Shown piece by piece: positions 1 through 38,537 of a stretch of DNA of 38,537 nt (within the stretch, counting starts at the first letter, position 1; every line of letters begins with the position of its first letter). This stretch comes from an uncultured Bacilli bacterium (GTDB lineage: Bacteria > Bacillota_I > Bacilli_A > RF39 > UBA660), in NCBI GenBank assembly GCA_944329375.1, contig CALVIB010000010.1, forward strand, positions 1 through 38,537, given 5' to 3'. The notes beneath the pieces were generated by a model that was not told where the DNA came from, did not search any database, and worked only from the letters and a program-made list of their open reading frames with translations. Both the position numbers and the translations under genes were made by a program.

Positions 1-13
1 TTGTAACATTAAT

Positions 14-66
14 AAAAAATGTAGGAAAACCAACATTTATTTTTACCGATTTCCTACATTTTATTT
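14..66. terminator. Bidirectional-looking intrinsic terminator
   Basis: Inverted repeat AATGTAGGAAA (18-28) and TTTCCTACATT (50-60), with A's on the left and a T-rich run on the right, so it could work on either strand. It probably ends a gene lying left of the window. Confidence 0.6.
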
Positions 67-125
67 TACCATTTACATGCTATATGTTTATATTATATAT
101 GGTATTTAAATTTTTTATAAAACTA

Positions 126-155
126 TTGTCTAACTTCTATTGTTTTTGATATACT
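126..155 (+). promoter_or_regulatory. Probable sigma-A promoter of the tsaEB-rimI-tsaD operon
   Basis: TTGTCT (126-131), 18-base spacer, TATACT (150-155), placed about 16 bases before the tsaE start. The ribosome-binding site GGTGA follows at once, giving a very short leader. Confidence 0.5.
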
Positions 156-170
156 ATTAATGGTGATTTT

Positions 171-620
171 ATGGAATATAAATTAGTAAGTAAAACTGAA
201 ATGGATACTATTGCTTTTGCTCAAAATCTTGAATCTGAAAAGTTTCCTAATATGGTTATTTGTTTGAATGGTGAACTTGGAAGTGGTAAGACAATTTTTA
301 CTAAAGGTTTTGCGAATGCTTTAGGTATATCAGAGACTATTACATCGCCAACTTTTAATATAATAAAAGAATACGATGGAGAATTACCTTTATATCATAT
401 GGATGTTTATAGACTTGATGGTAATACTGAAGGTGTTGGTATTGAAGAATATTTTAAAAAGAATGGTATTGTTATTATTGAATGGGCTAATACTATTAAA
501 GATATTTTACCTGAAAAAAGATTGGATATAAAATTTAAAATTACTGGGGAAAATTCTAGAGTTTTAGTAATTACTCCTCATGGTAAAGAATACGAAGAAT
601 TATGTGAGGCCGTACTTTGA
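171..620 (+). CDS. tsaE: tRNA t6A biosynthesis ATPase TsaE
   Basis: P-loop ATPase that, with TsaB and TsaD, transfers the threonylcarbamoyl group to A37 of ANN-decoding tRNAs in the cytoplasm. Seen: Walker A GELGSGKT at residues 34-41, the family motif SPTF at 59-62, HMDVYRL at 76-82 and IIEWAN around 102-107. At 149 residues it has normal family length. ATG start with GGTGA just upstream. It is the first gene of a compact operon: its TGA stop overlaps the TTG start of tsaB. Identification is secure from motifs and from the neighbours tsaB, rimI and tsaD. Confidence 0.95.
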   Translation: MEYKLVSKTEMDTIAFAQNLESEKFPNMVICLNGELGSGKTIFTKGFANALGISETITSPTFNIIKEYDGELPLYHMDVYRLDGNTEGVGIEEYFKKNGIVIIEWANTIKDILPEKRLDIKFKITGENSRVLVITPHGKEYEELCEAVL

Positions 621-1222
621 AATATTTATTTATAGATTCAGCGACTACTAATTTGGTGGTCGCTATTATTAATGATGGTAAAATTGCTTATATTTATGAC
701 AATAATGACAATCATGATACTTCTAGTAAGATGATGCCTGTATTGGCTTTAGCTTTTGATAAGGCTGGCTTTAAACCTCAAGATATTGATAAGATTTTTG
801 TGGTAACTGGACCTGGTTCTTTTACTGGTATCAGAGTTGGACTTACGGTAGCTAAAACTATGGCCTATTCTTTAAATATTCCTATTGTACCTATTTCTTC
901 TTTGGAAGTGATGGCAAGTGGGAATGGTGGTACAGCTTTGATTAATGCTCGTAGAGGTTATGTATTTGCTGGAACATATGATAATGATTTAAATGATATA
1001 TATCCTGATAGTTATGTTTTAATGAATGATAGTTTAGCTAAACCATATATTAGTTATGATAATTTTGATTTTGAAACTGTAAAACCTAATATTGATATAT
1101 TGAAAGTTATTATAAAACACGAAAATGATAAAGATGTTAGTCCACATACATTAAAACCTAATTATTTGAAATTAACTGAAGCTGAGGAAAAGTTAAAAAA
1201 ACATGATAGAGAAAGTAAATGA
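617..1222 (+). CDS. tsaB: tRNA t6A biosynthesis protein TsaB
   Basis: Inactive ASKHA-fold partner that dimerises with TsaD and scaffolds TsaE in the t6A-forming complex. Seen: N-terminal actin-like strand (LFIDSATTNLVVAI) and the family block VVTGPGSFTGIRVGL at about 62-76. TTG start, overlapping the tsaE stop as TTGA, with GAGG upstream inside tsaE; the coupling argues for this start. The protein has 201 residues, a little shorter than the usual 220-230, and the C-terminal half is weakly conserved. The 3' end overlaps the next gene by 20 bases. Confidence 0.93.
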   Translation: MKYLFIDSATTNLVVAIINDGKIAYIYDNNDNHDTSSKMMPVLALAFDKAGFKPQDIDKIFVVTGPGSFTGIRVGLTVAKTMAYSLNIPIVPISSLEVMASGNGGTALINARRGYVFAGTYDNDLNDIYPDSYVLMNDSLAKPYISYDNFDFETVKPNIDILKVIIKHENDKDVSPHTLKPNYLKLTEAEEKLKKHDRESK

Positions 1223-1604
1223 TATTAATATAGTATTATCTTTTGTAAAAAAACATTTTCCACAGTATAATTTAGAAAAATCTCCTTATGAAAAGATATT
1301 GTGCTATAAGGAGATGGATAATATTATTGGTTTTATTTCATATAGTTTGATTTATGAACGTGCTGAACTTAATTATATTGTTGTAGATGAACAATATAGA
1401 AGGAAAGGAATTGCTCAAGCGTTAATGGATTATGCTATAAACGATTTGAAAAATAATATGGTGGAAAACTTTAGTTTAGAGGTAAATGTTAATAATAATG
1501 TGGCCATTGAATTTTATTTAAAAAATAAATTTGAAATAAAAGCAACAAGACATAATTATTATGCGGATGGCGATGCTTATTTAATGGTTAGAAAAGTGAG
1601 GTGA
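1203..1604 (+). CDS. rimI: RimI-type GNAT N-acetyltransferase
   Basis: GNAT-fold enzyme expected to acetylate the N-terminal alanine of ribosomal protein S18, or a related substrate, using acetyl-CoA. Seen: acetyl-CoA-binding loop with RRKGIAQAL around residues 65-73, the preceding strand YIVVDEQ, and the late [11 protein letters not shown] block typical of GNAT motif B. 133 residues is normal. ATG start 20 bases inside tsaB, preceded by GAGGAAAAG. The tsaB-rimI-tsaD order is common in Firmicutes and is the main reason for the RimI name; the substrate itself cannot be read from sequence. Confidence 0.85.
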
Positions 1605-1608
1605 TGTT

Positions 1609-2604
1609 ATGTATATTTTAGCGATTGAATCAAGTTGTGATGAGACAAGCGTTAGTGTTATTAAAGATGGATGTGAAGATGTAAGTACAGTTATTTTGTC
1701 CCAAATGAATACACATGCGAATTATGGTGGAGTAGTTCCAGAGATTGCTAGTAGAATGCATGTAGAAAATATTACTTTGGTAATTGATGAAGCTTTAAAA
1801 AAAGCTAATATGAAAATGGAAGATATTGATGCGATTGCGGTTACTTATGGACCTGGTTTAATTGGCTCTTTATTAGTTGGTTTAATGGCGGCGAAGACTT
1901 TAGCTTTTATTTATGGTAAACCATTAATACCAGTTCATCATATTGCTGGTCATATCTATGCGAATAATTTAGTAAAAAAACTTGAATTTCCATTAATTGC
2001 CTTAGTGGTAAGTGGTGGTCATACAGAACTTGTTTATATGAAAGAAAATTATAGTTTTGAAAAATTAGGTTCTACTTTAGATGATGCAGTTGGAGAAGCT
2101 TATGATAAAGTAGCTAGAGTTATAGGTGTTCCATATCCAGGTGGACCAATAGTTGATAAGTTGGCTTTTGAAGGTAAAGATACATATGATTTGCCTTTAC
2201 CATTAAATGATGATAGTTATAATTTTAGTTTTAGTGGACTTAAAAGTGCGGTTATTAATTTAGTTCATAATGAAAAACAGAGGGGTAATGAAATTATTAA
2301 AGAAAATATGGCAGCATCTTTTCAAAATAGAGTAGTTCAAATTTTGGTTAAAAAAACAATGAAGGCACTTAAGGATAATAATGTTAAAAATTTAATTGTC
2401 GCTGGTGGAGTAGCAGCTAATAAAGGATTAAGAACAGCTTTAACTGAAGCTTGTAATAAAGCCAATATTAATTTAATTATTCCTGAGATGAAATATTGTA
2501 CAGATAATGCGGCAATGATAGGTGCGGCAGGTTATTATGCATATAAAAGAGGAGATATTGCTGGATTAGATTTAAATGCAAAAGCGGTTGTATCATTAAA
2601 ATAA
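1609..2604 (+). CDS. tsaD: tRNA N6-threonylcarbamoyladenosine transferase TsaD
   Basis: Catalytic subunit that moves threonylcarbamoyl from its AMP adduct onto tRNA A37. Seen: ESSCDETS at 7-14, the metal-binding HHIAGH at 110-115, VSGGHTEL in the nucleotide-binding region, SFSGLKSAV, and the C-terminal [12 protein letters not shown] and CTDNAAMIG blocks. The 331-residue length is typical. ATG start with a strong GAGGTGAT site overlapping the end of rimI. It is the last gene of the operon and is followed immediately by an intrinsic terminator. Confidence 0.97.
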
Positions 2605-2608
2605 TTAT

Positions 2609-2645
2609 AAAAACTAAAGAGTTTTAATTCTTTAGTTTTTTGGTT
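2609..2645. terminator. Terminator after tsaD, shared with the opposing HTH gene
   Basis: A 12-base stem AAAAACTAAAGA (2609-2620) with TCTTTAGTTTTT (2629-2640), followed by a T-rich tract on the plus strand. The stop of the convergent minus-strand HTH pseudogene lies inside the right arm. Confidence 0.75.
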
Positions 2646-2879
2646 TTTTATAATACATTATATCATTTAATGAACAATCTAATATATAACATATTTTAGC
2701 TAAAACATCTTTGTCATATCTAGCTATTTTATTATTATAATATCTATCAATTATTTGATGATGTAAGCCTGTTCTTTTGGCTAATTGAGTTTTAGTTAAA
2801 TGTTTTTTTTCATTATTGTTTTTATATCAAAATGAATATCACCATAGTCAACATAAATGATTATACTGTTATTGTTCAT
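2632..2879 (-). pseudogene. Frameshifted small Cro/CI-type HTH regulator
   Basis: The minus strand starts at ATG 2879 with a good AGGGTGAT ribosome site (2883-2890) and reads about 27 residues before a stop. Adding one A to the run of eight A (plus-strand T run 2803-2810) joins it to an 82-residue protein. The downstream part is a clear helix-turn-helix of the Cro/CI class: TKTQLAKRTGLHHQIIDRYY, then KDVLAKICYILDCSLNDIM. Without the extra base the HTH half has no start, so the gene is broken as written. It could be a true mutation, a sequencing error, or a slippage-dependent gene. The surface-protein fragment begins within about 10 bases of its ribosome site, so its promoter appears to be lost. 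Confidence 0.75.
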
Positions 2880-2881
2880 AA

Positions 2882-5224
2882 TATCACCCTTTCTTACCAA
2901 CCATAACCCCTAATAAAGGCTATATAATAGATGGATGGTATAGTGGAAGTTCTAAAGTAGGAAATCCAGATGATAAATATACAGTTAGTAATAATACAAC
3001 CCTAACTTCAAAAGCTAAAGTAGATAACATAAGTTTAAGCATATCAACTACAAGTACAACCAATAGTATAACCGTAGTATCAAATGCCAAAGCCGATAGT
3101 GGAATAAGTAAATATGAATATAGAATAAATGGTGGAAATTGGATAGATGGTAATACTAGTGCCACTCATAATTTTACAAATCTAAATCAAGGAACAAGTT
3201 ATACAGTAGAAGTTAGAGTAACATCAAAAAGTGGTAAAACAACAACAGAAACAAAAGAAGTAAAAACAACTAGTTTAGTAGCACCAACCTTTAGTGAAAG
3301 TGCAAATAATGAAGGAAAAACAGTTACTATAACATATCCATCTGGATGTGGAAGCACATTAACATGTACCTATCAAAAAGATAGTGAAACAGTAGTAGAA
3401 GTAAATAGTACAAAAGCAAATGTATCATTTACAATGAATGGAAGTGTAATAGCAACAGTAACAGATGGAACAAATAATGTAAACAATTCTTATAATGTAA
3501 CAGGAATAACAAAATTACAAGCAGGGGATATAAAAGGAGGAAGTATAAGTTTATCAAAAGAAGTAGCAATAGATGATGAAGTAATAAGTATTGCAGATAC
3601 TCCAGATAGTACATTTAAATATCAAGGGGCAACAATAATATGTCAAAATGGAACAAAATATGAAATAGGAGCAAGTACTAAAACATTTTCAATAGATGAC
3701 CAAAGTTGTGCTTCAGCAATAGTATATCCATCATGGAAATGTAATGATTATACCTTTTTTAGTGTAAATACTTCTCCAGCAAGTATCCCATGGGAATTTA
3801 CTAAATACGATGGATTAAAAGGAACATTTTTGGATTATACAGCAAGTTCTGATGGAAAATATCGTTATTATGCGAATATTAAACATGCAGCAGGAGCTTC
3901 TAGAAATCAAATATCAACTTCAAGAACAATAAATGTAGATAATTACAAGTCATATCAAATAATGGCTTGGTGTACCAATGGTGGAGTAATGTTTATAGGA
4001 CCAACAAAAACTAAAAATGATTGGCTTCAAAATTTATCAACATCGGTAGAGGTTAGTATGGCTGGTACAAATGCAACAAATGGAAAAAGTATAACAAGTG
4101 ATATAACAAAATTAAGTGGCGACTATTATTTTGCAATCCAAGAAATATTGACAAATGGAAAAGATAATTCTTGTAATATAAATTATGCGAAATTACTATG
4201 TCAAACATATTCCTATGAAAATCCAGGAAATATATCGTTTAGAGAAACTATAAAAAGCGATGGAAAGATAGTTACCGTAGTATATCCATCAGGATGTGGC
4301 TCTACAAGAACATGTACATATCAAAAAGATAATGGAGAAGTGGTGGAAGTAACTTCAAATACAGTAGATGTAAATTTTGATAAAAATGGAAATATAGTAG
4401 CCAAAGTAACTGATGAAAATGGAACAATGAGTAGTAGTTATACAGTTAGTGGAATAACATCAATATCAGTAGGTACAGTAAGAGGCGGAAGTATAAAATT
4501 ATCAAAAAATAAATCAATAAATGGAGAAAACATTACATTTACAACATCACCATCTAGTGGATTTTCATATGCAGGAGCAACAGTAGTATGTGGTAATAGT
4601 ACACATACCATAAGTAGTGGTACAACAGTAAAAATGGGAACAATGGGTGGTTGCAATAGTTCTGCAATTATTTATCCTAGTTGGCGAAAAAGCGATTATA
4701 CAGTATTTAGACAAAACTCATCTCCAACTACAACAGGTTGGATATCAAGATATGATACAAATGCCTCAGCACCAGCTTGGTGTGCTTACTATGCTGGAAC
4801 TTCAACGGATACAGAACATTATTATATTTCTATATATAATACTAGCGGTTCTCCAACAAGAGCTCAAGTAACATCACAAAATTTATTTAATTTAACAGAT
4901 TATAGTACATTATATGTTAGATATATGCCTATGAAAGTTAATACTGGATCAGGTAATGTATCAGGTACAGGAACAAATATATTAGCTGTTATACCACAAA
5001 GTGCTGGTCAAAATGCATGGGTACATGCACAGAGTAATCAAGTTAATAGTACTCTTGTTTCTGATGGGGAAAATAGATATTTTAATTTAAATATATCATC
5101 ATTAAAAGGTAATTACTATTTAGGTTTTCAAATGTTATCTACTAGTGGTTCTCCGTATGGAGTAGATGTGTTAGAAATGATTCTTAGAGGAAAAACTTTT
5201 ACATATAATGATAGAGGAGTTTAA
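2882..5224 (+). pseudogene. 5'-truncated repetitive surface protein (C-terminal part)
   Basis: An open frame of about 780 codons begins right after a stop at 2879-2881. No ATG occurs until 3434, far inside homologous sequence, so the N-terminus and secretion signal are missing. In order: the end of a Listeria-Bacteroides-type repeat (TITPNKGYIIDGWYSG), a fibronectin III-like domain (about 3025-3280), then two tandem homologous units (about 3290-4231 and 4234-5221). Each unit contains YPSGCGST, TCTYQKD, an AGA/GG-SI-LSK stretch and IYPSW/VYPSW. No LPXTG or C-terminal membrane anchor is present. Codon use (ATA, ACA, GTA) differs from the ATT/ACT/GTT-rich core genes. If expressed, translation could start at 3434 (596 residues) but would lack export. 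Probably a dead fragment or a silent donor cassette. Confidence 0.7.
3290..5221 (+). repeat. Two tandem protein-domain repeats of about 310 residues
   Basis: Unit 1 (about 3290-4231) and unit 2 (about 4234-5221) align over their whole length. The clearest DNA match is 3318-3410 against 4259-4350, covering the YPSGCGST and TCTYQKD coding region. Offset is about 940 bases. Each unit has paired Cys residues near its start. Confidence 0.65.
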
Positions 5225-5238
5225 GAACTATTGTATTT

Positions 5239-5268
5239 AAAAACATCAGATTAATTTCTGATGTTTTT
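5239..5268. terminator. Bidirectional terminator between the surface fragment and ABC operon
   Basis: Perfect 12-base stem AAAAACATCAGA (5239-5250) and TCTGATGTTTTT (5257-5268) with a six-base loop. A and T flanks let it serve both strands. The permease stop codon (5251-5253) is in the loop. Confidence 0.75.
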
Positions 5269-6048
5269 CAGATATATTTTTTCTAATAAAACAATTAGAT
5301 AATACATTAAACTAGCCATTATAGCTAATAGTATAACGCCTGTCATTACAAGATTTAAATTAAAGACTTGTGATCCATACATAATTAAATAGCCAACTCC
5401 AGCTTTTGACACTAAAAATTCACCCATAATAACTCCAATAAATACTAATCCAATATTTACTTTACAAACGTTTATTAGGTTTGGATAATTGCTTGGTAAT
5501 ATTAATTTAAAAAATATTTGATGTGGTTTAGCTTTAAAACTTTGTAATAATCTTATTTTATTTTTATCAGTTGAAATAAATGCTTGTTGAACATTTATAA
5601 TGGTTATGATTATTGAAATAAATAGAGCCATTATAATAATTGATTTGGTTCCTGCTCCAGCAATTATGATTATTATAGGTCCTAAAGAAACTTTAGGTAA
5701 ACTATTTAATATTGTTAAATATGGGTCTATTACTTTAGATAAGAATTTAAATCTCCAGAGTATTGTTGCTATTAAAATACCACCTATGCTAGCAATTAAA
5801 AAACTTATTAATACTTCATAAAAGGTAATCCAGAGATGATGGAATAGTGTGCCATCTTTATAAAGGCTTATCATGGTATTTATAATAGATTTTGGACTTG
5901 ATGATATAAAAGTGTTTATTAATTCATTATCAGCTAAAAATTGCCATATAAAGATAAATAATAAGACAATTAATATTTGAGTAAATTTAATTAGAAAATT
6001 ATTTATTCTTATTTTTTTTAAATATTTTTTATGTTCTTTGCTATACAT
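5251..6048 (-). CDS. ABC importer permease, SsuC/ThiX-like
   Basis: Inner-membrane permease of the binding-protein-dependent class, the partner of the ATPase and binding protein encoded just upstream. About six hydrophobic segments are visible, starting with ILIVLLFIFIWQFLA. The EAA-type cytoplasmic loop lies in the second half (LLQSFKAKPHQIFFKLILPS), followed by NVCKVNIGLVFIGVIMGEFL. An ATG at 6078 is also in frame, but 6048 gives the normal N-terminus (MYSKEHKK), overlaps the ATPase stop by eight bases and has AAGGA 11 bases upstream, so I prefer it (265 residues). The family imports nitrate, sulfonates, taurine, thiamine precursors or riboflavin; the substrate is not determinable here. Confidence 0.88.
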   Translation of the reverse strand: MYSKEHKKYLKKIRINNFLIKFTQILIVLLFIFIWQFLADNELINTFISSSPKSIINTMISLYKDGTLFHHLWITFYEVLISFLIASIGGILIATILWRFKFLSKVIDPYLTILNSLPKVSLGPIIIIIAGAGTKSIIIMALFISIIITIINVQQAFISTDKNKIRLLQSFKAKPHQIFFKLILPSNYPNLINVCKVNIGLVFIGVIMGEFLVSKAGVGYLIMYGSQVFNLNLVMTGVILLAIMASLMYYLIVLLEKIYLKNIRN

Positions 6049-6784
6049 GGTAATCAATATCCTTCCATATTTTATCATAGTAATATGAAAATTCTTTGGC
6101 TTTTCTATTTTGAATTGGAGTTCCTTTATTTGTTAGTTTTATTTCATAGATATTTTTAATTTTACTTGGTCTATTAGTTAAAACTATTACTCTATCAGCC
6201 ATTGAAATTGCTTCTGATAAGTCATGGGTTACCATAATAGCACTTTTTTTCTCTTTCTTTATAATTTGATATACGTCATCAGATACAGCTAATCTAGTTT
6301 GATAATCTAAAGCGGAAAATGGTTCATCTAAAAATAGGATATCTGGTTTAGTAGCTAATGTTCTTATTAAGGAGGTTCTTTGTCTCATTCCTCCAGATAA
6401 ATTATTTGGGTAGGCTTTTTTAAAATCTTTTAAACCATAAGTGTCTAATAATTTATTTACATATTCTATGTTGTTTTTAGTTAGGTTATTTTCTAACTCT
6501 AATCCTAACAAACAATTTTTATATATATTTCGCCAATCAAATAAGTTATCACTTTGAAGCATGTATCCAAATTTTAAGTTTTTATCTATTTTTATTTCTC
6601 CTTCGGAAGCTTTATCTAATCCACATAATATTGATAATATTGTACTTTTACCACAACCACTTGGACCAACAATAGCGACAAATTCACCTTGTTTTAAATT
6701 TAATGAAAAATTATCCACAGCTAAAATTTCATTTGTTTTAGTGTGGTAAATTTTTTTTAAGTTTTTAACTTTTAAAATGTCCAT
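6041..6784 (-). CDS. ABC importer ATPase, SsuB/TauB/ThiZ-like
   Basis: Energises the importer from the cytoplasmic face. Seen: Walker A GPSGCGKST at 40-48, Q-loop Gln77 (YMLQSD), ABC signature LSGGMRQR at 129-136, Walker B ILFLDE at 149-154, D-loop SALD at 157-160 and the switch His187 in VTHDL. The 247-residue length is normal for the family. The start ATG (6784-6782) overlaps the stop of the binding-protein gene by one base, and its own end overlaps the permease start, so all three are translated as one operon. All catalytic residues are present. Confidence 0.93.
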   Translation of the reverse strand: MDILKVKNLKKIYHTKTNEILAVDNFSLNLKQGEFVAIVGPSGCGKSTILSILCGLDKASEGEIKIDKNLKFGYMLQSDNLFDWRNIYKNCLLGLELENNLTKNNIEYVNKLLDTYGLKDFKKAYPNNLSGGMRQRTSLIRTLATKPDILFLDEPFSALDYQTRLAVSDDVYQIIKKEKKSAIMVTHDLSEAISMADRVIVLTNRPSKIKNIYEIKLTNKGTPIQNRKAKEFSYYYDKIWKDIDYHV

Positions 6785-7770
6785 TATTTTTTAGAATAAG
6801 TATTATCTATTAATTTGTTATAAGGTGCTTCTTTGTCTAGTTCTCCTGCATTTTTAACTATTTCTTCTATATGTTTAAAATCTTCTTTACTTATGTATGT
6901 CGTTTCATACCATGAATCGATATCTTTATATCTTTGAATTATATCTATTAATTCTTCTTCTTTAGTATCTGGAAAGTAATCTTTAATGTTTTTAGCTATT
7001 TCTTTACTTGTGTGATTATGAACATAATCTAGTCCTTTTTGGATGGCTTTTGTAAATCCTTCAATAATTTTAGGATTTTTTTCAATGTAGCTTTTTTTAG
7101 CATTATAGGTTGTGTAAGGAACATTACCTCCTAATTCTCCAATTGATGCGACAATATGTCCATATCCTTCTTTTTCAAGTTCTGATGCGGTTGGTTCAAA
7201 TAAAGCAACATAATCTCCTGTGCCTCCTATAAATGCCCCCGACATTGAGGCAAAATCAATGCTGGTGTCAATATTTGTTTCACTACTTTTTATGCCATTT
7301 TTATTCAAAGCATATTCTAGTGTCATAGCTGGCATACCACCTTTTCTACCACCTATTATATGTTTACCTTTTAAGTCTTCTAATTTAAAATTATCTGTTT
7401 TTTCTCTAGCTACTAGGAAACTACCATCTTTTTTAGTTAATCCAGCAAAGTTTATTAAATAATCTTTATTTCCTTGGTTATAGTTATATATTGTGGATTC
7501 ACTGCCACAGAAGCCAATTTGAACATCACCTGATAAAACGGCTGCTGTAACTTTATCAGCTCCAGATGTTAGAATTATTTCAACATCTAATCCTTCTTCT
7601 TCGAAGTATCCTAAGGAATGTGCTATATACTGCGGTGCATAGAAAATACTGTGGGTTACTTCAGCTAGTTTTACTTTAGTGAGATTTTTAGTTTCTTTTT
7701 TAGGTTTAAAAACAAAAATTCCAGTTACTATAAGTCCTATAATTAATAAAAATATGATAATTTTTTTCAA
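6784..7770 (-). CDS. ABC transporter binding protein, NMT1/SsuA-like
   Basis: Extracytoplasmic solute-binding protein of the NMT1/SsuA/ThiY family. Seen: N-terminal positive stretch and one hydrophobic helix (IIIFLLIIGLIVTGIFVF), then VKLAEVTHSIFYAPQYIAHS, GYFEEEGLDVEI, and the GDVQIGFCGSE strand, all typical of the fold. No lipobox Cys follows the helix, so it is probably held by an uncleaved N-terminal anchor rather than by lipid. An ATG at 7776 sits only two bases after GGAGAG; TTG at 7770 has better spacing and gives MKKIIIF (328 residues), so I choose it. First gene of the minus-strand operon. Its leader of under 90 bases is too short for a TPP or FMN riboswitch. Confidence 0.85.
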   Translation of the reverse strand: MKKIIIFLLIIGLIVTGIFVFKPKKETKNLTKVKLAEVTHSIFYAPQYIAHSLGYFEEEGLDVEIILTSGADKVTAAVLSGDVQIGFCGSESTIYNYNQGNKDYLINFAGLTKKDGSFLVAREKTDNFKLEDLKGKHIIGGRKGGMPAMTLEYALNKNGIKSSETNIDTSIDFASMSGAFIGGTGDYVALFEPTASELEKEGYGHIVASIGELGGNVPYTTYNAKKSYIEKNPKIIEGFTKAIQKGLDYVHNHTSKEIAKNIKDYFPDTKEEELIDIIQRYKDIDSWYETTYISKEDFKHIEEIVKNAGELDKEAPYNKLIDNTYSKK

Positions 7771-7798
7771 AAACATCTCTCCTTTCTAATTCCATAGT

Positions 7799-7804
7799 AT
7801 TATA
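7799..7804 (-). promoter_or_regulatory. Possible -10 box of the ABC importer operon
   Basis: TATAAT on the minus strand about 28 bases before the start codon. No convincing -35 box lies 16-18 bases further upstream, so this is tentative. Confidence 0.35.
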
Positions 7805-7814
7805 TTCATTATTT

Positions 7815-7857
7815 TTGAAAAGGTTTTGAATTTTGTGGTAAAATGTATATAGGTGAT
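7815..7857 (+). promoter_or_regulatory. Promoter and ribosome site of the five-paralog operon
   Basis: TTGAAA (7815-7820), 18-base spacer, TAAAAT (7839-7844), then AGGTGAT (7851-7857) five bases before a TTG start. It is the only good promoter seen for the whole array. Confidence 0.55.
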
Positions 7858-7862
7858 TTAAG

Positions 7863-8309
7863 TTGAAAAAAATTATTGATAGTAAAGTTGCTTTAATTGA
7901 TAAAGAAGGTATTATTCATGTAATGGGAGATGCTAATGAGGCAGGTTCACACGCAGCTTATTTTATAGATTATATTAATAATTATTATTTTAATGTCGAT
8001 ACTAATAATTTAACTATTGGAAGTCCTAGGGACCGTTTTGGATATATATTAGGTAGATTTGGTAATGTTATATATTTTAATGATTTGGATTCTTGTATGA
8101 TGTATTTTCCAGATGAACTTACGGAAAAACAAATAAGTGTTTTGAATAGTTTAGATTTGGGTAATCAAAGAGTTGTTTTATTTTATAATTTACAAGATTT
8201 TGGTACGTTTGTCTGTTCTGAAACTATTGGATTAGAGGATGATGAACATATGAATATTCATGAAGTTATGAATGAATATTTAAGTCATGATTATAAATTT
8301 ACGAGGTGA
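7863..8309 (+). CDS. Paralog array protein 1, unknown function
   Basis: I do not recognise this 148-residue protein. It is the first of five tandem relatives. Shared features: an N-terminal strand ending near LIDKEGIIHVMG, then a helix with His (SHAAYFIDYI), a core block FGYILGRFGNVIYFND, then MMYFPDELTEKQISVLNSL, and a late strand VVLFYN. No signal peptide, membrane helix or metal motif, so it is probably a cytoplasmic alpha/beta protein. TTG start chosen for its AGGTGAT at ideal spacing. The stop overlaps the next gene as GTGA. Closest to paralog 2, with about half of the positions similar by eye. Confidence 0.8.
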   Translation: MKKIIDSKVALIDKEGIIHVMGDANEAGSHAAYFIDYINNYYFNVDTNNLTIGSPRDRFGYILGRFGNVIYFNDLDSCMMYFPDELTEKQISVLNSLDLGNQRVVLFYNLQDFGTFVCSETIGLEDDEHMNIHEVMNEYLSHDYKFTR

Positions 8310-8767
8310 TTTGTATAGAAAAAATTATTGATAGCAAGGTTTTAATTATTGATAAGATGGGTGTTATTCATGCTTTAGGCAGGGTTAATAATTCTAAATA
8401 TCATGTGAAACTTTTGTTAGATTATTTAAAAGGAAATTATCCTAGTTTGGATATTACAAAATTAAAGATTGGAAGTTCTAGAAATTATTATGGATATATA
8501 TTTGGAAGATTAGGTAATATTATATACTTTAATGATGTTAATATAAATGGTACAGGAATGTTTTATTTTCCAGATAATCTTACTGAAAAGCAAATTAATA
8601 CTTTAAATAATTTGGATTTGGGTAATATAAAGGTGGCTATTTGTTATAGTCCTTATAAGGTAAAAAATGGTATAGAATATAGGATGATAGGTTTAGATGG
8701 AGAGCATAGTTTGAAAGAGGCAATTGATGAGTTTATGTATAAAGAAAGTAGGATTCGAAGGAGGTAA
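8306..8767 (+). CDS. Paralog array protein 2, unknown function
   Basis: Same family as its neighbour, with matching blocks KIIDSKVLIIDKMGVIHALG, YHVKLLLDYLK, YGYIFGRLGNIIYFND and FYFPDNLTEKQINTLNNLDLGN. The start is unusual. GTG at 8306 overlaps the previous stop (GTGA) but has no ribosome site of its own. Aligned to paralog 1, the natural start position is an ATA codon at 8315, placed after AGGTGAT. I keep GTG and assume translational coupling. The C-terminus is basic (SRIRRR). Ends in TAATG overlap with the next gene. Confidence 0.78.
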   Translation: MICIEKIIDSKVLIIDKMGVIHALGRVNNSKYHVKLLLDYLKGNYPSLDITKLKIGSSRNYYGYIFGRLGNIIYFNDVNINGTGMFYFPDNLTEKQINTLNNLDLGNIKVAICYSPYKVKNGIEYRMIGLDGEHSLKEAIDEFMYKESRIRRR

Positions 8768-8772
8768 TGCAA

Positions 8773-9240
8773 GTGGAAAAGATGGACGACTATTGGATGG
8801 CTGTTATTAGTAGTGAGGATGATGGATTGATTCGTTTTTTTGGAAGAAAAGATGAAGAATATTTTTTGCATTTGGAAGTTTTAAAGGATTATTTATATAC
8901 TTATTATAATGATTTAGCAAAACAAATAGGAGCGGATGATTTACATACCAATGAGGAAATTATAATTTATTTAAATACTTTAGGAAATATTGTTTATTTG
9001 CATTCAGCTGGTTATGGATTGATATATATGCCTAAAGAGGTTAGTGATAAACAAATTGAATCACTATATCAATTACTTTCTTCATTTCCAAAAACACCTA
9101 TTTATATAGATTATAATTTAATGAGAAAAAATGGAAAAATTGTTCCTCAAGAGATAATAAATTCAGATGATAGTTTAAGAAATACACAACTTTTAGATAA
9201 GTTTTTGAATTTTAAATCATATACAAAGAAGGTAAAATAA
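8773..9240 (+). CDS. Paralog array protein 3, unknown function
   Basis: The most divergent member of the five-gene family. It keeps DDGLIRFFGR, a His-containing helix (FLHLEVLKDYL), YLNTLGNIVYLHS, GLIYMPKEVSDKQIESLYQL and the strand PIYIDYN. Start choice: an ATG at 8767 lies only two bases from GGAGG and overlaps the previous stop. GTG at 8773 has an eight-base spacing to the same GGAGG and matches the N-termini of paralogs 4 and 5 (DDYxA), so I prefer it (155 residues). No domain of known function is recognised. Confidence 0.78.
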   Translation: MEKMDDYWMAVISSEDDGLIRFFGRKDEEYFLHLEVLKDYLYTYYNDLAKQIGADDLHTNEEIIIYLNTLGNIVYLHSAGYGLIYMPKEVSDKQIESLYQLLSSFPKTPIYIDYNLMRKNGKIVPQEIINSDDSLRNTQLLDKFLNFKSYTKKVK

Positions 9241-9719
9241 TGGATGATTATATGGCATCTATTATAAATGGTGGTAAAGAAGATGGAAAAATTACTTATT
9301 TAGGTTATAAATTTAATTTTAAGTATCATGCTCAGTGTTTGATTGATTATGCTTCTAAGAAATATCCTAATATTTCAGGTTTTAGTAAACTTGATTATAT
9401 GAAAGAACCTAATAGTCCTATATATTATTTAACTTTATTAGGGAATATTGTATTTACTAATATATCAGTTGATGGAGAGAAACGAGGAATGTTATATTTT
9501 CCTAAAAAAATTTCTGATGAACAAGTAAAAGTGCTATATCAATTTATTAAGACAATAAATTTTTATGATGTTTGGATAGTTTATCATATGACCATGGTGG
9601 ATGGAATGGTTGTTGGGGAAAGTTTTGATGTAAGTAAGAATTTTTCTTTGGAAAAACAAATAGATAATTTTATCTTTGAGAAGATGAACAAAGAGGTTGG
9701 ATATGGAAAAAAATATTGA
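9240..9719 (+). CDS. Paralog array protein 4, unknown function
   Basis: A 159-residue member of the array, starting MDDYMASIINGG. Conserved blocks: GKITYLGYKFNFKYHAQCL, LIDYASKKYP, PIYYLTLLGNIVFTN, GMLYFPKKISDEQVKVLYQF, a strand with VYHM, then DGMVVGESFD and FSLEKQIDNF. TAATG overlap with the gene before it, and its 3' end overlaps the fifth gene by 17 bases. Closest to paralog 5. Function unknown; no signal peptide or transmembrane segment. Confidence 0.8.
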   Translation: MDDYMASIINGGKEDGKITYLGYKFNFKYHAQCLIDYASKKYPNISGFSKLDYMKEPNSPIYYLTLLGNIVFTNISVDGEKRGMLYFPKKISDEQVKVLYQFIKTINFYDVWIVYHMTMVDGMVVGESFDVSKNFSLEKQIDNFIFEKMNKEVGYGKKY

Positions 9720-10221
9720 TGATTATAAAGCGATAATTATTAATGGTGTAAATGATAAAGGAGACATTGATGGTAATATTGATTTTATTGGTAATATAGA
9801 TGATTATGATTTTCATGTGGATTGTTTAATTGATTATGGAATTGAAAAATATCCAGATTCTCAAATTTTTAAAGTAATTCCAAATAATTGTGAGCCTAAT
9901 GTACCTGTATATTTTTTATGTATGTTTAATAATGTGGTTTATTTAAATGTTTCTAGTAGTAGATATGGTAAAAGAGGAATTTTATTTTTACCAGATGAAA
10001 TAAGTGATAAACAGAAATTAGCTTTGGAAAAGATTTCGGAATTATTAGCAAATATAAATGTAGATATTGTTTATAATATGAGATTTGATGATGGTCTTGT
10101 TTATACTGAAGAATTTGACAGTAAAAGAGGTTTTTCATTTAAAGAAGTACTAGATGATTTTTATAATATGGTTTATCAGGATTCTAGTAAAGCAGATAAT
10201 GAAAAAAAGCCTAGAAATTAG
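9703..10221 (+). CDS. Paralog array protein 5, unknown function
   Basis: Last and longest member (172 residues). It begins MEKNIDDYKAIIING and has a small insertion, DKGDIDGNID, before the conserved FIGNIDDYDFHVDCLIDYG. It keeps PVYFLCMFNNVVYLN, GILFLPDEISDKQKLALEKI, VDIVYNM and FSFKEVLDDF. A TTG at 9697 is in frame, but ATG 9703 sits six bases after AGAGG and aligns with paralog 4, so it is the likely start. A charged tail (SKADNEKKPRN) follows. The stop overlaps the stop of the convergent peptidase gene. Confidence 0.8.
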   Translation: MEKNIDDYKAIIINGVNDKGDIDGNIDFIGNIDDYDFHVDCLIDYGIEKYPDSQIFKVIPNNCEPNVPVYFLCMFNNVVYLNVSSSRYGKRGILFLPDEISDKQKLALEKISELLANINVDIVYNMRFDDGLVYTEEFDSKRGFSFKEVLDDFYNMVYQDSSKADNEKKPRN

Positions 10222-10230
10222 ACTTTTTTT
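10202..10230. terminator. Bidirectional terminator between the paralog array and peptidase gene
   Basis: AAAAAAAG (10202-10209) pairs with CTTTTTTT (10223-10230), and an inner CTA/TAG pair closes a five-base loop. Both convergent stop codons (10219-10221 plus, 10218-10220 minus) are inside the hairpin. Confidence 0.7.
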
Positions 10231-10970
10231 AGGTTTCCTTGTTTTAAAAGTTTTAACATTTTTACGTTTTGAGAGTATGAACCATGGTAGTTTTCTATTC
10301 CGTTTGCTTTGGCTAATTTTTTACGGTAATTATATGAACTATCCATGTTGATAGATTTTAATGCATCAACTATTGAGCCATGTGTATATTTTTTTGCACT
10401 TAAAAATTCATTTGATTTATAGTTATGTGATACTTGGTTAATAGATAGATTATTAGTGGTAGGGTTTGTATGATTATTATTTAAAGTTGAATCTGAAGAA
10501 TTTGAGGTAGTTTTTTCTTCAGTTTTTTGAACATTAATTAGTTTATTAGAGTCATTTGAATTTTCATTTAATGAAATAAGTGGATTTTCTTTAATATTAT
10601 TTTTGTTTTGAATTTCTAAATGTAAATGTTTACCATATGCGTTACCAGTTTCGCCAATAGTACCGATTGTTTCTCCTTTTTCTACATATTCTCCTTCCTT
10701 AACTGTTATACTCCCATGTTTCATGTGAGCGTATAATGCAGTATTACCATCTGTTTGTTTTATTTTTACATAATTTCCGTAGGTATCTAATCCTTTGCTT
10801 TTATGATTTGTACCTTTAATATTATTTACAACTGTTTTGACTGTTCCACCTTTTAAAGCAATAATGTTTGGTTCGCTATTATCACTGGCTACAATATCAA
10901 TAGCTTTATGATTTGCATCGTAATTATTAGTTATAACTTCGTTCATACTATCTAGAACATGGTTTATCAA
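10218..10970 (-). CDS. M23-family peptidoglycan endopeptidase, endolysin-like
   Basis: Zinc endopeptidase expected to cut peptide cross-links of peptidoglycan. Seen: HKAID with His21 and Asp25, LYAHM with His82, and GKHLHLEI with His115/His117, the LytM ligand and catalytic set. The rest of the fold (TYGNYVKIKQ, EGEYVEKGETIGTIGETGNA) is intact. Residues about 130-185 are an Asn/Ser/Thr-rich linker. The last 65 residues (KYTHGSIVDALKSINMDSS onward) resemble a wall-binding tail of the kind I associate with phage-type lysins; that is recall, not a search. No signal peptide. TTG start, 11 bases after a perfect AAAGGAGGTGAT. Could be an autolysin or a domesticated endolysin. Confidence 0.8.
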   Translation of the reverse strand: MINHVLDSMNEVITNNYDANHKAIDIVASDNSEPNIIALKGGTVKTVVNNIKGTNHKSKGLDTYGNYVKIKQTDGNTALYAHMKHGSITVKEGEYVEKGETIGTIGETGNAYGKHLHLEIQNKNNIKENPLISLNENSNDSNKLINVQKTEEKTTSNSSDSTLNNNHTNPTTNNLSINQVSHNYKSNEFLSAKKYTHGSIVDALKSINMDSSYNYRKKLAKANGIENYHGSYSQNVKMLKLLKQGNLKKV

Positions 10971-11011
10971 TTAATTATAATCACCTCCTTTCATAGATTA
11001 ACATACGACAT

Positions 11012-11039
11012 TTTATAGGTTAATTCCTTTTTTTTTGAA
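11012..11039 (-). promoter_or_regulatory. Probable promoter of the M23 peptidase gene
   Basis: Minus strand TTCAAA (11039-11034), 16-base spacer, TATAAA (11017-11012). The -35 overlaps the -35 of the divergent pcrA promoter, so the two may compete. Confidence 0.4.
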
Positions 11040-11065
11040 AAATTTTTAAAAAAATTTGATATAAT
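11035..11065 (+). promoter_or_regulatory. Probable promoter of pcrA
   Basis: TTGAAA (11035-11040), 19-base spacer (slightly long), TATAAT (11060-11065), followed by AAGGTGGTGAT before the ATG. Confidence 0.5.
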
Positions 11066-11087
11066 GAATATAAGGTGGTGATAAGTA

Positions 11088-13163
11088 ATGGACTTAAGCA
11101 CATTAAATGACAAACAAAAAGAAGCAGTTGAGTGGCCTGATGGTCCTTTACTTGTCTTGGCGGGAGCTGGTAGTGGTAAGACATGTGTTTTAACTACTAA
11201 ACTGGCTTATTTAGTTGAAGAAAAGGGAATTAATCCTTATAATATACTTGCTATTACATTTACAAATAAAGCGGCTAAGGAGATGAAAGAAAGGGCATTT
11301 AAGATGCTTGGAAGTGCAGCTTATCACATGCAGATATCGACATTTCACTCTTTAGGGTTGCTTTTGATTAGGGAAAATTATGATAAGTTAGGTTTTGATA
11401 AAAATTTTACTATTTTAGATAGTGATGATAGCTTAACCGTTATAAAAAAAATTTTAAAAGATATGAATTTGGATACTAAAATTTATAATCCAAGAGCTAT
11501 TAGAAATAAGATAAGTAGTGCGAAGAATGAACTTATGGATAGTAATTATTATAGTAGGTTTGCGAATTCAGAATATGAAGAGATAGTTTTAGAAGTTTTT
11601 AGAAAATATGAGCAGAAGATTCTTAAAAATAATTCAATGGATTTTGATGATTTATTATTACTTCCGATTAAGTTGTTTAAAAAATATCCAGAGGTTTTAG
11701 AAAAGTATCAAGATAGGTTTAGATATATATTAGTTGATGAGTATCAGGATACTAATGAGGCGCAATATATTTTGATAAAAATGCTTAGTAAAAAGTATAA
11801 AAACATATGTGTGGTTGGTGATTTGGACCAATCTATATATGGATTTAGAGGAGCTAATTTCAGAAATATACTTAATTTTGAAAAGGATTATCCTGAGGCT
11901 AAGGTAGTACCTTTAGAGGAAAATTATAGGTCAACTGGTAATATTTTGAATGTAGCGAATGATATTATTAAACATAATAAACAGAGGAAAGATAAGAATT
12001 TATGGACTAAGAATGTTGATGGACCAAAGATAAAATATCACAGAGCTTATGATGAAAAAGATGAAGCTAATTATGTGATGGAAGAAATTAAGAAATTAAT
12101 TATTAGTGGTGAAGAAAAGTCAAATATTGCGGTTTTATATAGGACTAATGCGCAGTCTAGAAATATGGAAGAGGCTTTACTTAGAGAAAATATTCCTTAT
12201 AAAGTGGTTGGTAGTTTTTATTTCTATAATAGGAAAGAAATTAAGGATTTAATTAGCTATTTGAAGTTAATATATAATTCCAATGATGATGTTAGTTTAA
12301 TGAGAATTATTAATGTTCCTAAAAGACAAATTGGACCTAAGACAATAGAAAATTTAGCTACTAAGGCTTTAGATAAAGGTGTATCTTTATATGAAGCTAT
12401 TGAGAGTGGTAAGGAGTTAGAGTTTAAGAAGTCAATCGATAGGTTAAAAAAAGAGAGTGAAAATATTTCACTTACGGAGTTAGTTGAACTTATTTTAACG
12501 GAATCGGGTATTCGAAAGGAACTTGAAAATTCTAAGACAATAGATGGGGAAATTAGACTTGAAAATTTGGAAGAGTTTAAGTCTATTACGAAAAATTTTG
12601 AAGAGAATAATGGTGTTATTTCTTTGGAGGAGTTTTTACTTGAGATAAGTTTAGTTTCGGATATGGAGGAACATAAAAATAATAATGATGTGGTAACTTT
12701 AATGACAATTCATTCGGCTAAAGGATTAGAGTTTGACCACGTATTTATTATTGGTTTAGAGGAAGGTTTATTTCCTCATTCAAATTGTTTAGATAGTCCA
12801 GATGAGATTGAAGAAGAAAGGCGTTTATGTTACGTAGCAGTAACTAGAGCTAGAAAAACACTTACTTTGGTAAATGCTCAAAGGCGTATGCTTTATGGTA
12901 ATACAAATTGTAATCCCCCTAGTAGGTTTATTTTGGAGATTAGTGATGAGTATTTAGATAAGGATACTAAGGATGATGTTAAATTTAATAAAGAGGAAAT
13001 GATAGATAAAACGATTGAATATAGTGTTGGTGACCATGTGATTCACGATATTTATGGTGAGGGTGTGGTTGTGGCAATTGGTACTGTTTTGTCGATTGCT
13101 TTTAGTCATCCTTATGGAATTAAGAAGATAATGAAAGGTCATAAGAGTATTAGAAAGGTATAG
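11088..13163 (+). CDS. pcrA: ATP-dependent DNA helicase PcrA/UvrD
   Basis: Superfamily 1A 3'-5' helicase for nucleotide-excision repair, rolling-circle replication and clearing of RecA filaments or stalled RNA polymerase. Seen: Q motif (LNDKQKEAV), Walker A AGAGSGKT at 25-32, TFTNKAAKEMKER, Walker B/motif II DEYQDTN starting at Asp217, GDLDQSIYGFRGA, the ENYRS block, and the C-terminal VTLMTIHSAKGLEF and VAVTRARK motifs. The end (VGDHVIHDIYGEGVV) is the Tudor-like domain that in PcrA contacts RNA polymerase. 691 residues is slightly short but complete. ATG with AAGGTGGTGAT upstream. First gene of a run that continues into the microprotein and nucleotidyltransferase. Confidence 0.96.
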   Translation: MDLSTLNDKQKEAVEWPDGPLLVLAGAGSGKTCVLTTKLAYLVEEKGINPYNILAITFTNKAAKEMKERAFKMLGSAAYHMQISTFHSLGLLLIRENYDKLGFDKNFTILDSDDSLTVIKKILKDMNLDTKIYNPRAIRNKISSAKNELMDSNYYSRFANSEYEEIVLEVFRKYEQKILKNNSMDFDDLLLLPIKLFKKYPEVLEKYQDRFRYILVDEYQDTNEAQYILIKMLSKKYKNICVVGDLDQSIYGFRGANFRNILNFEKDYPEAKVVPLEENYRSTGNILNVANDIIKHNKQRKDKNLWTKNVDGPKIKYHRAYDEKDEANYVMEEIKKLIISGEEKSNIAVLYRTNAQSRNMEEALLRENIPYKVVGSFYFYNRKEIKDLISYLKLIYNSNDDVSLMRIINVPKRQIGPKTIENLATKALDKGVSLYEAIESGKELEFKKSIDRLKKESENISLTELVELILTESGIRKELENSKTIDGEIRLENLEEFKSITKNFEENNGVISLEEFLLEISLVSDMEEHKNNNDVVTLMTIHSAKGLEFDHVFIIGLEEGLFPHSNCLDSPDEIEEERRLCYVAVTRARKTLTLVNAQRRMLYGNTNCNPPSRFILEISDEYLDKDTKDDVKFNKEEMIDKTIEYSVGDHVIHDIYGEGVVVAIGTVLSIAFSHPYGIKKIMKGHKSIRKV

Positions 13164-13173
13164 GTGATTTATA

Positions 13174-13335
13174 ATGATTTTATCAATTATCGATTCAATT
13201 AATGAGTTTATTGAGCCAGCAAAAGCTTGGATAGAGAGTAATCATAACAATCCATTTATGTGGTTAGCGTTTGTTTTGATTGGTATTGCTGTTTTTGCTC
13301 TTACTTATAGTGCACTTAATAAAAACAATCAATAG
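13174..13335 (+). CDS. 53-residue single-pass membrane microprotein
   Basis: Small gene in the gap between pcrA and the nucleotidyltransferase. ATG at 13174 with AGGTGAT (13162-13168) overlapping the pcrA stop; TAG at 13333-13335. The product starts MILSIIDSINEFIEPAKAWI, an amphipathic stretch, then one hydrophobic helix (MWLAFVLIGIAVFALTYSAL) and a short polar NKNNQ tail. No homolog is recognised. The good ribosome site, the tight spacing on both sides and a typical membrane-peptide pattern support a real gene. Confidence 0.65.
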   Translation: MILSIIDSINEFIEPAKAWIESNHNNPFMWLAFVLIGIAVFALTYSALNKNNQ

Positions 13336-13346
13336 GATGATTTATT

Positions 13347-14228
13347 TTGGAATATACATTAGTTATTATGGCAGCTGGTTTAGGGAGTAGATTTGGCTCT
13401 TTAAAACAGATTACTCCTATTGGACCTAATGGGGAGTTTATTATTGACTATTCGGTTTATGATGCCATTAGGGCAGGGTTTAATAAGATTGTATTTATTA
13501 TTAGAAAAGATTTTTATGAGGATTTTAGGAATACTATTGGTAAGAGATTAGAAGGTAAGGTTAAGGTAGAGTATGTATTTCAAGAGCTTGATGATTTGCC
13601 TTCTGGTTATGTTCCTTCTAAAGAAAGAGTAAAACCTTGGGGTACTGCAGCGGCTATTTATAGTGCGAGAAATGTTATTAAAGGTTCTTTTGCAGTTATA
13701 AATGCGGATGATTTTTATGGGTTTGAAGCTTATAAGAAGCTATTTCAGTATGTGTCTTTAAATCAAGGTATGGTTTTAGGATATAAGGCCTGTAATACGA
13801 TGTCTTTAAATGGAAGTGTTAAAAGAGGAATTATTTCGTTTTTTGATGGTAAATTGAAAGGTATTTTGGAAAGCAAATTAGAAGTTTTAGGTAATAAAAT
13901 AATAGCTAGTCCACTTGATGGAAGTACTTCTTTTGATATTCCTTTAGATATTTTAGTTTCGATGAATGCTTTTGTTTTTACTGTTGATATTCTGAAGGCT
14001 ATTTGTGATAATTTTACTTTATTTTTAGATAAACATAATGATTTAGATAGTGAGTATTTAATTCCTGATGTTGTTAATAGTGAGGTTTCTAAAGGAAATA
14101 TTTCTCTATATGTATGCAATACTGATTCTAAATGGCATGGTGTTACTTATAAGGAGGATAAGGGTGCGGTTGTAGAGGCTATTAATAATTATATTAGTAG
14201 TGGTGTTTATCCCAAAAAATTGTTTTAA
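13347..14228 (+). CDS. Sugar-phosphate-type nucleotidyltransferase
   Basis: Single-domain member of the NTP-transferase family, which couples NTP to a sugar phosphate or similar acceptor. Seen: the glycine-rich nucleotide loop MAAGLGSRFG at 8-17 followed by Lys20, GTAAAIYSARNVI, and the metal-site strand FAVINADDFYG. The C-terminal part lacks the left-handed beta-helix of GlmU-type enzymes. 293 residues. TTG start with AGGATGAT upstream, 11 bases after the microprotein stop. Neighbours give no sugar pathway, so the substrate is unknown; a role in wall or capsule precursors is only a guess. Confidence 0.8.
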   Translation: MEYTLVIMAAGLGSRFGSLKQITPIGPNGEFIIDYSVYDAIRAGFNKIVFIIRKDFYEDFRNTIGKRLEGKVKVEYVFQELDDLPSGYVPSKERVKPWGTAAAIYSARNVIKGSFAVINADDFYGFEAYKKLFQYVSLNQGMVLGYKACNTMSLNGSVKRGIISFFDGKLKGILESKLEVLGNKIIASPLDGSTSFDIPLDILVSMNAFVFTVDILKAICDNFTLFLDKHNDLDSEYLIPDVVNSEVSKGNISLYVCNTDSKWHGVTYKEDKGAVVEAINNYISSGVYPKKLF

Positions 14229-14256
14229 AAAAGTACGTTTTTGTCGTACTTTTATT
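14227..14256 (+). terminator. Terminator after the nucleotidyltransferase
   Basis: AAAAGTACG (14229-14237) and CGTACTTTT (14245-14253), seven-base loop, T-rich tail. Confidence 0.7.
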
Positions 14257-14310
14257 ATTTGTAGTATTTTAGTTTTTATTTCAATGTTAAATTATTTTAT
14301 TTGTATATTT

Positions 14311-14353
14311 TGCACGAAAAAAATAATAAAAACCGTACATTTTGTACGAAAAT
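14311..14353. promoter_or_regulatory. Candidate operator upstream of ligA: palindrome plus related half-site
   Basis: Perfect inverted repeat CGTACA-TTT-TGTACG at 14334-14348. A related TGCACGAAAA (from 14311) and the palindrome's right arm TGTACGAAAA form a direct repeat. It lies about 25 bases above the ligA -35. It resembles the Gram-positive LexA box (GAAC-N4-GTTC) in layout only, not in sequence. Confidence 0.35.
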
Positions 14354-14372
14354 TTAATTTTTTAAAAAATTA

Positions 14373-16391
<2,019 letters not shown>

Positions 16392-16393
<2 letters not shown>

Positions 16394-16424
16394 AAAATGT
16401 AGGCTAGTTTTACCTACTTTTTTG
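16392..16424. terminator. Bidirectional terminator between ligA and the minus-strand gene
   Basis: GTAGG (16399-16403) and CCTAC (16413-16417) extended by A/T pairs on the outside (AAAAAAT and TTTTTT). It lies between the convergent stops and partly overlaps the minus-strand one. Confidence 0.65.
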
Positions 16425-17132
16425 TTTTGGATGGTTCATAAAGTAATCTTTTAGATTTCCATGAACATTATTATTTTTAAAATCTTCATAAAATTGTTCG
16501 CATGGAATTTCAGATACTATTTTAGGTGTTACTAAATTGTAAAATGTATTGGTATTCCATATTATGTTATTTGATAGGTCATAGATTATATTTTCGTTTT
16601 GCTGAAATGAGTGAAGGAAAAGCATGTTAGAAAATATATCTGGGATAAAAGCGGTTACGATGTTAAAATCTTTTTGTAAGTATTTAGCGCATAGTTCATG
16701 GCATCTTCTAGACGTATTTCCATTATATAAATCGATGTATAATGTTTTTAATGATTGATTATTAGTTATAAGTTTTTTTATTAATTCAAAATAATTTCCT
16801 ATAATTAATCTAAACTTTATTTCGGCATCTGGGGTGCGAATTATTTTTGTTTTTCCTTTTAAATTAGTAGTGCTGATATAAGGAATGTGATATTGACTAG
16901 GTTGTCTTAATATTTTTGCTTTAAATTGTTTTGTTGCATAGCTTACTAATATGTTGTAAATAATTCCATTTTTATTTAATTTTGCTTTTTCTTCTAATCC
17001 ATCATTTATTATTTTTGTAAAAATTTTTTCATAATTGTCAGTGTTTAGACCGCTAATGATTTTACTTTGCTGAAGATAATTTTCCCGTAAATCATTATAT
17101 TCATTTTTATGTGTATAATCATTTATAATCAT
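16410..17132 (-). CDS. Uncharacterised 240-residue protein, possible Cys-peptidase-like fold
   Basis: I do not recognise a named family. No signal peptide or membrane segment. The N-terminal half is helical and Lys-rich. The second half has, in order, RRCHELC, an IVTAFIPDIF strand, MLFLHSF, and IIYDLSNNIIWN. This Cys ... His ... Asp/Asn spacing resembles papain/transglutaminase-like enzymes, where such residues form the catalytic triad; that reading is inference. ATG with AAAGGAGAAAG upstream. Its promoter lies just beside the HrcA operators of the divergent hrcA gene, so heat-shock co-regulation is possible. Confidence 0.75.
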   Translation of the reverse strand: MIINDYTHKNEYNDLRENYLQQSKIISGLNTDNYEKIFTKIINDGLEEKAKLNKNGIIYNILVSYATKQFKAKILRQPSQYHIPYISTTNLKGKTKIIRTPDAEIKFRLIIGNYFELIKKLITNNQSLKTLYIDLYNGNTSRRCHELCAKYLQKDFNIVTAFIPDIFSNMLFLHSFQQNENIIYDLSNNIIWNTNTFYNLVTPKIVSEIPCEQFYEDFKNNNVHGNLKDYFMNHPKQKSR

Positions 17133-17154
17133 AATCTTTCTCCTTTGGGGTATT

Positions 17155-17182
17155 ATTTTAACATTGTTTTTAATATTGTCAA
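17155..17182 (-). promoter_or_regulatory. Promoter of the 240-residue minus-strand gene
   Basis: Minus strand TTGACA (17182-17177), 16-base spacer, TAAAAT (17160-17155). The -35 is 18 bases from the left CIRCE. Confidence 0.55.
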
Positions 17183-17200
17183 ATTAAAAAAATTATTTTT

Positions 17201-17227
17201 TTAGCACTCATATATTGACAGTGCCAG
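17201..17227 (+). promoter_or_regulatory. CIRCE operator 1 (HrcA site)
   Basis: Perfect left arm TTAGCACTC (17201-17209), nine-base spacer, degenerate right arm CAGTGCCAG (17219-17227, six of nine matches to GAGTGCTAA). It covers the -35 box of the hrcA promoter. Confidence 0.8.
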
Positions 17228-17243
17228 CATATAATGTTATAAT
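17215..17243 (+). promoter_or_regulatory. Strong sigma-A promoter of the hrcA operon
   Basis: Consensus TTGACA (17215-17220), 17-base spacer, TATAAT (17238-17243). A second TATAAT at 17230-17235 is too close to the -35 to be used. Confidence 0.85.
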
Positions 17244-17246
17244 GAA

Positions 17247-17273
17247 GTAGCAATCCAGTAAAAAGAGTGCTAA
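17247..17273 (+). promoter_or_regulatory. CIRCE operator 2 (HrcA site)
   Basis: Left arm GTAGCAATC (17247-17255, seven of nine matches), nine-base spacer, perfect right arm GAGTGCTAA (17265-17273). It lies at and just after the predicted transcription start, so HrcA bound here would block initiation or clearance. Confidence 0.8.
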
Positions 17274-17286
17274 AAGAGGTGATGAG

Positions 17287-18276
17287 ATGCTTACAAAAAG
17301 GCAGGAAGAACTTTTAAAATTAATTGTTGAGAATTATATTAAAACAGCAACTCCAGTTAGTTCGAAGGCTTTATGTAAAAAGATGAAGTGTTCGAGTGCG
17401 ACTATTAGAAATGAAATGGCTGCTTTGGAAGGTTTCTCACTTCTACAAAAAACGCACATTTCATCTGGTAGAATTCCTAGTGATAAGGGATACAGATATT
17501 ATGTAGATAATATTATGGTTCCGAAGGAGTTAAATGGTGAAGATATGTTAAAGCTGAAACAGATATTTTCAAATAATGCATTAGTACTTTCTGATGCGAT
17601 TACGAAAAGTATGGAAATTGTTTCAGAGCTTACGCATTACACAGCGGTAGTTTTAGGTCATTCTTCTAGTGATAATAAAATTGCCAAAGTTGAGGTAGTG
17701 CCAATTGATGATAATAAAATGATTGCTATTGTTATCACTGATAAAGGACATGTGGAAAACCGTAATGTAATTATTGAGGGTAATGTCAGTAAAGCTGAGG
17801 TTAAGCAAACTACTGATATAATTAGTAAGTTAATTGTGGGAGTTCCTTTAAGTGAGGTTAGTCAGGTTTTGGAATTTGAGGTTAAACCGATTATTACAAG
17901 ATATGTGAAAGAACATGATGCTTTATATAATGCTTTTTATAATGCGTTTAGTGATTTTGCAAGTAAACCACATATTAGAATGAGTGGAACAAATAATTTA
18001 CTTATGGAACCTGAATTTGATGATGCTAGTAAGATAAGAAGTTTACTTAATAAGTTTGAGGATAAGGAACTTATTAAGAGTATTAAAGCTGATGATGATG
18101 AAATTAAGGTTTATATTGGTAGTGAAAATAGTATTGATGATGATGTATCAATTATTAAGACTAGCTTTTACAAAGATGGCACGGAAGGAACAATTGCTTT
18201 GATTGGTCCAAAAAGGATGGAATATGGCCGGGCTGAAGCATTACTTAATTACATTAAAGAAAATATAGGTAGGTGA
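17287..18276 (+). CDS. hrcA: Heat-inducible transcription repressor HrcA
   Basis: Represses class I heat-shock operons by binding CIRCE; GroEL keeps it active in known systems. Seen: N-terminal winged helix (LTKRQEELLKLIVENYIKTA, then SSKALCKKMKCSSATIRNEM), the conserved KTHISSGRIPSDKGYRYYVD block, and C-terminal GPKRMEYGRAEALLNYI. 329 residues is typical. ATG at 17287 with GAGGTGAT upstream. First gene of hrcA-grpE-dnaK and clearly autoregulated through two CIRCE sites. No anomaly in the coding sequence. Confidence 0.96.
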   Translation: MLTKRQEELLKLIVENYIKTATPVSSKALCKKMKCSSATIRNEMAALEGFSLLQKTHISSGRIPSDKGYRYYVDNIMVPKELNGEDMLKLKQIFSNNALVLSDAITKSMEIVSELTHYTAVVLGHSSSDNKIAKVEVVPIDDNKMIAIVITDKGHVENRNVIIEGNVSKAEVKQTTDIISKLIVGVPLSEVSQVLEFEVKPIITRYVKEHDALYNAFYNAFSDFASKPHIRMSGTNNLLMEPEFDDASKIRSLLNKFEDKELIKSIKADDDEIKVYIGSENSIDDDVSIIKTSFYKDGTEGTIALIGPKRMEYGRAEALLNYIKENIGR

Positions 18277-18283
18277 TTAATAA

Positions 18284-18919
18284 GTGGATAAAGAAAAAAA
18301 ATATGAAAAGCATGAAGATAAACATGAAAAGCATTATGATAAACATAAGCATCATGATAAGCATGATAAAAAATGTGATTGTCATGATAAAGAGTGCAAA
18401 TGTCATGAAAAGCATGAGAAATGTGATTGCCATGATAAACACGAAAAATGTGAATGTCATGATGATAAGAAGTTAGAAGAAGCTAATAAAAAAATAAAAG
18501 AATTAGAAGAAGAGGTATTAAAGGCAAAGGCTGACAATATTAACTATAGAAAAAGAAAAGATGAAGAAGTTAGTAAGATGTTAGAGTTTGCGAATGAAGA
18601 TATTGTGAAAGATATTTTACCTTCAATCGATAATTTTGAAAGAGCAATTAATTTAGATGATGATAATTTAGATGATGAGCTTTCAAAATTCTTGGCAGGT
18701 TTTAAAATGATTTATTGTCATTTGGTAGAGGTTTTAGAAAAATATGATGTTAAAGCTATCGATGACAAAGGTAAAGCATTTGATCCTAAACTTCATCAAG
18801 CTGTACTTACTGAGAAAGTGGAAGGCGTAGAAAGTGGTATGGTAGTTGAAGTTATGCAGAAGGGTTATATGCTTAAAGATAAGGTTATTAGACCAGCTAT
18901 GGTCAAAGTTAGTGAATAA
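18284..18919 (+). CDS. grpE: Nucleotide exchange factor GrpE with a His/Cys-rich N-terminal extension
   Basis: Exchange factor that releases ADP from DnaK. Residues about 64-211 are normal GrpE: long coiled coil (LEEANKKIKELEEEVLKAK, DNINYRKRKDEEV), DILPSIDNFERAI, and the beta-domain FDPKLHQAVLTEKVEG, VVEVMQKGYMLKDKVIRPAMV. Residues 7-63 are unusual: 13 His and 8 Cys among Lys, Asp and Glu, with four CxCH motifs at 31-34, 38-41, 47-50 and 56-59, after an all-His stretch (10-27). This looks like a metal-binding tail; that is inference. GTG start with AGGTGAT at ideal distance, overlapping the hrcA end, so the tail is inside the normal reading frame rather than upstream readthrough. Confidence 0.93.
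   Translation: MDKEKKYEKHEDKHEKHYDKHKHHDKHDKKCDCHDKECKCHEKHEKCDCHDKHEKCECHDDKKLEEANKKIKELEEEVLKAKADNINYRKRKDEEVSKMLEFANEDIVKDILPSIDNFERAINLDDDNLDDELSKFLAGFKMIYCHLVEVLEKYDVKAIDDKGKAFDPKLHQAVLTEKVEGVESGMVVEVMQKGYMLKDKVIRPAMVKVSE
18297..18472 (+). repeat. Low-complexity coding repeat in the grpE 5' end
   Basis: Degenerate tandem units around CATGATAAA and CATGAAAAG encode the His/Lys/Asp stretch, then TGTGATTGTCATGATAAA-type units encode CDCHDK and variants. The pattern suggests growth by tandem duplication. Confidence 0.6.
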
Positions 18920-18931
18920 AGAAAGGAATGA

Positions 18932-20763
<1,832 letters not shown>

Positions 20764-20764
<1 letters not shown>

Positions 20765-20795
20765 AAGTTCTAGGAGACTAGAACTTTCTCTTTAT
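20764..20795 (+). terminator. Terminator or attenuator after dnaK
   Basis: AAGTTCTAG (20765-20773), GAGA loop, CTAGAACTT (20778-20786), then a broken T tract (TCTCTTT). Strong stem but weak tail, so partial readthrough into pepF-dnaJ is likely. Confidence 0.6.
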
Positions 20796-20808
20796 GAAAG
20801 GAAATGTT

Positions 20809-22611
20809 ATGACTATAAAAGATAAAACTAGGGATGAGATTGATGATAAGTATAAGTGGGATTTAAGTCAGATTTATAAAACTGAAGATGAATGGCTTAA
20901 AGACTTTGAATATGTTAAAGCAAGTGGTGATAAGTATTTAGAATTTAAGGGCAAGCTTAATAATGCAGATAATATATTAAATTATTTTAAGTTTGATGAA
21001 GAGTTTTCTAAAAAAGCTGATAGTTTATATATGTATGCAGCTTTAAAGTTTGATGAGGATACTAGTAATAGTAAGTATCAAGAGCTTAAAGGAAAGATTG
21101 AAAAAGTGCTTACAGATTTATCAGCTAAGACTTCATTTGTCATTCCTGAGATGCTTAAGCTTTCAAAAGAAGATTTTGAGAGATTTATGGAAGAGGCTTC
21201 TGAACTTAAGATGTATGACTATGAATTTAAAAATATTCTTAGAATGAAAGACCATATTTTATCTGATAAGGAAGAAGAATTACTGGCTAGTTTAAGTAAG
21301 AGTTTGAATAACAGTGAAGATACGGCTAGTTATTTAAGAAATTCGGATATGAAGTTTGGAATTATTAAAGATAGTTTAGGTAATGATGTGGAGCTTTCTA
21401 ATACTAATTTTTCTAAATATATTATGGATAATGACCGTGAGGTTAGAAAGAGTGCTTTTTATACTTTATATAAGGAGTATGAAAATTTACAAAATACTTT
21501 TGCCTCTAGTTATAGTGGCAAGGTAAATACTGATAATGTGCTTGCTTTAAGGCGCGGGTTTAAGGATGCGCGAGATGCGGCTTTATTTGGAAGTAATATA
21601 GATAGTAAGGTTTATGACAATTTGATTCATGTTTTGCACGATAATTTATCTATTATGGATGATTATTATGCTTTAAAAAAAGAGGTTATGGGATTAGATG
21701 AAGTGCATATTTATGATATTTATAGTAGTTTAGTTCCAGAGTCTAGTCAAAGTTATACTTTTGAAGAGGCTAAGAAAATTGTTTTGGATGCTTTATCTAT
21801 TTTAGGTGATAATTATATTACCGATTTAAATAAGGCTTTTGATGAAAAATGGATAGATGTTATGCCAAGTAAAGGTAAAAAAGGTGGGGCATATTCATGG
21901 GGAAGTTATACGACTAATCCATATTTACTTTTGAATTTTAATGGTAAGTATGATGATGTTTCTACTTTGGCTCATGAGCTTGGTCATTCGATGCATTCAT
22001 ATTATTCTAATAAAAATAACCCTTATATATATCATCAGTATAAGATATTTGTGGCTGAGGTTGCTTCACAGGTTAATGAGTTAATTTTGGCTAGATATTT
22101 GATTAACCATACTTCTGATAAAAGTGAGAAGTTAGCTATATTAGACAGTTTGATGGAGCTATTTAAAGGTTCGATTGTAAGACAGACAATGTTTGCTGAA
22201 TTTGAATATTTAACGCATAAGAAGGAATCAGAAGGAACTGTTTTGACTAGTGAGTTTTTATCTAATGAATATTATAAGTTATATGAAAAATATTCTGGTC
22301 ATAATATGATTAGTGATAAAGAGATTAGATATGAATGGGAAAAGATTCCACATTTCTATTATGACTTTTATGTGTATCAATATGCGACAGGGTTAGCGGC
22401 AGCTAATTATATAGCAGAAAATATTATGAAAGGTGATAAAGTGGCTTTGAATAATTATTTGAAGTTTTTAACTTTAGGTGGTAGTCAGGATCCAATAGAT
22501 GAGCTTAAGGTAGCTGGTGTTGATATGAATAGTCCTAAGGTTATAGAGCAGGCACTTGATACATTTAGAGGTTTAATTGATGAGTTTAAAAATATTTACC
22601 GAAGTAGGTGA
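20809..22611 (+). CDS. pepF: Oligoendopeptidase F (M3 family)
   Basis: Cytoplasmic zinc metallopeptidase that cuts peptides of roughly 7-20 residues. Seen: zinc site HELGH at 389-393 with third ligand Glu417 (FVAEVASQ), N-terminal PepF domain (YKWDLSQIYKTEDEW), and C-terminal YYDFYVYQYATGLAAANYIAE. ATG 20794 is in frame, but 20809 has AAAGGA six bases upstream and gives a normal N-terminus (600 residues). It sits between dnaK and dnaJ, four bases before dnaJ, so it is co-transcribed with that chaperone gene. This position is unusual. Confidence 0.94.
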   Translation: MTIKDKTRDEIDDKYKWDLSQIYKTEDEWLKDFEYVKASGDKYLEFKGKLNNADNILNYFKFDEEFSKKADSLYMYAALKFDEDTSNSKYQELKGKIEKVLTDLSAKTSFVIPEMLKLSKEDFERFMEEASELKMYDYEFKNILRMKDHILSDKEEELLASLSKSLNNSEDTASYLRNSDMKFGIIKDSLGNDVELSNTNFSKYIMDNDREVRKSAFYTLYKEYENLQNTFASSYSGKVNTDNVLALRRGFKDARDAALFGSNIDSKVYDNLIHVLHDNLSIMDDYYALKKEVMGLDEVHIYDIYSSLVPESSQSYTFEEAKKIVLDALSILGDNYITDLNKAFDEKWIDVMPSKGKKGGAYSWGSYTTNPYLLLNFNGKYDDVSTLAHELGHSMHSYYSNKNNPYIYHQYKIFVAEVASQVNELILARYLINHTSDKSEKLAILDSLMELFKGSIVRQTMFAEFEYLTHKKESEGTVLTSEFLSNEYYKLYEKYSGHNMISDKEIRYEWEKIPHFYYDFYVYQYATGLAAANYIAENIMKGDKVALNNYLKFLTLGGSQDPIDELKVAGVDMNSPKVIEQALDTFRGLIDEFKNIYRSR

Positions 22612-22615
22612 TTAG

Positions 22616-23749
22616 ATGAATAAAAGAGATTATTATGAAGTATTAGGCGTTTCTAAAGATGCGAGTGAAGCTGAGATAAAAAGTGCTTTTAGGAAGTTAG
22701 CTAAGAAATACCATCCAGATGTTTCTAAGGAGCCAGATGCGGCTGAGAAGTTTAAAGAAGCGCAGGAAGCTTATGCTGTTTTATCTGATGAAAATAAAAG
22801 AAGACAGTATGACCAGTTTGGGCATGCGGCCTTTAGTGGAGGCGCTGGAGGTGCTGGCGGCAGTTATGGTGGCTTTTCAGGCTTTGATTTTGGTGATATA
22901 AATTTAGATGATATTTTTGATATGTTTGGTGGTGGCTTTTCTTCAGGCTTTGGTTCTTTTGGTGGAAGAAGTTCTAGAGGAAGTAGAAAACAAAAAGGAC
23001 CAGATAGAGTTATTCAAATTGATTTAGATTTTGAAGAGGCTGCATTTGGATGTAAGAAAACGATTAATTTAACTTTGAATGAGAAATGTGATGACTGTGG
23101 TGGGGCTGGTGGACATGGCTCTAAGACTTGTGATAAATGTCATGGCTCTGGTACGATTACTGGTCAGCAACAAACTTTATTTGGTTCATTTATGACAAGA
23201 ACAACTTGTGATAAATGTGGTGGAAGTGGAACTATATTTGAAAACACTTGTAAAACTTGCCGTGGAACAGGCAGGGTTAAGAAAAATAAAGATATTGAGG
23301 TTACGATTCCAGCTGGTGTAGATACTGGGAATCAACTTAGAATTTCTGGTAAAGGGGAAGCTGGAGTTAATGGTGGACCTAATGGCGATATTTATTTAGA
23401 GTTTTATGTTAGAAAACATCCAATATTTGAAAGAGAAGATAATGACATTTATTTAGATATGCCAGTTACGATTACGGATGCGGTACTTGGAGGTAAGATA
23501 GAAGTTCCGACTTTATATGGTACAGTTAAGGTTAGTGTGCCAGCAGGTTCTTCAAGTGGAGATAAACTAAGACTTAAAGGTAAGGGTGTATCTGATGTGA
23601 ATAATGGCCGTAAAGGTGATATGTATATTATTTTAAATGTTATTACACCTAAAAAATTATCAAGAGACCAAAAGAAATTATTTGAATCTTTAGCTAAAAC
23701 TGATTTAGATGATTCTAAAGAGTTTGATAAAATTAAGAAATATTTGTAA
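22616..23749 (+). CDS. dnaJ: Chaperone DnaJ (Hsp40)
   Basis: Type I J-domain co-chaperone that stimulates DnaK ATPase and delivers clients. Seen: J domain with HPD at 33-35, Gly/Phe region (about 75-125, rich in GGA, GGF, GSF), four zinc-binding CxxCxGxG repeats ([32 protein letters not shown]), and C-terminal substrate domains ([20 protein letters not shown]). 377 residues, complete. ATG with AGGTGAT overlapping the pepF end. Ends with its own terminator. Confidence 0.97.
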
Positions 23750-23773
23750 GTAGCTGTTATGGCTACTTTTTTT
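23748..23773 (+). terminator. Terminator after dnaJ
   Basis: AAGTAGC (23748-23754) and GCTACTT (23762-23768) followed by a T run. Confidence 0.75.
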
Positions 23774-23816
23774 CTGACTAATTTAAAGTTAATGTCATGC
23801 TGTTTTTAAAATCAAC

Positions 23817-23908
23817 ATTTGACTTTTATTAATGTAAAGGAATCATAGGTTTTATAATTTATATTTTTTTTGATTTTGTTTGACTTTTTTAATGATATTT
23901 GTTATATT
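23817..23908 (+). promoter_or_regulatory. Promoter of the AbiEi-ORF6N pair, with a direct repeat
   Basis: TTGACT (23880-23885), 17-base spacer, TATATT (23903-23908). The -35 lies in the second copy of an imperfect direct repeat, TTTGACTTTTATTAATG (from 23818) and TTTGACTTTTTTAATG (from 23879). The repeat may be an operator, as AbiEi proteins autoregulate, but known AbiEi sites are inverted repeats. Confidence 0.45.
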
Positions 23909-23934
23909 TGTTTAAAATTAGTAAAGGTGGTAGT

Positions 23935-24591
23935 ATGGAAAATATTGATATAAGTGAATTTAAAAAGAATAGTTTTGTAGATATTATTAAAGAATTACTT
24001 AATGTTAATAATGGTTATGTTACTTCTAAATTATTAACTAGTCTTGGAATACATAGGATGTATTTAAAGATTATGGTGGAAAAAGGTTTGATAAAGAAAG
24101 TTGGAACTGGTATTTATATGAGTACTGATAAAGAGGAAGATGATTATTTTATATTTTCTTTAGATTTATCAAATGTTATTTATTCGCATTTTTCGGCTCT
24201 TTTTCTTCAGGGCTTTTCTAAGGATAAAAGTAGTAAATTTGATATTACTGTTTGTAATAATTATTTTAATTATAAGTTAAAAAAACATAATGTATTTTAT
24301 GTTAGTAAAGATATTTATGAACTTGGGCTTATAGAAGTTAAAACTAAGTTTGGTAATATAGTTAAAGTTTATGATTTGGAAAGGTCAATATGTGATATTA
24401 TTAAATCCCTTAAAAGGTTAGATTTGGATATGGTGAAGTATAGTATTAAAAAATATTTAAAAAGTGGTAAAAAAGATATGAAAAAGTTGTTTGTGTATGC
24501 GGAAAAGTTGGGTTGTAAAGAAGAAGTGATAGATATTGTCAGTTTACTTTATGATGGCAAATTAAAAGATTTGGAGGTTTACTATGAATGA
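23935..24591 (+). CDS. AbiEi-like type IV antitoxin / transcriptional regulator
   Basis: Resembles AbiEi antitoxins of the AbiE abortive-infection systems, which autorepress and neutralise the AbiEii nucleotidyltransferase toxin. Seen: N-terminal winged helix (residues about 10-62: GYVTSKLLTSLGIHRMYLKI, then KGLIKKVGTGIYM), followed by the AbiEi block YSHFSALFLQGFS, ITVCNN and the C-terminal KVYDLERSICDIIKSLKRLD. 218 residues from ATG 23935, which has AAGGTGG upstream; a TTG 36 bases earlier lacks one. No AbiEii gene follows. Instead the stop overlaps an ORF6N-PLD gene by eight bases. Family call fairly firm; role inferred. Confidence 0.8.
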   Translation: MENIDISEFKKNSFVDIIKELLNVNNGYVTSKLLTSLGIHRMYLKIMVEKGLIKKVGTGIYMSTDKEEDDYFIFSLDLSNVIYSHFSALFLQGFSKDKSSKFDITVCNNYFNYKLKKHNVFYVSKDIYELGLIEVKTKFGNIVKVYDLERSICDIIKSLKRLDLDMVKYSIKKYLKSGKKDMKKLFVYAEKLGCKEEVIDIVSLLYDGKLKDLEVYYE

Positions 24592-25465
24592 GATTATTAA
24601 TAAGGATGATATAAAAATAGAAAATTTAATTTATGAGATAAGAGGAAAACAAGTAATGTTTGATAGTGATTTGGCTAGACTTTATGAATGTGTGAATGGA
24701 ACTAAGACTATTAATTTAGCTGTTAAAAGGCATATCAATAGATTTCCAGAAAGATTTATGTTTAGGCTTACTAAAGAAGAATATGATTATTTGCGGTTTC
24801 AATTTGAAACCACAAACATTAGTAATATGTCTAGAAGTTTACCATATGTTTTTACAGAACAAGGAGTAGCTATGCTTGCAACTGTTCTTAGGACGAAGGT
24901 TGCAGAAGATGTCAGTATAAAGATTATGGATGCTTTTGTAGCTATGAGAAAGTATATATCATCTAATTTTCTTGAACAAAAATATATTAATAATATGGTA
25001 TTAGAAGATCATGATAAAATTAAAGTTTTAGAAGAATTTTTTAATAAATTAGAAGCAAAGAAAAAAATAAATGAAATATATTTTGATGGTCAGATTTATG
25101 ATGCATACTTTAAAATTCAAGATATATTTAAGGAGGCTAAGGAAGAACTTATTATAATAGATGGGTATGCAGATAATACTATTTTAGATATTGTTAAAAG
25201 ATTAAAAGTAGATGTTAAAATTATAATCAAACCAAATAATTTATTAACTAGGCAAGACATTTTAAAATATAATAAGCAATATAAGAATTTAAAAGTTAAG
25301 TTTGATAATAGTTTTCATGATAGGTATTTTATTTTAGATAGAAAAACGGTTTATCACTGTGGTACAAGCATAAATAGAATAGGTTATAAGACGTTTTCTA
25401 TTACTTTGATTGGTGATGAAGAAGTATGTAATTTACTTTTGGATAAGGTTAATAAAATAAATTAG
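24584..25465 (+). CDS. ORF6N-domain protein with C-terminal PLD-like domain
   Basis: Residues about 8-120 are an ORF6N DNA-binding domain: YEIRGKQVMFDSDLARLYE, VKRHINRFPERFMFRLTKEE, LPYVFTEQGVAMLATVLR. A coiled segment (about 125-155) leads to a phospholipase D-like half-domain with FDGQIYDAYFKIQDIF, ELIIIDGYAD and HDRYFILD at 245-252. This is an HxRxxxxD variant of the HKD motif, so catalysis may be altered or need dimerisation. ORF6N proteins are common in phages and phage-derived islands. ATG with GGAGG upstream, overlapping the AbiEi-like gene, so the two are coupled. It may be an effector or a regulator. Confidence 0.82.
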   Translation: MNEIINKDDIKIENLIYEIRGKQVMFDSDLARLYECVNGTKTINLAVKRHINRFPERFMFRLTKEEYDYLRFQFETTNISNMSRSLPYVFTEQGVAMLATVLRTKVAEDVSIKIMDAFVAMRKYISSNFLEQKYINNMVLEDHDKIKVLEEFFNKLEAKKKINEIYFDGQIYDAYFKIQDIFKEAKEELIIIDGYADNTILDIVKRLKVDVKIIIKPNNLLTRQDILKYNKQYKNLKVKFDNSFHDRYFILDRKTVYHCGTSINRIGYKTFSITLIGDEEVCNLLLDKVNKIN

Positions 25466-25467
25466 TT

Positions 25468-25501
25468 AAATTACAGGTTTACATGAGCTTGTAATTTTTT
25501 T
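25468..25501 (+). terminator. Terminator after the ORF6N gene
   Basis: AAATTACA (25468-25475) and TGTAATTT (25490-25497) with a T run. Confidence 0.65.
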
Positions 25502-25504
25502 GTG

Positions 25505-25516
25505 AAACATATGTTT
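25505..25516. promoter_or_regulatory. Palindrome upstream of the pflB -35, candidate redox operator
   Basis: Perfect 12-base palindrome AAACATATGTTT, preceded by TTGTGA at 25500-25505, a Rex-like half-site. Rex controls pflB in several Firmicutes; the full Rex consensus is not present. Confidence 0.35.
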
Positions 25517-25521
25517 TTTTG

Positions 25522-25558
25522 TTGACTAGTATTTTCAGACATATTATAATTTTGTCTG
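25522..25558 (+). promoter_or_regulatory. pflB promoter with an inverted repeat around the -10
   Basis: TTGACT (25522-25527), 17-base spacer, TATAAT (25545-25550). CAGACA (25536-25541) and TGTCTG (25553-25558) form a perfect inverted repeat that brackets the -10 box, as a repressor operator would. Confidence 0.6.
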
Positions 25559-25575
25559 GAAAGTAGGATGATGTT

Positions 25576-27804
25576 ATGGAAGCATGGAAAAATTTTAAAG
25601 AAGGAAAATGGACGAAAGAAATTAATGTCAGTGATTTCATTAAATCTAATTATACAAAATATGATGGTGATGAATCATTTTTAAAAGGTACTACTAAAAA
25701 GACAGATAGTGTTTGGGGAAAATGTTCTGAACTTTTAAAAGAGGAATTAAAAAAGCATGTTTTAGATATTGATACACTTCATATGAGCTCTATTAATGCT
25801 TTTGAACCTGGATATATAAATGAAGATGATGATGTAATTGTTGGTCTGCAAACTGATGCACCACTTAAGAGAATGGTTAATCCTTATGGCGGTATTAGAA
25901 TGGTTTATCAAGAGTTGGAAGCTTATGGTTATAAATTAGACCCAACTGTTGATAAATATTTTAACGAATTTAGAAAGACACATAATCAAGGTGTTTTTGA
26001 TGCTTATACTGATGAAATTAGAAGAGCAAGACATAATGGTTTACTTACAGGACTTCCTGATGCTTATGGTAGAGGAAGAATTATTGGAGACTATCGAAGA
26101 GTTGCTTTATATGGTATTGACTATTTGATGGAGCAAAAGAAAAATGAATGGGATAATAAGTTATTAGGTCCAATGACTGATGATTTGATTAGACTTAGAG
26201 AAGAAGTTTCAATGCAGTATAGAGCTTTAGATGAGATTAAGAAGATGGCTGCAAGATATGGATTTGATATTTCTAAGCCAGCTACTAATTCTAAAGAAGC
26301 TGTGCAGTGGACTTACTTTGGTTATTTAGCTTCTGTTAAAGAAAATAATGGGGCAGCTATGAGTTTAGGTAGAGTAGATGCATTTTTTGATATTTATTTT
26401 GAAAGAGATTTAAAAGAAGGTTTAATTACAGAGGAAGAGATTCAAGAGTTAATTGATCAGTTTGTTATTAAACTTAGACTTGTTAGGCATTTAAGAACTC
26501 CTGATTATGATGAGTTATTTTCTGGAGATCCAACTTGGGTAACGTGCTCTATTGGTGGAATTACTAATGAGGGCGAAAGCATGGTTACTAAGACAAGCTA
26601 TAGAATTTTAAATACTTTAACTAATTTGGATACTTCACCAGAACCTAATATGACGGTTTTATGGTCTGTTAAGTTACCTGAGGCTTTTAAGAAATACTGC
26701 GCAAAAATGAGTATTGAAACAGATGCTATTCAATATGAAAATGATGATGTTATGAGACCTGTTTATGGTGATGATTATGCGATTGCGTGCTGCGTTTCGG
26801 CAATGCGTGAGGGTAAGGATATGCAGTTTTTTGGAGCTAGATGTAATTTAGCTAAATCACTTTTATATGCAATTAATGGTGGTACTGACGAGAGAACTGG
26901 GGAGTTAGTTGTCGAAGGTTTTGATAAAATAACTGATGAGGTACTTGATTATGATAAGGTTAAAGATGCTTACTTTAAAATGATTGAAAAAGAAGCTGAT
27001 ATTTATTCTAATGCGATGAACATTATTCACTATATGCATGATAAATATGCTTATGAAGCTGGACAAATGGCTTTACATGATACTTTTGTCAATAGACTAA
27101 TGGCTTATGGTGTGGCTGGACTTTCAGTGGCGACTGATTCACTTTCAGCTATTAAGTATGCAGAGGTTAGACCAATTAGAAATGATAAAGGTATTGCTAT
27201 AGATTTTGAGATAGATGGAAACTATCCTAAATATGGTAATGATGATGATAGGGTAGATAATATTGCGAAAGAAATATTAGATAAGATGTTTAAGGAACTT
27301 TCTAAACATAAATGTTATAGAAATGCACATCCAACTTTATCAGTCCTTACTATTACTTCTAATGTGGTTTATGGTGAAAAAACTGGAGCTACTCCTGATG
27401 GTAGAAAAGCTGGTGAGCCTTTCGCACCTGGGGCTAATCCAATGCATGGTAGGGATAGTAGTGGAGCAATTGCCTCACTTAATTCAGTTGCTAAACTTGA
27501 TTATGCGAATTGTTGCCGTGATGGTATTTCTAATACATTTAGTATTGTTCCATCTTCTTTGGGTCACTCTTTAGAAGAGAGAGTTGAAAATTTAGTTTCT
27601 TTGCTTGATGGTTATTTTGTTCAAGGAGCACATCATTTAAATGTTAATGTTTTAAATAGAGAAATGTTAATAGATGCAATGAACAACCCTGATAAATATC
27701 CACTTTTAACAATTAGAGTATCTGGTTATGCTGTTAGATTTAATAGACTTACAAGAAAACAACAAGAGGAAGTTATTGCAAGGACATTCCATGAAAAAAT
27801 GTAG
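25576..27804 (+). CDS. pflB: Pyruvate formate-lyase
   Basis: Glycyl-radical enzyme turning pyruvate and CoA into acetyl-CoA and formate without oxygen. Seen: the catalytic Cys pair 405-406 in [10 protein letters not shown], Gly717 in [12 protein letters not shown] (radical site), and conserved [17 protein letters not shown] and EVRPIRND. 742 residues, complete. ATG preceded by GGATGATGTT. The 3' end overlaps pflA by 14 bases. It marks the organism as an anaerobe or facultative fermenter. Confidence 0.97.
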
Positions 27805-28525
27805 TGGTTCGGTTGATTCGATTGAGACTATGGGCCTAGTTGATGGCCCTGGTATTAGAACGGTTGTGTTTTTGACCGGATGTAAACTTAGATGTTTATA
27901 TTGTCATAATCCAGAAATGTGGACTAAGGGTAAGGATAATTATACACCAGAGGAGTTAGTTAAAAAAATAATTAGAAATAAACCTTATTTTGGTAAAAAA
28001 GGTGGAGTAACTTTTTCTGGTGGAGAGCCACTTTTACAAATAGATTTTTTGACCAAGTGCTCTAAGTTACTTAAAAAAGAAGGAATTAATATTGCTTTAG
28101 ATACAGCTGGTGTTGGTCTAGGTAATTATAAAGAAATATTAGATTTAGTGGATTTAGTTATATTTGATGTTAAGTATACTGATGGTGATGGTTATGAAAA
28201 GTTAACTGGCCATAATATGCTTGAGAGTGAAAGATTTATTCGAGAGTTAAATAAAAGTGGTAAGGATGTATGGATTCGTCAGGTTATTGTGCCTGGGATG
28301 ATGGATAGTGAAGAATATATTAATAGTTTAGCTAAGTATATTTTGAAAATTAAGAATGTTCAAAAAATAGAGTTTTTAACATTTCATCATTTGGGTTTTT
28401 CTAAGTATGATGAACTTAATTATTTGAATCCTTTAGAAGGTACGCCTGAGATGGATAAAGATAAATGTGATGAGTTATATAATAAGTTTATGAAAAAATA
28501 TAATGAATTAAAGGAGAATTTATGA
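27791..28525 (+). CDS. pflA: Pyruvate formate-lyase activating enzyme
   Basis: Radical-SAM enzyme that abstracts hydrogen from the PflB glycine. Seen: SAM/cluster motif CKLRCLYC with Cys31, 35 and 38, preceded by [14 protein letters not shown] and followed by [19 protein letters not shown]; and C-terminal FHHLGFSKY. Frame is open from 27728, but ATG 27791 has AAGGA upstream and gives a standard 244-residue protein. Overlaps the pflB end and the next gene (ATGA). Confidence 0.95.
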
Positions 28526-28860
28526 TATTTATATGGTATCCGAAGTGTTCGACATGTAAAAAAGCTAAGAAATGGCTGGATGATAATGGGATTAAATATA
28601 CTTTAAGGGATATTGTTTTAGAAACACCCACAGAAGAAGAGCTTAGTAAATGGGTAAAAGAAAGTGATTTAGATATTAAAAAGTTTTTTAATACTTCTGG
28701 CAATAAATATAGAGAACTTGGACTCAAAGATAAGTTAGATAATATGAGTTTTGATGAGAAAGTTAAGTTGCTTTCCAGTGATGGTATGCTTATAAAAAGA
28801 CCACTTATTATTGGTAAAAAAATTATTCCAGGTTTTAAGAATTATGATAGTTTAAAATAG
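28522..28860 (+). CDS. ArsC/Spx-family thioredoxin-fold protein
   Basis: 112-residue protein of the ArsC/Spx/YffB superfamily. Seen: a CxxC motif, Cys9 and Cys12 in YPKCSTCKKA, the RDIVLETPTEEEL strand-helix, and C-terminal RPLIIGKKIIPGF, where the cis-Pro and the Arg of the active site lie. It could be a glutaredoxin-like reductase or an Spx-type RNA-polymerase binding regulator; the short length fits either. It overlaps pflA by four bases (ATGA), so it is co-expressed with anaerobic pyruvate metabolism. That hints at a redox role but does not prove one. Confidence 0.85.
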   Translation: MIFIWYPKCSTCKKAKKWLDDNGIKYTLRDIVLETPTEEELSKWVKESDLDIKKFFNTSGNKYRELGLKDKLDNMSFDEKVKLLSSDGMLIKRPLIIGKKIIPGFKNYDSLK

Positions 28861-28881
28861 GTTTTTAAGGCCTATTTTTTT
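28854..28881 (+). terminator. Terminator after the pfl operon
   Basis: AAAATAGG (28854-28861) and CCTATTTT (28871-28878) with a T run. Confidence 0.75.
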
Positions 28882-28897
28882 AAAAATTCTTGATTTG

Positions 28898-29011
28898 GTG
28901 TATAAAAAATACAATAATTATTTAGCTACGCTTTATATAATCCATACAGGTGATTATAAGGAAGATGATGGAATAATATATTTACCTGTTTATATGACTA
29001 TTCTTTTATGA
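28898..29011 (+). other. Possible 37-codon ORF or gene remnant
   Basis: GTG at 28898 to TGA at 29009-29011. It encodes a Tyr-rich peptide containing HTGDYKEDDGIIYLP. No ribosome site upstream. TTGATT (28890-28895) and AATAAT (28913-28918) form a weak promoter that would start inside it. A terminator begins three bases after the stop. A hairpin ACAGGT (28946-28951) / ACCTGT (28984-28989) also lies inside, so a small RNA is an alternative. Confidence 0.25.
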
Positions 29012-29013
29012 TG

Positions 29014-29038
29014 GAAGATAATTTATTATCTTTTTTCT
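29014..29038 (+). terminator. Intrinsic terminator in the fucO upstream region
   Basis: AAGATAA (29015-29021), TTTA loop, TTATCTT (29026-29032), then a T run. No gene with its own ribosome site ends before it, which implies a short transcript from about 28.9 kb. Confidence 0.6.
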
Positions 29039-29102
29039 TTACGCTTTTTGGCACTTTTCCTAATTAAAACTGTGGAAAAAAATAAAATTGGGTTTTAAAA
29101 AA

Positions 29103-29111
29103 TGGTATAAT
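29103..29111 (+). promoter_or_regulatory. Extended -10 promoter of the fucO-FIST-aldH operon
   Basis: TGGTATAAT (29103-29111), an extended -10 box with no clear -35. AAGGTGG follows before the start codon. Confidence 0.5.
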
Positions 29112-29137
29112 TTAGTTATAGAATGGAAGGTGGTGTG

Positions 29138-30283
29138 ATGGTAAATAGAATAATTTTGAATGAAACGTCTTATTTTGGATGGGGAGCTAGAGAAAATTTG
29201 GTTCCAGAAATTAAGAAAAGACATTTCAAAAAGGTATTATTAGTTACTGATAAAACACTTTTGGAATGTGGAGTAACTAATATGGTAATTAAAGAATTAG
29301 AAGGTAACGTAGATTATGCTGTATATGATGATGTTAAACCTAATCCAACTATTTCTAATTGTCAGGAAGGTATTGATTTTTGTGAGAAAGAAAAAGCTGA
29401 TGTAATTGTGGCAGTTGGTGGTGGTTCAGTTATTGATACGGCTAAATGTATTGGTATTGTAATGCGCAATCCTGAATTTTATGATATTAATTCATTAGAA
29501 GGTACAGCAGATACGAAAAATCCAAGTTTACCTATTATTGCGTTACCAACAACAGCTGGTACGGCAGCAGAGGTAACAATTAACTATGTTATTACTGATG
29601 AGGAAAATGTAGTTAAAAGGGTATGTGTGGATCCACATGATATTCCAGTATTATCAATTGTCGATATGGAATTAATGGCAGGTATGCCAAAGATGACAGC
29701 GGCAGCAACTGGACTTGATGCTTTGACTCATGCAATGGAAGGTTATATTACTAAGGCCCACTGGGAGATGACAGATATGTTCCATTTAAAGAGTATGGAA
29801 ATGACTTATCATAATCTAGAGAAAGCTGTTAGTAAAGATAAAGATGCAATGGTTAATATGGGCATAAGTCAATATATTGCTGGTATGGGCTTTTCTAATG
29901 TTGGACTTGGAATTGTTCATTCAATGGCGCATCAGCTTGGGGCAACATATGATGTCGCACATGGTATTGCTTGTTCGTTATTTTTACCTTATGTTTTAAA
30001 ATGGAATGGTGAGGCATGTAAAGATAGATTTAGAGCTATGGCTAAAGCATTCGATTTAGATGTAGATGGTAAAAGTGATGAAGAGTGTGTAGATATTGTA
30101 GTTCAAGCCGTTAGAGAGTTAGAAACTAAACTTGGAGTTCCTCAGCATTTAAGTGAACTTGGCGTTAAAAAAGAGGATTTTGAAGTTATGGCTGAAAAGG
30201 CTTTTAAAGATCCTTGTACTGGAGGTAATCCAAGAGAAGTTACTAAAGAGGATATAATAGGCTTATTTAACGAGGCTTATTAA
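29138..30283 (+). CDS. Iron-containing alcohol dehydrogenase, FucO-like
   Basis: Group III NAD(P)-dependent alcohol dehydrogenase; closest in pattern to lactaldehyde:propanediol oxidoreductase FucO. Seen: VGGGSVIDTAK nucleotide-binding block, PTTAGTAAEVT, and metal ligands Asp194, His198, His261 and His275, each two residues from the FucO positions I recall. 381 residues from ATG 29138; an ATG at 29123 is part of a long ribosome site and is less likely. It would reduce an aldehyde such as lactaldehyde or propionaldehyde. The next two genes follow closely. Confidence 0.9.
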   Translation: MVNRIILNETSYFGWGARENLVPEIKKRHFKKVLLVTDKTLLECGVTNMVIKELEGNVDYAVYDDVKPNPTISNCQEGIDFCEKEKADVIVAVGGGSVIDTAKCIGIVMRNPEFYDINSLEGTADTKNPSLPIIALPTTAGTAAEVTINYVITDEENVVKRVCVDPHDIPVLSIVDMELMAGMPKMTAAATGLDALTHAMEGYITKAHWEMTDMFHLKSMEMTYHNLEKAVSKDKDAMVNMGISQYIAGMGFSNVGLGIVHSMAHQLGATYDVAHGIACSLFLPYVLKWNGEACKDRFRAMAKAFDLDVDGKSDEECVDIVVQAVRELETKLGVPQHLSELGVKKEDFEVMAEKAFKDPCTGGNPREVTKEDIIGLFNEAY

Positions 30284-30303
30284 GAATAAAAGGAGGTTAT
30301 TTA

Positions 30304-31482
30304 ATGTTAAAAACAAAAGTTGGTTACAGTGAAAATGTTGATGCTTTTGCATCTGGAGCTGAAACAGCGAAAATGGCAAATGTGATTGAAAATCCACAAG
30401 TTGGGTTATTATTCACAAGCTGCGTACAAGATCAAAACAAAATTATGGAAGGAGCTAAAAGTGTTTTAGGGGATGTACCAGTTATTGGATGTACTTCATC
30501 GGCTGCTATATGCACACAAGATGGCTATTTAAATAAAGAAACTGGTTATTCAGGTATGATGCTTTTTGGTGGAGATTTAGAAGTTGTTACGGCTGGTAGT
30601 GCACAAACTGATGAGACTCCAAGAGAAGTAGGAAGAAAAGTAGCACTTGAAGCTATTAGTAAGGTTAAAGGAGAAGATACTGAGCCTGATTTCTTCTTTA
30701 TGTCAGCATCTCCTGCTAATGAAGAGGAATATTTAGAAGGTATTCAAGATGTTATTGGTAATGTTCCAGTATTTGGTGGTTCAGCTGCTGATAATACAGT
30801 TGAAGGAAAATGGAGTATTTTAAATGATGGTGAGGCTTTTGCTGATGGTTTAACTATTGCTATTTTCTATACTAAAGGTGAGATGAAAAACCTTTATACA
30901 GGAGCTTATCATGAAACTAATAATGTTGGTGTTATTACTAAGGTTCGTGATGAGAGAACTTTGGTGGAAATCGACCATGAACCAGCACTTAAAAAATATG
31001 CAGAGTGGACTGGTAAAACAGTAGAGTCTTTAATGGGTAATAATTTACTTACTGAGACTATTTGTGCACCACTTGGAGTTAAAGATCCGATTGGTAAGGT
31101 TACAGCTGTTCGTCATCCAATGTTTGGTAATGATGATTTATCTATGAATATTGGGGCTAATTTGGCTCTTAATACAGCTGTTATTCAACTTTCTAATACA
31201 CCAGAAGGTATTTTAAAAGCTAATGAGGAAACTATTAATAATTTAAATAAATTAATGGTAAGTGATGTAAATTCTTATTTCTTAGTTCACTGTGGTGGAA
31301 GAAGACTTGGCCTTGCTTTATCACAAATTGAGGATAGGATTTATCCAGAAGTTAAGAGGGTTATTCCTGATAAAGAATTTTTAATGGTATTTACATTTGG
31401 TGAGTATGGAACTGGAGATCATTCATCTAATACTGTTGGAGGATTATCACTTTCTTATACAGCGTTTGGAGGTAATGAATAA
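30304..31482 (+). CDS. FIST-domain protein (FIST N and FIST C)
   Basis: FIST domains are predicted small-ligand sensory domains, usually on signalling proteins. Here the protein is only FIST N (about residues 20-220: VGLLFTSC, VPVIGCTSSAAI, VFGGSAADN) and FIST C (about 225-385: PALKKYAEWTG, VHCGGRRLGLA, FLMVFTFGEYG, SSNTVGGLSLSYTAFGG). No kinase, cyclase or chemotaxis output domain is attached. 392 residues. ATG with AAAGGAGG, a very strong site, so it is well expressed. It lies between two aldehyde enzymes, with two or fewer bases to the next. Confidence 0.88.
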   Translation: MLKTKVGYSENVDAFASGAETAKMANVIENPQVGLLFTSCVQDQNKIMEGAKSVLGDVPVIGCTSSAAICTQDGYLNKETGYSGMMLFGGDLEVVTAGSAQTDETPREVGRKVALEAISKVKGEDTEPDFFFMSASPANEEEYLEGIQDVIGNVPVFGGSAADNTVEGKWSILNDGEAFADGLTIAIFYTKGEMKNLYTGAYHETNNVGVITKVRDERTLVEIDHEPALKKYAEWTGKTVESLMGNNLLTETICAPLGVKDPIGKVTAVRHPMFGNDDLSMNIGANLALNTAVIQLSNTPEGILKANEETINNLNKLMVSDVNSYFLVHCGGRRLGLALSQIEDRIYPEVKRVIPDKEFLMVFTFGEYGTGDHSSNTVGGLSLSYTAFGGNE

Positions 31483-32919
31483 TTGGCTAAAAATTTAATA
31501 GGTAGTGTATGGGTAGATGCTTCTGATGGTAAAGTTATTGAAGTATATAATCCAGCTACAAATGAGTTAATCGATACAGTTCCTGATACAACTAAAGAGG
31601 ACTGTGATAAGGCAGTAGAGGCAGCTAAAAAAGGTCAAAAAGAATGGGAGAAGAAACCTATTCATGAAAGAGCTTCTATTTTAATGAAGTTTGTTAAATT
31701 AGTAGAAGAACATAAAGATGAGCTTGCTAAATTATTAAGTGCAGAAACTGGTAAACCTATCAGTGAAGCTATTGGTGAGATTGCAAATGTTTCTATTGGA
31801 ATTCCAGCTTTTTGTGAAAAGGCTAAACACGAATATGGAAAGGTTATTCCAGCTGGAGTAGAGCCAGGGCAAGAGCATCATATTCAATATACTGAGCAGT
31901 ATCCATTAGGTGTTGTGGTGGCAGTTATTCCATTTAATTTCCCAAGTGATTTATTCTGTCAAAAAGTACCACCAGCACTTCTTATGGGTAATAGTGTTAT
32001 CTTAAAACCTTCTGCTCATAACCCACTTACTTTAACTAAGTATGTAGAGTTATTAATGGAAGCTGGAGTTCCAGGTGGCGTTATTAATTTACTTAATGGT
32101 GCTGGAGGAGAAGCTGTACAGGCTTTAGCTGAAAATCCAGGTGTAGCTTTGGTTACTTTAACAGGTTCAACGATTGCTGGTGCTGAAACAATGGCTAAAT
32201 GTGCAAAAAATATTACACATGTAACTTTAGAGTTGGGTGGTAATGATGCATTTATCTTATGTAAAGATGGTGATGTTGATTTAGCTGTTAAAGAGATTGT
32301 TTGGGGCAGACTTTACAATACTGGACAGGTGTGCTGCGCATCTAAAAGATTTATTATTCATAAAGATGTTAAAGAAGAGTTTTTAAATAAACTAGTAGAA
32401 ACTTTTAAAGGTATTCCAGTTAAGATGCCTAGTGATCCAGAGGCTAAAATTGGATGTTTAATTAGTGAGCAAGCGGCTATTAATGTTGAAAAACAAGTTA
32501 ATGATACGGTGGCTGCTGGAGCTAAGTTAGTATTTGGTGGAAGACGTAAAGGGGCTTTCTATGAACCAACTATATTAGACTCTGTTACTAAAGATATGGA
32601 TGTAGCTAAGGATATGGAGATTTTTGGACCAGTTGTGCCAATAATCGAATTTGAAGATTTAGATGAAGCTATTGAGATTGCTAACCAATCTAGCTATGGT
32701 TTATGTGGATGTGTATTTTCAAAAGATATGAAAACATGTCAATATGTAGCTGATAAGTTAGAGTGTGGTGGAGCAGTCATTAATGGTGCGTCATTCTTTA
32801 GACCATTTGAAATGCCATTTGGTGGATGGAAACATTCAGGAATTGGTAATGAAGGTGTTATGACTACTTTTGAAGAGATGAGTAGAACTAAGACTTTTGT
32901 ACTTAAAAATATTAAATAA
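31483..32919 (+). CDS. NAD(P)+-dependent aldehyde dehydrogenase
   Basis: Aldehyde dehydrogenase superfamily enzyme oxidising an aldehyde to the acid. Seen: VIPFNFP, the catalytic Glu region VTLELGGND, catalytic Cys284 in GQVCCASKRF, EIFGPVVPI and the C-terminal MPFGGWKHSG. 478 residues, complete. TTG start directly after the FIST stop, using GGAGG that lies within the FIST 3' end, so it is coupled to it. Together with the FucO-like reductase it could dismutate an aldehyde (one oxidised, one reduced). Lactaldehyde or succinate-semialdehyde dehydrogenase are the nearest labels; the substrate is unproven. Confidence 0.92.
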   Translation: MAKNLIGSVWVDASDGKVIEVYNPATNELIDTVPDTTKEDCDKAVEAAKKGQKEWEKKPIHERASILMKFVKLVEEHKDELAKLLSAETGKPISEAIGEIANVSIGIPAFCEKAKHEYGKVIPAGVEPGQEHHIQYTEQYPLGVVVAVIPFNFPSDLFCQKVPPALLMGNSVILKPSAHNPLTLTKYVELLMEAGVPGGVINLLNGAGGEAVQALAENPGVALVTLTGSTIAGAETMAKCAKNITHVTLELGGNDAFILCKDGDVDLAVKEIVWGRLYNTGQVCCASKRFIIHKDVKEEFLNKLVETFKGIPVKMPSDPEAKIGCLISEQAAINVEKQVNDTVAAGAKLVFGGRRKGAFYEPTILDSVTKDMDVAKDMEIFGPVVPIIEFEDLDEAIEIANQSSYGLCGCVFSKDMKTCQYVADKLECGGAVINGASFFRPFEMPFGGWKHSGIGNEGVMTTFEEMSRTKTFVLKNIK

Positions 32920-32945
32920 GAGGTTAATTTAGATTAACTTCTTAT
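32918..32945 (+). terminator. Weak hairpin after the aldehyde dehydrogenase gene
   Basis: AAGAGGTTAA (32918-32927) and TTAACTTCTT (32934-32943), with one G-T pair. Little T tract follows, so the next hairpin may be the real stop. Confidence 0.5.
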
Positions 32946-32960
32946 TTATAAAATTATTTT

Positions 32961-32991
32961 AAAAGCGTTAGAGTAATACTTTAACGCTTTT
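32961..32991. terminator. Bidirectional terminator before the AAA ATPase pseudogene end
   Basis: AAAAGCGTTA (32961-32970) and TAACGCTTTT (32982-32991). Placed right after the minus-strand stop. Confidence 0.65.
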
Positions 32992-34190
32992 AAAAATTAT
33001 CATTCATTAAAAAGTCAAATATGTTAAGATGTTTAATTCCGTTTTTACTATGATTTTCTTCATCTAATGAGATTACATACTTTGGATAGTTATCGTTAAT
33101 ATTATTGTATGCGCTAAATTCTCTTTGAATAGTTTCTTCTTTATCTAGTAAGTAGCAAACTTGAATATATTTAACCTCTTTGTCTTTTGTGGCAATAAAA
33201 TCAATTTCACCTTTAGATGTTTTTCCAATATATACTTCAAATCCTTTAGCAATTAATTCATTGTAAACAATATTTTCTAGACATCTTGAATAGTTTATTT
33301 CTTTATTATTAGTTTTAACTTTTTTGACACCTAAATCACTAGCGTAAAATTTATTTAATGTTTTCATTATGCTTTTTCCAGCTATATCATATCTATATAC
33401 TTTGTTTACGATGAAAGTTCCACATAATGCTTCAAGATATTCATATAATGTTCTACTAGATATTTCTCTATATTCTTTTTTTAAATATTCTAAAACGTTG
33501 TTCGCAGAAAATTCTTTTCCTTCTATTTCTAATATATATTGAAATATTTTATTAAATGCAGTGATATCTTTAATTCCTAATCTTTCAACAACGTCTTTTA
33601 AAATAATTGAGTCATAGACATCTGTAATGTAATTTAGTTTTGCACTGTTTTCTTTGAAAGAGAATCTTTGTGGTAAGGTTCCCCATTCAAAAATATCAAG
33701 TAATAATTTTTTGTAATCTTTTGGTTTTGTATTTGTTAATTCCACTGTTTCTTTAAAGGTTAGGGGGTTAACTTTAAAACTAACATATCTTCCCGATAAA
33801 TCTGTGGATAATTCTAGAAATGTCATTTTACTATTTGAACCTATAATGAATATGCTATAATTATTTGTGATTCTAAGTGAATTTATTCCTTTTTCAAATT
33901 CATCAACTTTTTGAATTTCATCTAAGAAAACATAGTATTTTTTTTATCTTTGGTTAATGATTTTATATATTCATATAAATCTTTGGCGTTTTTGATAAAA
34001 CTATATTCTAACGATTCAAAATTTATATAAATTATATAGTCATCATTTATTTTTTTTCTTTTATTTCATCTATAATTTGAGTGAGAATAACTGATTTTCC
34101 ACTTCTTCTTAATCCATATATAATTTTGATAAGACTAGTTTCTTCATAAAAACTTCTAATTTTTGATAAATATAATTTTCTTTTTAACAT
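32990..34190 (-). pseudogene. Twice-frameshifted AAA ATPase with DUF4143-type C-terminus
   Basis: Minus-strand gene starting ATG 34190 with AGGTGATAAA upstream. Adding one A at each of two runs of eight A (plus-strand T runs 34050-34057 and 33938-33945) restores a 400-residue protein. Seen: Walker A GLRRSGKS at 26-33, Walker B YYVFLDEIQ, then TNNYSIFIIGSNSKM (sensor) and, in the intact 3' part, a DUF4143-like C-terminal domain ending in a nuclease-like segment (VYIGKTSKGEIDFIATKDKE). The 3' frame alone could start at ATG 33826 (278 residues) but lacks the ATP site. These ATPases are common accessory genes, function mostly unknown. Confidence 0.8.
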
Positions 34191-34206
34191 TTTATCACCT
34201 AAATTC

Positions 34207-34215
34207 ATTATAGCA
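34207..34215 (-). promoter_or_regulatory. Extended -10 of the AAA ATPase gene
   Basis: Minus strand TGCTATAAT, an extended -10, about 17 bases before the start codon. A TTGACA further upstream (inside the 34233-34262 repeat) is too far for standard spacing. Confidence 0.4.
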
Positions 34216-34232
34216 TAGTCATTTTTCTTTAT

Positions 34233-34262
34233 AAAGTTATTTTTGTCAAGAAAAATAACTTT
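34233..34262. repeat. Perfect 12-base inverted repeat
   Basis: AAAGTTATTTTT (34233-34244), six-base loop, AAAAATAACTTT (34251-34262). It lies between the AAA ATPase gene and frr and could be an operator or a weak hairpin. I see nothing else in 34263-34380 beyond AT-rich sequence and an unpaired TTGACA at 34340. Confidence 0.6.
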
Positions 34263-34383
34263 TAAAATTTAAAAATTATTTTTGTGTAGTAAAATTATTT
34301 TTTATTAAATTTATGCTTTAAAAATCATTTAATTTATTTTTGACAAATCATATAATTATAATAGGGAACTTTAGTTAGTTTGC

Positions 34384-34422
34384 TTGCTAATAAATGGTAA
34401 ATATATTATAATTATTTTGGAG
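34384..34422 (+). promoter_or_regulatory. Probable promoter and ribosome site of frr
   Basis: TTGCTA (34384-34389), 17-base spacer, TATAAT (34407-34412), GGAG at 34419-34422. A stronger TTGACA at 34340 has TATAAT only 11 bases away, too short to use. Confidence 0.45.
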
Positions 34423-34432
34423 AGTGATATTG

Positions 34433-34978
34433 ATGAACGATGTTTTAAATGAAACAGAAAGTAAGATGAAAAAAGCAATTGAAACAATGGAAAAACGTTT
34501 CACAAATGTTAGGGCAGGAAGAGCTAATCCAGCTATTTTAGATGGTGTTACGGTTAATTATTATGGAACAGCTACACCTTTAAAATCTTTAGCGACTATT
34601 TCAATTCCTGAGGCAAGACAACTTATGATTAAACCTTTTGACAGATCTTGTTTAAATGATATTGAAAAAGGTATTTATGAGGCTAATATTGGACTTACTC
34701 CTAATAATAATGGGGAGTGCATTATTTTAAATATTCCAGCTTTAACCGAAGAGACAAGAAGAGAATATGTTAAACAAGTTAAACAAATTGCGGAAGAAGG
34801 CAAGATTAATTTAAGAAATATTAGACAAGATAGTAATAATGATATTAAGAAAAATGAAGATTTAACTGAAGATGAAAAAGATAATTTAATGGATGATGTT
34901 CAAGATTTAATTAATAAATATAATAAAGTAATTGGTGAAAAAGAAAAGGAAAAAGAAAAAGAATTATTGACTGTTTAG
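34433..34978 (+). CDS. frr: Ribosome recycling factor
   Basis: With EF-G, splits the post-termination ribosome. Seen: three-helix-bundle signature blocks MEKRFTNVRAGRANPAIL, VNYYGTATPLKSLATISIPEARQLMIKPFD, NIPALTEETRREYVKQVKQI and NLRNIRQDSNNDIKK. 181 residues from ATG 34433; GTG 34424 and TTG 34430 are also in frame, and TTG has the better spacing, so the exact start is not certain. pyrH, the usual upstream neighbour, is absent. The stop touches the next gene. Confidence 0.97.
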   Translation: MNDVLNETESKMKKAIETMEKRFTNVRAGRANPAILDGVTVNYYGTATPLKSLATISIPEARQLMIKPFDRSCLNDIEKGIYEANIGLTPNNNGECIILNIPALTEETRREYVKQVKQIAEEGKINLRNIRQDSNNDIKKNEDLTEDEKDNLMDDVQDLINKYNKVIGEKEKEKEKELLTV

Positions 34979-34987
34979 GTGAAAAAT

Positions 34988-36145
34988 ATGTTTGGAAGAA
35001 AAATTAGTAAAGATTTAGATGTTAGAAAAGTAAATGAGGTAACTGATTTAGCTTCTAAGGTTTTAAGAGTTTTATATCTTTTACTTATTGCAGCAATTGC
35101 TTATGTAGTAATTAGGTTATTTAAAGAAACTAAAATATTAGATTTTATATTTAAAATATTAGAAATTTGTTTACCACTTTTTATTGGTATTTTAATAGCT
35201 TGGCTTTTTGATCCTTTTATTAAATGGCTTGAGACTAAGAAAATTAGACGAACTTTAGGAGCAGTTATTACTTATTTACTAATATTTTTAGTTATTTTTC
35301 TAGTTTTAGTTACACTTATACCACTTTTAATTGACCAGGTTCGTGAGTTTGCACGCATTATTCCTGATGTATTTGATACGGTTAAAACGTGGAGTTTAGA
35401 TTTATTTAATAATTTGGATAATTCTAATTTAATTGATTTTGAAAAGATGAAACATGAAGCCCTTGCTTCGCTTGAAGATTTTGCGACAAACATAACAACG
35501 ACAATGCCACAAAATATATTAGGATTTATTTCTAGTTTATTTTCTGGACTTGGGGTGTTTGTGCTTGGTTTAATTATTGGATTTTTCTTAATTGTTAATT
35601 TTGATAATAGTTCAAATTTATTTACTTTTATTCCCAAAAAATTTAGAAAAACAACGGTTGCTTTATTAGATGAGGTTAATGGTTCACTTAGAAGTTATGT
35701 GAAAGGAGCTGTTTTAGATTGCACGCTTATATTTGTACTTTCTTCATTAGCTTTTTGGGCAGTTGGTCTTAAAGCTCCGATGTTATTTGGACTATTTTGT
35801 GGATTAACTAATATTATTCCTTATGCGGGTCCTTATATTGGTGGGGCACCGGCAGTTATAGTTGGTTTAACTCAAAGTCCAACGATTGGTATTTTAACTT
35901 TGATTGTTATTGCGGTTATTCAGTTTTTGGAGGGCAATTTCTTACAACCAATTATTATGTCTAAAACAACTAAGTTACACCCAGTTACAATTATGCTTGG
36001 ACTTTTGATATTTGGTTATTTCTTTGGAATTGTTGGTATGCTTATTTCAACGCCAGTTATTGCCGCATTAAAAACGGTATTTAAATTTTATGATGAAAAA
36101 TACGGTCTTTTAGAAAAAAATGAAGAAAAAGAAACCACAGTTTAG
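34988..36145 (+). CDS. AI-2E family membrane protein
   Basis: Polytopic membrane protein of the AI-2E (YdiK/PerM/TqsA) family; members export small molecules or exchange ions. Seen: two N-terminal helices (VLYLLLIAAIAYVVIRLF, ICLPLFIGILIAWLFDPFI), a long amphipathic stretch, VLGLIIGFFLIVNFD, and the conserved FGLFCGLTNIIPYAGPYIGG and IQFLEGNFLQPIIMSK motifs, then a final helix pair. 386 residues from ATG 34988; the upstream GTG is part of AGGTG. Directly after frr. Substrate unknown; do not read the family name as evidence of AI-2 transport. Confidence 0.9.
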   Translation: MFGRKISKDLDVRKVNEVTDLASKVLRVLYLLLIAAIAYVVIRLFKETKILDFIFKILEICLPLFIGILIAWLFDPFIKWLETKKIRRTLGAVITYLLIFLVIFLVLVTLIPLLIDQVREFARIIPDVFDTVKTWSLDLFNNLDNSNLIDFEKMKHEALASLEDFATNITTTMPQNILGFISSLFSGLGVFVLGLIIGFFLIVNFDNSSNLFTFIPKKFRKTTVALLDEVNGSLRSYVKGAVLDCTLIFVLSSLAFWAVGLKAPMLFGLFCGLTNIIPYAGPYIGGAPAVIVGLTQSPTIGILTLIVIAVIQFLEGNFLQPIIMSKTTKLHPVTIMLGLLIFGYFFGIVGMLISTPVIAALKTVFKFYDEKYGLLEKNEEKETTV

Positions 36146-36154
36146 TGGTTTTTC
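36131..36154 (+). terminator. Terminator over the end of the AI-2E gene
   Basis: AAACCAC (36132-36138) and GTGGTTT (36145-36151) with TTTCT tail. The TAG stop falls at the loop edge. Confidence 0.6.
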
Positions 36155-36170
36155 TATAAGGGGAGATTTT

Positions 36171-36713
36171 ATGAAGATATATGTTATTTCTGGAAAAGCT
36201 AGACATGGTAAGGATACGGTGGCTTTAGATATAAAAGAGATTTATGAAAATAAAGGGTTAAAGGTTATTAATTTAGCTTACGGAAGTTATATTAAAGAAT
36301 ATGCGAAAAAAATTAGTAATTGGGATGGCGCAGAAGAGACTAAACCTAGAGAGTTATTGCAAGAACTTGGTACAGATATTATTCGAAAAAAAATAGATAA
36401 TGATTTTTTTGTTAGAAGAATATGTGAAGATATTAAGGTTTATAGTTATTATTTTGATATTATTACGATTTCAGATGCGAGATTTCCAAATGAGATGGAA
36501 TGGCCGAAAAAGTATTTTGATGATGTAATTAATATTAGGGTTATTAGAGATGGTTATGATAGTGTTTTATCAGAAAAAGAGCAAAAACATTTGACGGAGA
36601 CGGCATTAGATGAGTATAATAGTTACGATTATGTAATTCATAACGACGGAACTTTAGATGATTTAAAAGATAAGGTTTTAGAAGTAGTGAGGAAGGTAGA
36701 ACATGAATATTAG
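36171..36713 (+). CDS. Deoxynucleoside monophosphate kinase-like P-loop enzyme
   Basis: P-loop kinase resembling phage-type dNMP kinases, which phosphorylate dNMPs for DNA synthesis. Seen: P-loop GKARHGKDT at 8-16, ELGTDIIRKKIDNDFFVRR, and TISDARFPNEMEW, a hallmark block of that family. 180 residues from ATG 36171, with GGGGAG upstream; the frame is open upstream through the terminator but that part is not likely translated. The last bases overlap the alaS start. The phage-type family suggests old acquisition, though composition matches neighbours. Confidence 0.75.
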   Translation: MKIYVISGKARHGKDTVALDIKEIYENKGLKVINLAYGSYIKEYAKKISNWDGAEETKPRELLQELGTDIIRKKIDNDFFVRRICEDIKVYSYYFDIITISDARFPNEMEWPKKYFDDVINIRVIRDGYDSVLSEKEQKHLTETALDEYNSYDYVIHNDGTLDDLKDKVLEVVRKVEHEY

Positions 36714-38451
36714 AGATGAATTTATAAAGTATTTTGAAAAAAATGGACATAAGCAAATTCCTAGTAGTCCTATTGTTCCAGAAAATGATCCAACTGTTTT
36801 ATTTAATACGGCTGGTATGCAGCCACTTGTTCCTTATTTAATGGGAGAAAAGCATCCTTATGGTAAGAGACTTTGTGATTATCAAAAGTGTGTGAGATTA
36901 ACTGATTTGGATGAAATTGGAGATAAGACTCATCATACATTTTTTGAAATGTTAGGTAACTGGAGTTTGGGTGATTATTTTAAAAAAGAGGCTATTGGTT
37001 ATAGTTTTGAATTTTTGACTAAGGTTTTAAATATTCCGTTAGAAAGACTTGCTGTTACGGTGTTTGAAGGTAATGATAAGATTCCCCGTGATGAAGTTTC
37101 TGCTGATAAGTGGAGAGAACTTGGAATAAGTGATGATAGAATTGCTTATTTAGGTATTAATGATAACTTTTGGATTGCGGGAGAGTCTGGTCCTTGTGGA
37201 GGAGATACGGAAATATTTTATTTTAGAAGTAATGACGAAATCCCTGAAAAGTTTGATCCAGATGATGATAGATGGGTTGAAATTTGGAATAATGTTTTTA
37301 TGGAATTTTATAAAGATGAGGATGGAAATATATCTGAGCTTAAGCAGAAAAATGTTGATACTGGAATGGGTTTAGAGCGTATTGTGGCTGTTTTAGAAGG
37401 TGTGGATGATAACTATAAAAGTTCTATTTGGCTTGATGTTATTAATAAGTTAGAAGAGATTAGTGGTTTATCTTATGAAGGTAACGAAAAGGCTATGAGA
37501 ATTATTGTTGATCATATTAGAACTTCTGTATTTATTGCAGCAGATCCAGCAGGAATTAAACCAAGTAATACTGATCAAGGTTATATTTTAAGAAGATTAA
37601 TTAGAAGATTTATTCGTCAGGCTAGAAAACTTGGCATTGATATTAATAGTGATTTTGATGAACAGATTGCTTTATTAATTATTAGTAAATATGAGAAGTA
37701 TTATAGTGAGCTTGCTGAAAATAAAAAGGTAGTATTAGATGTACTTTCTAATGAAAAAAAGAAGTTTAGTAGGACTTTGGAAAAGGGATTAAGAGAGTTT
37801 GAAAAATTAGTTGATAGTGAAGATAGAACTATTAATAAAAATATTGCATTTAAATTATATGATACTTATGGTTTTCCAATTGAACTTACTATAGAAGAAG
37901 CTAAAGATAGAGGTATGACTGTCGATGTTGATGGCTTTTATGAAAAGTTTAGGGAACATCAAGAAAAATCTAGAACGGCTTCTAAAGGTAAATTTAAGGG
38001 TGGACTTTCTGGAAATAGTGAGATAGAAACTAAATATCATACAGCTACTCATTTACTTAATGCGGCTTTAAAAAAGGTTATTGGACCAGATGTTCATCAA
38101 TTAGGTAGTAATATTACACCTGATAGGTTAAGGTTTGATTTTCCATGCAATCATAAGATGACTGATGAAGAAAAAAAGAAAGTAGAAGATTTGGTTAATA
38201 AATGGATTGATGAAGATTTAGCTGTTGAAAAGTTAGAAATGAGCAAGGATGAGGCTATTAAATCTGGGGCAGAATGTACATTTATAGATAGATATCCTGA
38301 TATAGTTACTGTGTATAAAATTGGTGATGTTTCAATGGAATTATGCGGTGGTCCTCATGTTAGTCATACTGGAGAACTTGGACGCTTTAAGATTAAAAAA
38401 GAAGAGGCTAGTAGTGCAGGGGTTAGAAGAATAAAGGCTATTTTAGAATAG
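36703..38451 (+). CDS. alaS: Alanyl-tRNA synthetase, short form without the C-terminal domains
   Basis: Charges tRNA-Ala. Seen: class II motif blocks (VLFNTAGMQPLVPYLMG, THHTFFEMLGNWSLGDYF, MGLERIVAVLEG), the tRNA-recognition region (TDQGYILRRLIRRFIRQ), and the editing domain zinc site HTATH at 446-450 with CGGPH at 548-552. It stops at 582 residues with GVRRIKAILE, right after the editing domain. The usual coiled coil, DHHA1 and C-Ala domains (about 280 residues) are absent, with a terminator at the end, so it is a true short form rather than a break. ATG with GAGGAAGG upstream. No T-box leader. Similar short enzymes are known in some reduced or Patescibacteria-type lineages (recall). Confidence 0.94.
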   Translation: MNIRDEFIKYFEKNGHKQIPSSPIVPENDPTVLFNTAGMQPLVPYLMGEKHPYGKRLCDYQKCVRLTDLDEIGDKTHHTFFEMLGNWSLGDYFKKEAIGYSFEFLTKVLNIPLERLAVTVFEGNDKIPRDEVSADKWRELGISDDRIAYLGINDNFWIAGESGPCGGDTEIFYFRSNDEIPEKFDPDDDRWVEIWNNVFMEFYKDEDGNISELKQKNVDTGMGLERIVAVLEGVDDNYKSSIWLDVINKLEEISGLSYEGNEKAMRIIVDHIRTSVFIAADPAGIKPSNTDQGYILRRLIRRFIRQARKLGIDINSDFDEQIALLIISKYEKYYSELAENKKVVLDVLSNEKKKFSRTLEKGLREFEKLVDSEDRTINKNIAFKLYDTYGFPIELTIEEAKDRGMTVDVDGFYEKFREHQEKSRTASKGKFKGGLSGNSEIETKYHTATHLLNAALKKVIGPDVHQLGSNITPDRLRFDFPCNHKMTDEEKKKVEDLVNKWIDEDLAVEKLEMSKDEAIKSGAECTFIDRYPDIVTVYKIGDVSMELCGGPHVSHTGELGRFKIKKEEASSAGVRRIKAILE

Positions 38452-38459
38452 TCTTTTTT
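38433..38459 (+). terminator. Terminator after alaS
   Basis: AAAGGCTATT (38433-38442), TTAG loop, AATAGTCTTT (38447-38456) with T run; the alaS TAG stop is inside the right arm. Confidence 0.65.
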
Positions 38460-38467
38460 GGATTAAA

Positions 38468-38520
38468 TTTAATACTTAATGCACGCAGATAGATTATAAA
38501 TTAATTTAATGACTTAATGC
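38468..38520 (+). repeat. Short imperfect direct repeat at the window end
   Basis: TTTAATACTTAATGC (38468-38482) and TTTAATGACTTAATGC (38505-38520). Meaning unknown; no gene is seen in 38460-38537. Confidence 0.35.
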
Positions 38521-38537
38521 CCACAATTTTTACATAA

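Follow-up and report, generated by a model that had tools for sequence, protein, structure and literature searches.

The heat-shock cluster and its grpE gene

We analyzed a 38,537-nucleotide stretch of DNA (the window) from the genome of an uncultured gut Bacilli bacterium (1.19 Mb, 81% complete). The window contains an hrcA-grpE-dnaK-dnaJ cluster on its forward strand, with pepF between dnaK and dnaJ. The heat-shock repressor gene hrcA (17287-18276; PF01628, E 8e-49) is preceded by two CIRCE-like sites on the same strand, one at 17201-17227 (3 mismatches; 0.03 expected per window) and one at 17247-17273 (2 mismatches). It is followed by grpE (18284-18919), dnaK (18938-20764; PF00012), the gene for a PepF-like oligopeptidase (20794-22611) and dnaJ (22616-23749; PF00226, PF00684 and PF01556). 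The translated DnaK has no His/Cys tail, and DnaJ has its usual CXXCXGXG zinc domain and no extra tail. We found no metal gene linked to grpE within the window. Elsewhere, at 7863-10221, there is a tandem of five similar-looking small open reading frames (148-174 aa).

The grpE gene encodes a protein of 211 aa that begins with GTG. A good ribosome site, AGGTGA (18271-18276, forward strand), lies 7 nt before the GTG, as the first-pass annotation had noted; it overlaps the hrcA stop codon and is conserved in relatives. Pfam PF01025 covers residues 60-211 (E 3e-47), and the frame of the region before it is continuous with GrpE, in line with that annotation's reading of a tail joined to a complete GrpE. 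The best match in the PDB was 4ani, the GrpE of G. kaustophilus (residues 63-211, E 3.5e-34); the protein also matches 1dkg by sequence. AlphaFold2 places helices at residues 57-101, 105-124 and 131-153, followed by strands, giving the helix, bundle and C-terminal beta domain of GrpE. This is the sole GrpE found in its genome. It looks like a working GrpE, with a putative function in DnaK nucleotide exchange.

The unusual part of the protein is its N-terminal tail of 64 residues, which projects from the long first helix of the core (residues 57-101, 18452-18586 by AlphaFold2 and DSSP). Recounting gave the numbers first reported: residues 7-63 (18302-18472) contain 13 His, 8 Cys and four CxCH motifs (CDCH, CKCH, CDCH and CECH). 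A His-rich half (residues 10-28) comes first and the four CxCH units follow. The DNA of the tail was said to be built from short tandem units, and Tandem Repeats Finder identified imperfect units of 21, 27 and 48 bp at 18299-18463. Since pLDDT was below 50 for residues 1-4 and 8-56, the tail is predicted to be disordered on a GrpE core of normal predicted fold. No Ile, Leu, Val, Met or Phe follows Met1 in the tail, so that it lacks a hydrophobic DnaK-binding motif of the E. coli IIM type; such a motif does not define the GrpE family, and many plain tails in the same GTDB family are also without a hydrophobic pair.

We found that the tail is neither a chance composition nor an artefact of the reading frame. 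Compared with the protein background of the window, the probability of at least 13 His was 6e-12 and that of at least 8 Cys was 2e-7. Among 35 other open reading frames in the window, the best 57-aa stretch was in DnaJ, with 9 His plus Cys. Together with the selection test described below, this composition test rules out both explanations. Initiation after residue 63, raised earlier as a way in which the tail might be bypassed, is also ruled out: beyond the GTG, the first in-frame ATG, GTG or TTG is codon 98, which lies within the core. Because initiation there would destroy the core, the tail is obligatory for this GrpE.

GrpE tails in the genus and the family

The first-pass annotation had proposed looking for a His/Cys stretch at the N-terminus of GrpE in related genomes, and had held that its absence there would weigh against a functional tail. 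In nine species of the genus, from separately assembled genomes, GrpE carries a homologous tail, in which CxC number 2-5 and His 10-15. A His-only GrpE tail (13-14 His, no Cys) is present in three further species, and the remaining ones have one CxC in the corresponding position or a plain Lys/Glu tail. Many relatives do lack the tail: at least 18 of the 30 readable species have no strong GrpE tail, so the tail is not essential in the genus. The GrpE of another member of the genus (L002) is the same as that on the contig L041, which bears the name Candidatus Coprosoma intestinipullorum.

CxCH units have been gained and lost by tandem duplication within the genus. An example is the GrpE L011, whose core is 99.3% identical to that in the window and whose tail is nevertheless 10 residues longer, with one more CxC unit. 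The tail had been suggested to be recent and variable, and judged by these comparisons it is both.

We found that the metal-ligand composition of the tail is maintained. Nearly all tail codons are two-fold degenerate, and a third-position transversion changes Asp to Glu, His to Gln, Lys to Asn, or Cys to Trp or a stop. Across the nine tails, 9 of the 28 Asp/Glu columns vary in this way, against none of the 19 His/Gln and none of the 28 Lys/Asn columns (0/47 taken together; Fisher 5e-5, an exact value not to be pressed because the tails share ancestry and the repeats make the alignment uncertain). The tails of the genus contain 115 His and no Gln, 162 Lys and 1 Asn, and 59 Cys and no Trp. For comparison, the GrpE cores contain 18 His and 18 Gln, and 187 Lys and 59 Asn. 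We conclude that the His, Cys and Lys residues are kept by selection, and that only Asp and Glu drift. Along with the position of the next start codon, these counts support a tail that is translated and whose composition is under selection.

We extended the comparison to 131 GrpEs, about one per genus, from the GTDB family of the window. GrpE tails with at least 4 Cys or at least 8 His were found in 49 of the 131, compared to 1 of 40 outside the family (p 3e-6); 47 of the 131 contain at least one CxC. The most extreme have 25 Cys and 12 CxC (L098), 23 Cys and 13 CxC (L110), or 24 His and no Cys (L129). About two thirds of the sampled GrpEs have no Cys- or His-rich tail. GrpE N-termini had been described as normally short and acidic, which holds only loosely here, as the plain tails of the family are about 32 aa long and rich in both Lys and Glu. 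The one qualifying GrpE outside the family (L394, same class) has a different repeat, KCCSDESECCSDDS..., with 12 Cys as CC pairs, and its tail is apparently independent of those in the family.

The spacing of Cys in the tails is not random. In 48 Cys-containing tails we counted 166 CxC, compared to 74 in shuffled sequences (z 12.8); CC and CxxC were depleted. By this pattern, the spacing is of the metallothionein type, and not of the knuckle type of DnaJ or rubredoxin. Hydrophobic pairs were rarer in His/Cys-rich tails (7/34) than in plain tails of the family (41/77; p 0.002). When we mapped the trait on a GrpE core tree, parsimony counted about 30 changes. This tree is built from short cores and has weak resolution; its well-supported branches force at least 10 changes. 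On this reconstruction, the tail has been gained and lost repeatedly in the family.

Similar tails on other proteins

We found similar tails on proteins that have no part in the DnaK system, using the pattern CxCx3CxCx3CxC and a profile built from the modules as queries. The most frequent host was histidyl-tRNA synthetase (HisRS). Of the 71 enzymes read, 43 or more have CxC in the C-terminal tail, and the richest tail has 29 Cys. Selection for long frames had brought in many of the 71, so that a fair lower bound is 43 among all 107 genomes that gave a HisRS match. CxC-rich HisRS ends include L263, L290, L254, L264, L252, L270 and L281, and L263 and L322 reach 29 Cys and 12 His. A Cys/His C-terminal tail was also present on a single-cluster ferredoxin in four genomes and on DeoC in one, and a CxC linker joins NrdD and glutaredoxin in one. 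The latter protein (L300, genome G100), assigned by eye, has an NrdD-like N-terminal part, the linker CTCGPDCSC and a glutaredoxin-like end, and is apparently an NrdD-CxC-glutaredoxin fusion.

The HisRS in the window's own genome ends in GDEDED, which rules out a tail shared between GrpE and HisRS there. Across genomes, we found no association between tails on GrpE and tails on HisRS (Fisher 0.80, rho -0.09) such as a complementary distribution would produce. One genome (G056; 6 contigs, 94% complete) has no GrpE match and yet has a HisRS with a long CxC tail (L317).

Six genomes encode free metallothionein-like proteins of 45-60 aa (L282, L283, L287, L288, L293 and L297), e.g., MEKKKCNCGPDCTCGCQEGKECTC..., that belong to no Pfam or NCBIfam family. 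Next to L287, and likewise next to L301, there is a similar protein, also small at about 90 aa. A module, C.CGC..G..C.C, in which positions other than Cys also match, is shared by every one of the six free proteins and by five GrpEs, two HisRSs and two ferredoxins, a total of 15 compared to 0.4 expected with the Cys positions kept. This recurrence across hosts suggests exchange between genes or strong convergence. A hidden Markov model of the modules matched 17 of 141 genomes of the family, but not one of the roughly 370 further genomes sampled from the phylum. The tail in the window is without this module and may have an origin independent of the tails that bear it.

In having Cys-rich sequence with CxC arrays, the tails resemble metallothioneins: the window tail has 8 Cys and four CxC(H), and tails in the family have up to 25 Cys and 13 CxC. 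The window tail matches no metallothionein model in Pfam or NCBIfam. None of these models reaches its cut-off with the free proteins either; Metallothio_5 of Pfam scored 14.4 bits with one of them, below the cut-off of 25. By sequence, the free proteins look to be of the same kind as SmtA/BmtA and MymT, bacterial metallothioneins that are small Cys-rich metal-thiolate proteins (PMC7558416). They differ from these in the lack of a model match, and most modules in the family are fused to housekeeping proteins.

Candidate functions of the tail

Disordered His/Cys-rich extensions on folded proteins are known from SlyD and HypB. The GrpE in the window has the same arrangement, but SlyD and HypB belong to other protein families and are tied to hydrogenase maturation; a nickel role is described for SlyD (PMC3856676). 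The GroES-type HspA of H. pylori is, like the window GrpE, a housekeeping co-chaperone with an appended His/Cys-rich tail, which in HspA binds nickel and affects nickel content, storage and tolerance (PMC3856676). HspA differs in its fold, in the C-terminal position of its tail, in its nickel and hydrogenase context and in coming from a single unrelated lineage, so the likeness would be a functional analogy only. The tail of mycobacterial GroEL1, with His among Asp and Lys, binds Cu(II) (PMC10170517). That tail has His only and is at the C-terminus of a chaperonin paralogue, whereas the tail in the window has CxCH units and is at the N-terminus of the sole GrpE found. Such tails on chaperones have so far been known singly, as in HspA, GroEL1 and SlyD, and a literature search on GrpE with metal binding or metallothionein returned nothing on a tail of this kind. 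Here they appear repeatedly, on GrpE as well as on housekeeping proteins unrelated to it, in one uncultured gut family, beside free metallothionein-like proteins.

We think it probable that the GrpE tail buffers metal in the manner of a metallothionein, with an abundant protein as its carrier. The disordered N-terminus would have become an array of metal ligands, with a His-rich stretch and four CxCH units per chain and two chains per dimer. Its CxC thiolates and its His residues would chelate a thiophilic metal (Cu(I), Zn or Cd), which would be buffered or stored in the cytosol. GrpE would serve as an abundant, heat-inducible and solubilizing carrier, and not as a metal-controlled switch of DnaK. 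Tandem duplication of short DNA units would quickly add or remove sites. Because the same kind of tail occurs on other hosts and about two thirds of the sampled GrpEs of the family are without it, the recurrent property is metal-ligand clustering and not chaperone regulation. The spread of such tails over GrpE, other hosts and free proteins suggests a lineage in which ordinary housekeeping proteins have been fitted with tails that bind metal.

The first-pass annotation had inferred a metal-binding tail, which is probably right, and had offered, besides metal storage, two functions within the DnaK system: a link between DnaK cycling and metal or redox stress, and delivery of metal to DnaJ, which needs zinc. 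A tail specific to that system is ruled out by its occurrence on HisRS, ferredoxin, DeoC, NrdD-glutaredoxin and free proteins, and both functions are less likely because the tails recur on proteins with nothing in common but being plentiful in the cytosol. A co-chaperone gated by metal or redox state, in which metal or a disulfide in the tail alters the action of GrpE on DnaK, is nonetheless the least improbable of the alternatives, though unlikely. In E. coli and M. tuberculosis, the disordered N-terminus of GrpE competes at the substrate-binding domain of DnaK and so helps to free the substrate, an action that metal could switch here. The position of the tail fits such a role. In the E. coli protein, the contact with the substrate site of DnaK is made by 17-IIM-19 of the tail (PMC12915176), and in M. 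tuberculosis, removal of 42 N-terminal residues of GrpE blocked substrate release (PMC10803776). The His/Cys-rich tails are poor in hydrophobic pairs and therefore probably act differently on DnaK, which calls into question the generality of a hydrophobic N-terminal motif for substrate release. However, none of the other hosts has a role with DnaK, the tails are gained and lost between close species, and we saw no counterpart change in DnaK or DnaJ. Even if the tail is a metal buffer, it may affect DnaK. A metallochaperone that supplies DnaJ with zinc, or a DnaK-bound client enzyme with some other metal, seems distinctly improbable to us. A dnaJ with a zinc domain does lie in the same cluster, and HspA offers a precedent in serving hydrogenase maturation (PMC3856676). 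But DnaJ is universal and the tail is absent from most sampled GrpEs of the family, and we identified no nickel enzyme or specific client.

The two remaining alternatives give metal no role. Slippage of AT-rich repeats could have produced a charged, soluble and largely neutral low-complexity tail with His and Cys as by-products. The tandem units in the DNA, the different tail lengths on near-identical cores and the many relatives without a tail would fit such an expansion. It is already disfavored, and we consider it improbable: it leaves unexplained why third positions drift at Asp/Glu only while Gln is absent and Asn nearly so, why CxC is enriched and CC and CxxC depleted across unrelated tails, and why the feature recurs on several unrelated proteins. 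Least probable of all, and by our estimate very much so, is a tail that acts on nucleic acids, at surfaces or in phase separation, in which what counts is the charge of Lys, His and Asp and not metal. The high charge of the tail would fit, as would the conservation of Lys, which equals that of His, but the CxC arrays and the free Cys-rich proteins would be left unexplained.

A broader form of the metal-buffer interpretation is possible, though we hold it with less confidence than the buffer itself. A mobile metallothionein module, both free and repeatedly grafted onto the ends of GrpE, HisRS, ferredoxin, DeoC and NrdD-glutaredoxin, might form a distributed buffer that replaces CopZ/CopA in some genomes. 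If the tails do bind metal, small genomes would have a new means of buffering it, and the tails would offer a natural series in which to follow the evolution of a metal site on a disordered terminus.

A link to copper is only a lead. HMA-domain proteins, which we take to represent the CopZ/CopA system, were rarer in family genomes with the strongest modules (3/24) than in the others (68/117; p 4e-5, with cut-offs partly chosen after looking). Tree-based pairs pointed in the same direction without significance, and GrpE tails with at least 8 His plus Cys, taken alone, showed no link to HMA. We found no HMA match in the window's genome, at its 81% completeness. A pre-stated test in the genus, in which an inverse link with copper ATPases was expected, failed: HMA proteins were present in 6/12 species with a tail and in 6/18 without one. 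In a post hoc comparison within the genus, all four tails with at least four CxC came from species lacking HMA proteins, whereas six of the eight other tailed species have them (p 0.06).
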